From: an uncultured Clostridia bacterium
GTDB taxonomy: Bacteria > Bacillota > Clostridia > Christensenellales > Borkfalkiaceae
Direction: 5' to 3'
Length of the DNA stretch: 64,000 nt
NCBI GenBank assembly: GCA_947632015.1
Contig: CANRNP010000003.1
Span: forward strand, 1-64,000
Part shown: positions 1 to 64,000 of the stretch, piece after piece
Layout of the letters: each line of letters starts with the position of its first letter
How positions within the stretch are numbered: the stretch's first letter is position 1
The notes under the pieces: generated by a model
Seen by the model: only the letters and a program-made list of their open reading frames with translations
Database searches by the model: none
Told to the model about the DNA's origin: nothing
Program-made: the position numbers and the translations under genes

Positions 1-575
1 CGAGCTACGGGCAGAACGTGTACCGCCATTCCATCGAAGTGGCGCAGCTCGCGGGGCTCATGGCGCAGGAGTTGGGGCTCGACGTCAACTTCGCCAAGCG
101 CGCAGGCCTTTTGCACGACATCGGCAAGGCGGTCGATCACGAGCAGGAGGGCACCCATATCCAGCTCGGCGCCGATCTCGCCAAGAAGTATAAAGAGAAC
201 GCGATGATCGTCAATGCCATCATGGCGCACCACGGCGACGTGGAGCCGAAAACGATCGAGGCGGTGCTCGTGCAGGCGGCGGACGCAATTTCGGGGGCGC
301 GTCCCGGTGCGCGCCGCGAGACGGGCGCGGGCTATGTGAAGCGGCTCGAAAAACTCGAAGAGATCGCTTCCTCGTTCAAGGGCGTGGACAAGAGCTATGC
401 GATCCAGGCGGGCAGAGAAGTCCGCGTCATCGTAAAGCCCGAAGTCGTGGACGACGCGCAGGCGCTCTTCCTCGCAAAGGACATCGCCAAGAAGATCGAA
501 ACGGAGCTTGAATATCCCGGTCAGATCAAAGTCAACGTTATCCGCGAATTCCGCAGTGTGGAATACGCGAAGTAA
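1..575 (+). CDS. rny: Ribonuclease Y, C-terminal HD-domain part (5' end outside window)
   Basis: Frame open to window edge ([18 protein letters not shown]...), HD motif [13 protein letters not shown]-term [18 protein letters not shown] typical of RNase Y. Confidence 0.95.
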
Positions 576-596
576 ATGCAAGTTAAATTCAAGGCG

Positions 597-639
597 GGCG
601 GCGCGTGCAAAAAAATGCACGCGCCGCCTTCCCTTTCTC
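597..639 (+). terminator. Intrinsic terminator after rny
   Basis: Perfect 13-bp stem GGCGGCGCGTGCA/TGCACGCGCCGCC, A-rich loop, then pyrimidine/T-rich tail TTCCCTTTCTCT. Confidence 0.7.
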
Positions 640-751
640 TCGGCAGAAGGGAAAGCGCCGAAATGCCCGTCCGTGCGCACGCGCGGAGGGGGCGCGGGCA
701 TATATTGACAGTGCGGAACACTCCGTAAAATTTCACGACAGAGGACAAATT

Positions 752-1135
752 ATGTGTAATTCATGCAATTCCCGCTCCCAGGGTTGCAATGGCTGCAATC
801 AAGGTTGCGGACAGTGCAACGGCTACGATCCGCTCCTTGCCGCGCTCACGAATCTGTTCGCTCCGCTCGGTTGCGGATGCGGTTGCGGCAACAACGGCAA
901 TCTCTTTTTCGTGCAGAATCTCGGCACGGTGCAAACGCGCGGCAACAACGGCGGTTGCGGCTGCGGTTGCGGTTGCGGCAACAACGGCAACAACGGGTTT
1001 GTTCCCGTTTCGGGGTTCGGCGGCTGCGGAAATAACAACTGCGGTTGCGGCAACAACGGCAACAACGGCGGTTGCGGATGCGGTTGCGGGACTTACGACG
1101 CATACTATGTGCGGCAATACGCGCTCTGCGGCTGA
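752..1135 (+). CDS. Small Cys/Gly/Asn-rich repetitive protein, unknown function
   Basis: In-frame ATG at 752 with GAGGACAA upstream; protein MCNSCNSRSQGCNGCNQGCGQCNGY... with repeated GCGCGCGNNGNNG blocks. Confidence 0.7.
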   Translation: MCNSCNSRSQGCNGCNQGCGQCNGYDPLLAALTNLFAPLGCGCGCGNNGNLFFVQNLGTVQTRGNNGGCGCGCGCGNNGNNGFVPVSGFGGCGNNNCGCGNNGNNGGCGCGCGTYDAYYVRQYALCG

Positions 1136-1155
1136 CCGCGGGGGAAAACGTCAAA

Positions 1156-1180
1156 GGGGCACGGCTTTTCGCCGTGCCCC
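1156..1180 (+). terminator. Strong hairpin downstream of Cys-rich ORF
   Basis: Perfect 10-bp stem GGGGCACGGC-TTTTC-GCCGTGCCCC; no immediate T-tract. Confidence 0.5.
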
Positions 1181-1250
1181 GCTTGCTTCGAAGCGCCTGC
1201 AAAAAAGCGCTCTTTTTTTTCGGGCGGAAAAAAATTCTCGGTTGAAATCA

Positions 1251-1279
1251 TTGCCAAGAGGGGGGAGAAGTGCTATAAT
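1251..1279 (+). promoter_or_regulatory. SigA-type promoter of YitT-family gene
   Basis: TTGCCA (1251-1256), 17-nt spacer, extended -10 TGC-TATAAT (1274-1279). Confidence 0.7.
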
Positions 1280-1303
1280 AGCGCCTGTTGAGGGTTGATT
1301 TCT

Positions 1304-2317
1304 ATGGAAAAAACGATCGCAAAAAAACCGAGCAAGGCGCAGGTAAAGCATTTCTTGATCTATTGCCTCATCATCTTGGGGGGGAATGCCATCGCCGCGG
1401 CGGCTTCCGCATTTTTTATCATTCCCAACGGGCTCGTAATGGGCGGGACGACGGGCGTCGGCATTTTCGTGCGTAACCTGCTCGCGAAGAACGGTTCGCT
1501 CAATGCGCAATGGACGGACTGGATCGTCAACATCACGGTCTATACGGCGAACATCATCCTCTTTCTTGTCGGCGCCATATTGCTCGGCAAGAAATTTGCG
1601 GCGGCAACCCTTGCCGGCACCCTGCTCTATCCCTCCTTCATGAGTCTCTATACCCTCATCAGCGGCGGACGGCCGATCGTAACGGACCGTTTGCTCGCCG
1701 TGATCATCGGCGCGCTCATCTTCGGCGTCGGGCTCGCGATGGTGGTGCGCGTGGGGGCGAGCACGGGCGGCACCGATATTCCTCCGCTCATCTGCCATAA
1801 GTTTTTCGGCTGGCCCGTTTCGGTCACGATGTGGTGTCTGGACGCCTGCATCGTATTTTTACAGCTGTTTGTGGTCAGCGACGTCGAACTCATCTTTTGC
1901 GGCATCCTCATCTGTCTCATCTCCTCCATGGTCATAGACAAACTTTCGCCGATCGGCATGAAAAAGACGCAGGTGAAGATCGTCTCCAAAAAATACCGCG
2001 CGATCCGCGAGATGATTTTGAGCGAACTCAACCGCGGCGTTACCGTCCTTTTCGGGCAAACGGGGTACCTCAAAGAGAAATGCTTCGTCCTGCTCACCAT
2101 CGTCTCCAACCGCGAGCTCGTCAAGCTCAAAAACAAGGTACAGGAGATCGATCCCGAAGCGTTCATGACGATCTCCGTCGTCTCCGAAGTGCGCGGAAGG
2201 GGGTTCAGTTCGGAGGGGATCCGCCTTCCCAAAGAGCTCGAAGGCAAGGACGAAGAGGACCTTGCGGAAGTGCCCGCGCAACAGCCGCCCCAAGAGCGAT
2301 CTTCGGAGCAGCCTTGA
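1304..2317 (+). CDS. YitT family membrane protein (DUF161/DUF2179)
   Basis: IPNGLVMGGTTGVGIF, GASTGGTDIPPLICHKFF and C-terminal DUF2179-like region. Confidence 0.88.
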   Translation: MEKTIAKKPSKAQVKHFLIYCLIILGGNAIAAAASAFFIIPNGLVMGGTTGVGIFVRNLLAKNGSLNAQWTDWIVNITVYTANIILFLVGAILLGKKFAAATLAGTLLYPSFMSLYTLISGGRPIVTDRLLAVIIGALIFGVGLAMVVRVGASTGGTDIPPLICHKFFGWPVSVTMWCLDACIVFLQLFVVSDVELIFCGILICLISSMVIDKLSPIGMKKTQVKIVSKKYRAIREMILSELNRGVTVLFGQTGYLKEKCFVLLTIVSNRELVKLKNKVQEIDPEAFMTISVVSEVRGRGFSSEGIRLPKELEGKDEEDLAEVPAQQPPQERSSEQP

Positions 2318-2332
2318 ATTGCGAAAAAACAG

Positions 2333-2355
2333 GCTCCCCCCGCGGGAGCTTTTTT
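2333..2355 (+). terminator. Intrinsic terminator
   Basis: GCTCCC-cccgc-GGGAGC followed by TTTTTT. Confidence 0.8.
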
Positions 2356-2373
2356 CAAACCCGTAAAATTTTC

Positions 2374-2402
2374 TTGCTTTTTTTATCCGTATATGGTATA
2401 AT
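2374..2402 (+). promoter_or_regulatory. SigA-type promoter of nrdR
   Basis: TTGCTT-N17-TATAAT. Confidence 0.7.
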
Positions 2403-2432
2403 ACGCATAACACAAGCACAAGAGGGAGAGTT

Positions 2433-2903
2433 ATGCGCTGTTTATACTGTAATTGCACGGAGAGCAAGGTGATCGATTCCCGCTCGGCGGACGACGACAA
2501 GACGATCCGCCGCCGCAGAGAGTGTTTGGGGTGCGGAAGAAGATTCACGACGTACGAGACGATCGAAATATCCCCGCTCCTCGTCGTAAAGGCGGACGGC
2601 ACGCGGCAAGCCTTCGACATCGGCAAGATCAAGCGCGGCATCGTAAAGGCGTGCGAAAAGCGCCCCGTCTCCATCGAACAGATCGACACGCTCGCCGAGG
2701 AGATCGCAAAAAAGGTATATAACTCGATGGAGCAGGAGATCAGCTCCAAAGCCATCGGCGAGATGGTCATGGAGGGGCTCAAAGAGCTCGACGAGGTCGC
2801 CTATGTGCGCTATGCCTCCGTCTACCGCTCCTTCAAGGACATCAATTCCTTCATGTCCGAATTACAGCGCATGATGGAGCGCAAAGAAACGGAAAAGAAG
2901 TAA
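2433..2903 (+). CDS. nrdR: Transcriptional repressor NrdR
   Basis: N-terminal zinc ribbon MRCLYCNCTESKVIDSRSADD..IRRRRECLGCGRRFTTYE and ATP-cone. Confidence 0.96.
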   Translation: MRCLYCNCTESKVIDSRSADDDKTIRRRRECLGCGRRFTTYETIEISPLLVVKADGTRQAFDIGKIKRGIVKACEKRPVSIEQIDTLAEEIAKKVYNSMEQEISSKAIGEMVMEGLKELDEVAYVRYASVYRSFKDINSFMSELQRMMERKETEKK

Positions 2904-3943
2904 TGCAAAAAAAACAGGTAAACGTGGGGAACGTTACGCTCGGCGGCGGGAAGATCGCCGTCCAGAGCATGACGACGGAAAAGACGAGCGACGTTGAAAA
3001 AAGCGTCGCTCAAATTCTTCGTCTCGAAGAGGCGGGGTGCGACATCGTGCGGGTCGCCGTTCTGGACGAAGAGGACGCCCGCGCCATCTCCGCCGTGAAA
3101 CAAAGGATCGGGATCCCGCTCGTGGCGGACATCCATTTTTCGGCGCGGCTTGCGGTAAAGGCGGTGGAGGCGGGAGCGGATAAACTCCGCGTCAACCCCG
3201 GCAACATCGGCGGGGAGAGGGAACTCGCCCTCGTGGCGGATTGCCTCAAAGCCCACCGCGTCCCCGTCCGCGTGGGAGCAAACACGGGGAGCATCGAGCC
3301 GCACTTTCTGCAAAAATACGGCAGGAGCGCGGAGGCGCTCGTGCTGAGCGCGCTCGAAAACGTCCGCATTTTCGAAAAATACGGCGTGGAGGACATCGTC
3401 GTCTCGGTGAAGGCTTCGGACGTGCCGCTCACGGTGCGCGCCTACGAGAAGCTCGCCGCGGAGACGGATCACCCGCTTCACGTCGGCGTCACGGAGGCGG
3501 GGACGGAGCGCATGGGCGTGATCAAGAGCAGCGTCGGCATCGGCGCCCTCCTGCTTGGGGGGATCGGCGATACGATCCGCGTTTCCCTCACGTCCGACCC
3601 TGTGAAAGAGGTGGAAGCAGCGCACGGCATTTTGCGCGCCTGCGGGCTCGAAACGGACTATGTTGAGGTCGTCTCCTGTCCCACCTGCGGGCGGTGCCGC
3701 TACGACTGCATGGGGCTCGCGGAAAAGGTCAACGAGCGGGTGCGCGGCGTCAGAAAGCGGGGGAAGATCGCCGTGATGGGCTGCGTCGTCAACGGTCCCG
3801 GCGAGGCGAAGGACGCCGACCTCGGCATTGCGGGCGGAGAGGAATATTGCGTCATCTTTTGCGGAGCGGAACGGGAGAGAGTCGCCGCGGAGGACGCGGA
3901 GCGCGTCTTTTTCGCGCGGCTGGAAGAATTTTTACGGAAATGA
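2903..3943 (+). CDS. ispG: 4-hydroxy-3-methylbut-2-enyl diphosphate synthase (flavodoxin)
   Basis: GcpE family signatures VQSMTTEKTSDV, CPTCGRCRYD, MGCVVNGPGEAKDADLG. Confidence 0.96.
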   Translation: MQKKQVNVGNVTLGGGKIAVQSMTTEKTSDVEKSVAQILRLEEAGCDIVRVAVLDEEDARAISAVKQRIGIPLVADIHFSARLAVKAVEAGADKLRVNPGNIGGERELALVADCLKAHRVPVRVGANTGSIEPHFLQKYGRSAEALVLSALENVRIFEKYGVEDIVVSVKASDVPLTVRAYEKLAAETDHPLHVGVTEAGTERMGVIKSSVGIGALLLGGIGDTIRVSLTSDPVKEVEAAHGILRACGLETDYVEVVSCPTCGRCRYDCMGLAEKVNERVRGVRKRGKIAVMGCVVNGPGEAKDADLGIAGGEEYCVIFCGAERERVAAEDAERVFFARLEEFLRK

Positions 3944-5463
3944 AGAGCGAAGCCTATTTGAACGAGATCAGAACGTCGAACGGACTGCGGCGCGCCGTGC
4001 TCAAAAAGCTCGTCGTCGAGGGGTCGCGCGTCGTGTTCTATTTGGTTACGGATCTTACATATCGGCAGCAGGATGTCGATTTTGCGCGGGACGTATCGAA
4101 AAAATATGTTCCCGAAGGCTATGAAGCGGATGTCGATGTGATGAAGTCGGTGCCGAGCGCGGAGGGAGTAAGCGCGAAGATTACGGGGTTTTTGAAGGAA
4201 AAATTCCCCGCGGCGGCGGCATTTCTTTCCCCCGCGGACGTGGAAGTCTCTATCGGCGAGGCGGGCGGCGCGTTCGCCGTGACGTTCGGGGACGAAGAGT
4301 ATGCGCGGATCCCGGCAGACGAGCTCCTCAACGCGCTCGCCGCGGAGCTTAGCCGCTCTTTTTGCGGGAGCTGGACGGGGAGGCTCGTCAAAGCCAGGCG
4401 GGAGGCGCACGAGATCGAGCACGAGGCGCCCCTTCCCGCCGAGGTCATCCTCGCCCCGCGCGTTTTCCCGGTGGAGGAATTTTGCGCGATCGACGGCGCG
4501 GAGGGAAAGACCGCCCTGTGCATCGCCGACTTGAAGGGGGAAATGGCGGTGACCGTCTGCGGGGAGCTCGTCCATTTCGAGGAGCGCGCCGCAAAGAACG
4601 GAAAGATCTATTTCCGCTTTACCGTGCGGGACGGGAGCGGGGTGCTTACGGCGTCCTATTTCCCCAAAAAGGCGACCGCCGAAAAGGTGCGCGCGTTGCA
4701 AGCGGGAACGTCCGTCTGCCTGACGGGCGTGAACGAACTGTTCAACGGCAGTTTCCGTTTTACGGCGAGTAAAATCGACCTCGGCAGACCGCCGAAGGAT
4801 TACGAATTCCGCAAAACGTACCGCCCCGTCCCCGCCGCGTACGTCGCCGTCCGCCCCGAACCGACGGGCGATCTCGTACAGGCGGATCTCTTCGGCGGCA
4901 CCGAACTGCCAGAAAGTTTCCGCGCGGGAAGCTATGTGGTGTTCGATCTGGAAACGACGGGGCTCTCCCATACCCCTGTGGGCGGGGTGATGGACCGCAT
5001 CATCGAGATCGGCGCCGTCAAGATCGTAAACGGGAGCATTTCGGAAAAATTTTCCTCCTTTGTCGCCTGCCCCGTGCGCCTGACGGACGAGATCAAACAG
5101 CTCACCGGGATCGACGACGCGATGCTCGAAGGCGCGCCCGCCGTGAAGGACGTGCTCGCCGATTTTTACAAATTCTGCGAAGGGTGCGATCTCGTCGCCC
5201 ACAACATGGCGTTCGACAGCTCGTTCATCCGCTTTTACGGCGAGGAAGAGGGTTATCTGTTCAACCACCGTCAATACGATACGGTGGAATTCGCGCGCGA
5301 GGTGCTCGTGCTCGGCAACTATAAGCTGAACACCTTGGCAGATTACTTCCATTTCGAATTCCGCCACCACCGCGCCTTTGACGACGCCTTCGTGACGGCG
5401 AAGATCTTCATCGAACTCGTGCGGAAGCGGGGCGGGCTCCCCAAACCCTTCGCTTCTTTTTGA
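3940..5463 (+). CDS. PolC-like protein: N-terminal domain + OB fold + DEDDh 3'-5' exonuclease; no PHP or polymerase domain
   Basis: OB region ITV-like ...FRFTVRDGSGVLTASYF; Exo YVVFDLETTGL...LVAHNMAFDSSFI...HHRAFDDAFVTAKIF; ends right after Exo; located at the syntenic polC position ispG-[polC]-rimP. Confidence 0.8.
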   Translation: MKSEAYLNEIRTSNGLRRAVLKKLVVEGSRVVFYLVTDLTYRQQDVDFARDVSKKYVPEGYEADVDVMKSVPSAEGVSAKITGFLKEKFPAAAAFLSPADVEVSIGEAGGAFAVTFGDEEYARIPADELLNALAAELSRSFCGSWTGRLVKARREAHEIEHEAPLPAEVILAPRVFPVEEFCAIDGAEGKTALCIADLKGEMAVTVCGELVHFEERAAKNGKIYFRFTVRDGSGVLTASYFPKKATAEKVRALQAGTSVCLTGVNELFNGSFRFTASKIDLGRPPKDYEFRKTYRPVPAAYVAVRPEPTGDLVQADLFGGTELPESFRAGSYVVFDLETTGLSHTPVGGVMDRIIEIGAVKIVNGSISEKFSSFVACPVRLTDEIKQLTGIDDAMLEGAPAVKDVLADFYKFCEGCDLVAHNMAFDSSFIRFYGEEEGYLFNHRQYDTVEFAREVLVLGNYKLNTLADYFHFEFRHHRAFDDAFVTAKIFIELVRKRGGLPKPFASF

Positions 5464-5491
5464 AGTTCGGAAAAAAATTCCGTCAAAACGC

Positions 5492-5520
5492 TTGCAATCT
5501 TGCGGCGGACATGGTATAAT
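5492..5520 (+). promoter_or_regulatory. SigA-type promoter of rimP-nusA-infB operon
   Basis: TTGCAA-N17-TATAAT. Confidence 0.75.
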
Positions 5521-5546
5521 ATGCATGCTTAATCAAGGAAGAATGA

Positions 5547-5570
5547 TTGAGAGCGGACCTCCGCTCTCAA
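5547..5570 (+). promoter_or_regulatory. 5'-UTR hairpin in rimP-nusA leader
   Basis: TTGAGAGCGGA-cc-TCCGCTCTCAA perfect 11-bp inverted repeat between promoter and rimP start, no T-tract. Confidence 0.6.
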
Positions 5571-5590
5571 TTCTTGTATAGGGGAGAGAG

Positions 5591-6046
5591 ATGAAAGTAA
5601 AACCGATCGCCGAGATCGTCGCCTATCTTACGCCCGTTGCCGAAGAGGTCGGCGTGGAGATCATCGACGCGGCATGGAATGCAAAAGAAAAATCGCTTAC
5701 GATCTTTCTCGACGCGCCCGGCGGCGTGGATCTGCTGCTCTGCGAAAAGTTCCACCGCGCGGCGGACGCGCCGCTAGACGAGCTCGACCCAACCTTCGGC
5801 GCGCCCTATACCCTCAACTGCTCTTCCGCGGGGTTAGACCGTCCGTTCAGAACGGCGCGCGACTACGAGCGGCATCTCGGCGAAAAGATCGAGGTTCGCT
5901 TCTATGCGCCGTACGAAGGGGCGAAGTATTACGAGGGCGTGCTCCTCGGCTTCGACGGCGAGTGGATCAGGGTGGAAACGGCGCAGGGAGAAAAACGCTT
6001 CCCCGCCGAAAAAACGGCGAAAGTCTGCCTTCTCATCGAAGTATAA
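5591..6046 (+). CDS. rimP: Ribosome maturation factor RimP
   Basis: Size, synteny before nusA, sequence pattern (LDPTFGAPYTLNCSSAGLDRPFRTARDYERHLGEKIEVRFYAP). Confidence 0.93.
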   Translation: MKVKPIAEIVAYLTPVAEEVGVEIIDAAWNAKEKSLTIFLDAPGGVDLLLCEKFHRAADAPLDELDPTFGAPYTLNCSSAGLDRPFRTARDYERHLGEKIEVRFYAPYEGAKYYEGVLLGFDGEWIRVETAQGEKRFPAEKTAKVCLLIEV

Positions 6047-6112
6047 TTATTTTTGAGAGGGCGCGGGGCTGATCCCCGAAAGAAAAAGACGTGTGAAATA
6101 AGGAGAAAGGAA

Positions 6113-7204
6113 ATGGTAAACAAAGATTTTTTTGCGGCGCTTGCCGATTTGGAGCGGGAAAAGGGGATCAGCGAAGAAGTGTTTTTCGAAGCGCTTCGCG
6201 GTGCGCTCGCTTCCGCTTACAAAAAGCAGTTTGAAGGCGAAACGGGGACGGTGAGGATCGATTTCGATTCCGAAAAGGGCACGATCCGCTTCTTCCTCGA
6301 ACACGTCGTTGTGGACAGCGAAGAGCCGCTGGACGGCGAGATCTTGCTCAAAGACGCCGTTGAGATCAAAAAGAGCGCGAAGGTGGGCGACATTCTCTCC
6401 GAGGAGTTCGTCCCGAAGGATTTTTCGCGCATCGCGGCGCAGACGGCAAAGCAGGTCATCCTGCAAAAGATCCACGAGACGGAGAGAGACAATACCCTCT
6501 CCGAGTTCTCCGACAAAGAGGGGGAACTCATGAGCGGGCTCGTGCGCAAGGTCGATATGAAGAACGTCTACATCGAGCTCGGAAAGGGGCAGATCGAGGG
6601 GCTCATGCTCCCGCAGGATCAGGTCCCCGGAGAGCGCTATGAAACGGGCGACCGCATCAAGGTATTCGTCAAGCGGGTAAAGAGCGGCGGAAAGAACGCG
6701 CAGGTCCTCGTTTCCCGCGCGGCGCCGGGCTTTGTCAAGCGTCTGTTCGAAGAGGAAGTCCCTGAAATCAAGCAGGGGACCGTCATGATCAAATCCATCG
6801 CCCGCGAGGCGGGGCACCGCACCAAGATGGCGATCTACACCGAGGATCCCCGCATCGATCCCGTCGGCGCCTGCGTCGGCAATAAGGGCGCGCGGGTGAA
6901 CGCGGTCGTCGCCGAACTCGGCGGCGAAAAGGTGGACATCATCCTTTGGAGCGAAAATCCCCTTGAATTCATCGCGAAATCCCTCTCGCCCGCGACCGTG
7001 ATTTCGGTCACGCAGATGACGGAGAAGTCCGCCGTGGCGGTCGTGCCCGACGATAAGCTCTCCCTCGCCATCGGCAGAGACGGGCAGAACGCGCGGCTCG
7101 CGGCAAGGCTCACGGGCTGGAAGATCGACGTGAAGAGCGAATCGGCGGCGGCGAAGCTGGCGCTTGCCGAAGAGACGGAACCGGGCGGGGAGATCGGGGA
7201 ATGA
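6113..7204 (+). CDS. nusA: Transcription termination/antitermination protein NusA
   Basis: S1/KH domains: PEIKQGTVMIKSIAREAGHRTKMAIYTEDPRIDPVGACVGNKGARVNAVVAELGGEKVDIILW. Confidence 0.97.
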   Translation: MVNKDFFAALADLEREKGISEEVFFEALRGALASAYKKQFEGETGTVRIDFDSEKGTIRFFLEHVVVDSEEPLDGEILLKDAVEIKKSAKVGDILSEEFVPKDFSRIAAQTAKQVILQKIHETERDNTLSEFSDKEGELMSGLVRKVDMKNVYIELGKGQIEGLMLPQDQVPGERYETGDRIKVFVKRVKSGGKNAQVLVSRAAPGFVKRLFEEEVPEIKQGTVMIKSIAREAGHRTKMAIYTEDPRIDPVGACVGNKGARVNAVVAELGGEKVDIILWSENPLEFIAKSLSPATVISVTQMTEKSAVAVVPDDKLSLAIGRDGQNARLAARLTGWKIDVKSESAAAKLALAEETEPGGEIGE

Positions 7205-7461
7205 AGCAAATTCCCATGCGCACCTGCATCGCCTGCCGGGAGGAAAAGCCCAAGCGGGATATGTTGCGCGTCGTAAGAAATTCCGCAGGGGAGATACGGC
7301 TCGATTTTTCGGGCAAACTTCCGGGGCGCGGAGCCTATCTTTGCAACAACGCGGCATGTATCGCAAAATTGCGCAAATACCGCCTTCTCAATAAAAATTT
7401 TTCCTGCGAGGTGCCCGAAGAGGTATATACCCGCATCGAGGAAGAGTATGGCGCGAAGTAA
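7201..7461 (+). CDS. rnpM: YlxR family protein (RNase P modulator RnpM)
   Basis: MRTCIACREEKPKRDMLRVVR...GRGAYLCNNAACIAKLRK, between nusA and infB. Confidence 0.93.
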   Translation: MKQIPMRTCIACREEKPKRDMLRVVRNSAGEIRLDFSGKLPGRGAYLCNNAACIAKLRKYRLLNKNFSCEVPEEVYTRIEEEYGAK

Positions 7462-7750
7462 AACGGCAAGCTATCTCGGATTCGCGCGCAGGGCGGGAAA
7501 ACTCACCCTCGGCGTGCAGGCGGCGGCGTCCGTAAAGAAGGTTTATCTTCTCGTCGCCGACAGATCGGTCGGGGCGAACAACCGGAAAGAGATCGAAAAA
7601 CTGCAAAAGAAGTTCGGCTGTCCCCTTCTTTTTTTGGAGGACGTGGGGGAAATGGCAGGCAGAGCGGGCTGCAAGCTCGCCGCCGTGCGGGACGAAGGGC
7701 TCGCGCTGGCGATCCTGAAAGAGAATCCATCGGAATCAATCGAAAAATAG
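7448..7750 (+). CDS. L7Ae-family ribosomal-protein-like (YlxQ)
   Basis: GFARRAGKLTLGVQAAASVKKVYLLVADRSVGANNRKEIEKL; conserved synteny. Confidence 0.85.
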   Translation: MARSKTASYLGFARRAGKLTLGVQAAASVKKVYLLVADRSVGANNRKEIEKLQKKFGCPLLFLEDVGEMAGRAGCKLAAVRDEGLALAILKENPSESIEK

Positions 7751-7776
7751 GAATAGAGGAAACGGAAAAATCGGGT

Positions 7777-10371
7777 ATGGCATACGAAAACATCGAAAAT
7801 TTGGGAGCTCTTCTCGAAAGTAAGAAGATCGGCGCTTTGCAAAAGTCGGTCGCGTCGGGCGAGCGGCAACTCGCCGACATTCTCAAAAAACTCACCGAGA
7901 TGGAGACTGCCGCGAATTTGAAACGCGCGGAAGAAGAGGCACGGCGGCAGGAAGAAGAGCAGCGCCTTTCGGAAGAGGCGCGCGCAAAAGAGGAGCAACT
8001 GAAAAGAGAAGAGGCGGAGCGGGAAGCGGAGAGAGCGGCGGCAGCCGAGCGCGAAAAGGCAAAGGAGCAGGCGGAAGCGCCTTCTGCAAAGCCCGAAGCG
8101 CCCATAGCTCCCGCAGCGGAAAAAACGGAGGGCACGAACGAGCCCGCCGCGCCCCGCCGCGCTCCCGAAAGAAAGGCGGAGCCGAAGCGGGAGCCGCAGA
8201 ATACGGGTTACAGAGCGGCGGATCGTCCCGCCCGTCCCACCTTCCGTCCCGAAAGACCGCAGACGCCCCGTCCCGCGGGTGCCGCCCGTCCGGGAACGGC
8301 GCGCCCCGGTGCTCCTCTCCGTCCCCAAGGTGCGGCGGGAGCGACCCGTCCCGCGGGTGCGCCCCTCCGTCCCGCAAGCGGAACGGCGCCGAGGACCCCC
8401 CGTCCCGCCGCGGCTTCTCCTACGCCCGCGGCGCCGCGGAGAGAACCCGCCGGCGCGAAGAAATTCGAAAAGACGTATGTGGAAAAGCGACCCGAAAACA
8501 AGCGCGCATTGCAGCGCAGGCAGGGCGCTTCCGCTTCCGATTTCGACGAAGATAAGAGCGGCTACCGCAAGGCGCGGTTTTCCAAGAAGGTCGCCAAAAA
8601 GGAGACCCAGACCGTCAAGATCGACCACGCCGTCGTCACGAGCAAGGAGATCCCCATCAAGGTGCTCTCCGAAAAACTCGGCATTTCGGCGGTGGAGATC
8701 ACCAAGCGCCTCTTCCGCGAAGGGGTCATGAAAACGGTCAACGAATCGGTGGATTACGACAACGCGGCGTTCATCGCGCTCGAACTCGGCATAGACCTCG
8801 AATATAAGCCCGAAAAGACGGCGGAGGACGCCCTCTTCGAAGAGCACGGCGAGGACGGCGCGGAGGATATGGTCCCCCGTGCGCCCGTTGTTACGGTGAT
8901 GGGGCATGTCGATCACGGCAAGACCTCCCTCCTCGACTGTATCCGCAAGACGAACGTTACGGCGGGCGAGGCGGGCGGCATCACGCAGAGTATCGGCGCC
9001 TACACCGTTTCTCTGGGCGAGGGAAGAAAGATCACCTTTATCGATACGCCCGGTCACGCGGCGTTTACGGCAATGCGGGCGCGCGGCGCGCAGGTGACGG
9101 ACATCGTCGTCCTCGTCGTTGCGGCGGACGACGGCATCATGCCGCAGACCGTGGAGGCGATCGACCATGCAAAGGCGGCGAACGTTCCCATCATTGTCGC
9201 CATGAACAAAATGGATAAACCCCATGCCGACCCCGATAAAGTCAAGCAGGGGTTGGTAGAGCAGAGCCTCGTCCCCGAAGAATGGGGCGGCGACGTCATC
9301 ATCGTCCCCGTCTCGGCAAAGACGGGAGAGGGGATCGAAGCGCTCCTTGAAAGTATCTATCTCGTCGCGGAGATGCAGGAATTGAAGGCGAACCCGAACC
9401 GCAAGGCGAAGGGCGTGATCATCGAGGCGAAACTCGATAAGGGGAAGGGCCCCGTCGCGAGCGTGCTCGTCCAGAACGGCACGCTGCACACGGGCGATAA
9501 TCTCATCTCCGGCACGACGATGGGGAGAGTGCGCGCCATGATCGACGACAAGGGCAGAACGGTAAAGGAAGCGGGACCTTCCACCGCCGTCTCCGTGCTC
9601 GGTCTCGAAGAGGTCCCGAACGCGGGGGATACCATCTTTGCGGTCGAACAGTCGCTCATGAAGCAGGTGCAGGAAGAGCGGAAGTCCAAACAGCGCGAAT
9701 CGATGATCAAGGAGACGACGAAAGTCACGCTGGACGATGTGTTCGCGCAGGTCTCGGAGGGGCTCAAAGAGCTCAACGTCATCGTCAAAGGGGACGTGCA
9801 GGGCTCGGTGGAAGCGGTGAGAGCTTCCCTCGAAAAGCTCTCGAACGAAGAGGTCAAGATCAAGATCATCCATGCGGGCGCGGGCGCGATCAACGAGAGC
9901 GACGTCATGCTCGCCGATTCCGCGAACGCGATCATCATCGGCTTCAACGTCCGTCCGGACACGAAGGCGAAACAGCTCGCGGAGCGCAGTAAGGTAGACG
10001 TCCGCATTTACCGCATCATCTACGAACTCATCGACGACATGGAAGCGGCGCTCAAAGGCATGCTTGCTCCCAAATATCACGAAATTTACATGGGCAAGGC
10101 GCAGGTGCTGCAAACCTTCCATATCACGGGCGTCGGAATGGTCGCGGGGTGCTACGTTACCGAGGGCAAACTCGTGCGGGGCGGCAAACTCCGTATCTAC
10201 CGCGACGACGTGATGATCGTCGAGGGCGGGGTCAAACAGCTGAAACGCTTTAAGGACGACGCAAAGGAAGTCTCCGGCGGGCTCGAATGCGGGTGCGCGA
10301 TCGAGGGATTCAACGAGATCAAGGTCGGCGACTTCATCGAATGCTATATCATCGAGGAAATCAAACAATGA
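7777..10371 (+). CDS. infB: Translation initiation factor IF-2
   Basis: G domain [40 protein letters not shown], long charged and Pro/Ala/Arg-rich N-terminal region. Confidence 0.98.
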
Positions 10372-10739
10372 AACCGACGAGGACGCAACGTTTGGACAGC
10401 GAATACCGCCGCGCGGTCTCGGAGATCATTTCGGGTCCGCTCAAAAACAGGGAGCCCGCCCTCAAAGGGATCATCTCCGTGACGGAGGCGGACGTCGCGC
10501 CCGATCTGAAAACGGCGAAGATCTATGTAAGCATCCTTACGCCGAGCGAAGAGGAAAAGCGGGAGAGCTTCCGCATCCTGCGGGAAAACGCGGGATTCGT
10601 GCGCCACGAGCTCGCCAAGATCATGCGCATGCGCACGGTGCCGCAGCTTACGTTTTCGGAGGACGGGAGCATGGAATACGGCTCCAAGATGGACGCGCTC
10701 CTCTCGGCGCTCGAACGCGGGGAGCACAGCGAAGAATGA
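10368..10739 (+). CDS. rbfA: Ribosome-binding factor A
   Basis: RTQRLDSEYRRAVSEIISGPLKNRE..ISVTEADVAPDLKTAKIYVS; follows infB. Confidence 0.95.
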   Translation: MKPTRTQRLDSEYRRAVSEIISGPLKNREPALKGIISVTEADVAPDLKTAKIYVSILTPSEEEKRESFRILRENAGFVRHELAKIMRMRTVPQLTFSEDGSMEYGSKMDALLSALERGEHSEE

Positions 10740-11699
10740 ATACGATCGAAGAAATCGCAGGCGTTTTGAAACGCCTGAAAAGCGCGGTGATCTTTACCCA
10801 TACGCGACCGGACGGCGATGCCATCGGCTCCGCGATGGCGCTTTCCCGCGCTCTTTCTCTCCTTCATATCCCAAACGAGATCGCGGACGATTCCCCGATC
10901 CCCGAAAAATTTTACTTTCTCGGCGCCGACCGCATTCTGCGGGCACCCACGCTCAACGCGGAGGGGTATCTCTGCGTCGACGCGAGCGATGAAAACCGCC
11001 TCGGCGAGCTCAGCGGCGTGTTCCAGCGGGGAGCGCGGCGGGGAAAGATCACGGTGAACATCGATCATCATATTTCCAACACCCGTTTTTGTAAATACAA
11101 CTTCGTGCGCGAGCGTTCGAGCAACTGCGAAAACGTCGCTCATACGGGCGCTCGGCGTGCCCTTCGACGGGCAGATCGCGCAATTTCTCATGACGGGGAT
11201 CGTCACCGATTCGGGCGGATTTTCCCACAGCGACGTAAAGGGGGATACCTTCCGCACGGCGGCGCTCTGCGCGGACGCGGGCGCGGACGTCAACCAGATC
11301 ACCTATTACATGTTCCGCAAACAGAGCAAGGCGCGCGCCGCCATGTATGCGGAAGTGCTCTCAGGGCTCCGCTACCTCTTGGACGACCGCCTCGTCGTCG
11401 CCGTCGTTACGCAGGAAATGCTGTCGCGGTACGGTCTGGGGCAGGATGCCACCGAGGGGTTCGTCGATTTCGGGCTCACGGTCGATACCGCGGAAGTCAG
11501 CGTCTGCCTCATGGAATGCAAGAAGGGACAATATAAGGCGTCTTTCCGCTCGAAGGGCAAGGTGAACGTCAACGCCGTCGCGGGGATGTTCGGGGGCGGC
11601 GGGCACGTCCTCGCTTCCGGTTGCATGTTCTTCGGAGAGACGGAGGAAGTCATAGACCGTCTCCGGTATGCCGTGGGGCAAAACATGGAGGACGCATGA
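10736..11699 (+). pseudogene. nrnA: NrnA-like DHH/DHHA1 phosphoesterase, apparent frameshift near 11120-11155
   Basis: Frame 1: IFTHTRPDGDAIGSAMAL...NIDHHISNTRFCKYNFVRERSSNCENVA; then +1-shifted frame: ALGVPFDGQIAQFLMTGIVTDSGGFSH...GGGGHVLASGC. Confidence 0.85.
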
Positions 11700-12529
11700 C
11701 GGGATTCGTCAACATCGACAAGCGGGAGGGGCTCTCTTCCACCTATGCGGTGAACCGTATCAAACGGCTGTCGGGCGCTCCCTGCGGACACATGGGCACG
11801 CTCGATCCCCTCGCTTCGGGGGTGCTTCCCGTCGGCATCGGCAACGCCACCCGCCTGTTCGAATATTTTTTGGAGAAGGAAAAGACCTATCTCGCGCGTT
11901 TCCGCTTCGGGGTCACGTCCCCCTCGCTCGACCGGGAGAGCGGGCTTGTATTCGGCGGCAGGGTACCGTCCGCGGACGAGATCGGGAAAATGTTGCCGCA
12001 GTTTTTGGGCGAGATCGAGCAGGTCCCGCCCGTTTTCAGCGCCATCTCCGTGGGCGGCAGGCGCAGTTACGAATATGCGCGGCAGGGCAAAGAAGTGGCG
12101 CTCACCGCAAAACGGGTGAAGATCTCCTCCTTCCGCCTCATCGAACAGACGGGCGCGGACGAGTTCTCGTTCGAAATCGTCTGCGGCGGGGGAACGTACA
12201 TCCGCGCGCTTGCCCGCGATCTGGCGCATGCGCTCGGCACCGAGGGGCTCATGGCGGCGCTCAGGCGCACGAAGAGCGGCATCTTTATCGAAGAGACGGC
12301 GGTGGAGCTCGATTCGCTCACCCCCGAAAATTTGAAAAATTACATCATCCCCACCGAGGAAGTATTGCCCTTTCCCGTGCTTACGATCGACGACGAAAGG
12401 CTCTATCACGGGCTCGCAGTGCCGCAAAACGTTGCGGACGGTCGCTATAAATTGTACCGAGGGGGGGAATTTTACGGCATCGCCAGGGTAGAGGCGGGAA
12501 TGGCGAAAACGGAGAAGAAGCTATGCTGA
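11696..12529 (+). CDS. truB: tRNA pseudouridine(55) synthase TruB
   Basis: GHMGTLDPLASGVLPVGIGNATRLFEYF. Confidence 0.96.
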   Translation: MTGFVNIDKREGLSSTYAVNRIKRLSGAPCGHMGTLDPLASGVLPVGIGNATRLFEYFLEKEKTYLARFRFGVTSPSLDRESGLVFGGRVPSADEIGKMLPQFLGEIEQVPPVFSAISVGGRRSYEYARQGKEVALTAKRVKISSFRLIEQTGADEFSFEIVCGGGTYIRALARDLAHALGTEGLMAALRRTKSGIFIEETAVELDSLTPENLKNYIIPTEEVLPFPVLTIDDERLYHGLAVPQNVADGRYKLYRGGEFYGIARVEAGMAKTEKKLC

Positions 12530-13431
12530 AATTTTCGTTCGGGGAACCGTTCGAAGCGCCGTGTGCGCTCGTTCTCGGCGGTTTCGACGGTCTGCACCTC
12601 GGTCACAGGCGGCTCCTTTCGGAAGCGAAGCGCTCCTCCCTCCCCGTCGTTCTCACGACGATGTACGGCTGTAAAGGAAAACAGCTCTTTACCGCGGCGG
12701 AGCGGGAGCTCATCTTTTGCCGCGCGGGGGTCGGCGCGCTCTGCGAGATCGCGCTCGACGGCGGGATCCGCCAAATGTCCGCCGAGGCGTTCGCCCGTAA
12801 GCTCTTCTCCCTCTTCGACGCGCGGGAGGTGTATTGCGGCGAAGATTTCCGCTTCGGGCGGAACGCGGAGGGTACGCCCGCATTCTTAAAGCGCTATGCG
12901 GCGGGCTCCGTTTTCGTCTGCAAACCCGTGAAGTATCTTGACGGAGAAAGCGGAAGAATGCGCAAGTTCTCCACTTCTTATTGCAAGGAGCTGCTGAAAA
13001 AGGGGGAGCTGTCTCGTTTGAACGCCTGCCTGCATTCCTCCGGGGAGGATCTTTCGGGCGGCGCCTATTTCATCTCCGGCGCCGTGGAGCACGGGCGGCA
13101 AGTGGGCAGAAGCTACGGGTTTCCCACCCTCAATCTGAGCGCGCCGAAGGAGAAACTGCTCCCGCCCGACGGGGTGTACCGCGGGGTGTGCGAAACGCCC
13201 CAAGGCGTGTTTCCCGCCCTCGTCAACATCGGCGCCCGCCCCACCTTCGGCGTGGAAGAGCGCAAGATCGAGGTGTATCTTTACGGCTTTTCGGGCGATC
13301 TTTACGGGGCGCGCGTGAACGTGATCCCCGTGGAATTTCTTCGCCCGATCAAACAGTTTTCTTCTGCGGAAGAATTGAAAAAACAGCTCCTGACGGACGT
13401 GCGGAGCTTACGGGAAGGGGGAAACCTATGA
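12523..13431 (+). CDS. ribF: Bifunctional riboflavin kinase/FAD synthetase
   Basis: GGFDGLHLGHRRLL and GRSYGFPTLNL...DGVYRGVCETPQGVFPALVNIGARPTFG. Confidence 0.94.
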   Translation: MLKFSFGEPFEAPCALVLGGFDGLHLGHRRLLSEAKRSSLPVVLTTMYGCKGKQLFTAAERELIFCRAGVGALCEIALDGGIRQMSAEAFARKLFSLFDAREVYCGEDFRFGRNAEGTPAFLKRYAAGSVFVCKPVKYLDGESGRMRKFSTSYCKELLKKGELSRLNACLHSSGEDLSGGAYFISGAVEHGRQVGRSYGFPTLNLSAPKEKLLPPDGVYRGVCETPQGVFPALVNIGARPTFGVEERKIEVYLYGFSGDLYGARVNVIPVEFLRPIKQFSSAEELKKQLLTDVRSLREGGNL

Positions 13432-14300
13432 TAAAATTCGGACCGAGCGGCAATTCGGAGAGCTTTTTTGCGGCGGGCTATTCCCATACGGAGGAGGCGG
13501 CGGGATTCGTAAAGGAAAGGGGTCTCGACTGCTTTGAATACTCCTTCGGGAGAGGGGTCCGCATGACGGAGGACAAGGCGATCTCGATCGGGGACGCCTT
13601 CCGCGAAAACGGCGTGGAAATTTCCGTCCACGCGCCCTATTTTGTCAACTTCGCGAATCCCGACGACGAAATGGCGGCGAAGTCGTACGGCTACGTGCTC
13701 GAAAGCGGGAAAATGGTCTCCCTCATGGGCGGGACGCGGGTCGTCTTTCATCCCGCCGCGCAGGGGAAGGAGGACAGGGAAATTGCCGTCTCCCGCACCG
13801 AGGACCGCCTCAAAGTTCTGCGCGATTATATCTATCTCAACAACTTGGAGCATCTCATGTTCTGCCCCGAAACGATGGGGAAAACGGCGCAGATCGGCAC
13901 GGTGGAGGAGATCGCCCGCTTTTGCGCGATCGACCCCGTTTTCACGCCCTGCGTCGATTTCGGGCACGTCAACGCCCGCGAACAGGGGAGCTTAAAGACG
14001 AAGAAAGACTATCTCTCCCGCCTTGAATTCCTCATCGAAGCGCTCGGCTTCGGGCGCATGAAAAATTTCCATGTGCATTTTTCCAAGATCCAGTACGGCG
14101 CGAAGGGGGAAATACGGCATTTAACGTTTGCCGACGACGTGTTCGGTCCCGAATTCATGCCCCTTGCAGAGGCGCTCTGCGAGCTGAAATTAGAGCCCTA
14201 TATCGTCTCCGAATCGGCGGGCACGCAAGCGGAGGACGCGGCGGAGATGAAACGCATGTACGAGAGGGCGCTTCGCGTATCGGGCGATACTTTCTCATGA
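13428..14300 (+). CDS. Deoxyribonuclease IV / AP-endonuclease-family TIM-barrel protein
   Basis: IKFGPSGNSESF, VHAPYFVNFANP, FHPAAQGKE, CVDFGHVNAR, NFHVHFS. Confidence 0.75.
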   Translation: MIKFGPSGNSESFFAAGYSHTEEAAGFVKERGLDCFEYSFGRGVRMTEDKAISIGDAFRENGVEISVHAPYFVNFANPDDEMAAKSYGYVLESGKMVSLMGGTRVVFHPAAQGKEDREIAVSRTEDRLKVLRDYIYLNNLEHLMFCPETMGKTAQIGTVEEIARFCAIDPVFTPCVDFGHVNAREQGSLKTKKDYLSRLEFLIEALGFGRMKNFHVHFSKIQYGAKGEIRHLTFADDVFGPEFMPLAEALCELKLEPYIVSESAGTQAEDAAEMKRMYERALRVSGDTFS

Positions 14301-14307
14301 AAAGTGG

Positions 14308-14336
14308 TTGACTTGCCGCGGTATATTTGGTATAAT
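14308..14336 (+). promoter_or_regulatory. SigA-type promoter of M24 peptidase; -10 ends 6 nt before ATG
   Basis: TTGACT-N17-TATAAT. Confidence 0.75.
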
Positions 14337-14342
14337 ATGGGT

Positions 14343-15398
14343 ATGTTGCAACCCGAAAAGCGCAAAATATACCTGGAAGCGGGTGCGGACGCCCTCTTTT
14401 TGGAGACGGACTTCCTCCGCAGATACCTCACGGGATTTTATTCCACCGACGGCTACGTCGTCCTTAACGGCGAAAATTGCTATTTCTTCGCCGATCCCCG
14501 CTACTTCGAAGCGGCGGAAAAGGCGCTCAAAGATTCTCCGGTCACCGTCGTCGCGGGGACTTATCAGCAGGCGCTCGAAGCGCTCGCGGGCGCGCGGACG
14601 GTCGGCGTTCCTTTCCCGCTCATCTCCCTTTCCCGCGCGGAAGAACTGCGCAAGAAGGGCTTTACCCTTTGCGACTGTATGCCCGCCCTCAAAACGGCGA
14701 TGGAATATAAGACGGAGCGGGAGCTCGCGCTCATCGAAAAAGCGTGCTCGATCGCCGAGGACGCATTGCTCCGCCTCATGCCCCTTCTGAAAGAGGACAT
14801 GACGGAGAGCGAAACGGCGGCGCTCCTCGAATACGAAATGAGAAAACTCGGCGCTTCGGGCGTCTCGTTCGAGACGATCGTCGCCTTCGGCGCAGGGAGC
14901 AGTGTTCCCCACCACGAAACGGGGGAGACGAAACTCAAATTCGGCGACGTCGTGCTCATCGACTTCGGCTGCAAGACGGAGGGGTATTGCTCGGACTGCA
15001 CGCGGACCTTCCTCTTCGGCGACGACGGGCGGCACGGGAGATTCAAACAGGTTTATGCGGAAGTGCTGAAAGCGCACGAGCTCGTAAAGGAAACCGTTAC
15101 GGCGGGAATGAGCGGAAAAGAGGCGGACGAAGTTGCGCGCGCTTCTCTCCGCGCGGCGGGCTTAGACGGGTATTTTACCCATTCCTTAGGGCACGGGATC
15201 GGATTGCAGATCCACGAATATCCCGTTCTTTCCCCCAAGGGGGAGGAGATCTTGCAGGACGGCATGGTGTTTTCGGACGAGCCGGGGGTATATTTTGCCG
15301 GGGAGTTCGGCGTCCGCATCGAGGACAGCTGCTATATGAAGGACGGCAAAGTCCGCTCCTTCATGCACAAGACGTCGCGGGAGCTTCTCATCCTGTGA
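14343..15398 (+). CDS. M24 family metallopeptidase (Xaa-Pro aminopeptidase)
   Basis: IDFGCKTEGYCSDCTRTF, HSLGHGIGLQIHEYP, GMVFSDEPGVY. Confidence 0.93.
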   Translation: MLQPEKRKIYLEAGADALFLETDFLRRYLTGFYSTDGYVVLNGENCYFFADPRYFEAAEKALKDSPVTVVAGTYQQALEALAGARTVGVPFPLISLSRAEELRKKGFTLCDCMPALKTAMEYKTERELALIEKACSIAEDALLRLMPLLKEDMTESETAALLEYEMRKLGASGVSFETIVAFGAGSSVPHHETGETKLKFGDVVLIDFGCKTEGYCSDCTRTFLFGDDGRHGRFKQVYAEVLKAHELVKETVTAGMSGKEADEVARASLRAAGLDGYFTHSLGHGIGLQIHEYPVLSPKGEEILQDGMVFSDEPGVYFAGEFGVRIEDSCYMKDGKVRSFMHKTSRELLIL

Positions 15399-15440
15399 CG
15401 CGGGAAAACAATCAAGAAATCAATTAAGGAGATCAAACTT

Positions 15441-16004
15441 ATGGCACAAATTTTGGCAGGCGACATCAGAAAGGGCACGACTTTCGAATATAAGAGCGGC
15501 GTTTATACCGTTGTCGAATTCCAGCACGTCAAGCCCGGAAAAGGGGCGGCGTTCGTCCGTACGACCCTCAAAAACGTCGTCACGGGACAAGTCCTCTCCG
15601 ATGAGACCTTCAACCCCACCTTCAAACTCGAAACGGTGCAGGTCGAGACCAAGAAGATGACCTATTCCTATTTCGACGGCGAGTTCTACGTATTCGTGGA
15701 CGAGGAGTGGAACGAGACCCGTCTCACCCTTTCGCAGGTCGAGGACGCGCTGAAATATATCCGCGAAAACGATACGGTCACGGTGCGCTTCCTCTACGGC
15801 AACGCATTCTCCGTGGAGCCCGAAAACTTTGTCGAACTCAAAGTCATCGAGGCGGAGCCCGGCGTCAAGGGCAACACGGCGACCAACGTCACCAAAGCCG
15901 CCAAAGTCGAAACGGGCGCCGTCTTTCAGGTGCCGATGTTTGTGGAAGAGGGCGATACGATCCGCATCGATACGAGAACGGGCGAATACATGTCGAGAGT
16001 ATAA
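15441..16004 (+). CDS. efp: Elongation factor P
   Basis: [43 protein letters not shown]. Confidence 0.97.
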
Positions 16005-16022
16005 CTCCGTCGGGGCGATCGC

Positions 16023-16460
16023 ATGAAGTTCGTAGCACAGCGGGTATCGTGCGCAAAACTTACGGTAAACGGTGAGCCTGTCTCCGAAATCGGACGCGGG
16101 CTTGTCGTTTATTTCGGCGTAAAGGCGGGCGACGGGGAAAAACAAGCCGAAAAATGCGCGGAAAAGATCGCAAACCTCCGCGTTTTCCGCGACGGCGAGG
16201 GGAAAATGAACCTCTCCGTGGGAGACGTGGGCGGAGAAGTGCTTTTCGTATCGCAGTTTACGCTGTACGGAGACGTGCGCAAGGGGAACCGTCCGAGCTT
16301 TACCGAGGCGGAGCGTCCCGACCGCGCACGGCTTCTCTACGAATATACCGCCGACCTCCTCCGCGCGCGGAATATCCCCGTCGCAACGGGCATTTTCGGC
16401 GCGGACATGACGATCGAACAGAGAAACGACGGACCCGTTACCATCCTTTGCGAAATCTGA
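16023..16460 (+). CDS. dtd: D-aminoacyl-tRNA deacylase
   Basis: MKFVAQRVSCAKLTV...LFVSQFTLYGDVRKGNRPSF...GIFGADMTIEQRNDGPVTI. Confidence 0.96.
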   Translation: MKFVAQRVSCAKLTVNGEPVSEIGRGLVVYFGVKAGDGEKQAEKCAEKIANLRVFRDGEGKMNLSVGDVGGEVLFVSQFTLYGDVRKGNRPSFTEAERPDRARLLYEYTADLLRARNIPVATGIFGADMTIEQRNDGPVTILCEI

Positions 16461-16478
16461 ACCGCACGGGGAAACAAG

Positions 16479-17312
16479 ATGAAAATAGAATTTTTGGGCA
16501 CGGGAGCCGCCGAAGGCATTCCCGCCATGTTTTGTAACTGCGCCTTCTGCAAGGAGGCGATCCGGAAGGGGACCGTCCGTTCGCGCACGCAGGTTTTGCT
16601 CGACGGCGAACTCTCGATCGACTTTCCGCCGGACGCATTTTATCACCGCGCAAGAAGCGGCGCCGATTTTTCGGCGATCAGATATGTTCTCGTCACCCAC
16701 GCCCACCAGGACCATTTTTTTGCGAACGACTTTATCCTGCGCGGATACAAATACGCGCGGGAAATGACAGAGACCGATCTGAACCTCTTCGGCAGCGAGG
16801 AGACCTGCGAGATCTTTTGCGAGAGCACCCGCCGTGAGCTCCGCCCGGAGATCGGCGAACATATCCGTCTCTACGTACTCAGCGCGTTCGAAGAGGCACG
16901 CTTCGGCGAGTGGAAGGTCTATCCCCTCAAAGCCAAGCATTCTTCGCGGGAGCCGCTCGTCTTTCTGCTCGAAAAGAACGGGAAGCGAGTCCTTCACCTG
17001 CACGATACGGGGCTCCTTCCCGACGAAGATTACGAATACCTCTCCAAGATCGGGGGCGGAAGCGTCGATCTCGTCACCCTCGACTGTACCTTTCTGTACG
17101 ACCGCGCGGACGCGAACGCCCGCCACATGGGGCTATATGAAAATGCGGAGGTGCTCCGCAAGTTGGAGGAGATCGGCTTTGCGGACAGCCACACGAAGCG
17201 GGTCATTTCGCATTTTTCGCACAATGCGTCGCCTACCGCGGAGAAGCTCAGACGGGCGGAGGAAGAATTCGGCGTCATCGCCGCATACGACGGCATGGAG
17301 ATCGAGATCTGA
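16479..17312 (+). CDS. MBL-fold metallohydrolase (PhnP-like)
   Basis: MKIEFLGTGAAEGIPAMFCNCAFCKEA...VTHAHQDHFFANDF. Confidence 0.85.
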   Translation: MKIEFLGTGAAEGIPAMFCNCAFCKEAIRKGTVRSRTQVLLDGELSIDFPPDAFYHRARSGADFSAIRYVLVTHAHQDHFFANDFILRGYKYAREMTETDLNLFGSEETCEIFCESTRRELRPEIGEHIRLYVLSAFEEARFGEWKVYPLKAKHSSREPLVFLLEKNGKRVLHLHDTGLLPDEDYEYLSKIGGGSVDLVTLDCTFLYDRADANARHMGLYENAEVLRKLEEIGFADSHTKRVISHFSHNASPTAEKLRRAEEEFGVIAAYDGMEIEI

Positions 17313-17323
17313 TCGGTCCGTTC

Positions 17324-17366
17324 GCCGCCCGCCGCGCTATTTCAAGCGCGGCGGGCGGCTCTTTTT
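17324..17366 (+). terminator. Intrinsic terminator
   Basis: 15-bp stem GCCGCCCGCCGCGCT/AGCGCGGCGGGCGGC then TCTTTTTCC. Confidence 0.85.
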
Positions 17367-17422
17367 CCCTCCCTTTGCGCCCGCGGACAAGGCGCCGAAG
17401 GCGAGAAAAGTGCGCAAAGCAG

Positions 17423-17451
17423 TTTACTTTTTCCCCAAATTCGTGTAAAAT
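17423..17451 (+). promoter_or_regulatory. SigA-type promoter of patatin gene
   Basis: TTTACT-N17-TAAAAT. Confidence 0.55.
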
Positions 17452-17469
17452 AGGGACAAGGAGTGAGGC

Positions 17470-18312
17470 ATGGGATTTTTCGCCCGCATCAAAAAACTAT
17501 TTTCCCGCAAGAAGGTCGTCGGCATCGCGTTCGGGAGCGGCGGCGCAAAGGGGATGGCGCACCTCGGCGCGCTCAAAGCGTTCGAGGAGGCGGGCATTTC
17601 CTTTTCCTGCGTCGCGGGGGCTTCCATCGGCTCCATCGTCGGCGCGCTCTACGCCAAAGGCTTTACCGCGGACGACATGATACAGGTCGTCGAGAGCCTC
17701 AACCGCAGGGAATTCGGCAAAAATCTGCGCCCGTTCGCCGACCTTACCTTCGCCGAAGAATTTTTGGAGAACTATTTGGAGGGGGATATTTCCTCCTTGC
17801 CCATGCCCTTTGCGGCGTGGGTGACGGACGGGGAGACGAACGAAGGACAGCTCATCCGCGAGGGGAAGATCGCGCGGGTCGTTACGGCTTCTTCGGCGAT
17901 CCCTCCCTTTTTCCGCGGCGTCGATCTCGGCGGAAGAAAATATTACGACGGCGCCTTTTCCAACGCGATCCCCTGCGAGGCGTGCAGACAGCTCGGCGCG
18001 GACGTGGTGATCGGGATCGATCTTTCCGCCTTTCCCAAATCGGAGGACGAGGGGCGCATATCCCGCATTTTCGGGGTGGCGATCGCCAAAATTTCCCCCG
18101 TCCGCTATCTCGCAGACAGCAAGAGCCGCGGCTATGAGAACGCCGACTTCATGCTCCGCCCCGACCTCAGAAATTTCCGCTCGACGGACGTCTCCCGCGA
18201 GGGGATGGCGAAAATGTTCGAAGCGGGCTACGAGTGCGCGAAAGCGAACATCGGAGCGATCAAGGAAGTGATCGGAAAATGCCCCAAAAGAAAGAAACAA
18301 AGAGACCGCTGA
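17470..18312 (+). CDS. Patatin-like phospholipase family protein
   Basis: GIAFGSGGAKGMAHLGALKAFEEAGI, GASIGSIVGALYA, DGAFSNAIPCEA. Confidence 0.92.
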   Translation: MGFFARIKKLFSRKKVVGIAFGSGGAKGMAHLGALKAFEEAGISFSCVAGASIGSIVGALYAKGFTADDMIQVVESLNRREFGKNLRPFADLTFAEEFLENYLEGDISSLPMPFAAWVTDGETNEGQLIREGKIARVVTASSAIPPFFRGVDLGGRKYYDGAFSNAIPCEACRQLGADVVIGIDLSAFPKSEDEGRISRIFGVAIAKISPVRYLADSKSRGYENADFMLRPDLRNFRSTDVSREGMAKMFEAGYECAKANIGAIKEVIGKCPKRKKQRDR

Positions 18313-19238
18313 AAGCGGCGGCAATGGCGATCGCCGCCTCGGCAGTCTTGCTCGCCGCGGCGCTCCTCGCCTATTTTGCTCCCTTTCCCCGCCTGCTTCC
18401 CGCCCTTCCGCTCCCCGTACGGGAAGCGGGAGAGACGCGCGTGCACTTCCTCTCCGTCGGACAGGGGGACTGCACCATCGTCGAATCTTCCGAGGGCGAC
18501 GTCCTCGTCGTGGACGCGGGCGACGGCTCATTCCGCAATAACGGCAAGATCGTCCGCTATCTCAAAGGTCTGCGTCCCGAACGGCTCTCCGTTCTCGTCA
18601 CCCACGCCGACCGCGACCATTACGGCGGGATGGAAGCGATCCTGGATTGTTTTTCCGTTACCCGTTGCTATCTTCCCGTCCTCGCCTCGGATAACGAGCA
18701 CTATTCCGCCTTTCTCGAAGCGGTAGAGCGGGAGGGTTGCGAACAGACGGCGCTCACCCGCTACAAATTTTCGGAGAGCGGAACGGCGTCTTTCACCTGC
18801 ATTTCGCCGACGGCGGCGTCGGAAACGGACGAAAACGATTCTTCCGCCGTGCTCTATCTCGATTGCGGCGGGGTGCGGATCCTGCTCTGCGGCGACATTA
18901 CGTCGTCGCGGGAAAAGCTCCTCGCGGAAGAATATTCTTTGGACGAAACGTTCTTCGATAGCGCGCGCGTCAAGGTGCGGCTCGACCATGTCGACATTCT
19001 CAAAGCGGCGCATCACGGGTCTGCCGATTCCTCTTCGGCGGAATGGCTGTCGCTGCTCTCGCCTGCGGCGCTCATACTCTCCGCGGGCGCGGGAAATCCA
19101 TACAAACACCCGTCGGGGGAGGCGATGGCGCGTTTCCGCGCCGCCTCGCCGCAGGGGAAAATTTATCGTACGGACGAGCTCGGAGACCTCATCGTCTCCT
19201 GCCGCGGCGGAAAATATACGGTAACGGAGCGGAATTGA
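18279..19238 (+). CDS. ComEC/Rec2-like MBL-fold hydrolase domain protein, membrane-anchored
   Basis: N-terminal hydrophobic anchor; VHFLSVGQGDCTIVESSEGDVLVVDAGDGS, VTHADRDHYGGME, LKAAHHGSADSS. Confidence 0.85.
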   Translation: MPQKKETKRPLKAAAMAIAASAVLLAAALLAYFAPFPRLLPALPLPVREAGETRVHFLSVGQGDCTIVESSEGDVLVVDAGDGSFRNNGKIVRYLKGLRPERLSVLVTHADRDHYGGMEAILDCFSVTRCYLPVLASDNEHYSAFLEAVEREGCEQTALTRYKFSESGTASFTCISPTAASETDENDSSAVLYLDCGGVRILLCGDITSSREKLLAEEYSLDETFFDSARVKVRLDHVDILKAAHHGSADSSSAEWLSLLSPAALILSAGAGNPYKHPSGEAMARFRAASPQGKIYRTDELGDLIVSCRGGKYTVTERN

Positions 19239-19239
19239 T

Positions 19240-20364
19240 ATGAAGATCGTAACAGCGGGCGAATCGCACGGAAAAGGCTTGTTCGCCATCATAGAGGGGC
19301 TTCCCGCGGGGTTGAAGCTCGACATCGGGAAGATAAACGCCGAACTTGCCCGCCGCCAGAGCGGCTACGGCAGGGGAGAGCGGCAGAAGATCGAGTGCGA
19401 CCGCGTGGAACTGCTCGCGGGCGTAAGGGATCTCGTAACGCTCGGAAGTCCGCTCGCCCTCGCGGTGTGGAACCGCGATTACGGGAGCTGGAAGGAGTAT
19501 ATGGCGCCCGAAGGGTGCAATACCGAGGCGAAAAAGCTCACCGCGGTGCGGCCGGGGCACGCCGATCTTGCCGGAATGGAGAAATTTTCGGCGGCGGACG
19601 CGCGCAATATTTTGGAGCGCGCTTCGGCGCGGGGAACGGCGGCGCGGGTCGCGGCGGGCTCTGTTTGCCGCACCCTTCTTTCGGCGCTGGGGATCTCTGT
19701 TACGGGCTATGTGCGCTCGCTCGGCGGGGTAAGCGATGAGCGGGAGTATTCCTTCGGCGAGATCGTATCGGGGCGCAGACCTCTCCTCGGCATGATGCGG
19801 GAGGAGACCGAGCGCGCCGCGGCGGAAGCGGTGGACCGCGCCAAAGCGGCGGGAGATACGCTCGGAGGAGTGGCGGAACTGCGCGTGAAAGGGTTAAAGA
19901 GCGGATTCGGAAGCTGCATGACCGACCGCGAAAAACTCGACGCCCGTCTCTGCGCCGCGCTCATGAGCGTACAGGCGGTAAAGGGCGCGGAAATAGGGCT
20001 TGGCTTCGGGTGCGCCGGAAAGCGCGGAAGCGAAGTGCATGACGAAATTTTTACGGACGGGAGCAAGATCTTCCGCAAAACGAACCGCGCGGGCGGCATA
20101 GAAGGGGGGATGAGCAACGGCGAAGAACTCGTTCTCCGCGCCGCGATGAAGCCCATTCCCACTTTGACGAAGGGGCTCAGAACGGTCGATACGCAAACGG
20201 GAGAACCGGCGGTCGCCGCGCCCGAACGGAGCGACGTATGCGCGGTAACGGCATGCGAGGTCGTGTTGGAGAGCGCGCTTTGTTCGGAGCTTTGCGCCGC
20301 TTTGCTCGAACGGCTCGGCGGCGATACGATGGCGCAGGTTTTGGAGCACTACGAAAAATTATGA
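19240..20364 (+). CDS. aroC: Chorismate synthase
   Basis: AGESHGKGLFAIIEGLPAGL, RRQSGYGRGERQKIE, RASARGTAARVAAGS. Confidence 0.96.
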   Translation: MKIVTAGESHGKGLFAIIEGLPAGLKLDIGKINAELARRQSGYGRGERQKIECDRVELLAGVRDLVTLGSPLALAVWNRDYGSWKEYMAPEGCNTEAKKLTAVRPGHADLAGMEKFSAADARNILERASARGTAARVAAGSVCRTLLSALGISVTGYVRSLGGVSDEREYSFGEIVSGRRPLLGMMREETERAAAEAVDRAKAAGDTLGGVAELRVKGLKSGFGSCMTDREKLDARLCAALMSVQAVKGAEIGLGFGCAGKRGSEVHDEIFTDGSKIFRKTNRAGGIEGGMSNGEELVLRAAMKPIPTLTKGLRTVDTQTGEPAVAAPERSDVCAVTACEVVLESALCSELCAALLERLGGDTMAQVLEHYEKL

Positions 20365-21416
20365 AAACGTTCAAAGTGATCGAACGGGAGACGCGCGAGA
20401 GCGTGATCGTCTGCCGGAAAAACGTCTTCTCCGCCGAACTCGCCCCCAGGCGCGGGCGGCTTCTCGGCGGCGGCGGGATCGTCTTTACCGATTCCAACGT
20501 GTTTGCGCTCTATCGGGAGCGCATCGAACGCGCCCTTGGCGGGGTGCCGGTGTGCGTCATGCCCGCGGGGGAGGAAAACAAGCGGGAGCCCGCGCTCTTT
20601 GCGCTCTTGCAGGCGATGGCGGAAAACGGGCTCCGCCGCAATTCCGTCCTCGTCGTCCTCGGCGGCGGCGTGGCGGGGGACGTCGGCGGGCTCGCCGCAA
20701 GCCTTTATATGCGCGGGATCGACTGCGTGCAGGTCCCCACGACCTTGCTCGCGCAGGTGGACAGCTCGGTGGGCGGCAAAACGGCGGTGGACTTTTTCGG
20801 CGTAAAAAATCTCATCGGCGCCTTCCGCCAGCCCGCGCGGGTGATCGCCGACCCCGTCTTTTTGAAAACGCTGCCCCGCCGCGAACTGCGTTGCGGGCTC
20901 GGCGAGATCGTAAAACACGGCGCGCTCTGTCCCTCCCTCTTCGAGGTCCTTTTGGAAAACCGCGGCGATCTTTTCGATTTAGACTTTCTCGCGCGCGTCG
21001 TACCGCTGAATATCGCGTTCAAAGCGTCGGTCGTCAGAGTCGACCCGCGGGAGACGGGGCTGAGAAAGTGCCTCAATTTGGGGCACACCACGGGGCACGC
21101 GCTCGAATTAGGCGGGGGCGGGCTCTCCCACGGCGAATGCGTGCTGTGGGGGCTCATTCTCGAAAGCCTCTTAGCGGAGCGCCATTTTAAGACGGACAGC
21201 GCCTTTCTCAAAGACCTTTCCTCGCTCTGTTTTGCGGCGCTCGAAGGGGGCGGAATGCCACCGCTCGCCTTGGAAAACGCCCGTCTCGACAAGAAGAACA
21301 CTTCGGCGGACGTCACGCTTGCCGTGCCCGTCGCCGCGGGGAAGTACGAACTGTTGCGGCTGCCGTTCGCGCAGTACGAGAGAGAAGTGAGGGAGGAAGC
21401 GGAAAAATTATGCTGA
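20361..21416 (+). CDS. aroB: 3-dehydroquinate synthase
   Basis: LGGGVAGDVGGLAASLYMRGIDCVQVPTTLLAQVDSSVGGKTAVDF, NLGHTTGHALE. Confidence 0.96.
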   Translation: MKTFKVIERETRESVIVCRKNVFSAELAPRRGRLLGGGGIVFTDSNVFALYRERIERALGGVPVCVMPAGEENKREPALFALLQAMAENGLRRNSVLVVLGGGVAGDVGGLAASLYMRGIDCVQVPTTLLAQVDSSVGGKTAVDFFGVKNLIGAFRQPARVIADPVFLKTLPRRELRCGLGEIVKHGALCPSLFEVLLENRGDLFDLDFLARVVPLNIAFKASVVRVDPRETGLRKCLNLGHTTGHALELGGGGLSHGECVLWGLILESLLAERHFKTDSAFLKDLSSLCFAALEGGGMPPLALENARLDKKNTSADVTLAVPVAAGKYELLRLPFAQYEREVREEAEKLC

Positions 21417-22243
21417 AACTCGCCGTCGTCGGCAAGGACGTCTCCCTCTCGGAGAGCCCCGCCATCCACGAATTCATCCTGCGCCGCCGTTTCGGCACGG
21501 CTTGCTCCTACGAACGGGTGAGCATTCCGCCCGAATCGTTTTCCCTGCGGGCGGAGGAGCTCTTCTCCCGTTTCGACGGGTTCAACGTCACCATTCCCTT
21601 CAAGGGGGAAATTCTGCCCTATTTGAAGGAGCTCAAAGGGGACGCCGCGGCGTTCGGTGCGGTGAACACCGTCGTTTCGAAGTCCCGCTTCGGCTACAAC
21701 ACGGACGGCTACGGCTTTTTGCTCATGCTCGAAAACGAGGATATCGCCGTCAAAAACAAGTCTGTTCTCGTGCTCGGCGCGGGCGGCGCGGGCAGAAGCT
21801 GCGTCAAAAAACTCGTTGAGGCGGGCGCGGAAGTATTTGTTTACGAGCGGGACGGCGGTCGGCTCGCCGCCGTCTACGGGGAGTTCGGCGGATTCACGCC
21901 CTTGACCAAGGTCCCCGAACGGCATTACGACGTCGTGGTGAATTGCACGGGCGTCGGGATGCACGCGACGGTGGGCATGCTCCCTTCCCTCGATTACGAA
22001 AACGGGGAAACGGACACCGCCGAGCGGCTCTTACGGGAGTGCGGGCAGGCGGTGGACCTCATCTATACGCCCGCGCGGTCGGAATTCCTGCGCACGGCGG
22101 AGCGCTTTTCGAAGCCCGTCTTAAACGGCGCTTCCATGCTTTTTTATCAGGCGTATATGGCAGACTGCATCTATCTTTCCGCCCCGTCGGACGCGAAAGA
22201 GGCGGGCAGGCTGTGGAAGGAATACAGGGAGGAAACGCAATGA
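21410..22243 (+). CDS. aroE: Shikimate dehydrogenase
   Basis: VVGKDVSLSESPAIHEFIL, FNVTIPFKGEI, LGAGGAGRSCVKKLVEAGA. Confidence 0.93.
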   Translation: MLKLAVVGKDVSLSESPAIHEFILRRRFGTACSYERVSIPPESFSLRAEELFSRFDGFNVTIPFKGEILPYLKELKGDAAAFGAVNTVVSKSRFGYNTDGYGFLLMLENEDIAVKNKSVLVLGAGGAGRSCVKKLVEAGAEVFVYERDGGRLAAVYGEFGGFTPLTKVPERHYDVVVNCTGVGMHATVGMLPSLDYENGETDTAERLLRECGQAVDLIYTPARSEFLRTAERFSKPVLNGASMLFYQAYMADCIYLSAPSDAKEAGRLWKEYREETQ

Positions 22244-22662
22244 AATTTTTAATCGTCAACGGGGTCAATCTCGCCCGCACGGGACAGCGCGAAAAGGGCG
22301 TTTACGGCGCGGAAAGTTTGGAGGAGATCAACGCCGGGCTCGCGGCGTTCGCCAAAGCGCACGGACACGAGGCGGACTTCTTTCAGTCGGACATCGAGGG
22401 CGAACTTTGCGCGGCGATCGGAAGAGCGGAAGGGGTCTACGACGGCATCGTGCTCAACGCGGGGGCGTACACCCACTATTCCTACGCGCTGAGGGACGCG
22501 ATCGCGGGCGTCTCCGTGCCCGTGGTGGAAGTCCACATGAGCAACGTCTATGCGCGGGAAGAATTCCGCAAGAAGTCCGTTCTCACGGAAGTCTGCAAAG
22601 GAGAAGTGCTCGGCTTCGGCAAAGCGAGCTATCAGTTAGCGTTGGAGAGTTTTTGGCTATGA
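22240..22662 (+). CDS. aroQ: 3-dehydroquinate dehydratase type II
   Basis: FLIVNGVNLARTGQREKGVYGAESLEEI, LNAGAYTHYSYALRDAI, VEVHMSNVYAREEFRKKS. Confidence 0.9.
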   Translation: MKFLIVNGVNLARTGQREKGVYGAESLEEINAGLAAFAKAHGHEADFFQSDIEGELCAAIGRAEGVYDGIVLNAGAYTHYSYALRDAIAGVSVPVVEVHMSNVYAREEFRKKSVLTEVCKGEVLGFGKASYQLALESFWL

Positions 22663-23171
22663 ATATCATTCTCTGCGGCATGATGGGGGTGGGAAAATCC
22701 ACCGTCGGCATGAAAATCGCCGAACTCACGGGAAGGCGCTGGGTAGATACCGACATCATCATCACCACCCGTTACGGAAGGATCTCGGATATTTTCGAAT
22801 ACTATGGGGAAGCGCATTTCCGCGCGCTCGAAACGGAGATCGTGCAGGAGATCGCCCCGCAGGACGGGCTCGTGGTCTCGACGGGCGGCGGGCTCGTGCT
22901 CAATTACGAGAACAATCGGCTCTTGAAGAAAAACGGCAAGCTGTTCTTTCTCAGGGCGTCCTTCGAAACGCTGTTGAAGCGGGTCCGCGCGGACGAAACG
23001 CGCCCCCTTCTCAAAGATACGGGCAGAACGGCGGAGCGGCTCAACGAATTGCTGTTACAGCGCACCCCCGTCTATGAGATGACTGCCGATCATATTGTCG
23101 ATACGGATGGGCTCTCGCCCGAAGAAGTCGCGGCGCGCATCCTCGCGCTCGCGGCGGAGGAGACGGCGTGA
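22659..23171 (+). CDS. aroK: Shikimate kinase
   Basis: ILCGMMGVGKSTVGMKIAELTGRRWVDTD, STGGGLVL. Confidence 0.93.
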   Translation: MNIILCGMMGVGKSTVGMKIAELTGRRWVDTDIIITTRYGRISDIFEYYGEAHFRALETEIVQEIAPQDGLVVSTGGGLVLNYENNRLLKKNGKLFFLRASFETLLKRVRADETRPLLKDTGRTAERLNELLLQRTPVYEMTADHIVDTDGLSPEEVAARILALAAEETA

Positions 23172-23869
23172 AAACGGCGCTTGTCACGGGCGGCACCCGC
23201 GGGATCGGGCTCGCCTGCTGTAAACGTTTTTCGGAGGAAGGGTACGCGGTCGTAGCCCTCTATTCCCACAACGGAGAGGACGCGAAGGCGGCGCAGGCTC
23301 TTTTGCCCTCGGTCTCCTTTCTCAGAGCCGACGTCGCCGGCGAAGAGGAAGTCGCTTCGGTATTCGGGCGGCTCCCCGCTCTCGACGTGCTCGTCAACAA
23401 TGCGGGGATTGCCCATTTTGCGCAGGTGCAGGATACTTCGTGGGAAGATTTTTCGCGCGTGATGGCGGTGAACGCGGGCGGCGCCTTCCTCTGCGCCAAA
23501 TATGCCGTAAAATTGTTTTTGCGGCGGGGAGGGGGGGCGATCGTCAACGTCTCCTCCGTTTGGGGAGAGACGGGAGGAAGCTGTGAGAGCGCCTATTCCG
23601 CCTCCAAAGGGGCGGTCATCGCCTTTACCAAGTCGCTTGCGAAGGAGCTCGCGCCCTCGAACATTTCGGTGAATTGCGTCTCGCCGGGCGTGATCGACAC
23701 GGAGATGAACGCCCGCCTTTCGCCGCAGGAGAAAGAAGAACTTTCGGCGGAGATCCCCTTCGGAAGGATGGGGACGGCGGAAGAGGTCGCCGAGGCGGTT
23801 TTCTTTCTCGCCCGCCATCGCTATATCACCGGGCAGGTGCTCGGCGTAAACGGCGGATTTTATATTTGA
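23168..23869 (+). CDS. SDR family oxidoreductase (FabG-like)
   Basis: ALVTGGTRGIGLACCKRF, LVNNAGIAHF, YSASKGAVIAFTKSLAKELA. Confidence 0.92.
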   Translation: MKTALVTGGTRGIGLACCKRFSEEGYAVVALYSHNGEDAKAAQALLPSVSFLRADVAGEEEVASVFGRLPALDVLVNNAGIAHFAQVQDTSWEDFSRVMAVNAGGAFLCAKYAVKLFLRRGGGAIVNVSSVWGETGGSCESAYSASKGAVIAFTKSLAKELAPSNISVNCVSPGVIDTEMNARLSPQEKEELSAEIPFGRMGTAEEVAEAVFFLARHRYITGQVLGVNGGFYI

Positions 23870-23880
23870 GAGGGGGAAAG

Positions 23881-25857
23881 ATGTTTTTTACGCCGCAACA
23901 AAACGCGCTCGCCGCGTCGGACGGGAACGAGCGCATCCTGATAGAGGGCTGGGGGGAGAATGCGTTGCGCGTCCGCGCGACGATGAACCCTTCGTTCTCC
24001 ACCGCGGAAAAGGCGCTGCAAGAGGCGCCTGTTTCTTATGCGCAAGCTGCGCTTCTTCCGGACGGCGCGCAGATCGTAAACGGAAAACTGCGCTGTTTTC
24101 TCCATAAGAACGGCTGGATGGAGTTCTACGACGGCGAAAAACTTCTCTTAAAGGAATACTACCGCGATTTTTCGGGGGCGAATCCCCATAGTCCGAGCTT
24201 AAAGCTCCGCGCGCGGGAATATCGCCCGATGGGGAGCGATTACGCCGTTACCCTCCGCTTCGAAGCCGCGGAAGAGAAAATTTTCGGCATGGGGCAGTAC
24301 CAACAGCCGCAGTTCGACCTCAAAGGGTGCATTTTGGAGCTCGCCCAGCGCAATTCGCAAATTTCCGTCCCGTTCGCCCTCTCTTCGCGGGGATACGGAT
24401 TTCTCCTCAACCACGCGGGCGTAGGGGAAGCCGCCTTCGGGACGAATTACACCTGCTGGCGGGAATATTGCACCGACGAGATCGATTACTGGATCGTTGC
24501 GGGCGGACCGAAGGAGATCTTGAAGAGCTATACCGCCGTCACGGGGCGGGCGCCCGAATTCCCGGAGGACATGCTCGGACTCTGGCAGAGCAAACTGCGC
24601 TACCGCACGCAGGAGGAAGTGCTCTCCGTCGCGCGGGAGTACCGCAGGCGGGGGATCCCGCTCGACGTCATCGTCATCGACTTCTTCCACTGGGTCAGGC
24701 AGGGGGACTGGGCGTTCGACCCCGAATATTTCCCCGATCCCGCCGCCATGACGAGGGAGTTGAAGGAGCTCGGCGTGCGCTGTATGGTGTCCGTCTGGCC
24801 GACGGTGGATAAAAAGAGCGTGAATTTTCGGGAGATGAAGGAGCGCGGGCTCCTGGTGCGCACCGACCGCGGGAGCATGCAGTGCTTCGATTTTCAGGGC
24901 GATACCGTGATCTACGACGCGACCTCTCCCGCCGCCCGCGAATTTCTTTGGGAGCGCGTCGAAAAAAATTATTACGCGAACGGCGTCGATTGCTTCTGGC
25001 TCGACGAAGCGGAGCCCGAATATTCCGCTTACGACTTCGATCATTTCCGCTATGAAATGGGACTCGTTCTGAAAACGGGCAATCTCTATCCACGCGAGCA
25101 CGCCAAAGGGTTTTACGAACACATGCGCGCCGCGGGGCAGAAGAACATCGTCAATCTCGTGCGGTGCGCGTGGGCGGGGAGCCAGAAGTATGCCGCCGTC
25201 GTATGGTCGGGGGACGTCTGCTCCAACTTCGAAACGCTGCGCGACCAGCTTGCCGCGGGGCTGAACATGGGGATCGCGGGCATCCCGTGGTGGACGACGG
25301 ACGCGGGCGGCTTTTTCGGCGACGTCACGGAGGAGGGATTCCGCGAATTGCTCATCCGCTGGTTCGAGTTTTCCGCCTTTTCGCCCGTTCTCCGCCTGCA
25401 CGGCGACAGGGGACCGCACGACATCCCGAATTTTACCGCGCTCGACTACGGCGGCGGGTTTTCCCCGACGGGCAGAGACAACGAACTTTGGAGCTACGGC
25501 GAAGAGGTGTATGCGATCCTCAAAAAATTTACAGAGAGAAGGATCGCGATGAAGGAATATCTCAAAGAGGTATTCCGCGAGGCGAGCGAAAACGGCTCGC
25601 CCGTGATGCGCCCCCTCTTTTATGAATTCCCTGAGGACAAGAGGGCGTGGGAGATCGCCGATGAATACATGCTCGGCGGAAAACTTCTCGTGGCGCCCGT
25701 CTTATATCCTGGGATGCGCAAGCGGAAGGTCTATCTTCCCGAAGGAAGGTGGAAGGACGGCAAGGGCGCCCTGCTCTGCGGCGGGGAATACGAAGCGGAC
25801 GCCCCGCTCGACGAGATCCCCGTTTTTGTCCGCCTTACGGACGGAAAAAAACAATAA
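23881..25857 (+). CDS. Glycoside hydrolase family 31 (alpha-glucosidase/alpha-xylosidase type)
   Basis: GLWQSKLRYRTQEEVLSVAREYRRRGIPLDVIVIDFFHW, FWLDEAEPEYS, GIPWWTTDAGGFFGD, SPVLRLHGDRGP. Confidence 0.92.
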   Translation: MFFTPQQNALAASDGNERILIEGWGENALRVRATMNPSFSTAEKALQEAPVSYAQAALLPDGAQIVNGKLRCFLHKNGWMEFYDGEKLLLKEYYRDFSGANPHSPSLKLRAREYRPMGSDYAVTLRFEAAEEKIFGMGQYQQPQFDLKGCILELAQRNSQISVPFALSSRGYGFLLNHAGVGEAAFGTNYTCWREYCTDEIDYWIVAGGPKEILKSYTAVTGRAPEFPEDMLGLWQSKLRYRTQEEVLSVAREYRRRGIPLDVIVIDFFHWVRQGDWAFDPEYFPDPAAMTRELKELGVRCMVSVWPTVDKKSVNFREMKERGLLVRTDRGSMQCFDFQGDTVIYDATSPAAREFLWERVEKNYYANGVDCFWLDEAEPEYSAYDFDHFRYEMGLVLKTGNLYPREHAKGFYEHMRAAGQKNIVNLVRCAWAGSQKYAAVVWSGDVCSNFETLRDQLAAGLNMGIAGIPWWTTDAGGFFGDVTEEGFRELLIRWFEFSAFSPVLRLHGDRGPHDIPNFTALDYGGGFSPTGRDNELWSYGEEVYAILKKFTERRIAMKEYLKEVFREASENGSPVMRPLFYEFPEDKRAWEIADEYMLGGKLLVAPVLYPGMRKRKVYLPEGRWKDGKGALLCGGEYEADAPLDEIPVFVRLTDGKKQ

Positions 25858-25909
25858 TTTTTTGCAAAAAAGAGGAGATTTTCGCTCTTTCGTCGAAATA
25901 ATAACTGTC

Positions 25910-26902
25910 ATGAAGGAAAAGATATACGAAAGAGAACGCGCCTATCTCTCGCCCTATGCCTGCCTTTCCGAAAAGACGAAGGGCAGGGAGAGAGAGGAAA
26001 CGCCCTGCACCATGCGGACGGACTTCCAGCGCGATCGCGACAGGATCATCTATTCCAAAGCCTTCCTGCGGCTCAAAAATAAGACGCAGGTCTTTTTTGC
26101 GCCCGACGGCGACCACTACATGTCCCGCCTCACCCACACGCTGGACGTGAGCCAGATCGCGCGTTCTCTGGCGCGCTGTCTCTCCCTCAACGAGGACCTC
26201 GCCGAGGCGATCGCCCTCGGACACGATCTGGGGCATACCCCCTTCGGGCATGTCGGCGAGCGGGTGCTCAACAAACTCGCCCCCTGCGGATTCAAGCACA
26301 ACCGGCAGTCCCTGCGCGTTGTGGACAAGCTCGAAAAGGACGGGAAGGGGCTCAATCTTACCTATGAGGTGCGGGACGGCATCCTCAACCATACGAAGCA
26401 CGGCACCCCCCACACGTTGGAGGGGGAAGCCGTCTCTCTCGCCGACCGTATCGCCTATATCAACCACGACATCGAGGACGCCCTGCGCGCGGGCTTTTTG
26501 GAGGAGGAGCAACTCCCCGCCGAAGCGATCAAAGTGTTCGGAAGGGACACTTCCGCCCGCATCAACACCGCGATCCTCGATATTTACCGCGAATCGGACG
26601 GCAAGCCGTATGTGCGCATGTCCGCAGAAAAGGCGGAAGCGCTCGATTCTTTGCGAACGTTCATGTTCGAAAACGTGTACGAGCGCGCAAACAAGCTCAT
26701 CCAGGAGAGTGCGGAGCGCATGCTCGGCGAGCTGTATTGTTATTTTGTAGAGCGCCCCGAAGCGCTCCCCGCGCTCTACCGCGGCTTCCTTGCGGAGGAC
26801 GGCGTGGAGCGGGTCGTCTGCGACTATCTCTCTTCCATGACGGATAAATACGCCATCGGGGTATTCAAGCGGCTGTTCGTGCCGCGGGAGGGGAGCGTAT
26901 GA
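25910..26902 (+). CDS. dGTPase-like HD-domain phosphohydrolase
   Basis: RDRDRIIYSKAFLRLKNKTQVFFAPDGDHYMSRLTHTLDVSQIAR, ALGHDLGHTPFGHVGE. Confidence 0.9.
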   Translation: MKEKIYERERAYLSPYACLSEKTKGREREETPCTMRTDFQRDRDRIIYSKAFLRLKNKTQVFFAPDGDHYMSRLTHTLDVSQIARSLARCLSLNEDLAEAIALGHDLGHTPFGHVGERVLNKLAPCGFKHNRQSLRVVDKLEKDGKGLNLTYEVRDGILNHTKHGTPHTLEGEAVSLADRIAYINHDIEDALRAGFLEEEQLPAEAIKVFGRDTSARINTAILDIYRESDGKPYVRMSAEKAEALDSLRTFMFENVYERANKLIQESAERMLGELYCYFVERPEALPALYRGFLAEDGVERVVCDYLSSMTDKYAIGVFKRLFVPREGSV

Positions 26903-28656
26903 GCTTCCCGGAATTTTTGGCGGAGCTCAAAGAGAAGAACGATCTCGTGGAGGTCATCGGCTCTTACATAAAATTAGACCGCCGCGGAAATAATTACTGG
27001 GCATGCTGTCCCTTCCATCACGAAAAAACGCCCTCTTTTTCGGTCAACGCCTCCGAGAAATACTATCATTGCTTCGGTTGCGGCGTTTCGGGGGACGTGA
27101 TAACCTTCGTCAAGGAATACGAGAACGTGGATTTCCGCCAGGCGGTGGAAATTTTGGCAAAGAGAGCGGGGCTCGAAGTGCCCGAAGCGGATAACCGTTC
27201 CGCCGAAGAGACGGCGCAGCGGAAGGAGAAGAAGGACCGCCTTCTCGCCCTCATGAAGGATACGGCGCGCTTCTATCTCAATCATCTGTATTCGGGCGGG
27301 GCGGAGCGGCATCTGGAATATCTCTCCCGCAGAAAACTTCTCCCCGCGACGATGAAAAAATTCGGGCTCGGCGCCTCGCCCGACTTTCATTCCCTGCCGC
27401 GGTTTTTGGCGGATAAGGGGTACACCGCCGCCGAATGCGTGGAGAGCGGCGCGTGCGGAAGGTCGGACGACGGACGTCTCTTCGACGCTTTGGGCGGACG
27501 GCTCATCATCCCGATCATCAACAACATGGACGAGGTGATCGCCTTCGGAGGCAGGGTGCTCGAAAAGACCGACCGCGCAAAATACAAGAACACGCGCGAC
27601 ACGGTGCTCTTCGATAAGAGCAAAAGCTTATACAATATCAATCTCGTCAAGCGGGAAAAGCGCACCGCGCCCATTCCCTACCTCATTATGCTCGAAGGGT
27701 ATATGGACGTCATCTCTCTCTACCAGGCGGGCTTCCACAACGTCGTCGCGAGCATGGGGACGTCGCTCACAAAAGAGCAGGTGCGGCTGTGCAAGCGGTA
27801 TTCCGACACCGTTCTTATCAGCTACGACGGAGACGCGGCGGGGCAATCGGCGAATCTGAGGGGGCTCAGATTGCTCGAAGAGGAGGGGGTGAACCTGCGG
27901 GTCGTGCCCCTCACCGACGGGCTCGATCCCGACGACATGATCGTAAAGAAGGGCGCCGACGCCTACCGGGAGTGCCTTTCCGCCGCAATGCCCCTCATCG
28001 ATTACCGCCTTCTTGCCGCAAAGAGGAAGTACGATCTCAAAGACCCATACCGCAAGCGGGAATATATCCGCGAGGCGTTGGAGATCGTGCGGGAAGCGGA
28101 GAGCGCCACCGAGCGCGACGAACTGCTCAAACGGATCGCTTCGGAGACGGACGTGAGCTATTCCGCCCTCGCCCGCGATCTCGAAAGCGCGCCGAAGAAG
28201 AAGGAGCCGCCCCCTCCGCCCGTCCGGAAAGAGGAAGCGGACAGAACGCGCAAAGCGGAGCGGTTCATCCTTGCCGCCTGCCTGTTCAACCAAGGCTACG
28301 CCGCCGACCTCGACCTCTACGGGCTCGATTTCCGCAACGAAACGCTCGAACGCCTTGCCGACTACATCATGGAGGAGCGGGCGCGCGGGAGAGTGCGTCC
28401 GAGCGGGGTATTCGATCTGTTCGGCTCGGAAGATGCCGAACTCAACGAGGTGCTGGCTCTGAACGACGGCAACCTCGAAGGGGAGATCGCGGAAAAATAT
28501 TTTCGCGACTGCGTGCGGATCCTGCGGCGGCGGTCGATCGAAGAGCAGATCGCCGTCTGCCGGGAAGCGGGCGCCCGCGCGGCAGACGTGGCGGAGCGGA
28601 ACGAATATCTTTCCCGCATCAAGGAACTTACCGAAAAACTGACCAAACTGAAATAA
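26899..28656 (+). CDS. dnaG: DNA primase
   Basis: CCPFHHEKTPSFSVNASEKYYHCFGCGVSGDVITFV zinc ribbon; TOPRIM LEGYMDVISLYQAGFHNVVASMGTSLT. Confidence 0.97.
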   Translation: MSFPEFLAELKEKNDLVEVIGSYIKLDRRGNNYWACCPFHHEKTPSFSVNASEKYYHCFGCGVSGDVITFVKEYENVDFRQAVEILAKRAGLEVPEADNRSAEETAQRKEKKDRLLALMKDTARFYLNHLYSGGAERHLEYLSRRKLLPATMKKFGLGASPDFHSLPRFLADKGYTAAECVESGACGRSDDGRLFDALGGRLIIPIINNMDEVIAFGGRVLEKTDRAKYKNTRDTVLFDKSKSLYNINLVKREKRTAPIPYLIMLEGYMDVISLYQAGFHNVVASMGTSLTKEQVRLCKRYSDTVLISYDGDAAGQSANLRGLRLLEEEGVNLRVVPLTDGLDPDDMIVKKGADAYRECLSAAMPLIDYRLLAAKRKYDLKDPYRKREYIREALEIVREAESATERDELLKRIASETDVSYSALARDLESAPKKKEPPPPPVRKEEADRTRKAERFILAACLFNQGYAADLDLYGLDFRNETLERLADYIMEERARGRVRPSGVFDLFGSEDAELNEVLALNDGNLEGEIAEKYFRDCVRILRRRSIEEQIAVCREAGARAADVAERNEYLSRIKELTEKLTKLK

Positions 28657-28686
28657 CGGACGAAGTAAAAATAACAGGAGAAAGAA

Positions 28687-29808
28687 ATGGATATTACCGA
28701 ACAGACGACGGAGGAAGGAAGAGAGCCCGCAGAGCAGACGGCGGCGGAAGAGAGGGAGATCGGCGAACAGAAGATTGCCGAACTCATCGAAGGGATCGTA
28801 TCCCTCTATAAAATGAAGGGGAGCATCTCGACGACGGCGCTCTGCGAGATCCTCGATAAATACGATCTCAGCCCCGCGCAGTACGACCGCATCTATCAGA
28901 CCCTTCCCGAACAGGGCGTGCAGATCTTCAACGAGGACGAGCGCGACCGCGAACTCTTCGAACAGGCGCTCTCGGACATCGGGCTCGACGACCCTGTAAA
29001 AATGTATCTCAAAGAGATCGGCAGGGTGCCTCTTCTTTCCACGGACGAGGAGATCGAGCTCGCCCGCAAGATGCAGGAGGGGGACCTCGCCGCGAAACAG
29101 CGCCTGAGCGAGGCGAACCTCCGCCTCGTCGTCTCCATCGCAAAGCGCTATGTCGGCAGGGGGATGCTCTTTCTGGACCTCATCCAGGAGGGGAACCTCG
29201 GACTGATGAAGGCGGTGGAGAAGTTCGACTACCAGAAGGGCTTCAAATTCTCCACTTACGCCACTTGGTGGATCCGCCAGTCGATCACCCGCGCGATCGC
29301 CGACCAGGCGCGCACGATCCGTATCCCCGTGCACATGGTGGAGACGATCAACCGCCTCACCCGCGTATCGCGGATGCTGCTGCAAGAGAACGGCAGGGAG
29401 CCCACCCCCGAAGAGATCGCCGAGGCGATGGAGATCGACGTCGCCCGCGTGCGCGAGATCCAGAAGATCGCACAGGACCCCGTCTCTTTGGAAACGCCCA
29501 TCGGCGAGGAGGAAGATTCCCACCTCGGCGACTTTATCGAGGACGATAAAACGCAGACGCCGGGCGATTCCGTCGCCTTCATCATGCTCAAAGAACAGCT
29601 TCTCGGCGTGCTCGATACCCTTACCCCGCGGGAGGAAAAGGTGCTCCGTCTCCGCTACGGCATCGACGACGGCAAGCCCCGCACCCTCGAAGAGGTCGGC
29701 AGGGAATTCAACGTCACCCGCGAGCGCATCCGCCAGATCGAGGCAAAGGCGCTCAGAAAGCTGCGCCATCCCTCGCGCAGTAAAAAGCTCCGCGATTTCC
29801 TCGACTGA
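28687..29808 (+). CDS. rpoD: RNA polymerase primary sigma factor RpoD/SigA
   Basis: [17 protein letters not shown]..., [52 protein letters not shown]. Confidence 0.98.
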
Positions 29809-30467
29809 TGGAGAGGCGGATCGCATATATCTGCTCGATGCTCTCTCCTGCGCGCGTGTTTGCGGACATCGGGTGCGACCACGGCTATATGACGGAATAT
29901 ATGCTGAAAAAGGGGCTCTGCGAGCGCGCGTATATTTCGGACGTGAGCGCAAAGAGCCTCAAAAAGGCGGAAAAACTGCTCGCCCGCTTCATCGCGGCTG
30001 GAAAATGCTTCCCCGTCGTGGCGGACGGCATGCGCGGATTGAGGGAGGAATGCGATCTCGTGCTCATCGCAGGGCTCGGCGGCGAAGAGATCGTAAAAAT
30101 TTTGCAGGAAGCCTATCTCCCCGCGCGGTTTTTATTACAGCCGATGCACAACAGCGATAAATTGCGCCGCTATCTTTCGGAGCGGGGCGCAAAGCTCGAA
30201 CGAGACCATACCTTTGCCGCGGACGGCTATTATTACGACCTCATCTGCGGGTCGGCGACGGGCGGCGGACGCGATTATACCGAAAGCGAGATCTTTTTCG
30301 GCAGGGAAAACTTAGTTTGTCCTACGGCGGATTTCTTCGGGAAATGGGAGAAGGAAGCCGAAAAACTCAAAGACTATCTCGCCCGCAAGGACGTGAGCGA
30401 AAAAAACCGTGAAATTTTGGGCGCGCGATTCGAGCGGATCGTGGCGCAGATGGAAAAATTACGATGA
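29808..30467 (+). CDS. trmK: tRNA (adenine-N1)-methyltransferase TrmK family
   Basis: RIAYICSMLSPARVFADIGCDHGYMTEYML, downstream of rpoD and upstream of Nif3-like gene. Confidence 0.88.
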   Translation: MERRIAYICSMLSPARVFADIGCDHGYMTEYMLKKGLCERAYISDVSAKSLKKAEKLLARFIAAGKCFPVVADGMRGLREECDLVLIAGLGGEEIVKILQEAYLPARFLLQPMHNSDKLRRYLSERGAKLERDHTFAADGYYYDLICGSATGGGRDYTESEIFFGRENLVCPTADFFGKWEKEAEKLKDYLARKDVSEKNREILGARFERIVAQMEKLR

Positions 30468-31237
30468 AACTTTCCAAAATCTATGAGTGCGCGGACGGGC
30501 TCGCCCCCTTTGCGCTCTCGCGCGAATTTATCGAACAATTCGGATATTACGACAACAGCGGCGTCATGCTCGACTGCGGCGGGGAGATCGCGGGCGTGCT
30601 CTTTTCCCTCGATCTGTCCCTTGCCGCCGTCAAAGAAGCGAAAAAACGGGGCTGCAACTGTATTTTTACCCACCATCCCGCGATCTGGGAGGGGGTAAAA
30701 CAGATCACGCCCGAAAATACGCCCGCTCTTTCCGCCTGCGTGAAGGAGGGGATCTCCGTCCTCTCGGCGCATCTCAATTTAGACGCGGCGGAAGGGGGGA
30801 TCGACGAATGCCTCATGCGCGGTTTGGGCGGAAAGGAGCCCGTCGCCGTCATGGAGACCCTCTCTCTCGGCGGCTACGGCAGGGTCGCCGACGTGCCGCC
30901 CCGCCCCATGGCGGACTTCGCGGCGCAGGCGAAAGAGACGTTCGAAACGGAGCGGCTCACGGTCTACGGCGAAATGCCCGTCAAGCGGGTGGCGAGCTTC
31001 TGCGGCGCGGGGTTTGACGAGCGGGCGATCTCGTTCGCCCTTGCAAACGGCGCGGATACCCTCGTCTCGTCGGACGCCAAACATCATCTCATCGCGGAGG
31101 CGGTGGAAAAGGGGCTCAACGTCCTTCTCCTCACCCACTATGCGGCGGAAAGTTACGGTTTTGCGCGCTTCTGCGCGCGGATGACGGAAAAACTTTCCCT
31201 TCCGTGCTTCTTCTTCTCGGACGGCGCGTTGCGGTAA
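30464..31237 (+). CDS. Nif3-like dinuclear metal-centre protein
   Basis: DNSGVMLDCGGEIAGVLFSLDLS, FTHHPAIWEGVKQI, SAHLNLDAAEGGIDECL. Confidence 0.9.
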   Translation: MKLSKIYECADGLAPFALSREFIEQFGYYDNSGVMLDCGGEIAGVLFSLDLSLAAVKEAKKRGCNCIFTHHPAIWEGVKQITPENTPALSACVKEGISVLSAHLNLDAAEGGIDECLMRGLGGKEPVAVMETLSLGGYGRVADVPPRPMADFAAQAKETFETERLTVYGEMPVKRVASFCGAGFDERAISFALANGADTLVSSDAKHHLIAEAVEKGLNVLLLTHYAAESYGFARFCARMTEKLSLPCFFFSDGALR

Positions 31238-31249
31238 ACGGCTGAAACG

Positions 31250-31293
31250 CCCTCCCCCGCGCGGTACGCGCGGGGGAGGGGTAGGGGAGGGGG
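31250..31293. repeat. GC-rich perfect hairpin followed by G-tracts (G-quadruplex-capable)
   Basis: CCCTCCCCCGCGCG-gta-CGCGCGGGGGAGGG (14-bp stem) followed by GTAGGGGAGGGGG. Confidence 0.7.
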
Positions 31294-31335
31294 CGACATC
31301 ACGATAAAAATTTCATCAAAGGTAGGAAATCGAAC

Positions 31336-32034
31336 ATGGCAGTATTGAACGAACTTTTGGAGTATCAAAAGGTAGACGCGGAACTGAGAAAGATCGAACA
31401 GGAGCTCGCCGCGAGCGAAGAACGCAAAAAGTATATCCAGGCGAAAAAATTCATGGAGAGCGCGGGGGAAAAGCTGGAAGCGCAGGATAAGCGCGCCCGC
31501 GAGCTCAAAAAGCTCTTTGAAAAACTCGCCGAAGAATTCGAGGAGATCGGCAAGACGATCGCCGAATACGCCGATCTCGACGAGATGGTGGAAAACGGCG
31601 GCGACATCGCCTTCTACAAAAAAAGCGTGCAATCCCTCGCGGACCGTCTGCGCGCCATGAAAGGGGAGCTTGCCAAGCTCGCCGCGGACATTGAAGCCGC
31701 GAGCGAGGAATACAAGCGGATGAAGAAGCAGACCATCTCCATGCAGAAGCAGTACAAGGAGTACAGCGAAAAATTCAAAGAAGTAAAAAGTTCCCGCGCC
31801 GCGGAGGTGAAGGAGATCACGGCGCGGCTCGAAAAACTCGGCGCAAAGATCCCGCCCGAAATTTTGGAGCGGTATCAGGCAAAGCGGCGGGACAAGATCT
31901 TTCCCGTCGTTGCGCCGCTCACGGGCGGAAGGTGCATTTGCGGAATGGATTTCGCGCTCGCCCAGCAGGGCGCCCTCTCCGGCGGCGGCGTGATCGAGTG
32001 CGAACACTGCCACAGATTTATTTATAAAGCGTAA
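31336..32034 (+). CDS. Coiled-coil protein with C-terminal zinc ribbon (C4-type)
   Basis: Long coiled coil; C-term GGRCICGMDFALAQQGALSGGGVIECEHCHRFIY; follows Nif3-like gene. Confidence 0.85.
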   Translation: MAVLNELLEYQKVDAELRKIEQELAASEERKKYIQAKKFMESAGEKLEAQDKRARELKKLFEKLAEEFEEIGKTIAEYADLDEMVENGGDIAFYKKSVQSLADRLRAMKGELAKLAADIEAASEEYKRMKKQTISMQKQYKEYSEKFKEVKSSRAAEVKEITARLEKLGAKIPPEILERYQAKRRDKIFPVVAPLTGGRCICGMDFALAQQGALSGGGVIECEHCHRFIYKA

Positions 32035-32055
32035 GCGGTTTCCGGGGGTCGTGGC

Positions 32056-32083
32056 ACAACCCTTTCCGCCGCGGCATAAAATA
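32056..32083 (+). promoter_or_regulatory. Candidate SigK-type (mother-cell) promoter of alr
   Basis: AC (32056-57)-N17-CATAAAATA (32075-83). Confidence 0.45.
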
Positions 32084-32088
32084 GGGGC

Positions 32089-33099
32089 ATGCAGGAAATT
32101 CGCGCGGTCATATCCCTTTCTACCATTGTGCGGAATGCCGTGCTCGTAAAAAAACGGGCGGGCGTTCCGCTTATTGCCGTTATAAAGGACGACGCCTACG
32201 GGCACGGCGCGGAAGCCGTTGCCCACGCCCTCGAAAAAGAGGCGGCGATGTTCGCCGTTTCCACCGTACGCGAAGGCGCGGCGCTGCGCGCCGCGGGCGT
32301 CGGGAAGGAAGTGCTCGTCTTTACCCCGCCGCTCTGCGCGGAAGAGGCGCTCTCCTGCGCCCTTCACCGCCTTATCCCGACCATTTCGTCCTTTCCCTCC
32401 CTCCGCCTCTGCGCCGAAGCGGCGCAAAAATACGGATTTGAGGGGCGGGTCCAGCTCGCCGTCAACACGGGGATGAACCGTTACGGCTTTTCCCCCGCGC
32501 AGACGGAGCGCGCCTGCCGGGAAGCGGAGCGCGCGGGCATTGCCGTCCTCGGCGTCTATTCCCACTTTTTCTGCCCCGAAAACGGGCGGGCGCGGGAGCG
32601 GCAGTACGAATATTTCGTCCGCGCGTCCGAGACGGTGAAGAAGTATTTTCCCTGCGCGGTCCGCCATCTCTCCGCAACGGGAGGAATTTTGGCGGGAAGC
32701 AAATACCGTTTCGACGCCGTGAGAAGCGGCATCGCCCTCTACGGCTATCTGCCCGCGGGGTTTGCGGGCGGATTGCCCGTCCGCCCCGCCATGAAGCTGT
32801 ACGCCGCGGTCGCACAGAGCGGAAGGAGCTTCGGCGAAGGGGTCGGGTACCGTCTCGCGGAGCGGGAATACGGCGCGCTCCATACCCTGCGGCTCGGCTA
32901 CGGCGACGGATTTTTCCGCACGGGCGGCTTGGGCGAGGGCGATCTCTGCATGGACGCCTGCGTCTGCGAGGGGCGCGCGGTTTTCGGAACGCCGAAAAGA
33001 ATTCTGCGCGACATGGAAAAATACGCGCGGGATCACGGGACGTCGGTCTACGAAGTGTTGGTCTCGGTGGGAAGGAGAGCGGAGAAATTCTATGTTTGA
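32089..33099 (+). CDS. alr: Alanine racemase
   Basis: VIKDDAYGHGAEAVAHAL PLP-Lys motif, NTGMNRYGF, LGYGDGFFR. Confidence 0.92.
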   Translation: MQEIRAVISLSTIVRNAVLVKKRAGVPLIAVIKDDAYGHGAEAVAHALEKEAAMFAVSTVREGAALRAAGVGKEVLVFTPPLCAEEALSCALHRLIPTISSFPSLRLCAEAAQKYGFEGRVQLAVNTGMNRYGFSPAQTERACREAERAGIAVLGVYSHFFCPENGRARERQYEYFVRASETVKKYFPCAVRHLSATGGILAGSKYRFDAVRSGIALYGYLPAGFAGGLPVRPAMKLYAAVAQSGRSFGEGVGYRLAEREYGALHTLRLGYGDGFFRTGGLGEGDLCMDACVCEGRAVFGTPKRILRDMEKYARDHGTSVYEVLVSVGRRAEKFYV

Positions 33100-33637
33100 A
33101 CGGGAAGAAAAGGACGCCCTGCGCAGGGAGATGAAGCTCCGCCGCGCGGGAATGAAGAACGCGGCGTCGGACAAAGAGATCGCCCGCGCGGCGCTTCGTG
33201 CGTTCGGCGGATATGAACGGTTCTTCGTCTACCTCTCGTTCGGGACGGAAGCGGATACGTCTCGGCTGGTCTTTGAACTTCTTACGGCGGGCAAAACGGT
33301 GCTTGTGCCGCGGATCGAAGGCGGAAAAATGAGCGCGGTGCCCTATACGGCGGCGCTGTCGCGGAGCCCGCTCGGATTTTTACAGCCCGCGGAGGGGACG
33401 GATACCCCCTGCGACGTCTGTTTCACCCCCCTTCTTGCCGCGGACAGGCTGGGTAGCCGCCTCGGCTACGGCGGGGGATTTTACGACGGGTACTTTTCCG
33501 CCCATCCGCAGGTGCTCCGCGTGGGGCTCTGCTATGAAGGACAAGTCCTTAAAAGGGTGCCGCACGGCGAAAAAGACGTGCCCCTTCAAGCGCTCGTCAC
33601 CGAGTTGGGCGCCATTGCGCTTGACAGTGGGCGGTAA
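33092..33637 (+). CDS. 5-formyltetrahydrofolate cyclo-ligase family protein
   Basis: FVYLSFGTEADT, VPRIEGGKM, DRLGSRLGYGGGFYDGYF. Confidence 0.92.
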   Translation: MFEREEKDALRREMKLRRAGMKNAASDKEIARAALRAFGGYERFFVYLSFGTEADTSRLVFELLTAGKTVLVPRIEGGKMSAVPYTAALSRSPLGFLQPAEGTDTPCDVCFTPLLAADRLGSRLGYGGGFYDGYFSAHPQVLRVGLCYEGQVLKRVPHGEKDVPLQALVTELGAIALDSGR

Positions 33638-33649
33638 ATGCCATATAAT
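33621..33649 (+). promoter_or_regulatory. Perfect-consensus SigA promoter
   Basis: TTGACA-N17-TATAAT overlapping the 3' end of the preceding CDS. Confidence 0.8.
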
Positions 33650-33672
33650 ATAGCACAAACGGGAGAAATTTT

Positions 33673-34458
33673 ATGCTGAACGAAGCTCCTAAGAAAGAAA
33701 AAAAGCATGTCGATTACGCGCACCCCAACCCGTGGCAGCTCTTCTGGCGCACGCAGAGGGAATGCTGGCGGCGGATGGTCACGCCCTACCTCATGTATCT
33801 GTTCATGAGCCTGTTGATGCTCGCCTGCCAGGTGATCCCGAACGTGTGGGCGAATGTCGTTTTGGGGATCGCGTGCATCATCGGCGGGGCGTTCTATAAC
33901 GGACACCTCTGCTACCAGTACGGGAAGTTGCATTACGGCGCGCTGGTCGCGGGCGATCTTCACCGCAGGAACGAGGAGGCGGGGATCGCGTCGGGAGGAG
34001 ATCATCACGTCGAGCAGGAATACAGCCCGTGGAAGGGGTTTTATATCGGACTGCTCATCGGGGTGCCCGTCATCATCTTAGGCTGTCTTGCCGGGAATTT
34101 TTACGACGTTCTCAATGCGAACGCGGAAGATTCGCTCTCCGTCTTGCCGAAGGCGTACGCGGCGCTCGCGCTCATCATGTTTGCGGCATGGGCGATCATG
34201 CCGGTGCTTTGGTCGCGGAATTATATCCCCGCGTGCGCGAATATCAGCCTTTACTGGTCCCTCCTCATGATCGTTCTTCCCATCGTCGTCAGCGGCGTGT
34301 TCTATATCGTGGGGGCGTATGCCGAGCGGAATTCCCGCCTTGCGGCGCGCGAGCGGGAAAAGCGTTTGGAAGAGGCGCGCGAAAAGGCGCGGAACGAAAA
34401 GCACGTCCAGACCGAGGAACAGCGCAAAAAAACGTTGCAGAGCAAAAAGAAGAAATAA
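33673..34458 (+). CDS. Multi-pass membrane protein of unknown function
   Basis: Long ORF with own promoter and SD (GGGAGAAATTTT-ATG), several hydrophobic segments, charged Lys/Arg-rich C-terminus. Confidence 0.75.
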   Translation: MLNEAPKKEKKHVDYAHPNPWQLFWRTQRECWRRMVTPYLMYLFMSLLMLACQVIPNVWANVVLGIACIIGGAFYNGHLCYQYGKLHYGALVAGDLHRRNEEAGIASGGDHHVEQEYSPWKGFYIGLLIGVPVIILGCLAGNFYDVLNANAEDSLSVLPKAYAALALIMFAAWAIMPVLWSRNYIPACANISLYWSLLMIVLPIVVSGVFYIVGAYAERNSRLAAREREKRLEEAREKARNEKHVQTEEQRKKTLQSKKKK

Positions 34459-34471
34459 AAAGCGGGGAAAG

Positions 34472-35005
34472 ATGAGGATCATTGCGGGCAAATACCGCGG
34501 GCGGACGCTCGCGCAATTCCGGGGAGAGGCGGTGCGCCCCACCCCCGATAGGGTAAAGGAATCGGTTTTCCAGATCCTTTCCCCCCGTCTTGGCGGCGCG
34601 GCGGTGCTCGATCTCTTCTGCGGGAGCGGGGCGATCGGCATCGAGTGCCTTTCCCGCGGGGCGAAGCGGGTGCATTTCAACGACCTCTCGAAGGAAAGTC
34701 TTTCGATCCTGCGCAAAAATTTGTCGTTTGTCGAAGAGGACTGCGAGGTCACCTGCCGCGATTTCCGCGCCTGCCTGCTCTCGGCTTCGCAGAAATACGA
34801 CCTCGTCTATTGCGATCCCCCGTACCGCGAAAACTATCTTTCCGAAATTCTCGCCCTTCTTTCCGCGAGAGACCTGCTCTCTTACGGCGGGCTCGTCCTC
34901 TATGAAACGGAACGGGAGGAGGAGATCCCCGAAGGCTGGGAGCAGAGCGATCTGCGCCGCTACGGCAGAACGGGCGTTCTCTTTCTCAAAAGGAGCCTTC
35001 TATGA
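34472..35005 (+). CDS. rsmD: 16S rRNA (guanine(966)-N(2))-methyltransferase RsmD
   Basis: MRIIAGKYRGRTL, RPTPDRVKESVFQIL, VLDLFCGSGAIGIE, YCDPPY. Confidence 0.95.
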   Translation: MRIIAGKYRGRTLAQFRGEAVRPTPDRVKESVFQILSPRLGGAAVLDLFCGSGAIGIECLSRGAKRVHFNDLSKESLSILRKNLSFVEEDCEVTCRDFRACLLSASQKYDLVYCDPPYRENYLSEILALLSARDLLSYGGLVLYETEREEEIPEGWEQSDLRRYGRTGVLFLKRSLL

Positions 35006-35481
35006 AAAAATGTGTGTTTGCGGGGACGTTCGACCCCTTTACCGTCGGACATGAAGATACCGTCGCCAAGTGCCTTGCGCTGTTCGACGAGATCGTCGTC
35101 GCCGTGGCGGCAAACAAGAGCAAGGCGTGCATGTTTTCGAAGGAGGCGCGCGTGGGAATGATCTCCGCGCTCTACGAAAAGGAGCCGCGGGTAAAAGTTC
35201 TCCTCTGGGAGGGGGTCGTCGCCGACCTTCTCAAAGCGGAAAACACCCCCTTCTATGTGCGCGGCATCCGCAACGCGACCGACTTCGATTACGAAACGTC
35301 CGATTTTTATGCGAGCCGCGATCTGAGCGGGGAGATGATTACCCTCTATATCCCCGCCGAGCAGAAGAATCTGCACGTCAGCTCCACGCTGGTGCGGAAT
35401 TGCATCCTGTTCAAGAAGCCGTTTGAAAATTACGTCCCCCGCGCAATCTACGAATATATCATGAGAGGCGATTATGTTTGA
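35002..35481 (+). CDS. coaD: Pantetheine-phosphate adenylyltransferase
   Basis: AGTFDPFTVGHEDTVAKCLALFDEIVVAVAAN, IPAEQKNLHVSSTLVR. Confidence 0.95.
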   Translation: MKKCVFAGTFDPFTVGHEDTVAKCLALFDEIVVAVAANKSKACMFSKEARVGMISALYEKEPRVKVLLWEGVVADLLKAENTPFYVRGIRNATDFDYETSDFYASRDLSGEMITLYIPAEQKNLHVSSTLVRNCILFKKPFENYVPRAIYEYIMRGDYV

Positions 35482-36499
35482 AAAACAGATCCTGATCCCG
35501 TCGGCGGCGGAGATCATCGCGGAGCGCCCCGTCCCCAAGTCCATCTCCGAGGTCAAGCGGGCGCGCGACAAGCTGGCAACGGACGTCATCACGGGCAAGT
35601 CGGAAAAACTGCTCGTCATCGTCGGTCCGTGTTCGGCGCACGAGCAGGCGCCCGTCCTCGAATATGTCGCCCGCCTCGGAAAACTCAACGAGAAGGTCAA
35701 GGAAAAACTCGTGCTCGTGCCCCGCATCTACACCGCAAAGCCGCGCACGCGGGGCGTCGGCTACAAGGGAATGTTCTCCCAGCCCGACCCTGAGCATAAG
35801 GAAGATACGCTGCTCGGCATCCGCTCCATCCGCGAGTTGCTTTTCCGTGCGATCGAAGAATCGGGGCTCTCGGCGGCGGACGAAATGCTCTATCCCGAAA
35901 ATTACGCCTACGTCGAAGATCTGCTCACCTATGTCGCGATCGGGGCGCGGTCGAGCGAGAACCAGATGCACCGCCTCGTCGCGAGCGGCGTCGAACTTCC
36001 CGTGGGGATCAAAAACCCCATGAGCGGGAGCATTCCCGTCCTCATCAATTCCATCTTCGCGGCGCAGAGCCCGCAGGTATTCAAATATCACGAATGGCAG
36101 GTGCGAACGGGCGGGAACCCGCTTGCGCACGCCGTTTTGCGCGGACGGGTCGATAACTACGGGAACGACATCCCCAACTTCCACTTCGAGACGGTGATGC
36201 AGGTGCTCGAAGGGTACCGCGACGCGGGCGGATTGCAAAACCCCGCCGTCATCATCGACTGCAACCACTCGAATTCGGGCAAGCAATTCCGCCAGCAGAT
36301 CAGGATCGTGGAAGAGGTGATGCAAAACCGCCTCTGCGACAAAGATTTCAAGAAGATCGTAAAAGGGTTCATGATCGAGAGCTTTTTGGTGGAAGGCTGC
36401 CAGAAACACGACATCGTGTACGGGCAGTCCATCACCGATCCCTGCCTCGGCTGGGAGGATACCGAGCGGCTCCTCCTCGATATTGCGGAGAAAGTTTAA
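35474..36499 (+). CDS. Class I 3-deoxy-7-phosphoheptulonate (DAHP) synthase, copy 1
   Basis: IVGPCSAHEQAPVLEYVARL, PRIYTAKPRTRGVGYKGMFSQPDP, IKNPMSGSIPVLINS. Confidence 0.93.
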   Translation: MFEKQILIPSAAEIIAERPVPKSISEVKRARDKLATDVITGKSEKLLVIVGPCSAHEQAPVLEYVARLGKLNEKVKEKLVLVPRIYTAKPRTRGVGYKGMFSQPDPEHKEDTLLGIRSIRELLFRAIEESGLSAADEMLYPENYAYVEDLLTYVAIGARSSENQMHRLVASGVELPVGIKNPMSGSIPVLINSIFAAQSPQVFKYHEWQVRTGGNPLAHAVLRGRVDNYGNDIPNFHFETVMQVLEGYRDAGGLQNPAVIIDCNHSNSGKQFRQQIRIVEEVMQNRLCDKDFKKIVKGFMIESFLVEGCQKHDIVYGQSITDPCLGWEDTERLLLDIAEKV

Positions 36500-36510
36500 C
36501 GGAGCAAGAA

Positions 36511-37539
36511 ATGTTTATCAAAAGACAGGCGATCCCTTCGCCCGAAGAAATCAAAGCCGAACAACCCCTGCCCGCTTCCCTTGCGGCGGTCAAGCGGGCG
36601 CGCGACGAACTCGCAAAGGACGTCATATCGGGCAGCTCGGAAAAACTGCTCGTCATCGTCGGTCCGTGTTCGGCGCACGAGCCCGCGCCCGTCCTCGAAT
36701 ATGTCGCCCGCCTCGGCAAATTGCAGGAACGGGTGAAGGAAAAACTCGTGCTCGTGCCGCGCATTTACACCAACAAGCCGCGCACGAAAGGGGTGGGCTA
36801 TAAGGGAATGTTCTCCCAGCCCGACCCCGAAAACAAAGAGGACATCTTAAAGGGGATCCGCACCATCCGCGCGCTCCATTTGCGCGCCATCGAACTTTCG
36901 GGGCTCTCGGCGGCGGACGAGATGCTCTATCCCGAAAATTACGCTTATCTCGAAGATCTGCTCACCTACAACGCGGTGGGGGCGCGGTCGAGCGAGAACC
37001 AGCTCCACCGCCTCGTCGCGAGCGGGATCGATCTTCCCGTCGGGATCAAGAACCCCATGAGCGGGAGCATTCCCGTCCTCATGAACTCCATCTATGCGGC
37101 GCAGAGCCCGCAGGTATTCAAATATCACGAATGGCAGGTGGAGACGAACGGCAACCCCTTCGCGCATGCGGTTTTGCGCGGCAGGGTGGATAATTACGGG
37201 AACGACATCCCGAATTATCATTACGAAACGGTGATGCAGGTGCTCGAAGGGTACCGCAGCACCGAGGGCGGGCTGAAAAATCCCGCCGTCATCATCGACG
37301 CGAACCATTCGAATTCGGGCAAGCAATTCCGCCAGCAGATCAGGATCGTGGAAGAGGTGATGCAGGATTGCAGATACGACAGGGACTTCAAGAGGGTGGT
37401 CAAAGGCTTTATGATCGAGAGTTTTTTGGTGGAAGGCTGCCAGAAGCACGATATTGTGTACGGGCAGTCCATCACCGATCCCTGTCTCGGTTGGGAGGAT
37501 ACCGAACGGCTCCTCCTCGATATCGCGGAGAAAGTATAA
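36511..37539 (+). CDS. Class I DAHP synthase, copy 2 (tandem paralogue)
   Basis: Highly similar to copy 1 along full length; IVGPCSAHEPAPVLEYVARL, GVGYKGMFSQPDPENKED. Confidence 0.93.
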   Translation: MFIKRQAIPSPEEIKAEQPLPASLAAVKRARDELAKDVISGSSEKLLVIVGPCSAHEPAPVLEYVARLGKLQERVKEKLVLVPRIYTNKPRTKGVGYKGMFSQPDPENKEDILKGIRTIRALHLRAIELSGLSAADEMLYPENYAYLEDLLTYNAVGARSSENQLHRLVASGIDLPVGIKNPMSGSIPVLMNSIYAAQSPQVFKYHEWQVETNGNPFAHAVLRGRVDNYGNDIPNYHYETVMQVLEGYRSTEGGLKNPAVIIDANHSNSGKQFRQQIRIVEEVMQDCRYDRDFKRVVKGFMIESFLVEGCQKHDIVYGQSITDPCLGWEDTERLLLDIAEKV

Positions 37540-37540
37540 T

Positions 37541-38338
37541 ATGAGCGGGATCGTCAGCTGCCTCGGACCTTCGGGAAGTTATTCCGAATGCGCCGCCGAG
37601 AGAATGTGCGAAGGATATACCGTCCGCCTTTGCCATAATTTTTCGGAGACGGTGAAAAAACTTTTGTCGGGGGAAGCGGACTTTGCCGTTTTGCCCGTGG
37701 AAAACAGCCTCAACGGCGGAGTTTCCGAATGCCTCGATCTGCTCGATTCGGAAAACATCTTCGGCGTGAGGGAGGAATTGCTCCTCATCGACCACCGCCT
37801 TGCACTGTGCGAGGGGGCGCGGATGGAGGACATCCGCACCGTCTGTTCGCACGAGCAGGCGATCGGGCAATGCGCGGAGTTTCTCGCCGCCCGTTTCCCC
37901 TGCGCCCGTCTTGTGAAAACGGCGTCTACGGCGGAAAGTCTCGATCGGCTCGACGCCACGACGGCGGGGATCGTCGGCTCGCACGTCTCGCGGAAGGGGA
38001 TCGTCCTCTCCGAGGAGAACATCGCGGACAACAAGGGGAATTACACCCGTTTTTTACTCGTCGAGCGGCAGGGGAAATTGCCCGAAAAGAGCGTCATGGT
38101 GTTTCTTTCGGCGGTCCTCGCCCATAAACCGGGCGCGCTCGTCAATCTTTTGAAGATCTTCCAGCGTTACAGCCTCAACCTCACCCGCATCCAGTCCCGC
38201 CCCGTCAAGGAGGAATTCGGGCAATACCGCTTTTTCATCGAGATCGCGGGCGACATCGGGAACGAGCGGGTGAAAACGGCGCTCGCGGAAGCGAAAAAAG
38301 TGTGCGCGAGCTTCAAATTGCTCGGCGCTTATAATTAG
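37541..38338 (+). CDS. pheA: Prephenate dehydratase with ACT domain
   Basis: CLGPSGSYSECAAERM, FAVLPVENSLNGGVSECLDLL, NYTRFLLVER, C-terminal ACT HKPGALVNLLKIFQRYSLNLTRIQSRP. Confidence 0.93.
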   Translation: MSGIVSCLGPSGSYSECAAERMCEGYTVRLCHNFSETVKKLLSGEADFAVLPVENSLNGGVSECLDLLDSENIFGVREELLLIDHRLALCEGARMEDIRTVCSHEQAIGQCAEFLAARFPCARLVKTASTAESLDRLDATTAGIVGSHVSRKGIVLSEENIADNKGNYTRFLLVERQGKLPEKSVMVFLSAVLAHKPGALVNLLKIFQRYSLNLTRIQSRPVKEEFGQYRFFIEIAGDIGNERVKTALAEAKKVCASFKLLGAYN

Positions 38339-38343
38339 GAGAA

Positions 38344-38830
38344 TTAGGGTTTCGAACGATTTTTTGCTCACTTTTCGCGCAATTCTTTGCTCACTGCGTT
38401 CGTAAATAATTGCGCGAGGAAACGTGCTTTTGCGGTTTAACTTAGTTGTCCTCTTGTTCGCGTTGTCTTGCAAGAAGCCGCAAGTATGCGGCAAATTGTG
38501 TCCCACAGCGCAAAAGCGTGGTTTTGCTCGTGGAAGTAAATTTAGGGTTTCGGACGATTCTTTGCTCCTCCTCCCTTGCCCACCCCCACAAGCGGGGGAC
38601 AACAAAGAAACACTGCGGCGACCCTTTCTAATTTGTCATGTTGAGCCGCCGCAAAGCGGCGAGTCGAAACATCGCCTTAGCGTTAATTTTTTTTTCAGAA
38701 CACTGTGGAGACCCTTCGACAAGCTCAGGGTGACGGATTAGAGCGTGCGGGCGGGGCAGGATGACATTTTTAGTAGCGGGCGGGGCAGGGTGACGTTTTA
38801 AGAACACACCTTTCGACAACTTAGATCGTG
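38344..38830. repeat. Intergenic dispersed-repeat island A
   Basis: Shares several blocks with island B (e.g. 38412-38460 vs 59007-59055; 38628-38687 vs inverted 59196-59255) and contains CCCTTCGACAAGCTCAGGGTGAC-type units. Confidence 0.7.
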
Positions 38831-38850
38831 CTTTTGCGCCTTGATCTTTG

Positions 38851-39792
38851 TCACACGCAGCCCGTAGCGGCGCAAATTCCCAAACAGAGCAAAAACGCCA
38901 AAACCGCCTGCAAGAGTTTTATGCCGAGGAAGGGGAGGGTCTTTACCCCCGCGCGGGTGAGAAACGCCGCCTGCTGGCACAAAACGCACATCCCGCCGAA
39001 GGTGACGAGCCCGCACGAGAGGGCGCAGGAGAGGGGAGTTTTATACGCGGCAAGCGCCGCGCAGCCATTCGTCATCTCCAAGAGCCCGCGCAGGATCCCC
39101 TCGGTATAGTTGCCGAAGAGGGGAATGCGGAAGAGCCCCAGATCGCCGAGCATCTCGCCGAAACAGGAGAAGAGGGCGATCAATCCGCCCACGCAGAGGA
39201 TGGAGATGACGGCGGAATACAAACTGTCGTAGAGCAAGGTCGGGTTCGTCTTTTGCGGAAGGAAGCGCGCGGAGACGGGCGCGGCGAAAAAGCGCATCGC
39301 AAATGCGACGAGCCAAACGGCGGCAAGGTGGGAAAACAGCATCGCCCATCCCGCCGCCGCGTTTTCATAGAGGAGCGCGCCCACCGTCCCCACGAGGAAC
39401 ATCGGACCCGAAGTGGTGGCGAGGCAGGCGAGACGGAAGGTCTCCCCGCGGGCGAGCCTTCCCTCCTTTTCCGCTTCGCAGATCATCTTCGCGCCCACGG
39501 GATAGCCGGAGAGCGCGGCGAGCAGGGCGATCCCTCCGCCCGCGCCCGAAATGCGGAAGAGCTTCCCCGCCGCCGAAGAGAACTTCCGCGAAAAGGCGGC
39601 AAAGGCGGGCAGCCCCGTAAGGAGCGCCGTGAGAAAGAGAAAGGGAAAGGTCGCGGGGAGCACGCACGTCGCCCACAGCGAAATGCCGCCGAGAACGCTC
39701 TTTGCGTAGCGGACGGGGTCGGTGAGGAAGATCGCCATGACGGCGAGAAGCAAAAAAGCCACTCCAAACGATAATTTTTTCAGGGCAGGCAT
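38851..39792 (-). CDS. ylbJ: Sporulation integral membrane protein YlbJ-like
   Basis: LWATCVLPATFPFLFLTALLTGL, SGYPVGAKMICEAEKEGRL, TSGPMFLVGTVG. Confidence 0.82.
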   Translation of the reverse strand: MPALKKLSFGVAFLLLAVMAIFLTDPVRYAKSVLGGISLWATCVLPATFPFLFLTALLTGLPAFAAFSRKFSSAAGKLFRISGAGGGIALLAALSGYPVGAKMICEAEKEGRLARGETFRLACLATTSGPMFLVGTVGALLYENAAAGWAMLFSHLAAVWLVAFAMRFFAAPVSARFLPQKTNPTLLYDSLYSAVISILCVGGLIALFSCFGEMLGDLGLFRIPLFGNYTEGILRGLLEMTNGCAALAAYKTPLSCALSCGLVTFGGMCVLCQQAAFLTRAGVKTLPFLGIKLLQAVLAFLLCLGICAATGCV

Positions 39793-39798
39793 ACTTCC

Positions 39799-39827
39799 AC
39801 CCTATGAGGTCTGTCCGAAAAATATAA
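39799..39827 (-). promoter_or_regulatory. Candidate SigE-like promoter of ylbJ
   Basis: Minus strand TTATATTT-N13-CATAGGGT, -10 ends 6 nt before ATG. Confidence 0.35.
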
Positions 39828-39840
39828 CTTCCCGAAACAA

Positions 39841-39869
39841 TAGACATTTTCTTTTGAATATGGTATAAT
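39841..39869 (+). promoter_or_regulatory. SigA-type promoter of ABC-F gene
   Basis: TAGACA-N17-TATAAT. Confidence 0.65.
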
Positions 39870-39898
39870 CGACCGTGAGAGCCACAAGGAGCGAAGGT

Positions 39899-41476
39899 AT
39901 GTTACAGGTCATCGGTGTCAGTCTGCAATACGGCAGCAAAAAATTGTTTGAGGACGTCAACTTAAAATTTACCGCGGGGAACTGCTACGGCATCATCGGC
40001 GCGAACGGCGCGGGGAAGTCCACCTTCCTCAAAGTGCTCTCCGGGGAGATCGAACCGAATAAGGGGGAAGTCGTCCTCGGCAAGAACGAGCGCATGTCCG
40101 TGCTCGCGCAAAACCAGAACAAATACGACGGCGAGACCGTGCTCCGCACCGTGATGCTCGGACACAGGCGGCTCGTGGAGATCATGGACGAGAAGGACGC
40201 GCTCTATGCCCATGCCGAGTTTACCGAGGAGGACGGCGTGCGCGCCTCCGAACTTGAAAGCGAGTTCGCCGAGCTCGGCGGCTGGGAAGCGGAGAGCGAA
40301 GCGGAGACCCTTCTCAACGAGCTCGACATCGGGAGCGAGTACTATTACACCCTCATGGGGGAGATGGACGCCAAGCAGAAGGTGAAAGTGCTTCTCGCGC
40401 AGGCGCTCTTCGGCGATCCCGACGTGCTTCTTTTGGATGAGCCCACCAACAATCTCGACCTCAAAACGGTGCGCTGGCTCGAAAATTATCTTCTCGACTT
40501 CGAGAATACCATCATCATCGTCTCCCACAACCGCCACTTTCTCAATAAAGTCTGCACGCACATCTGCGACGTAGACTTCGGCAAGATCAATCTCTTCCTC
40601 GGCAACTACGACTTTTGGTACCAGACTTCCCAGCTCATGGCGCGCCAGCAGCGGGACGCCGACAAGAAGGCGGAGCAGCGCGCCGCCGAGCTGAGGGACT
40701 TCATCGCGCGCTTCGCGGCGAACGCGAGCAAATCGCGGCAGGCGACGAGCAGGAAAAAGGAGCTCGAAAAACTCACGATCTCCGATTTCAAGCCCTCTCT
40801 CCGCAAATATCCCTTCATCGAATTCAAGTACGAGCGGGAGATCGGCAACGACATCCTCATGGTGGAAAACCTCACCAAGAAGGGGTTTTTCGAAAACGTC
40901 TCCTTTACGGTACAGCGGGGAGATAAGATCGGGATCCTGTGCGATAAATCTACCGCCGTCACCATGCTCTACGATATTTTAACGGGCAAGCAGGAGCCCG
41001 ACGCGGGCACGGTGAAGTGGGGAAAGACGATCAATTATTCCTATTATCCCCTCGATAACGGGGAATTCTTCGACGGATGCACCCTCACCCTCGTGCAGTG
41101 GCTCTCGCAGTTCTCCAAGGACCATTACGAGGAATATCTGCGCGGCTGGCTGGGACGGATGCTCTTTTCGGGCGAGGAAGCGCTCAAAGAGGCGAGGGTC
41201 CTTTCGGGCGGCGAAAAGGTACGGTGCATGCTCGCAAAAATGATGCTCGAAGGGGGAAACTTCCTCATCTTCGACGAGCCCACCAACCACCTCGACTTGG
41301 AGAGCATCACCTCCCTCAACAACGGGCTCACGGCGTTCAAGGGGTGCCTTCTCATGACCTCGCACGACCAGGAGCTCATGAACACGGTGTGCAACCGCAT
41401 CATCGTTTTGAGCGGCACGAAGGTGTACGATAAGTCGATCACGTTCGACGACTATCTGGACAGCATCAGCGGCTGA
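39899..41476 (+). CDS. ABC-F family ATPase with degenerate second Walker A
   Basis: GANGAGKSTFLKVLSGE, LLLDEPTNNLDL; second half GILCDKSTAVTMLYDILTGK, LSGGEKVRCMLAKMML, IFDEPTNHLDLE; no TM segments. Confidence 0.93.
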   Translation: MLQVIGVSLQYGSKKLFEDVNLKFTAGNCYGIIGANGAGKSTFLKVLSGEIEPNKGEVVLGKNERMSVLAQNQNKYDGETVLRTVMLGHRRLVEIMDEKDALYAHAEFTEEDGVRASELESEFAELGGWEAESEAETLLNELDIGSEYYYTLMGEMDAKQKVKVLLAQALFGDPDVLLLDEPTNNLDLKTVRWLENYLLDFENTIIIVSHNRHFLNKVCTHICDVDFGKINLFLGNYDFWYQTSQLMARQQRDADKKAEQRAAELRDFIARFAANASKSRQATSRKKELEKLTISDFKPSLRKYPFIEFKYEREIGNDILMVENLTKKGFFENVSFTVQRGDKIGILCDKSTAVTMLYDILTGKQEPDAGTVKWGKTINYSYYPLDNGEFFDGCTLTLVQWLSQFSKDHYEEYLRGWLGRMLFSGEEALKEARVLSGGEKVRCMLAKMMLEGGNFLIFDEPTNHLDLESITSLNNGLTAFKGCLLMTSHDQELMNTVCNRIIVLSGTKVYDKSITFDDYLDSISG

Positions 41477-41483
41477 TGCCTTG

Positions 41484-41516
41484 CGCCCGCGCCAAATGCG
41501 GCGGGCGGGCAAAAAA
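41484..41516 (+). terminator. Probable terminator of ABC-F gene
   Basis: CGCCCGC/GCGGGCG hairpin in GC-rich context followed by AAAAAATTC. Confidence 0.4.
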
Positions 41517-41543
41517 TTCAAAATATTTTTCTCCGAAAAACGC

Positions 41544-41573
41544 TTGACAACGGGTTTGCACCTGTGATAGGAT
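41544..41573 (+). promoter_or_regulatory. Promoter of metNIQ leader
   Basis: TTGACA (41544-49)-N18-TAGGAT (41568-73) with TGA extended -10. Confidence 0.5.
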
Positions 41574-41579
41574 AAAATC

Positions 41580-41657
41580 ATGAAACATACGAATTCCCAC
41601 AATTACATGTACATGCCGATGAACCGAGCAGAAATGCGCGGGTTTTCGGCGTTGTAA
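41580..41657 (+). CDS. Met-rich leader peptide MKHTNSHNYMYMPMNRAEMRGFSAL (25 aa) upstream of metNIQ
   Basis: ATG..TAA ORF in the leader; Met at codons 1, 10, 12, 14, 19; immediately followed by terminator hairpin. Confidence 0.65.
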   Translation: MKHTNSHNYMYMPMNRAEMRGFSAL

Positions 41658-41679
41658 AAAAACCGGAACTTGTACATCT

Positions 41680-41711
41680 CCGCTCGGAACTTTCTTCCGG
41701 GCGGTTTTTTT
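41680..41711 (+). terminator. Attenuator-type intrinsic terminator in metNIQ leader
   Basis: CCGCTCGGAA-CTTTC-TTCCGGGCGG (10-bp stem with one G-U pair) + TTTTTTT, 32 nt before metN ATG. Confidence 0.85.
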
Positions 41712-41743
41712 ATGCCGATAACCTTTATCCAAAAGGAGACTTC

Positions 41744-42736
41744 ATGATAGCGCTCAAAAACTTAACGAAAATTTATCCCTCGAAAACGGGAGAGACGGTC
41801 GCCCTCGAAAACGTCGATCTCGAAATCCCCGACGGCTCCGTGTTCGGCGTCATCGGGCTGTCGGGAGCGGGGAAGAGCACCTTGGTCCGCTGCCTCAACC
41901 TGCTCGAAAAGCCCACGCGCGGGCAGGTGATCATCGACGGCGAGGACGTTACCGCCCTTTCGGGGAAGCGCCTCCGCGCGCTCCGCCGCTCCGTCGGCAT
42001 GATCTTCCAGAGCTTCAATCTGCTCGAACAGCGCACGGCGGCGGCGAACGTCCGCTTCCCCCTCGAGCTCGGCAAGATCCCCCGCGAAGAGGCGAAACGC
42101 AGGGTGGGGGAGCTCCTTTCCCTCGTGGGGCTCTCGGAGAAGGCGGATTTCTACCCTTCGCAACTTTCGGGCGGGCAAAAACAGCGGGTCGCCATCGCGA
42201 GAGCGCTCGCCACGGAGCCCAAATATCTTCTCTGCGACGAGGCGACGAGCGCGCTCGACCCCGCCACGACCGAATCCGTTCTGCAACTGCTCAAAAAGAT
42301 TAACCGCGAGCTTGGGGTAACGATCGTCGTCATCACCCACGAAATGAAGGTGGTGGAGAGCGTCTGCACCCACGTCGCCGTACTCGATCAGAGCCGCGTC
42401 GCCGAGGCGGGCAAAGTAGAGGACATCTTCTCCTTCCCGCAGTCGGAGATCGCAAAACGGCTCATTCTGCCCGACCTCATCCGCTCCGTCGCGGGGAGCG
42501 GGAAAGGGAACCAACTGCGGCTCGTCTTTCACGGGGACGCGAGCGATACGCCCGTCATTTCGGGGCTTGCTTCGGAATGCGGCGTGCCCGCGAACATCCT
42601 CTTTGCCGATACCCGCCGTATCGACGGAAAGACCTTCGGGCACATGGTGATCGAGCTCCCCGAAAACGAAGCGCAGATCGCCGCCGCCAAACAGTACCTC
42701 ACCTCGAAGAGCGTGACCTTTAAGGAGGAAATTTAA
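41744..42736 (+). CDS. metN: Methionine ABC transporter ATP-binding protein
   Basis: [65 protein letters not shown]-terminal NIL-like domain. Confidence 0.94.
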   Translation: MIALKNLTKIYPSKTGETVALENVDLEIPDGSVFGVIGLSGAGKSTLVRCLNLLEKPTRGQVIIDGEDVTALSGKRLRALRRSVGMIFQSFNLLEQRTAAANVRFPLELGKIPREEAKRRVGELLSLVGLSEKADFYPSQLSGGQKQRVAIARALATEPKYLLCDEATSALDPATTESVLQLLKKINRELGVTIVVITHEMKVVESVCTHVAVLDQSRVAEAGKVEDIFSFPQSEIAKRLILPDLIRSVAGSGKGNQLRLVFHGDASDTPVISGLASECGVPANILFADTRRIDGKTFGHMVIELPENEAQIAAAKQYLTSKSVTFKEEI

Positions 42737-42737
42737 C

Positions 42738-43469
42738 GTGAACAGTCTGCTTTTATCCCGCCTCTTTACCCAGCTTGCCGAGACGAACGCCTTCCCCCTC
42801 GCGGTGTGGGAGACGGTCTATCTTACCTTCGCCTCGGCGGCGATTGCCTATCTCGTCGGGCTTCCCCTCGGCGTCATCCTCGCCGTCACCGACCGCGGCG
42901 GCTTAAAGCCCGTGCTCTGGCTGAATAAAACGTTGGGCATCATCGTCAACATCTTCCGTAGCATTCCCTTCATCATCCTCATGGTGGCGCTCATTCCCGT
43001 CTCCCGCGCGCTCCTCGGCACGAGCATCGGCAACGGGGCGATGATCTTCATGCTCGTCGTCGCCGCCGCGCCTTATGTCTCGCGCATGGTGGAATCCTCT
43101 TTGAAAGAGGTGGACGCGGGGGTCGTGGAGGCGGCAAAGTCGATGGGGGCGAGCACCATCCAGATCATTTTGAAGGTCTATCTGCCCGAAGCGAAGCCTT
43201 CCCTTCTCGTCGGCGCCGTCATTTCCACGGTCACCATTTTAGGGTATTCGGCAATGGCGGGCACGATCGCGGCGGGCGGCTTGGGCGCACTTGCCGTCAC
43301 GCAGGCGAGACCTTCCAACGCGCAGGACGTCATCTGGCTGTGCGTTCTGCTCATCGTCATCATCGTGCAGCTCATCCAGGAGGGGGGAATGCTCCTTGCG
43401 ACCCGTACCGACAAGCGCGTGCGCGCAAAGGCGGGACGGTCCAAGAGAGCGAAAACGGAAAAACCGTGA
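42738..43469 (+). CDS. metI: Methionine ABC transporter permease
   Basis: AVWETVYLTFASAAIAYLVGLPLGVILAVTDRGG, NIFRSIPFIILMVALIP, SRMVESSLKEVDAGVVEAAKSMGAS. Confidence 0.93.
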   Translation: MNSLLLSRLFTQLAETNAFPLAVWETVYLTFASAAIAYLVGLPLGVILAVTDRGGLKPVLWLNKTLGIIVNIFRSIPFIILMVALIPVSRALLGTSIGNGAMIFMLVVAAAPYVSRMVESSLKEVDAGVVEAAKSMGASTIQIILKVYLPEAKPSLLVGAVISTVTILGYSAMAGTIAAGGLGALAVTQARPSNAQDVIWLCVLLIVIIVQLIQEGGMLLATRTDKRVRAKAGRSKRAKTEKP

Positions 43470-43531
43470 ACTCTTCGGTTTTGCGCACGGTAAAAACAAA
43501 CGAAAATAAAAAATTTTTAAGGAGATATCTT

Positions 43532-44371
43532 ATGAAAAAATTTTCCCTGCTCGCCGCGCTTGCGGCATCCTGTGTTCTCGCCCTCTCCCTTGCGGGCTGC
43601 GGGCGCACCATCGATTCGGACGACGTCATCAAAGTCGGCGCGAGTCAGACCCCCCACGCCGAGATCCTGAAAGTGGTGGAGGACGACCTCAAAGAGGCGG
43701 GCTACACCCTCGAAATTCAGGTATTCGACGACTATGTCACCCCCAACACCGCCCTCGAAGACGGCAGTATCGACGCGAACTACTTCCAGCACACGCCCTA
43801 TCTCAACACCTTCAACAGCGACTACAAGACCCATCTTGCGGCAGTGGAGAAGATCCATTACGAGCCCTTCGGCGTGTACGGCAAGAACGTCACGAAGGAA
43901 GATTTTGCCGCGAACAAGACGGGCAGGACGATCCTCGTGCCCAACGACGGGAGCAATCTCACCCGCGCGCTGTTCGTCCTCCAAGACGAGGGCTACATCA
44001 CCTTGAAGGACGGGGTCACCGCTTCCTCCGCCCTCACCGTGCAGGACATCGCCGACAGCAAGGGCAACACCGTCAGCCCCGTGCAGGCGGATACGGTCGC
44101 CGCCCAGCTTCAAGAGCAGAAGGACGGGACGATCGCGGTCATCAACGGCAATTATGCGTTGCAGGCGGGGCTGAACGTGAAGGACGCCCTCGCCGTCGAG
44201 AACGCGGAAGGGGACGCGGCGCAGCTGTATGCCAACATCATCGCGGTGAAAAAGGGCAACGAGAACCACGCCAAGATCAAAGCGCTCGTCTCGGCGCTCA
44301 AATCCAAGAAAGTGTACGACTACATCACCGGACATTACGACGGCGCCGTTCTGCCTGTATTCCCGGTATAA
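43532..44371 (+). CDS. metQ: Methionine ABC transporter substrate-binding lipoprotein (NlpA family)
   Basis: Lipobox LSLAGCG; KVGASQTPHAEIL, VFDDYVTPNTALEDGSIDANYFQHTPYL. Confidence 0.94.
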   Translation: MKKFSLLAALAASCVLALSLAGCGRTIDSDDVIKVGASQTPHAEILKVVEDDLKEAGYTLEIQVFDDYVTPNTALEDGSIDANYFQHTPYLNTFNSDYKTHLAAVEKIHYEPFGVYGKNVTKEDFAANKTGRTILVPNDGSNLTRALFVLQDEGYITLKDGVTASSALTVQDIADSKGNTVSPVQADTVAAQLQEQKDGTIAVINGNYALQAGLNVKDALAVENAEGDAAQLYANIIAVKKGNENHAKIKALVSALKSKKVYDYITGHYDGAVLPVFPV

Positions 44372-44396
44372 CCGAACCCCCGGCGGTTTGGTGCGG

Positions 44397-44429
44397 GGCG
44401 CCCGCCGCGGATCTTCCGCGGCGGGCGCC
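44397..44429 (+). terminator. Strong hairpin after metQ
   Basis: Perfect 15-bp stem GGCGCCCGCCGCGGA-tct-TCCGCGGCGGGCGCC; weak T-tract. Confidence 0.55.
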
Positions 44430-44484
44430 TTCCGTGTTCATGGGACAAATTTCCCCGTGCATATAATGGCAAGAGAGGTGAATT

Positions 44485-45183
44485 ATGCTTTCCATGCTCT
44501 ATGCCATGCTATGCCGGCTGTTTTTTTTCACGGGAACGGTCTCGGACGGCAGTTCGTACCCCAAGCCGCTCTCTCCCGAAGAGGAGAAGGAATGCCTCGA
44601 ACTCGCCCGCCGCGGGGACGCGGCGGCAAAGGAAAAGCTCATCCGCCACAACATGCGCCTCGTCGCGCACATCGTAAAAAAGTACAGCGGCGCGGCGGAG
44701 ACGGACGACATGATCTCGGTCGGCTCCATCGGGCTCATCAAGGCGATCAACACCTACGAACCGGGGCACGGCACGCGGCTCGCCACCTATACCGCGCGTT
44801 GCGTGGAAAACGAGATCCTCATGCTCATCCGCGCGGGGAAAAAGCACAAGAACAACGTCTCCCTGTCCGACCCTGTCGGAACGGATAAAGACGGCAACGA
44901 ACTCACGCTCATGGACCTTCTCTTCGAAAAGGAGGATAAAGTGTTTGCGGGCGTCGAGCACAGCCTCATGCAGGAAAAATTCCTCGCCGCGGTCAAGGAG
45001 CTCCTCACGGAGCGGGAAACGGAGATCATCTGCCTCAGATACGCCCTCACGGGGGGCGCGTTTATGGCGCAAAGGGAAGTCGCGGCGCGGATGAAGATCT
45101 CCCGCTCCTATGTTTCCCGCCTCGAAAAAAAGGCGCTCGAAAAATTGCGCAAAGGGCTCAACAAAGACGATTTTCTGGAATAA
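44485..45183 (+). CDS. sigK: RNA polymerase sporulation sigma factor SigK (uninterrupted)
   Basis: Hydrophobic pro-region MLSMLYAMLCRLFFFTG, YPKPLSPEEEKECLELARRGD, HNMRLVAHIVKKY, TKLATYTARC-like segment, ISRSYVSRLEKKAL. Confidence 0.9.
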   Translation: MLSMLYAMLCRLFFFTGTVSDGSSYPKPLSPEEEKECLELARRGDAAAKEKLIRHNMRLVAHIVKKYSGAAETDDMISVGSIGLIKAINTYEPGHGTRLATYTARCVENEILMLIRAGKKHKNNVSLSDPVGTDKDGNELTLMDLLFEKEDKVFAGVEHSLMQEKFLAAVKELLTERETEIICLRYALTGGAFMAQREVAARMKISRSYVSRLEKKALEKLRKGLNKDDFLE

Positions 45184-45251
45184 AAGCCGCCCGCGCGGGG
45201 CGGCGGCGCTCTCCTTTGCGGAAAGAAATCCGCCCAACTGCCCGAAATTAC

Positions 45252-45281
45252 TTTACAATCCTTCCCTATTTATATTATAAT
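45252..45281 (+). promoter_or_regulatory. SigA-type promoter of methyltransferase gene; -10 ends 6 nt before ATG
   Basis: TTTACA-N18-TATAAT. Confidence 0.6.
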
Positions 45282-45287
45282 GTCCGT

Positions 45288-46157
45288 ATGATAAAACTTG
45301 CGGAAGGCTGGAAAGATTTCGCCGTCCTCGCAACGGGGGACGGCTATAAACTCGAACGGTGGGGGGAGATCCTTTTGCTCCGTCCCGATCCGCAGGTGAT
45401 CTGGCGGGCGCAGCGCGATCTGTTTGCCTATCCCTCTCTCTCGGCGGTGTACCGTCGCAGCGAGAAGGGCGGGGGAAGTTGGGAATATTTCCGCCCCCTT
45501 CCCGAAAGCTGGAATATCTCCTACCGCGATCTTACCTTCAAAATCAAGCCGATGGGCTTTAAGCATACGGGGCTCTTCCCCGAACAGGCGGTAAACTGGG
45601 AGAGGACGGGCGCCCTCATCCGCGAGGCGGGAAAGGAGGGGCGGCGCCCCAAGATCCTCAACCTCTTCGCCTACACGGGGGGCGCCACCGTCGCGATGTG
45701 CAAAGCGGGGGCGGAAGTCGTCCATGTAGACGCCGCCAAAGGCATGGTGGAGCGCGCGGGCGAAAACGCGCGGCTGTCGGGGATCGGGAGCGGCATCCGC
45801 TATATCGTGGACGATTGCAAAAAATTCGTGCAGCGGGAACTCCGCCGCGGCAACCGTTACGACGGCGTCGTGATGGACCCGCCCTCTTACGGGCGCGGTC
45901 CCGGCGGGGAAATGTGGAAGATCGAGGACGAGCTCTTTTCCCTGACCTTGCAGTGCGCGCAGCTTCTGAGCGACAACGCGCTCTTCTTTCTGATCAACAG
46001 CTATACGACGGGCTTGCAGCCCACGGTGCTCGAAAATATTCTGACCCTCGCCTTAAAGGGGCGAAGGGGAAAGGTCGAGGCGTATGAGGTGGGGATTCCC
46101 ACCGAAGAGGGGATCGCGCTCCCCTGCGGAGCGGGAGGGATATTTATCCATGAGTGA
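45288..46157 (+). CDS. Class I SAM-dependent methyltransferase (RlmI-like)
   Basis: ILNLFAYTGGATVAMCKAGAEVVHVDAAKGMVERAGENARLSG, VVMDPPSYGRGPGGEMWKIED. Confidence 0.88.
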   Translation: MIKLAEGWKDFAVLATGDGYKLERWGEILLLRPDPQVIWRAQRDLFAYPSLSAVYRRSEKGGGSWEYFRPLPESWNISYRDLTFKIKPMGFKHTGLFPEQAVNWERTGALIREAGKEGRRPKILNLFAYTGGATVAMCKAGAEVVHVDAAKGMVERAGENARLSGIGSGIRYIVDDCKKFVQRELRRGNRYDGVVMDPPSYGRGPGGEMWKIEDELFSLTLQCAQLLSDNALFFLINSYTTGLQPTVLENILTLALKGRRGKVEAYEVGIPTEEGIALPCGAGGIFIHE

Positions 46158-46971
46158 AGAAAAGGAATTCGGGCGGGAGCTCTCCGAAGAGGAACAGCCC
46201 GCGGAACAAACGGCGGAACAGCCCGCGGAACAAACGGCGGAACAGCCCGCGGAACAAACAGCGGAACAACCCGCAAAAGAGCCGCTCACCTTGCTGTATG
46301 AGGACAACCATATCCTCGTCGTCATGAAGCCGCAGAACGTGGCTTCCTGTCCCGACGAGAGCGGGGACGACAATATGCTCGACCGCGTGAAGGAGTATGT
46401 CAAGGAGAGCTGCGGCAAGCCGGGCAACGTGTATATCGGGCTCGTGCACCGTCTCGACCGTCCGACGGGCGGGGTAATGGTCTTTGCGCGGACAAGCAAA
46501 GCCGCGGGCAGGCTCTCCGCACAGATGCGGTCGGGGGACTTCGAAAAGCGCTACCTCGCCGTGATCAACGGCAAGCCGCACGAGGAGAGCGGCACCCTCG
46601 TGAACTGGCTGAAAAAGAATACCGTCAACAACATGGTGTACCTCACCCCGCAGGGCACGGACGGCGCAAAAGAGGCGCGGCTCGATTATCGGGTCTTGCA
46701 GACGGAGGGCGCTCTTTCGCTCGTGCAGATCAAGTTGCACACGGGCAGGAACCACCAGATCCGCGTGCAGATGGCGGGGATCGCCCATCCTGTGTACGGC
46801 GACATGCGCTACGGCGGGGAGCGGGCGCAAAAGGGCAAGCTCGCGCTCTGGGCGTACTATCTCGGATTCACCCACCCCGTCACGAAGGAACGGATGCTCT
46901 TTCTCTGCGAACCGCCGAAGGGAGAGATCCCGTGGCGGAAATTCGACCTCTCCGTTGCGACAAAACCTTAA
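46150..46971 (+). CDS. RluA family pseudouridine synthase with repetitive N-terminal extension
   Basis: LVHRLDRPTGGVMVFARTSKAAGRLSAQMRSG, LHTGRNHQIRVQMAGIAHPVYGD. Confidence 0.92.
   Translation: MSEEKEFGRELSEEEQPAEQTAEQPAEQTAEQPAEQTAEQPAKEPLTLLYEDNHILVVMKPQNVASCPDESGDDNMLDRVKEYVKESCGKPGNVYIGLVHRLDRPTGGVMVFARTSKAAGRLSAQMRSGDFEKRYLAVINGKPHEESGTLVNWLKKNTVNNMVYLTPQGTDGAKEARLDYRVLQTEGALSLVQIKLHTGRNHQIRVQMAGIAHPVYGDMRYGGERAQKGKLALWAYYLGFTHPVTKERMLFLCEPPKGEIPWRKFDLSVATKP
46192..46275. repeat. 24-bp tandem repeat encoding EQPAEQTA
   Basis: GAACAGCCCGCGGAACAAACGGCG three times (one with a C/G-to-A change) plus a degenerate half unit. Confidence 0.95.
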
Positions 46972-47090
46972 TAATTCCGTGAAAATTTTCGTTTTCTTGC
47001 AAAGAAGGCGAAATACCGCTTGACTTGCAATGAAAATTTTAGTAAAATGATACAGATAATCAGGCAGAATGCCATTTATGGAGCAAATAC

Positions 47091-49646
47091 ATGAACAGAA
47101 CAAAATTTCGCATTTTATCGATCTTTACGCTGATACTCGCATTTACTCTCGTGATGAGTTTTGCGGTCGGAACTCTCTTTACGGTAAAGAGCGCTAAGGC
47201 GGCGGAATACCGCTCGACGGACATCTTCTCCGAGGGAGTGGGCGGTACGGTCGGAACTTCCCAGGCGGGAGAGGGAGAAACGCCCTACATTGAGTTCACG
47301 TTCAGCGGGGACGACAGTAAGGTGCACTTCCGCCGCGACCTTGCGTTGAAGTGGTATGCGCCTCTTTCGGCTTCCGGAGATACGGAAGATGAAGAAGGCG
47401 AAGAGGGCGAAGAGGCGGCGGAAGCAGAAACGGCGCCCGCTTTCGAGACGAAGTATTTCTCCATGACCTTTGCGTTCCCCACCTTGGATTTCACCCGTTT
47501 CACCCTGAGATTCGAGGCGGCGGAAGAAAACATCAGTAAAGAAGGAACTTCGGTAAACAGCCTTGTGTTCTTCCACGAAGAGGGCAAGCTCTCCGTCGCC
47601 GTGCGCGACGCCGCGTCCCAGCCCGCGAAAGATCTCGAAGGAGAGGACGTTTGGTTTACCGATCGGGCGGAAAAGAAGGAACTCGCCGTAGGGGCGGGAG
47701 AGGATATTTCCGTCTCCTTTGCGGAAACGCAGTCGTTCGGCGGGTTCGCGGTGAAGGTAAACGGCGAAGAAGTCGGCGTTTTCACCAACATCGGCGGCTA
47801 TTTCATGGAATATCTCAGCTCCGCTTCCACGACCCCGCGCGATCCCATCACCTTTACGGCGGACAAGCTCGCCGCGGATAAAACAGAGCAGAAACTGCTC
47901 ATGAAAGAGCTCAACGGGCAGTCGTTCAAGCTGAATGCGAACAACCGTATCGAGGATAACGCAGACCCCGCGCTCATCGTAAACGAAGCGGTCTATGCCT
48001 ATACGCTGGGCAGAAAGTGGAGCTTGACCTACGAAGCGGTCGACGTGTGCGACAGCTCCGTCTCCGTAACGAGAAAGTACGCCATGGTGAACGCGGCGAA
48101 CGAGGACGGCTCCTATCCCAAGCCCGTCGATTCCGAATACAGCGCGCTCACGACGTCTACGGTGTTCATTCCCACGAGCGATACGCAGGAAGAAGAACAG
48201 TACGTCTCCATTTATTTCGATCTGGACGACGGGACCAACCTCTCCGGGCTCGATTCCGCCGCGAAGGCGGAGAAGCGGGTCTATCTTTGGTGGTATGCCG
48301 CCGAAGGACAGACCAAAACGCTCGCCTCCGCGCAGGTCTACGAATGTCCCGTGTGCGGCAACCGTCTCAACCAAAAGGCTTACGACGAGTTGGAGGAAGG
48401 CTGGACCTGCCCCAACCCCGACGATAAGGCGGATCACGGCGAGATCAAGAAAACGGACCTCGTCGCAAAGAATGTCGACGATTTCACCTACATCATCGTC
48501 AACCGCGGCGACGTAGACCAGACTTCGGGCGAAAAGAGCGGTCCTTACTATGTCGGCGTCACCGCCGACCGTGAGACGCTGACGAACAAAGATTCCGAGG
48601 AATCGAAGGCGCTCGCGGCGGCTTACCAGCAGGCGATCGACGAGATCGTGTTTAAGAAGGATGACGAGGGCAACCTCACGCAGGAATACGCGCTCAGCGC
48701 GGGCGAAGGCTCCTACTTCTATCTTCCCTCCCTGCGCGAGCTCATCAAGAGCGCGAACGCCGATTACCGCAATCTTCGTTTCAGCATCTACTATAAAAAG
48801 CAGGGGCTCGAAACGAGCGGAAGCGCTTCCTCCGCGACTTCGCTCCGCTATAACGCGCTCCGCTTCGAGATCGACGAAGCCGGCAAATATATCTTCAAAG
48901 TCCTCGCGACCGACGCGGCGGGCAACGCCATGAAGTATTATGTCGACGGCAAACTCGTCGCAGTCTCTTCAAGCAACATCTGGGACATCGACGAGATTCC
49001 CACTTTCAACCTCTATACGGGTTACACGGGCGCTACCGTGGAAGATCCGGGCACGCAGAGCCTTGGCTACCGCGAGAGCACTTACAGCCTCAGCTCTTTC
49101 GACATCGTCGCGTTGGATGGCTATACCACAAAGTATAAGCTCTTCCGCTTCGACGAAAGCGGGCTCAAAGAGGGGCAGAAAATCCCTTCGTACAGCGATT
49201 TCGTCGAGAATGCGAAAACCTATTTCGAGGAATATCAGGACTGTTTGAAGGAGATCCGCACCTATAACAGCGACGTCTCCGAGGACGATACCGACCGTTG
49301 GGAGAGAACGGACAACAAATACCACTGGGATCCCGACAGTTCCCTCTCCTTCGTGCCGCAGGAAGCGACCCTCTATGTGGTACAGCTCGAAGTCTCCGAA
49401 GAGAGCAATCTTCCCGGACACACGGCGACCGCATACCAGGTCATCGAGGTGCAGAACCCCATCGACCCCCGTCCCAACGAAACCTACTGGCTGGAAAACA
49501 ACATTACCTCGGTCGTGCTCTTCTCCATCTCCGGCGTGCTTCTCGTGATCATCGTCATTCTGTTCGTGGTGAAGCCTTCGGATAAGAAGATCGAGGATGT
49601 CGACGTGAGTACCCTCCGCGGCAAGAAGAAAGACAAGAAGGATTGA
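47091..49646 (+). CDS. Large secreted, C-terminally membrane-anchored surface protein of unknown function
   Basis: N-terminal signal segment ILSIFTLILAFTLVMSFAVGTLF; C-terminal TM VVLFSISGVLLVIIVILFVV + basic tail KKKDKKD; SD GGAG; TTGACT-N17-TAAAAT promoter upstream. Confidence 0.8.
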   Translation: MNRTKFRILSIFTLILAFTLVMSFAVGTLFTVKSAKAAEYRSTDIFSEGVGGTVGTSQAGEGETPYIEFTFSGDDSKVHFRRDLALKWYAPLSASGDTEDEEGEEGEEAAEAETAPAFETKYFSMTFAFPTLDFTRFTLRFEAAEENISKEGTSVNSLVFFHEEGKLSVAVRDAASQPAKDLEGEDVWFTDRAEKKELAVGAGEDISVSFAETQSFGGFAVKVNGEEVGVFTNIGGYFMEYLSSASTTPRDPITFTADKLAADKTEQKLLMKELNGQSFKLNANNRIEDNADPALIVNEAVYAYTLGRKWSLTYEAVDVCDSSVSVTRKYAMVNAANEDGSYPKPVDSEYSALTTSTVFIPTSDTQEEEQYVSIYFDLDDGTNLSGLDSAAKAEKRVYLWWYAAEGQTKTLASAQVYECPVCGNRLNQKAYDELEEGWTCPNPDDKADHGEIKKTDLVAKNVDDFTYIIVNRGDVDQTSGEKSGPYYVGVTADRETLTNKDSEESKALAAAYQQAIDEIVFKKDDEGNLTQEYALSAGEGSYFYLPSLRELIKSANADYRNLRFSIYYKKQGLETSGSASSATSLRYNALRFEIDEAGKYIFKVLATDAAGNAMKYYVDGKLVAVSSSNIWDIDEIPTFNLYTGYTGATVEDPGTQSLGYRESTYSLSSFDIVALDGYTTKYKLFRFDESGLKEGQKIPSYSDFVENAKTYFEEYQDCLKEIRTYNSDVSEDDTDRWERTDNKYHWDPDSSLSFVPQEATLYVVQLEVSEESNLPGHTATAYQVIEVQNPIDPRPNETYWLENNITSVVLFSISGVLLVIIVILFVVKPSDKKIEDVDVSTLRGKKKDKKD

Positions 49647-49655
49647 TCGAATCGA

Positions 49656-49687
49656 AAGCGTTTCCTTAACCGGGGAAGCGCTTTTTT
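49656..49687 (+). terminator. Intrinsic terminator
   Basis: AAGCGTTTCC/GGAAGCGCTT stem (one G-U) + TTTTTT. Confidence 0.75.
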
Positions 49688-49776
49688 CATTTCCGAGAAA
49701 AGGGGAGCGGGCAGGGGTTTTTCTTTCTCCGTATAAAAGCGCGCAACTCACGCAAACTGCGGTTAGGAGGTAAAGA

Positions 49777-50019
49777 ATGGTTATTGCAAATCTCATATCT
49801 TATATTCTTGTGCTCATCGGAGCGTTGAACTGGGGGCTCTACGGGATCTTCAACTTCAACCTCGTTTCCACGATCTTTGCGGGACCGCGTACGATCGGAG
49901 CGATCATTGTGTATTCCCTCATCGCGGTTGCGGCGTTGTGGCTCATCATCTCTCCCATCATCACGAACGGCGCGCTCAAACTCATGGGACACAGAGAAGT
50001 GCGCGAAGAAAAGGCATAA
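49777..50019 (+). CDS. DUF378 family small membrane protein
   Basis: LVLIGALNWGLYGIFNFNLVSTIF...RTIGAIIVYSLIAVAALW; SD TTAGGAGG. Confidence 0.88.
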   Translation: MVIANLISYILVLIGALNWGLYGIFNFNLVSTIFAGPRTIGAIIVYSLIAVAALWLIISPIITNGALKLMGHREVREEKA

Positions 50020-50035
50020 ACCTGCAAAACAAAGC

Positions 50036-50074
50036 TGCGGACAGGGCATAAACGGCGCCCCGTCCGCATTTTTT
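50036..50074 (+). terminator. Intrinsic terminator abutting feoA start
   Basis: TGCGGAC...GTCCGCA stem with additional GGG/CCC pairs, then TTTTTT; feoA ATG at 50080. Confidence 0.8.
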
Positions 50075-50079
50075 ATGGT

Positions 50080-50304
50080 ATGAATATTACCGACATGAAG
50101 CAAGGGGAGCGCGCCGTCATCCTCTCGGTAGAATGCTCTCCGAGGCTGAAAGAGCGCCTCCGCACCTTAAATCTGCACGCGGGCGGGGTCGTGCGGGTCC
50201 AAAAAGTGTCTTTCTTCAAAAAGACCTTTCTCGTACAGGCGGGCGGGAGCCGCGTCGTGCTCGGAAGGGAGGTCGCCCGATGCGTCGGCGTTCGCAAAGT
50301 GTAG
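50080..50304 (+). CDS. feoA: FeoA family ferrous iron transport protein
   Basis: SH3-like FeoA fold pattern LKERLRTLNLHAGGVVRVQKVSFFKKTFLVQAGGSRVVLGREVA; overlaps feoB. Confidence 0.85.
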   Translation: MNITDMKQGERAVILSVECSPRLKERLRTLNLHAGGVVRVQKVSFFKKTFLVQAGGSRVVLGREVARCVGVRKV

Positions 50305-52073
50305 AGATCCTTCTCGTCGGAAATCCGAATGCGGGCAAGAGCACCCTGTTCAACGCGCTCACGGGCGGGAACGCCAAAGTGGGGAACTGGCACGGCGTCA
50401 CCGTCGGCGCCCTCTCGCGGGAGGCGGAATTTCACGGAAAAACGTTGACCGTGACCGATCTTCCCGGCATCTATTCCACCGAGGGGATGAGCATGGAGGA
50501 GCGGAGCGCCTGCCGCTATATCGAGGAGCACAGAGAGGGATTTTTGCTCTTCGTGTGCGAGTGCGCGCGGCTTCCGCGCGCTCTGCCGATGTTCAAAAAG
50601 CTCTCCGCAGGCAGGCGTTGCGCGCTCGTCCTCACCAAGCGGAAGCAGTTCGAGAGGGAGGGCGGAAGGCTCGATCCCGCCGCGCTTCCCGCGGCGCTGG
50701 GGATCCCCGTCCTCTTTTCGGAAGGGCTGAAAAAGAAGGAATTGCGGGCGCAGGTTTTCCGCCTCGCGTCGTCGCCTATTTCCGTTTTGCGGGAGGACGG
50801 GCTCGATGAGCGGATCTTCCGTCCGCAGCGGGAAGAGCTCTCCCGCGCCGACAGACTGCTCACGAACGGGTTTTTCGGGATCCCGCTTTTTGCGGCGCTC
50901 CTGCTCTTCGTGTTCTGGATCACGTTTGCGCCGGGGATGCCCGGAGACCGCCTCAAATCGCTGATAGAGACGTTTTTTTCAGATGTGCTCGGCGGAATGG
51001 CGCGGCGGATCCCTTCCCCCGTGCTGAGCGGCTTTTTCGCCGACGGGCTGTGCGGGAGCCTCGGCTCCGTCCTCTGCTTTTTGCCGCAGATCGCCATGCT
51101 CTTCTTCGTGCTCATCGTGATGGAGGAGAGCGGTTTTCTGTCCCGCCTCGCCATGCTCACGGACGGCGCGCTGTCCCGCCTCGGTCTGAGCGGAAGGGCG
51201 GTTTTTTCCCTGCTCATGGGCTTCGGATGCACTGCCGCGGCGATCCTCACCACGCGGGGGCTGGACGAGAAAAAGATCCAGCGGCGGGTGATCCTCTGTT
51301 TGCCCTATATTTCGTGCAGCGCGAAACTGCCCGTGTTTTTGACTCTCTCCGCTTCCTTTTTCGAGAATCCGTTTTTCGCCGTCGTCCTGCTCTATGCGCT
51401 TGGAGTGGGGCTCTCGCTCGCCGTTGCCCTGCTCTTGAAGAAGGAAGCGCCGCCCTTCGTCATGGAGCTCGCGCCGTTGCAGATCCCGCGCCCCGAATTT
51501 GTTGCAAAAGCCTTGTTTTTTCAGCTCAAACAGTTTATAATAAAGCTGGGCACGGTGATCCTCGCCTTCTTCGTCGCATCGTGGCTCCTTTCCTCTTTCA
51601 ACTGGAAATTCGAGTACTGCGGCGTGGAATCGAGCATGCTCGCCCACCTCTGCGGGGGGCTGAAATTCCTCTTCGCGCCCATCGGCATGAACGACTGGAA
51701 GATCGCCTACGCCGCTCTTTCCGGGCTCATCGCCAAAGAAAACGTGGCGGGCGCGCTCGGCATGTTTTACGGCGGATTCCCTTACTCCGCGGCGAGCGCA
51801 TTCTCCTTTGCGGTATTTTTGCTCGCCTGCTCGCCCTGCGTCTCCGCGATCGCCGCAAGCGCCCGCGAACTCGGCTGGCGCTCCGCGCTCCTGAACGCGC
51901 TGTTGCAGACGGTGAGCGCGCTCCTTCTGAGCTATGCGGTCTACTTCCTGCTCACGGGCGGGGCGGTCTGCCTCCTTCTCTTGCTCCTTCCGCTCTCGGC
52001 GGGAGCCCTCATCGGAAAACATGAAAAAGTTCGTCGTCGGCGAGGCAAGCTCGCTCAAAAACTTCACGGATAA
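50280..52073 (+). CDS. feoB: Ferrous iron transporter FeoB with atypical G domain
   Basis: LLVGNPNAGKSTLFNALTGGNAKVGNWHGVTVG, DLPGIYS, GFGCTAAAILTTRGLDEKK, LPYISCSAKLPVF. Confidence 0.9.
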   Translation: MRRRSQSVEILLVGNPNAGKSTLFNALTGGNAKVGNWHGVTVGALSREAEFHGKTLTVTDLPGIYSTEGMSMEERSACRYIEEHREGFLLFVCECARLPRALPMFKKLSAGRRCALVLTKRKQFEREGGRLDPAALPAALGIPVLFSEGLKKKELRAQVFRLASSPISVLREDGLDERIFRPQREELSRADRLLTNGFFGIPLFAALLLFVFWITFAPGMPGDRLKSLIETFFSDVLGGMARRIPSPVLSGFFADGLCGSLGSVLCFLPQIAMLFFVLIVMEESGFLSRLAMLTDGALSRLGLSGRAVFSLLMGFGCTAAAILTTRGLDEKKIQRRVILCLPYISCSAKLPVFLTLSASFFENPFFAVVLLYALGVGLSLAVALLLKKEAPPFVMELAPLQIPRPEFVAKALFFQLKQFIIKLGTVILAFFVASWLLSSFNWKFEYCGVESSMLAHLCGGLKFLFAPIGMNDWKIAYAALSGLIAKENVAGALGMFYGGFPYSAASAFSFAVFLLACSPCVSAIAASARELGWRSALLNALLQTVSALLLSYAVYFLLTGGAVCLLLLLLPLSAGALIGKHEKVRRRRGKLAQKLHG

Positions 52074-52815
52074 CACCTGCGCGCAGGCGTCCTTCTGCTT
52101 CCGCACCCTGCTCAAAGCGCGCGAGATCAGGGTGAACGGCGTCAAAGTAGGGGAGGACGTCCCGCTCCGCGCGGGCGACGAGGTCTGCTACTACATGACC
52201 CCCGCGCAGGAGCGCAAACGGGCGTTCTCCGTCGTCTACGACGATGAAAATATCCTCGTCGTCGATAAGGAGAGCGGGGTCAACTCGGAGGCGATCTTCT
52301 GCGAAACGGGGCTATTTCCCGTCCACCGTCTCGACCGCAACACCGAGGGCGTCCTGCTCCTTGCCAAAACGCGCACGGCGGAAGAGGAGCTTGTGGCGGC
52401 GTTCCGCGAGGGGAGAGCGGAAAAGATCTATCATGCGCTGGTTCTCGGCGCCATGCCGAAGGCGCACGCGGTGGAAGAGGGGTTCCTCGTAAAAGACGAA
52501 AAGCGGGCAACCGTCCATGTGCAAAAACGCGGCGCGGGCACACACATCGTCACCGAATACGAGGTCCTCGAAAGGCGGGGGGAGTGCAGTCTCCTGAAAA
52601 TTACCCTGCATACGGGCAAGACCCACCAGATCCGCGCCCATCTCGCGTTTTTGGGGCATCCCGTCGTCGGCGACGAAAAATACGGCGACGCGGCGTATAA
52701 CAGGAGCGCGCACGCAACGCGGCAAAAGCTCCTTTCCAAACAGCTCACCCTCCGCCCCGCAGGCGCGCTCGCCTATCTTTGTAAAATGACCTTCGTTTCG
52801 GCAAAAAATTTATAG
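52021..52815 (+). CDS. RluA family pseudouridine synthase with S4-like N-terminus
   Basis: VHRLDRNTEGVLLLAKT, LHTGKTHQIRAHLAFLGHPVVGDEKYG. Confidence 0.92.
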   Translation: MKKFVVGEASSLKNFTDNTCAQASFCFRTLLKAREIRVNGVKVGEDVPLRAGDEVCYYMTPAQERKRAFSVVYDDENILVVDKESGVNSEAIFCETGLFPVHRLDRNTEGVLLLAKTRTAEEELVAAFREGRAEKIYHALVLGAMPKAHAVEEGFLVKDEKRATVHVQKRGAGTHIVTEYEVLERRGECSLLKITLHTGKTHQIRAHLAFLGHPVVGDEKYGDAAYNRSAHATRQKLLSKQLTLRPAGALAYLCKMTFVSAKNL

Positions 52816-52833
52816 GAATTTCGCAAAAAACGC

Positions 52834-52862
52834 TTGACGGCGTTTTTTGATTGTGTTATTAT
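52834..52862 (+). promoter_or_regulatory. Promoter of arsR-type regulator
   Basis: TTGACG-N17-TATTAT. Confidence 0.6.
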
Positions 52863-52881
52863 ATGAACAGTTATTCATATA
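52860..52881. promoter_or_regulatory. Predicted ArsR/SmtB-family operator overlapping -10
   Basis: Inverted repeat TATATGAA-cagtta-TTCATATA. Confidence 0.65.
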
Positions 52882-52901
52882 TTGATATAAGAGGAGACAA
52901 T

Positions 52902-53252
52902 ATGGCGCAGTGCGATCACGAAGCGCAGCATCATCTGGCTGCGGAAGCGGCGAAAACGAATATGCCGCAGGAAGAGGACATCGGGCGGGTGAGCGCCCTT
53001 TTCAAGGCGATCTCCGAGCCGAGCCGCTTAAAGATCCTGTTCGCTTTGCGGCAGGGGGAAATGTGCGTCTACCATATCGTGGAGGCGGTGGGGGGCACGC
53101 AGAGCGCCGTCTCGCACCAGCTCCGCATTTTGCGCGACAGCCGCATGATCAAGGCGCGGCGCGACGGGCAGAATATCGTATATTCCCTTGCCGACGAGCA
53201 TGTGCTCGCCGTGTTGGAGCTCGTCTGCACCCATGTGAATTGCAAAATTTAG
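52902..53252 (+). CDS. ArsR/SmtB family metal-responsive repressor
   Basis: FKAISEPSRLKILFALRQGEMCVYHIVEAVGGTQSAVSHQLRILRDSRMIKARRDGQNIVYSLADEHV. Confidence 0.93.
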   Translation: MAQCDHEAQHHLAAEAAKTNMPQEEDIGRVSALFKAISEPSRLKILFALRQGEMCVYHIVEAVGGTQSAVSHQLRILRDSRMIKARRDGQNIVYSLADEHVLAVLELVCTHVNCKI

Positions 53253-53261
53253 AGGCACGTT

Positions 53262-55310
53262 ATGCAAAAAATCATCAAGATCAAAAATTTAGACTGCGCC
53301 GCATGCGCGGCGGAGCTGAGCGAGGAACTCAACGGCATCGAAGGCATATCCGACGCCGTCGCCGATTTTATCAACCAACGGGTAAGCCTCTCCTATGAGA
53401 GCGAAGAGGCGCTTGAAAAGGCGATCTATTCCATCACGCACTTCGAGGAAGTCGAACTTTCGGAGGGTCCCGCGAAAAGAGAGCGGCATTTGAAAGAGAT
53501 CGTTTCCATCGCCGTATCGGCGGCGTTTTTTATCCCCGCGCTCATCTTGCAGTTGACGGGGATGAACGTCTGGCTCGTGTTTTCCCTCTTTCTCGCAAGC
53601 GCGATCGCCGCGGGCTGGCAGGTGGTGTGGAACGTGCTTCATTTCCGCCTTTCCACCTTTCTCGACGAAAATTTTCTCATGACGCTCGCCGCCGTGGGCG
53701 CGTTCGTCATCATGGAGCCGCTCGAAGGCGCCGCGGTCATGCTGCTCTACCAGATCGGCGAACTCTTGCAAAACATCGCGGTCGGGTCGTCGCGCGGGGC
53801 GATCGAAAAGTTGCTCGAAATGAAGAGCGATACCGCCATTCTTCTCGAAGGAGAGTTGCAGCGGGAAGTCGGCTCGGACGAACTTCGGGCGGGGGACGTC
53901 GTTCTTTTGCGCAAGGGAGATAAGATCCCCGCCGATTGCGTGCTGCTCGAAGGGGAGACCTCGCTCGATACCAAGTCTCTCACGGGGGAAGCCTTCCTCA
54001 GGGAAGTTGCGGCGGGCGAGGAGCTCCTTTCGGGTTGCGTGAACGAGGGGAACGCCGTGAAGGCGCGCGTGATCCGCCCCGCGTCGGAGAGCGCGGTCGC
54101 AAAGATCCTCGACATGGTGGAAAATTCTTCCGCGAAAAAGGCGAAGCCCGAAAAATTCATCACAAAATTCGCGCGCGTCTATACCCCGATCGTGGTATTG
54201 CTCGCGCTCGTCATCGCGGTCGTCCCTCCTCTTTTCCAAAACTACAACTTTACCGTGTGGCTGGTACCTGCCATAGAATTTCTCGTGATCTCCTGCCCGT
54301 GCGCGCTCATCATCTCCGTGCCGCTCACCTACTTTTCGGGCGTGGGCACCCTCGCCCGCTACGGCGTTTTAACGAAGGGCGCGGTGTATCTCGACGAGCT
54401 CGCAAAAGTAAAGACCGCCGCGTTCGACAAGACGGGCACGCTCACCGAGGGGAAATTTACCGTAACCAAGGTAAACGGAAGCGAACGGGCGCTCACGCTT
54501 GCCGCGGCGGCGGAGCGGAATTCCTCCCACCCCCTCGCGCAGGCGTTCCTCGGCACAAAAACGCCTTTCCGCGCGGAGAACACCGCCGAAATTTGCGGCA
54601 TGGGGCTCTCGGCAACGGTAGAAGGGAAACAAATTCTCGTGGGGAGCCTTCGGCTCATGCAAGAGCGCGGCGTTGCCGTGGAGCCCGTCGAGAGCCTCGC
54701 CGCCGTGGTCTACGTCGCCGAAGAAGGGGTTCTTGTCGGCTCGGTGGAGATCGAGGACCGCGTGCGCCCCGAAGCGAAGGAGGCGCTCTCGGAGCTGAAA
54801 CGGTGCGGGATCGTGCGCACGGCTGTGTTTACGGGGGATACGCGGGCGCGCGCCGAAGGATTGCTCCGCGATCTGCCGGTAGACGAGATCCATGCCGATC
54901 TCTTCCCGTCGGATAAGCCGAAGAAGGCGGAAACGCTCAAAGCGCGGGGACCGCTCCTCTATGTGGGCGACGGCATCAACGATACCCCCGTCATGGCGGC
55001 GAGCGACATCTCGGTCGCAATGGGGGGGCTGGGCAGCGACGCGGCGATCGAGGCGAGCGATTTCGTGCTCGCGAGCGATTCGCTTTCGGCGTTGCCGAAG
55101 GCGTTGAAGGGCGCCAAAAAGACGAGAAGGATCGTTGCCCAGAACATCGCTTTTTCCATCTTTGTCAAGATCGCGCTGATGGCGGCGTCCGTTGCGGCGA
55201 CGGCGACGGGGCTGTTCGCTCTCCCGATCTGGGCGGCGGTATTCGGCGACGTGGGCGTTATGCTCCTCGCGGTACTCAATTCCATGCGCATGCGCGGGAA
55301 AATCTCATAA
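53262..55310 (+). CDS. Heavy-metal translocating P-type ATPase (Zn/Cd/Pb type)
   Basis: HMA LDCAACAAEL; CPC in VISCPCALIISVPL; DKTGTLTEGKF; GDGINDTPVMAASDISVAMGG. Confidence 0.95.
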   Translation: MQKIIKIKNLDCAACAAELSEELNGIEGISDAVADFINQRVSLSYESEEALEKAIYSITHFEEVELSEGPAKRERHLKEIVSIAVSAAFFIPALILQLTGMNVWLVFSLFLASAIAAGWQVVWNVLHFRLSTFLDENFLMTLAAVGAFVIMEPLEGAAVMLLYQIGELLQNIAVGSSRGAIEKLLEMKSDTAILLEGELQREVGSDELRAGDVVLLRKGDKIPADCVLLEGETSLDTKSLTGEAFLREVAAGEELLSGCVNEGNAVKARVIRPASESAVAKILDMVENSSAKKAKPEKFITKFARVYTPIVVLLALVIAVVPPLFQNYNFTVWLVPAIEFLVISCPCALIISVPLTYFSGVGTLARYGVLTKGAVYLDELAKVKTAAFDKTGTLTEGKFTVTKVNGSERALTLAAAAERNSSHPLAQAFLGTKTPFRAENTAEICGMGLSATVEGKQILVGSLRLMQERGVAVEPVESLAAVVYVAEEGVLVGSVEIEDRVRPEAKEALSELKRCGIVRTAVFTGDTRARAEGLLRDLPVDEIHADLFPSDKPKKAETLKARGPLLYVGDGINDTPVMAASDISVAMGGLGSDAAIEASDFVLASDSLSALPKALKGAKKTRRIVAQNIAFSIFVKIALMAASVAATATGLFALPIWAAVFGDVGVMLLAVLNSMRMRGKIS

Positions 55311-55326
55311 AATTTTCGGCGACCGC

Positions 55327-55355
55327 TTGAAAAAGAGCGGCCGCCGTGCTATAAT
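55327..55355 (+). promoter_or_regulatory. SigA-type promoter of ade, very short 5'UTR
   Basis: TTGAAA-N17-TATAAT; ATG 10 nt after the -10. Confidence 0.65.
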
Positions 55356-55364
55356 GGAAGCACT

Positions 55365-57107
55365 ATGAAACATCTTATCGATTGCGCCATGAAGCGCGAA
55401 AAATCCGATCTGGTCATCAAAAACGTCAGAATTTACAATGTTTTCACCGCGGAGCTCGAAGAGGGCGAACTCGCGGTCGCCGACGGCAGGATCGTCGCCG
55501 TCGGAAAGGGGTATGAGGGCAAAACCGAATACGACGGCAAGGGGCGGATCGCCCTTCCCGCGTTTATGGACGCCCATATCCATATCGAGAGCAGTATGCT
55601 CTCCCCCGAAGCGTGGGCTTCGCTCGCCGTTCCGCGGGGGACGTCTCTCGTCGTTGCCGACCCGCACGAGATCGTCAACGTCTGCGGGATCGCGGGCGCG
55701 GAATACATCATGGAAGCGTTCAGCCGTCTGAATTGCGGCGGAACGGCTCCGCTCGATGTCTGCTTGCAGCTTCCTTCCTGCGTGCCTGCCACGCCCTTCG
55801 AAACGAGCGGCGCCCGTTTGGATGGCAAGGAGACGGAGCGGGAAATTGCCCGTCCGCTCTTCTTCGGGCTGGGGGAGATGATGAACTTCCCCGGCGTTCT
55901 GGCGGCGGAGGAGGACGTGCTCAAAAAGATCGAGGCGGCGCATGCGAACGGGAAACCGGTAGACGGTCACGCGCCCGATCTTTCGGGCGAGGCGCTCTGC
56001 GCCTACCGCGCCGCGGGCATTTTGACCGATCACGAGAGCCTTACCGCAAAAGAATGCCGCGAAAAGGTGGCGCGCGGAATGTATGTGCAGATCCGTTGCG
56101 GCTCCTCCGTCAATAACCTCGCCGACGCAAAGGACGCGATCGACGGCGACAACTACCGCCGCTACATCCTCTGTTCGGACGACAAGAACGCCAAAGACCT
56201 CTCCACCCGCGGGCATCTCGACGACGCTCTGCGCCGTTTGGTCGCCGCGGGACTTCCCGCAAAGTATGCGATCGCTCTCACGACGATCAACGTCGCCGAA
56301 TGTTACGGCTTAAAGGACGTGGGCGCGCTCGCTCCCCGCTATTTTGCCAACGCCGTCTTGGTCGACGATTTGGAGAATTTCAACGTTTCGGCGGTATTCC
56401 ACCGCGGCGTTTTGGTGGCGGAGAACGGAAAACCCCTCTTCGACGCCGATCGGCGCTACCTTCCCGACGCCGTAAAGAGCACGGTAAAAGTGAAAAAAGT
56501 GACGGCGGAAGATTTCAAAATCGTGGGTCACGGCGGAAAATTCCGCGTGATGGAGATTGTGCCGTACGGGCTCTACACGGGCGAGACCTTCCTTCCCGCG
56601 CCGGAGAGCGAATTCTGCGTAAAGGGCACCGACCTTTGCAAGCTCGCCGTCGTGGAGCGCCATTTCGCAACGGGCAACATCGGGCTGGGGCTCGTGAAGG
56701 GCTACGGGCTGAAAGGCGGGGCGATCGGGATCTCGGTCGCGCACGACAGCCACAATCTCGTCATCATGGGGGACGACGACGAAGCGATGGCGCGTTGCGT
56801 CGCCCTTCTCGAACGGACGGGCGGCGGCATGGCGGTCGTTTCGGAGGGAAAAGAGGAAGTGTTCGCGCTCGATATCGCGGGGCTCATGAGCTCGGCTCCC
56901 GTCGGCGAAGTGGTCGCCCAAACGGGGCGCCTGCAAGAGGCGGGCAGAGCGATGGGCGTAAAGGAATGCTACGAGCCGTTTATGACGATGATCTTTCTCT
57001 CCCTTGCGGTGATCCCCAAAGTAAAATTGCTTGACGGGGGGCTGTTCGACCTCACCAAGTGGAGTTTTGTTCCGCTCGAAGAGCGCGAAACAGTTGACTT
57101 GCCGTGA
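55365..57107 (+). CDS. ade: Adenine deaminase
   Basis: LPAFMDAHIHIESSMLSPEAWA, VADPHEIVNVCGIAGAEYI, VAHDSHNLVIMGDDDEAMARCV. Confidence 0.95.
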   Translation: MKHLIDCAMKREKSDLVIKNVRIYNVFTAELEEGELAVADGRIVAVGKGYEGKTEYDGKGRIALPAFMDAHIHIESSMLSPEAWASLAVPRGTSLVVADPHEIVNVCGIAGAEYIMEAFSRLNCGGTAPLDVCLQLPSCVPATPFETSGARLDGKETEREIARPLFFGLGEMMNFPGVLAAEEDVLKKIEAAHANGKPVDGHAPDLSGEALCAYRAAGILTDHESLTAKECREKVARGMYVQIRCGSSVNNLADAKDAIDGDNYRRYILCSDDKNAKDLSTRGHLDDALRRLVAAGLPAKYAIALTTINVAECYGLKDVGALAPRYFANAVLVDDLENFNVSAVFHRGVLVAENGKPLFDADRRYLPDAVKSTVKVKKVTAEDFKIVGHGGKFRVMEIVPYGLYTGETFLPAPESEFCVKGTDLCKLAVVERHFATGNIGLGLVKGYGLKGGAIGISVAHDSHNLVIMGDDDEAMARCVALLERTGGGMAVVSEGKEEVFALDIAGLMSSAPVGEVVAQTGRLQEAGRAMGVKECYEPFMTMIFLSLAVIPKVKLLDGGLFDLTKWSFVPLEERETVDLP

Positions 57108-57122
57108 CTTTTTGCGTATAAT
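57094..57122 (+). promoter_or_regulatory. SigA-type promoter of mgtE leader
   Basis: TTGACT-N17-TATAAT. Confidence 0.7.
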
Positions 57123-57184
57123 AGAAGAGGTTGGGACAGGGCGCTCCCGCTCGTAAATTCCCTCCCAAAAAAGGAGAAAATGCA

Positions 57185-57262
57185 ATGAAGGGACGAAGTA
57201 GCAAATATCATCCATGCCGTTTGAATTTTTTAGACGGGTCGTCCCTTTCTGTCCTTTTTTAA
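57185..57262 (+). CDS. Leader uORF MKGRSSKYHPCRLNFLDGSSLSVLF (25 aa) upstream of mgtE
   Basis: GGAG SD 8 nt before ATG; ORF overlaps hairpin 57188-57247 and the following T-rich segment. Confidence 0.5.
   Translation: MKGRSSKYHPCRLNFLDGSSLSVLF
57188..57260 (+). promoter_or_regulatory. Structured leader element / terminator-like hairpin upstream of mgtE
   Basis: AAGGGACGA (57188-96)/TCGTCCCTT (57239-47) enclosing CCGTTT/AGACGG; AAAAAAGGA (57167-75) complementary to TCCTTTTTT (57252-60). Confidence 0.55.
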
Positions 57263-57307
57263 GATAGCGAGGTCGGCTCCGTCTTTTCGTGAAGCAGAGG
57301 TGGAGTT

Positions 57308-58972
57308 ATGACCGAAGAATTGAGACTTTTTTTACAGGAAAAAAATTATGCAGGGGCTGCCGCTCTGGTGAAAAAACCGGAAGAGGCGGCTTCTCTTTTG
57401 TCCGAAATGGACGATGGGGACGTCATCCCCTTCGCCCGCGAGTTGGAGAGCGATTTTCTCGCCGACGTCCTCGTTCTGTTGGACGCTCCCTTGCAGGAGA
57501 AGATCCTCTTGGGCTTGCATGACGACGAGTTGCAGGAGGTGATGGAGGACGTCTCGGTAGACGACACGGTAGACATCATCGAAGAGATGCCCGAAGAGGT
57601 CGCGCGCCGCATTGCCGAGGAAGAGGAGATCTTGGCGCTGCTCGAAGAACGGAAGTTCTCCGTGTTAAAGCCGCTCCTTTCCTCGATGAACGAGATCGAT
57701 CTTGCGGAAGTGTTCGACAGCGTGAAGGAAGAGGACCTCGCCGTTCTCTTTCGCATCCTGCCCAAAGACCTCGCCGCGCAAATGTTCGTGGAGATCGACC
57801 GCGATACGCAGGAAAAGCTCCTCAAAAAGCTCACCGATAAAGAGATCAAAGAGGTCATGGATGAGCTCTTCCTCGACGATACGGTAGACCTCGTCGAGGA
57901 AATGCCCGCAAACGTCGTAAAGCGTCTGCTCGCCCAAAGCGACAACGAGACCCGCGCCTATATCAACGAACTTCTCAAATACCCCAAGGACAGCGCGGGG
58001 AGCATCATGACGATCGAATTCGTCCGCTTTTTGCCGACGATGACGGTGGAAGAGGCGTTCTCCCGCATACGGACGCAGGCGATCGACAAGGAGACGATCT
58101 ACACCTGTTACGTCACCAACGAAAAGAGCGAACTCATCGGGCTCGTAACGGCGAAAGACCTCATGCTCGCCGATCCGAAGGCGCTCATCTCGGACATCAT
58201 GGAGGACAACGTCATCTATGCCGAGACGCTCGACGACCGGGAGGAAGTCGCGCGTAAAATTTCCGATTACGGCTTCCTCGCCATTCCCATTGTCGATCGG
58301 GAGAGGCGGCTCGTCGGCATCGTCACCGTCGACGATGCAATGGACGTCATCGAAGAGGAGACGACCGAGGACATCGAGCGGATGGTCGGTATCGTGCCCG
58401 CCAACAAGCCCTATCTCAAAACGAGCGTTTTTTCCATCTGGAAAAACCGCGTGCCTTGGCTCTTGATCCTGCTCGTCTCGGCGACGTTCACGGGGCTCAT
58501 CATCAACACGTTCGAAGCGAAGCTCAACGCCATATCGACGGTTCTGTTCGCCTGCGTGCCCATGCTCATGGATACGGGCGGGAATTCGGGTTCGCAGGTC
58601 TCGGTCACGATCATCCGTTCTCTGGCGCTCGGAGAGATCACCACAAAGGATACCTGGAAGGCGCTATGGAAGGAGATCCGCGTCTCTATTCTGCTCGCGC
58701 TCACGCTGGCGGCGGCATGCTTTGCGAAACTTCTGCTCATCGACAGGCTTTTGTTCGGCTTCGAGGGCTACACCCCGGTGCTGTGCGCCGTCGTCTCGCT
58801 CGCGCTCTTCTGCACGGTGGTGCTCGCGAAGATGGTGGGGTGCCTTCTTCCTCTCGGCGTCAAAAAGATCGGGCTCGACCCCGCCGCCGTCGCCTCGCCC
58901 TTCATCACGACGATCGTCGACGCGCTGTCGCTCATCATTTTCTGCGGTCTCTCGGTCGCAATTTTGGGATGA
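57308..58972 (+). CDS. mgtE: Magnesium transporter MgtE with duplicated N domain
   Basis: Two MgtE_N-like units (ELQEVMEDVSVDDTVDIIEEMPEEVARRI / EIKEVMDELFLDDTVDLVEEMPANVVKRL), CBS pair, TM core FACVPMLMDTGGNSGSQVSVTIIRSLALGEI. Confidence 0.95.
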   Translation: MTEELRLFLQEKNYAGAAALVKKPEEAASLLSEMDDGDVIPFARELESDFLADVLVLLDAPLQEKILLGLHDDELQEVMEDVSVDDTVDIIEEMPEEVARRIAEEEEILALLEERKFSVLKPLLSSMNEIDLAEVFDSVKEEDLAVLFRILPKDLAAQMFVEIDRDTQEKLLKKLTDKEIKEVMDELFLDDTVDLVEEMPANVVKRLLAQSDNETRAYINELLKYPKDSAGSIMTIEFVRFLPTMTVEEAFSRIRTQAIDKETIYTCYVTNEKSELIGLVTAKDLMLADPKALISDIMEDNVIYAETLDDREEVARKISDYGFLAIPIVDRERRLVGIVTVDDAMDVIEEETTEDIERMVGIVPANKPYLKTSVFSIWKNRVPWLLILLVSATFTGLIINTFEAKLNAISTVLFACVPMLMDTGGNSGSQVSVTIIRSLALGEITTKDTWKALWKEIRVSILLALTLAAACFAKLLLIDRLLFGFEGYTPVLCAVVSLALFCTVVLAKMVGCLLPLGVKKIGLDPAAVASPFITTIVDALSLIIFCGLSVAILG

Positions 58973-58975
58973 GGA

Positions 58976-59470
58976 ATTCGCGAAAAATCTTGCTACGCAA
59001 TCTTTTCCGCGAGGAAACGTGCTTTTGTGGTTTAACTTGCTTGTCCTCTTGGTCGTTTCATCGAACAATAAGGCAAAAGTATTTGCCAAATTGAGGGCGC
59101 TGCCGCAGGGGAACCCTGCTCCGCGCAGTGTTCTAAAATATGTCACCCTGAGCCGCTGAGCAAAGCGAGGCGTGTCGAAGGGTCGCCGCAGTGTTATTAA
59201 CGCTAAGGCGATGTTTCGACTACGGCTAACGCCTTCGCTCAACATGACGAATTAGAAAACATTCTAAAATGTCACCCTGCTCCGCTCTTTCTAAATCGTC
59301 ACCCTGAACGGAGCGAAGCGAAGTTGAAGGGTCGCCGCAGTGTTATTTTGGCGCCTCCTTTGAGGAGGAGCTGTCGAGGCGTTAGCTGAGACTGAGGTGG
59401 TGGCATTTTAGGATAAAAGACACCACCCCCCTACCCCCCTCCTTGGAGGGGGCAAAAAACGCTAAGGTAC
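58976..59470. repeat. Intergenic dispersed-repeat island B
   Basis: Same repeat blocks as island A in different order/orientation; GTCACCCTGA...GAAGGGTCGCCGCAGTGTT units; C-rich CCCCCCTACCCCCC...GGAGGGGG hairpin. Confidence 0.7.
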
Positions 59471-59491
59471 ATAAACAACAAAGGAGTAAAT

Positions 59492-60067
59492 ATGCAATTC
59501 GTTGCCGCAACGGGAAATAAAAATAAACTCAGGGAATTCAAAGAGATCTTCCCCGAACATGAAATTCTCTCCGCCGCCGAAGCGGGGTTTCTCGGCGAAG
59601 TGGAGGAGACGGGCGAGACCTTTGCGGAAAACGCCCTGTTGAAGGCGCGCGCCGTGTGCAAAGCGACCGCTCTTCCCGCCCTTGCCGACGATTCGGGGCT
59701 CTGCGTGGACGCGCTTTGCGGCGCTCCCGGCGTTTACAGCGCCCGTTATGCCTCCAAATTCGCGCCCGAAGGCTGGGACAAGGGCAACCGCGCCTTTCTC
59801 CTCAAAAATCTCGAAGGGGTGGAAAACCGCCGCGCCCACTTTGCCTGCTGTATCGCCCTCGTCTTTCCCGACGGCAGAGAGCTGATCGCCGAAGGGAGAA
59901 CGGAGGGGACGATCTTGCACGAAAACCGCGGCACGGGCGGGTTCGGCTACGACAGCCTGTTTTTCTCCGACGACCTCGGAAAGAGTTTTGCCGAGGCTTC
60001 GGAAGAGGAAAAGAACGCCGTTTCCCACCGCGGCAGGGCGATGCGGAAATTAAAGGAAATGCTATGA
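59492..60067 (+). CDS. rdgB: RdgB/HAM1 family non-canonical purine NTP pyrophosphatase
   Basis: FVAATGNKNKLREFKEIF, ETGETFAENALLKARAV, LADDSGLCVDALCGAPGVYSARYA. Confidence 0.95.
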   Translation: MQFVAATGNKNKLREFKEIFPEHEILSAAEAGFLGEVEETGETFAENALLKARAVCKATALPALADDSGLCVDALCGAPGVYSARYASKFAPEGWDKGNRAFLLKNLEGVENRRAHFACCIALVFPDGRELIAEGRTEGTILHENRGTGGFGYDSLFFSDDLGKSFAEASEEEKNAVSHRGRAMRKLKEML

Positions 60068-60531
60068 AAACTTTTGTCGTCCTCTCGGACAGCCACAGCC
60101 GCAACAAGCGCGCGCTGGAAAAATTACTGCCGATCTTTGCGGAAAACGACTATATCGTCCATCTCGGCGACGGCTCTGCGGATATGCGCGAAGTGGCGGA
60201 GCTCTATCCCGAAAAGACCTACGTTTGCCGCGGGAATTGCGATCCCTTTTACGGCGCGGATGAATTCGTGATCGAGACGGCGGACGGATCCGTCCTGTGC
60301 TGTCACGGACATCAATGGGGGGTGAAGAGCGGACTTTCCCGCCTTGCCGCCCACGCGAAAGAGCGGGGGTGCGCGGTCGCCCTCTACGGGCACACCCACA
60401 CCGCGGCGATCGAAGAGAAAGACGGCGTGCTCTGCATCAATCCGGGCGCGTTCGGAAGCGCGCTCTCGCCCGTCTATTGCTATCTCGTTCTCCATAAGGG
60501 CAAGGCGACGCCGACCCTCGTTTCCTGTTGA
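60064..60531 (+). CDS. YfcE/MJ0936-type metallophosphoesterase
   Basis: VVLSDSHSRNKRAL, VHLGDGSADM, RGNCDPF, CHGHQWG, YGHTHTA, NPGAFGS. Confidence 0.93.
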   Translation: MKTFVVLSDSHSRNKRALEKLLPIFAENDYIVHLGDGSADMREVAELYPEKTYVCRGNCDPFYGADEFVIETADGSVLCCHGHQWGVKSGLSRLAAHAKERGCAVALYGHTHTAAIEEKDGVLCINPGAFGSALSPVYCYLVLHKGKATPTLVSC

Positions 60532-60535
60532 TCGG

Positions 60536-60583
60536 AAAAAAGCCGCGCCGTGAAGGGAACCCTTCACGGCGCGGCTTTTTTTT
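60536..60583. terminator. Bidirectional intrinsic terminator between convergent genes
   Basis: AAAAAA-GCCGCGCCGTGAAGGG-aa-CCCTTCACGGCGCGGC-TTTTTTTT. Confidence 0.95.
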
Positions 60584-61358
60584 ACAATACTTTCGAAAGG
60601 AAGCTCTTTAATCGCTCATCCTTGGGCGTTTTGAAGATCTCCTGCGGCGTGCCGTCCGCCAAGATCTTTCCCCCGTCCATGAAGAGTACCCGTGTGGCGA
60701 CTTCCTGCGCGAACCGCATTTCATGGGTCACGACGATCATCGTCATGCCCTCGTCGGCGAGTTCCCGCATGAGCGAGAGCACTTCGCCCACCATTTCGGG
60801 GTCGAGCGCCGAGGTCGGCTCGTCGAAGAGCATCACTTTGGGATTCATGGCGAGCGAACGCACAATGGCGATGCGCTGTTTCTGTCCGCCCGAAAGGGTG
60901 GAGGGGAATGCGTCCGCCTTTTCTTCGAGCCCGATGCGGGCGAGTAGTTTCCGCGCGCGTTCGCTTTCTTCGGCGACGATCTGCTTTTTCGGGAGCTTGA
61001 TCTTCTGTTTGCGGCATTCCTGTTTCCGCGCTTCCACCGCGGCAAGGGTGATATTTTTGAGCACGGTGAGGTGGGGGAAGAGGTTAAAATGCTGGAACAC
61101 CATGCCCATCCGCTTACGGTGCTCCTCCAAATTTTTCGTTTTCGTGAGGTCCTCGCCTTCGAACCAAACCGTCCCTTCCGTCGGCGTCTCCAACAGATTC
61201 AGACAGCGGAGCAGGGTGGATTTTCCGCTCCCGGAGGGACCGATCACAACGACCTTCTCCCCTTCGAAGATGTCCAAAGAGATCTTGTCGAGCACCTTGT
61301 TCTCACCGAAGGACTTGCTCAGCTCCGCCGTGCGGATCAGAGGCTCGCCTTTTTCCAT
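60582..61358 (-). CDS. Polar amino acid ABC transporter ATP-binding protein
   Basis: [61 protein letters not shown]. Confidence 0.94.
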
Positions 61359-62101
61359 TTCTTCCTGCCTCCCGTAATTTTTTTCACGCCCGCGTTGCGG
61401 TCGCCCTTGGAGAGCGCTTTTTCAATGAGCTTCTCGACCAGCGTCAGAAAATACACCACGACGAGATAGAGAAGAGAGGCAAAGAGCAGAGGGAACAGAT
61501 AGTCGAACGACCTCGACTGGATGAGACCGGGGACCTTTCCGAGGTCGAGGATCCCCACATAGCCCGCGACGGACGTCTCCTTGACGAGCGCGATGAACTC
61601 GTTGAAGAGGGCGGGGATCATATTTCGTAGCGCCTGCGGCAAAACGATCTTCAACATCGTTTTGGAATAGGAAAGTCCGAGCGAACGCCCCGCCTCCATC
61701 TGCCCTTCGTCAACCGATTCGAGCCCCGCGCGGGCGACTTCCGCAACATAGGCGGCGCTGTTGAGCCCGAAGGTTACCGAGCCCACCAGAATGTCGTTCT
61801 TCACGAAGGTCAGCACGATAAAATACATAATGAAGAGCTGTAAGACCACGGGCGTGCCACGGATGACGGTAACATAGAGGTTGCACACCGCCGCCGCGAT
61901 CTTGCCTTTCCCCGTTTTTTTCGCGGTAAAAATGACAGCCGCCAAAATTATGCCGAGGAACACGCCGATGAGAACGGCGAAGAGGGACATCGTGAGGGTA
62001 TTCCCCAGCCCCTTAAAGTAGAGGAGCCAGCGGTCGTCTACGAGGAACGCATCGCGGAGCCTCTCCGGTAGCGTTTTGGCGTTGAGAAGACTGAACCCCA
62101 T
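61337..62101 (-). CDS. Polar amino acid ABC transporter permease
   Basis: [74 protein letters not shown]. Confidence 0.94.
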
Positions 62102-62105
62102 AGCG

Positions 62106-63020
62106 TTATGCGTTTTGGATCAGAAGCTGTGCGGGGACTTTATCCATAAAGATCACGTCGATCTTGCCCGCTTTGAGCGCCGCGAGCGCCGCCGCATACG
62201 ATTTATATGTAAGCACTTCCGTTTCGGGGGAAGCGAGCTTTACCGTTACCGTATTTCCGTCCTCATCCTCATAGGAATGTCCTTCCGCGCCCTTTGCGGC
62301 AGTTGCGATGAGGTCGCCGCTCGTGCCTTCCTGTACGCCGATTTTGAGCCCGTCGAGCTCTTTGAGAGAATGGTAATTTTTCTCCTTATCGCAGACGATC
62401 GAGAGGGTCGAGGAGGAGTAGATATTGCCGAAGTCCACCTGCTCCGCCCGTTTGGGATTGATCGTGAGCCCCGCCGCGGCGAGCGCCTTTCCGTCCGCGT
62501 TGTTGAGGTGGGTGATAATGGTGTCGAAGGCGACGTCATGGATCACGAGCTTGCAGTTGAGGTTCTCCGCCACCTGGCAGGCGATCGCCACGTCGAGCCC
62601 GGCGATCGAATAGGCGCCGCTTTCCGAACTCCCGTCCGATACGGGATAGCCGCTGCTGTGGACGAATTCGTAGGGCGCAAAGCCGGACTCGGTGTACATA
62701 TCGAGCACCTCGGTATTTGCGGAAAGATCCCATTCGAGTTTGAGCCCGGACGGCGCTTCGGGCGATTTATTCGCGTCGGCAAGGTCGGTATAGTAATTGA
62801 AATATTTGTCCATGTTGCCGTTTCCGAGCCATTCGTCCACAACGGCGTCTACGGCGGCTTTCATTTCCGCGTTGCCTTTCTTCACCGCCACGCCGAAATC
62901 TTCTTGAAGAAGATCCTGCGCGTCGTTGGCAACATATTCGGCGCTCTCTGCGCAGGCGCCGAAGAAGAGGCAAGCGCCCGCAAGGAGCGCGGCAAAAAGG
63001 GAAAGTGCTGTCTTTTTCAT
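62106..63020 (-). CDS. Amino acid ABC transporter substrate-binding protein (SBP_bac_3), probable lipoprotein
   Basis: ALLAGACLFFGACAESAEYVAND lipobox-like; GLDVAIACQVAENLNCKLVIHDVAFDTIITHLNNADGKALAAAGLTINPKRAEQVDF. Confidence 0.93.
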   Translation of the reverse strand: MKKTALSLFAALLAGACLFFGACAESAEYVANDAQDLLQEDFGVAVKKGNAEMKAAVDAVVDEWLGNGNMDKYFNYYTDLADANKSPEAPSGLKLEWDLSANTEVLDMYTESGFAPYEFVHSSGYPVSDGSSESGAYSIAGLDVAIACQVAENLNCKLVIHDVAFDTIITHLNNADGKALAAAGLTINPKRAEQVDFGNIYSSSTLSIVCDKEKNYHSLKELDGLKIGVQEGTSGDLIATAAKGAEGHSYEDEDGNTVTVKLASPETEVLTYKSYAAALAALKAGKIDVIFMDKVPAQLLIQNA

Positions 63021-63040
63021 TTTGATTACCTACCTGTATA

Positions 63041-63075
63041 GATATTTATTCATAAACTCGGAATGTTTATTCATT
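63041..63075 (-). promoter_or_regulatory. Tandem ARG-box-like operators in 5'UTR of the ABC transporter
   Basis: Minus strand TATGAATAAATATC and AATGAATAAACATTC; TTATTCAT cores at 63046 and 63067 exactly 21 bp apart. Confidence 0.6.
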
Positions 63076-63087
63076 CCTGCGAGTATC

Positions 63088-63116
63088 ATCATAGCACTCT
63101 CCGCAAAAAAGAGCAA
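63088..63116 (-). promoter_or_regulatory. SigA-type promoter of amino acid ABC transporter operon
   Basis: Minus strand TTGCTC-N17-TATGAT. Confidence 0.6.
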
Positions 63117-63205
63117 GCATTTTTAAGCATAAAAGATGATAAATTTTTATAAAATTGCGATTTTTTCAAAAATACAACTAATTTATTCATTTTTCATGAA
63201 TAATC

Positions 63206-63230
63206 CCCTCTCCGCGGGCGGAGAGGGGGA
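63206..63230 (-). terminator. Probable terminator hairpin of the downstream minus-strand gene
   Basis: CCCCTCTCCG...CGGAGAGGGG palindrome just past the stop of 63251.. Confidence 0.5.
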
Positions 63231-63250
63231 GGAAATTTGAAAGAATTAAA

Positions 63251-64000
63251 TTAAATGCGATTTTGGCGGCGTTTGCGCACGGCGCTGCGGATCACTTCGA
63301 AGATGCTGATGCCGATGCCCGAAAGGATGTACACATAGTAGGTGAAGAACCGCCATATCAAAACCGTCCAGCCGAGGACGGGGTCGATGCCGCTCACCGT
63401 GACGAACACGAGGGAGCTCGAAGCCTCCAACGCGCCCGTATTGCCGGGCGTGGGGAAGAGGAGCGCCGAATAGCGGGAGATGATCACGAGGCAGGCGATC
63501 TGGATGGCGAGTTCGAAGGTCGGCGGAACGTTTGCGATCGCGATCACCACAAAGAAGGGCAGGGTGACGAAGAGGGAGCATTCGATCACGCACAAAAACA
63601 GCAGGGGGATGAACTTATAGAATTGCTTCCAGAACTGTTTGAGGCAGTCGCTGTACTCGCACATCTCGCGCACGAATTTCATGGAAGTGCGATACCGCCG
63701 CTTTACGATATGCAACTTATAGAGGAAGAAAACGATGAGCAAAATAAATTTTTTGCAAGGTTTCGGGAAGAGGGAGAAGAGGATGATCGCGAGCTGGAAG
63801 AGGATATTCACCGCGAGGGAGATCCATGCGATCACGAGGAGGGTATTCTCCCCGACGACGGCTTCCTTCGGCACATAGCGCGGGGTAAGCGCGAGCAGAA
63901 CAATCGCAAACACGGTGAGGAAAAAGGCGCTCACCACATATTTTGCGACGGGGATCACGTTCGCCGCGCCGCTTTGAATCTTCTTTTTATGGAGATAGTA
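63251..64000 (-). CDS. Lysylphosphatidylglycerol synthase TM-region / UPF0104-like flippase family protein (5' end outside window)
   Basis: Multi-TM protein with LFPTPGNTGALEASSSLVFV motif; frame stays open to window edge (YYLHKKKIQSGAANVIPVAKY...). Confidence 0.78.
   Translation of the reverse strand, partial: YYLHKKKIQSGAANVIPVAKYVVSAFFLTVFAIVLLALTPRYVPKEAVVGENTLLVIAWISLAVNILFQLAIILFSLFPKPCKKFILLIVFFLYKLHIVKRRYRTSMKFVREMCEYSDCLKQFWKQFYKFIPLLFLCVIECSLFVTLPFFVVIAIANVPPTFELAIQIACLVIISRYSALLFPTPGNTGALEASSSLVFVTVSGIDPVLGWTVLIWRFFTYYVYILSGIGISIFEVIRSAVRKRRQNRI

Follow-up and report, generated by a model that had tools for sequence, protein, structure and literature searches.

The metNIQ operon of an uncultured Clostridia bacterium raises the question of how a methionine transporter is controlled when neither a SAM riboswitch nor a T-box is found in front of its genes. 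An earlier, sequence-only reading of this DNA proposed that a short open reading frame (ORF) with several Met codons, together with the terminator that follows it, forms a leader-peptide attenuator responding to the supply of Met-tRNA. Having followed this proposal through the whole 64,000-nucleotide stretch (the window) and through related genomes, we conclude that metNIQ is very probably preceded by a methionine-specific, ribosome-mediated transcription attenuator.

Results

A leader ORF, a hairpin and a terminator lie between a promoter and metNIQ

The three transport genes lie on the forward strand in the order metN (41744..42736), encoding an ABC ATPase with a NIL domain (Pfam PF00005 (ABC_tran), 4e-35; PF09383 (NIL), 2e-22), metI (42738..43469), encoding a permease (PF00528 (BPD_transp_1), 3e-22), and metQ (43532..44371), encoding an NlpA-type lipoprotein (PF03180, 1e-66). 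This gene order, and the promoter, 25-codon ORF, hairpin and terminator 5' of it, were all found where the sequence-only reading had placed them. The promoter (41544..41573, forward strand, as are all features below) is of sigma-70 type, with TTGACA (41544-41549), an 18-nt spacer and TAGGAT (41568-41573) preceded by TG, giving 10/12 matches. The ORF (41580..41657) encodes MKHTNSHNYMYMPMNRAEMRGFSAL, with Met at codons 10, 12, 14 and 19, which we number -5, -3, -1 and +4. The first two make up an M-x-M motif (41607..41615; Met(-5) at 41607-41609 and Met(-3) at 41613-41615) that stands outside both of the alternative helices described below. Hairpin P1 (41615..41650), the putative anti-antiterminator, has its core at 41624-41641, a GAAA loop and a lower stem GCCGA/TCGGC (41615-41619/41646-41650). 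The intrinsic terminator (41680..41711) has a 10-bp stem (41680-41704) and a U-tract (41705-41711), and 3' of it stands the Shine-Dalgarno sequence of metN, AGGAG (41734..41738). The predicted fold of the whole leader has a free energy of -44.6 kcal/mol (z = -4.1 versus dinucleotide shuffles). Directly 5' of the leader, on the same strand, is a gene for an ABC-F type protein (two ABC_tran domains plus ABC_tran_Xtn; 39875-41476), and at 35474-38338 the window has two tandem DAHP-synthase-like genes and then a prephenate-dehydratase-like gene, assigned by reading the products.

In the window 6 nt separate the -10 box from the ATG, which puts the predicted transcription start at or adjoining the start codon; the leader peptide thus probably starts on a leaderless message. 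The same spacing is 6-9 nt in 10 leaders of the window type and 18-68 nt in the remaining leaders, and an AGGAG or AAGGAG Shine-Dalgarno sequence stands 5' of the homologous ATG in relatives including L007, L015-L018, L020, L021, L023 and others.

The leader recurs before methionine transport genes

Searched at the DNA level, 101 relatives yielded 8 genomes, besides the window's own, that contain part of the leader or of metN. We also gathered metN loci by MetN protein searches of the family, order and class, which took no account of the leader. The metN-first operons of the family are of two sorts, some with Met T-boxes (genus g39) and others with Met-rich leader ORFs. The layout seen in the window precedes metN in 46 relatives, whose leaders fit M-x-M-x-x-x-[R/Q]-A, with one RRM variant; nearly all of these homologous leaders have a promoter of like type with a 16-18 nt spacer, as well as an intrinsic terminator between leader ORF and metN. 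The leader peptides matched no family in NCBIfam or Pfam. A degenerate pattern, M-x-M-x-x-[S/T/P/A]-R-A-[E/D]-M-R-G, was present in 18 records of the GTDB collection (84,980 genomes), where by our own estimate from the count of fixed bases less than one match would be expected by chance. All 18 matches lie 5' of metN, which is found 129-522 nt downstream, and all are from uncultured Clostridia, mostly from bins titled Lapin (read as rabbit gut).

Beyond these close homologs, a Met-rich leader also stands before metQ in operons that begin with this gene (L097-L100), and Met-rich leaders of different sequence precede metN at L101, L103 and L104, as well as in families f4, f11 and f24 of the order; at family locus L102 no Met-rich leader was found, and locus L065 is cut by the contig end. 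Leaders of unrelated RNA sequence, including those in the L097-L104 range, have only Met codons in common, and distant leaders keep their Met clusters and lose SRAEMRG. Across the class, a Met cluster was seen at 12/67 loci, which are scattered, and three of these come from other genome stretches and may be due to chance.

The relatives also vary in architecture. At seven loci (L019, L028, L077, L078, L079, L080 and L081), two Met leader-plus-terminator units stand in tandem 5' of metN, the second peptide mostly containing MMQM and lacking SRAEMRG (e.g. MNKLFTAVMMQMRTRGLFPTGGLP). Leader and metN are 460-549 nt apart in some relatives versus 164 in the window, and L002, L004 and L006 have several hundred bases of repeat-like sequence between the leader terminator and metN. 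Leaders rich in both Met and Cys (e.g. MTNRCAMRCFMMCACDCPYYCCCAA) occur at f4 loci including L134, L140, L155, L158-L160 and L162 and, in the class, at L183, L190, L196 and L227; f4 leaders are 19.0% Met and 19.4% Cys, and joint sensing of the sulfur amino acids is possible in such leaders.

Met T-boxes take the place of the leader in sister genera

The sequence-only reading had seen neither a SAM riboswitch nor a T-box at the leader, and for this locus it was right. No match in the window reached the Rfam gathering score, and a permissive threshold returned only chance-level hits at the leader (trpB RNA, E 0.31; RefA5, 0.6; VrrA, 8.2). None of the T-box (RF00230) features, Stem I specifier or T-box bulge, was matched in the window, which also has no GGTGG motif, and the covariance model of the SAM-I/S-box riboswitch (RF00162) matched neither the leader nor any other place in its own genome. 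The statement does not extend to the sister genera, in which Met T-boxes do precede metN. Sister loci L022, L025 and L039 match RF00230 at 106-113 bits, and in the T-boxes of these loci and L133 the specifier position reads AUG, so the same gene is there tied to tRNA-Met charging by another device. Met leader and Met T-box thus alternate at the same place before metN. The genome of the window does carry candidate T-boxes elsewhere, one before an apparent pheS (L095, contig C40; specifier UUC) and one before an apparent thrS (L096, contig C26; specifier ACC), both scoring below the Rfam gathering score and with genes named by reading their products.

Two Met codons are nearly invariant

The sequence-only reading had taken Met codons 10, 12, 14 and 19 together as the control cluster. 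Among 35 non-redundant leaders, the first two bear this out, with Met(-3) in 35/35 and Met(-5) in 34/35, and the others do not, with Met(-1) in 4/35 and Met(+4) in 23/35. Neither Met(-5) nor Met(-3) is paired in the P1 core or the antiterminator, and yet both are near-invariant; Met(+4) lies inside the helices and is replaced in 12/35 leaders with pairing retained. Since the pattern by which these leaders were selected itself demanded Met at -5 and -3, independent evidence for the Met codons comes from an order-wide count: an ORF with at least three internal Met codons within 10 codons lies 5' of metN at 70/125 loci versus 1.9% of dinucleotide shuffles, and one with at least four at 31/125 loci versus 0.07%. 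The -3 Met spacing is also present in families f3, f16, f19 and f32, none of which was selected by that spacing.

Elsewhere in the peptide much of the sequence is free to change. Only M-x-M, R, A and G persist across the 35 leaders; S and E vary freely, as do M(+4) and R(+5), codon 0 specifies S, T, P, A, N, H or V (mostly as NCC), and codons 3-5 vary, with the RNA pairs kept throughout. Two further positions stand out: codon -4 (41610-41612 in the window), between the two Met codons, encodes only Arg (CGA/CGC), Tyr (TAC) or Cys (TGC/TGT) in the 35 leaders, and codons +9/+10 (Ala-Val, GCC-GTG) are conserved though they fall outside P1 and the antiterminator.

Mutually exclusive helices are conserved and covary

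An alignment of homologous leaders, which the sequence-only reading had put forward as a check, revealed a conserved Met cluster, a conserved terminator and covarying alternative helices. The hairpin with the GAAA loop that it had drawn at 41615-41650 is conserved as P1: in 33 leaders 225/231 cells are paired, versus 71-132 when slid, with a few compensatory changes (L021, L024, L034, L041, L075). The suggested antiterminator pairing CCGAGC/GCTCGG is likewise real and conserved, but its extent had been underestimated, as the helix is about twice as long, joining strand 1 (CCGAGCAGAAATG, 41624..41636) to strand 2 (CATCTCCGCTCGG, 41675..41687). Strand 1 lies within the ORF, has the same sequence sense as the terminator 3' arm and comprises strand A, the loop and the first part of the P1 descending strand; strand 2 comprises the linker and the terminator 5' arm. 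Antiterminator and terminator share this arm and are mutually exclusive. A third proposed pairing, ATGTACA/TGTACAT, exists in the window and is absent in relatives (L002, CTTGTCTCTC; L005, AAAGCATTTTC), and we discarded it.

Support for the antiterminator is comparative. Paired with their own linkers the leaders give -20.8 kcal/mol, versus -17.95 (sd 0.47) with permuted linkers of other species, and 0/5000 permutations equalled the real value. The antiterminator core has 15 two-sided changes versus 6.9 in shuffles, a number reached by 1/500 shuffles. In L024 all three strands have changed in concert (CCCCAAGC, GTGGGG and GCTTGGG), and the linkers of L016, L036 and L051 have changes that answer those in the loop. 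A generic form of the test, asking only that the segment after the Met cluster pair with the terminator 5' arm, works in f3, f16, f19 and f32 and fails for most f4/f11 leaders (15/38 at p <= 0.05).

In leaders with a 5' untranslated stretch (e.g. L017, L024, L034, L041), pairing of the leader ribosome-binding site with codons +7 to +10 gave -11.2 for own and -9.9 for permuted sequences (p = 0.003), with two control segments not significant, which suggests a third helix there. In the leaderless window type, its place seems to be taken by the P1 lower stem GCCGA/TCGGC.

A ribosome at the M-x-M motif is predicted to leave the antiterminator free

The sequence-only reading had also proposed folding the leader with part of it masked. 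We did so with a static thermodynamic model in which the terminator 3' arm is not yet made and a ribosome footprint of -14 to +11 from the P site is held unpaired. The antiterminator was favored with the ribosome at Met(-5) or Met(-3) and disfavored past them. For the window leader its probability is 0.70 with either codon in the A site (0.60 at -3 if the footprint extends to +14), 0.24 at -1 and at most about 0.12 at codons 0 to +10 (0.03-0.13 at +9/+10), and 0.02 without a ribosome. Across 35 leaders the mean is about 0.8 for codons -5 to -3 and does not exceed 0.11 for codons 0 to +7, the drop coming directly after Met(-3). The off state without a ribosome is clean only in the window leader. 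Averaged over relatives, free RNA lacking the terminator 3' arm favors the antiterminator at equilibrium (0.75), implying that, without translation, the off state relies in them on the kinetics of the hairpins or an additional helix. With a ribosome waiting at its stop codon, the window leader has an antiterminator probability of 0.43-0.64, which would permit the helix, so quick release must be assumed.

The sequence elements, their conservation, the support for the helices and this geometry come from the analysis itself; we infer where transcription starts, that the ORF is translated, and the stalling, termination efficiency and response to methionine. RNA polymerase would transcribe the leader with a ribosome close behind. 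With Met-tRNA plentiful, the ribosome would clear M-x-M and cover the next strand (codons N/S-R-A-E-M), no antiterminator could form, and the terminator would stop transcription. With Met-tRNA scarce, the ribosome would wait with its A site on Met(-5) or Met(-3), blocking the base of P1 and halting just 5' of the antiterminator strand; the strand so freed would pair with the linker and terminator 5' arm, and polymerase would continue past the terminator into metNIQ. In the absence of any initiating ribosome, P1 (in the window together with its lower stem) would hold the strand and let the terminator form.

Other readings of the leader are improbable

The leader could also encode a nascent-chain arrest peptide, M-x-M-x-x-S-R-A-E-M-R-G-x-x-A-V, that stalls the ribosome on a metabolite and so exposes the antiterminator strand. 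The peptide looks strongly conserved in the closest relatives, and a ribosome whose A site holds one of codons +9 to +12, where +9/+10 are often Ala-Val, would also expose the strand on average. Wider sampling tells against this reading, which we consider improbable. The variable residues of the 35 leaders change while pairing is kept, as expected from constraint on the RNA, and distant leaders part with SRAEMRG and hold on to Met; as an arrest motif SRAEMRG thus breaks down. Nor did a ribosome arrested at +9/+10 survive as the on state, as the window leader is not permissive there and GCC-GTG is better explained by its pairing with the leader ribosome-binding site. Looking for peptide conservation independent of RNA pairing, we found it only at the Met codons and in part at +9/+10.

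An even smaller probability attaches to a constitutive terminator, or an attenuator set by the general rate of translation, without methionine specificity. Mask folding does indicate that the antiterminator can form whenever a ribosome is halted 5' of codon -2, for whatever reason; yet in several families every leader has Met at the last permissive positions, Met makes up 14-24% of leader residues, and the device is restricted to the Met transporter and exchanged with Met T-boxes. Least probable of all is a direct RNA sensor, be it an unrecognized riboswitch or a divergent T-box, with the short ORF incidental: it would account for the strong tetraloop hairpin, the mutually exclusive helices and the terminator, and would sit well with the Met T-boxes of sister genera, but besides the Rfam and GGTGG results above, it leaves without reason an open frame with Shine-Dalgarno sites, conserved Met codons that are unpaired, and the fact that leaders of unrelated RNA sequence share Met codons only.

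Discussion

Leader-peptide attenuation by Met-tRNA supply, as the sequence-only reading had it, is the best explanation of the conserved M-x-M, the conserved P1 and the linker-specific antiterminator. The classical attenuators of enteric bacteria (trp, his, leu, thr, phe) have a promoter, an ORF with control codons, a protector hairpin, and an antiterminator and terminator with a common arm, a stalled ribosome leading to read-through; for many other amino acids, such leader peptides are textbook knowledge. The window leader resembles them in its promoter, its control codons for the amino acid of the operon, its protector hairpin and its shared arm. It differs in that the amino acid is Met, in that the antiterminator strand lies inside the ORF directly after the control codons, and in that the loop of the protector hairpin, with part of its descending strand, is drawn into the antiterminator.

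Ordinary leader-peptide attenuation is known in Firmicutes for other amino acids and genes, in the hisS and hisZ leaders of bacilli, those of hisS being exchanged with T-boxes at the same gene (PMC2965389), and in the Leu-rich attenuator of the Staphylococcus aureus ilv operon (PMC5794164). Met T-boxes (RF00230) share with the window leader the gene, in sister genera, and the signal, tRNA-Met charging, but bind tRNA directly and have no ORF. A comparative study of Actinobacteria found no structure to be conserved 5' of methionine operons (PMC1262725). The sequence-only reading knew of no characterized Met attenuator for metNIQ; we too found none characterized, but one had already been predicted, as Streptomyces lividans TK24 has a Met-containing metL leader peptide (MSTTSDRTPATEATTTPGARCMCRRMCAF) 5' of metNIQ (PMC8079986). 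Like the window leader, which is probably leaderless, it is predicted as a leaderless peptide before metNIQ; unlike it, metL came with no intrinsic terminator and no description of helices or comparative support (PMC8079986), and its peptide has no evident sequence similarity to ours. In the open literature, to which our search was confined, we found no other Met leader-peptide attenuator described. As it yielded nothing closer than the metL prediction, we assign the window leader to the leader-peptide attenuators, as a member that reads methionine and has a variant layout.

A more speculative extension, which we regard as unlikely, is that the window-type switch could read the initiator and elongator Met-tRNA pools together, as a two-input Met sensor, and that f4 leaders read Met and Cys jointly, as a sulfur amino acid sensor. 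The two-input idea stems from the ATG at the predicted transcription start, as a leaderless message would need initiator Met-tRNA directly.

This leader thus appears to be a Met attenuator with comparative support at every element, recurring over several families of uncultured gut Clostridia. It offers a testable rule, namely that Met codons stand at exactly the last position where a halted ribosome leaves the antiterminator free, and its alternation with Met T-boxes at one gene would provide a clean natural series in which to follow the replacement of one RNA sensor by another.
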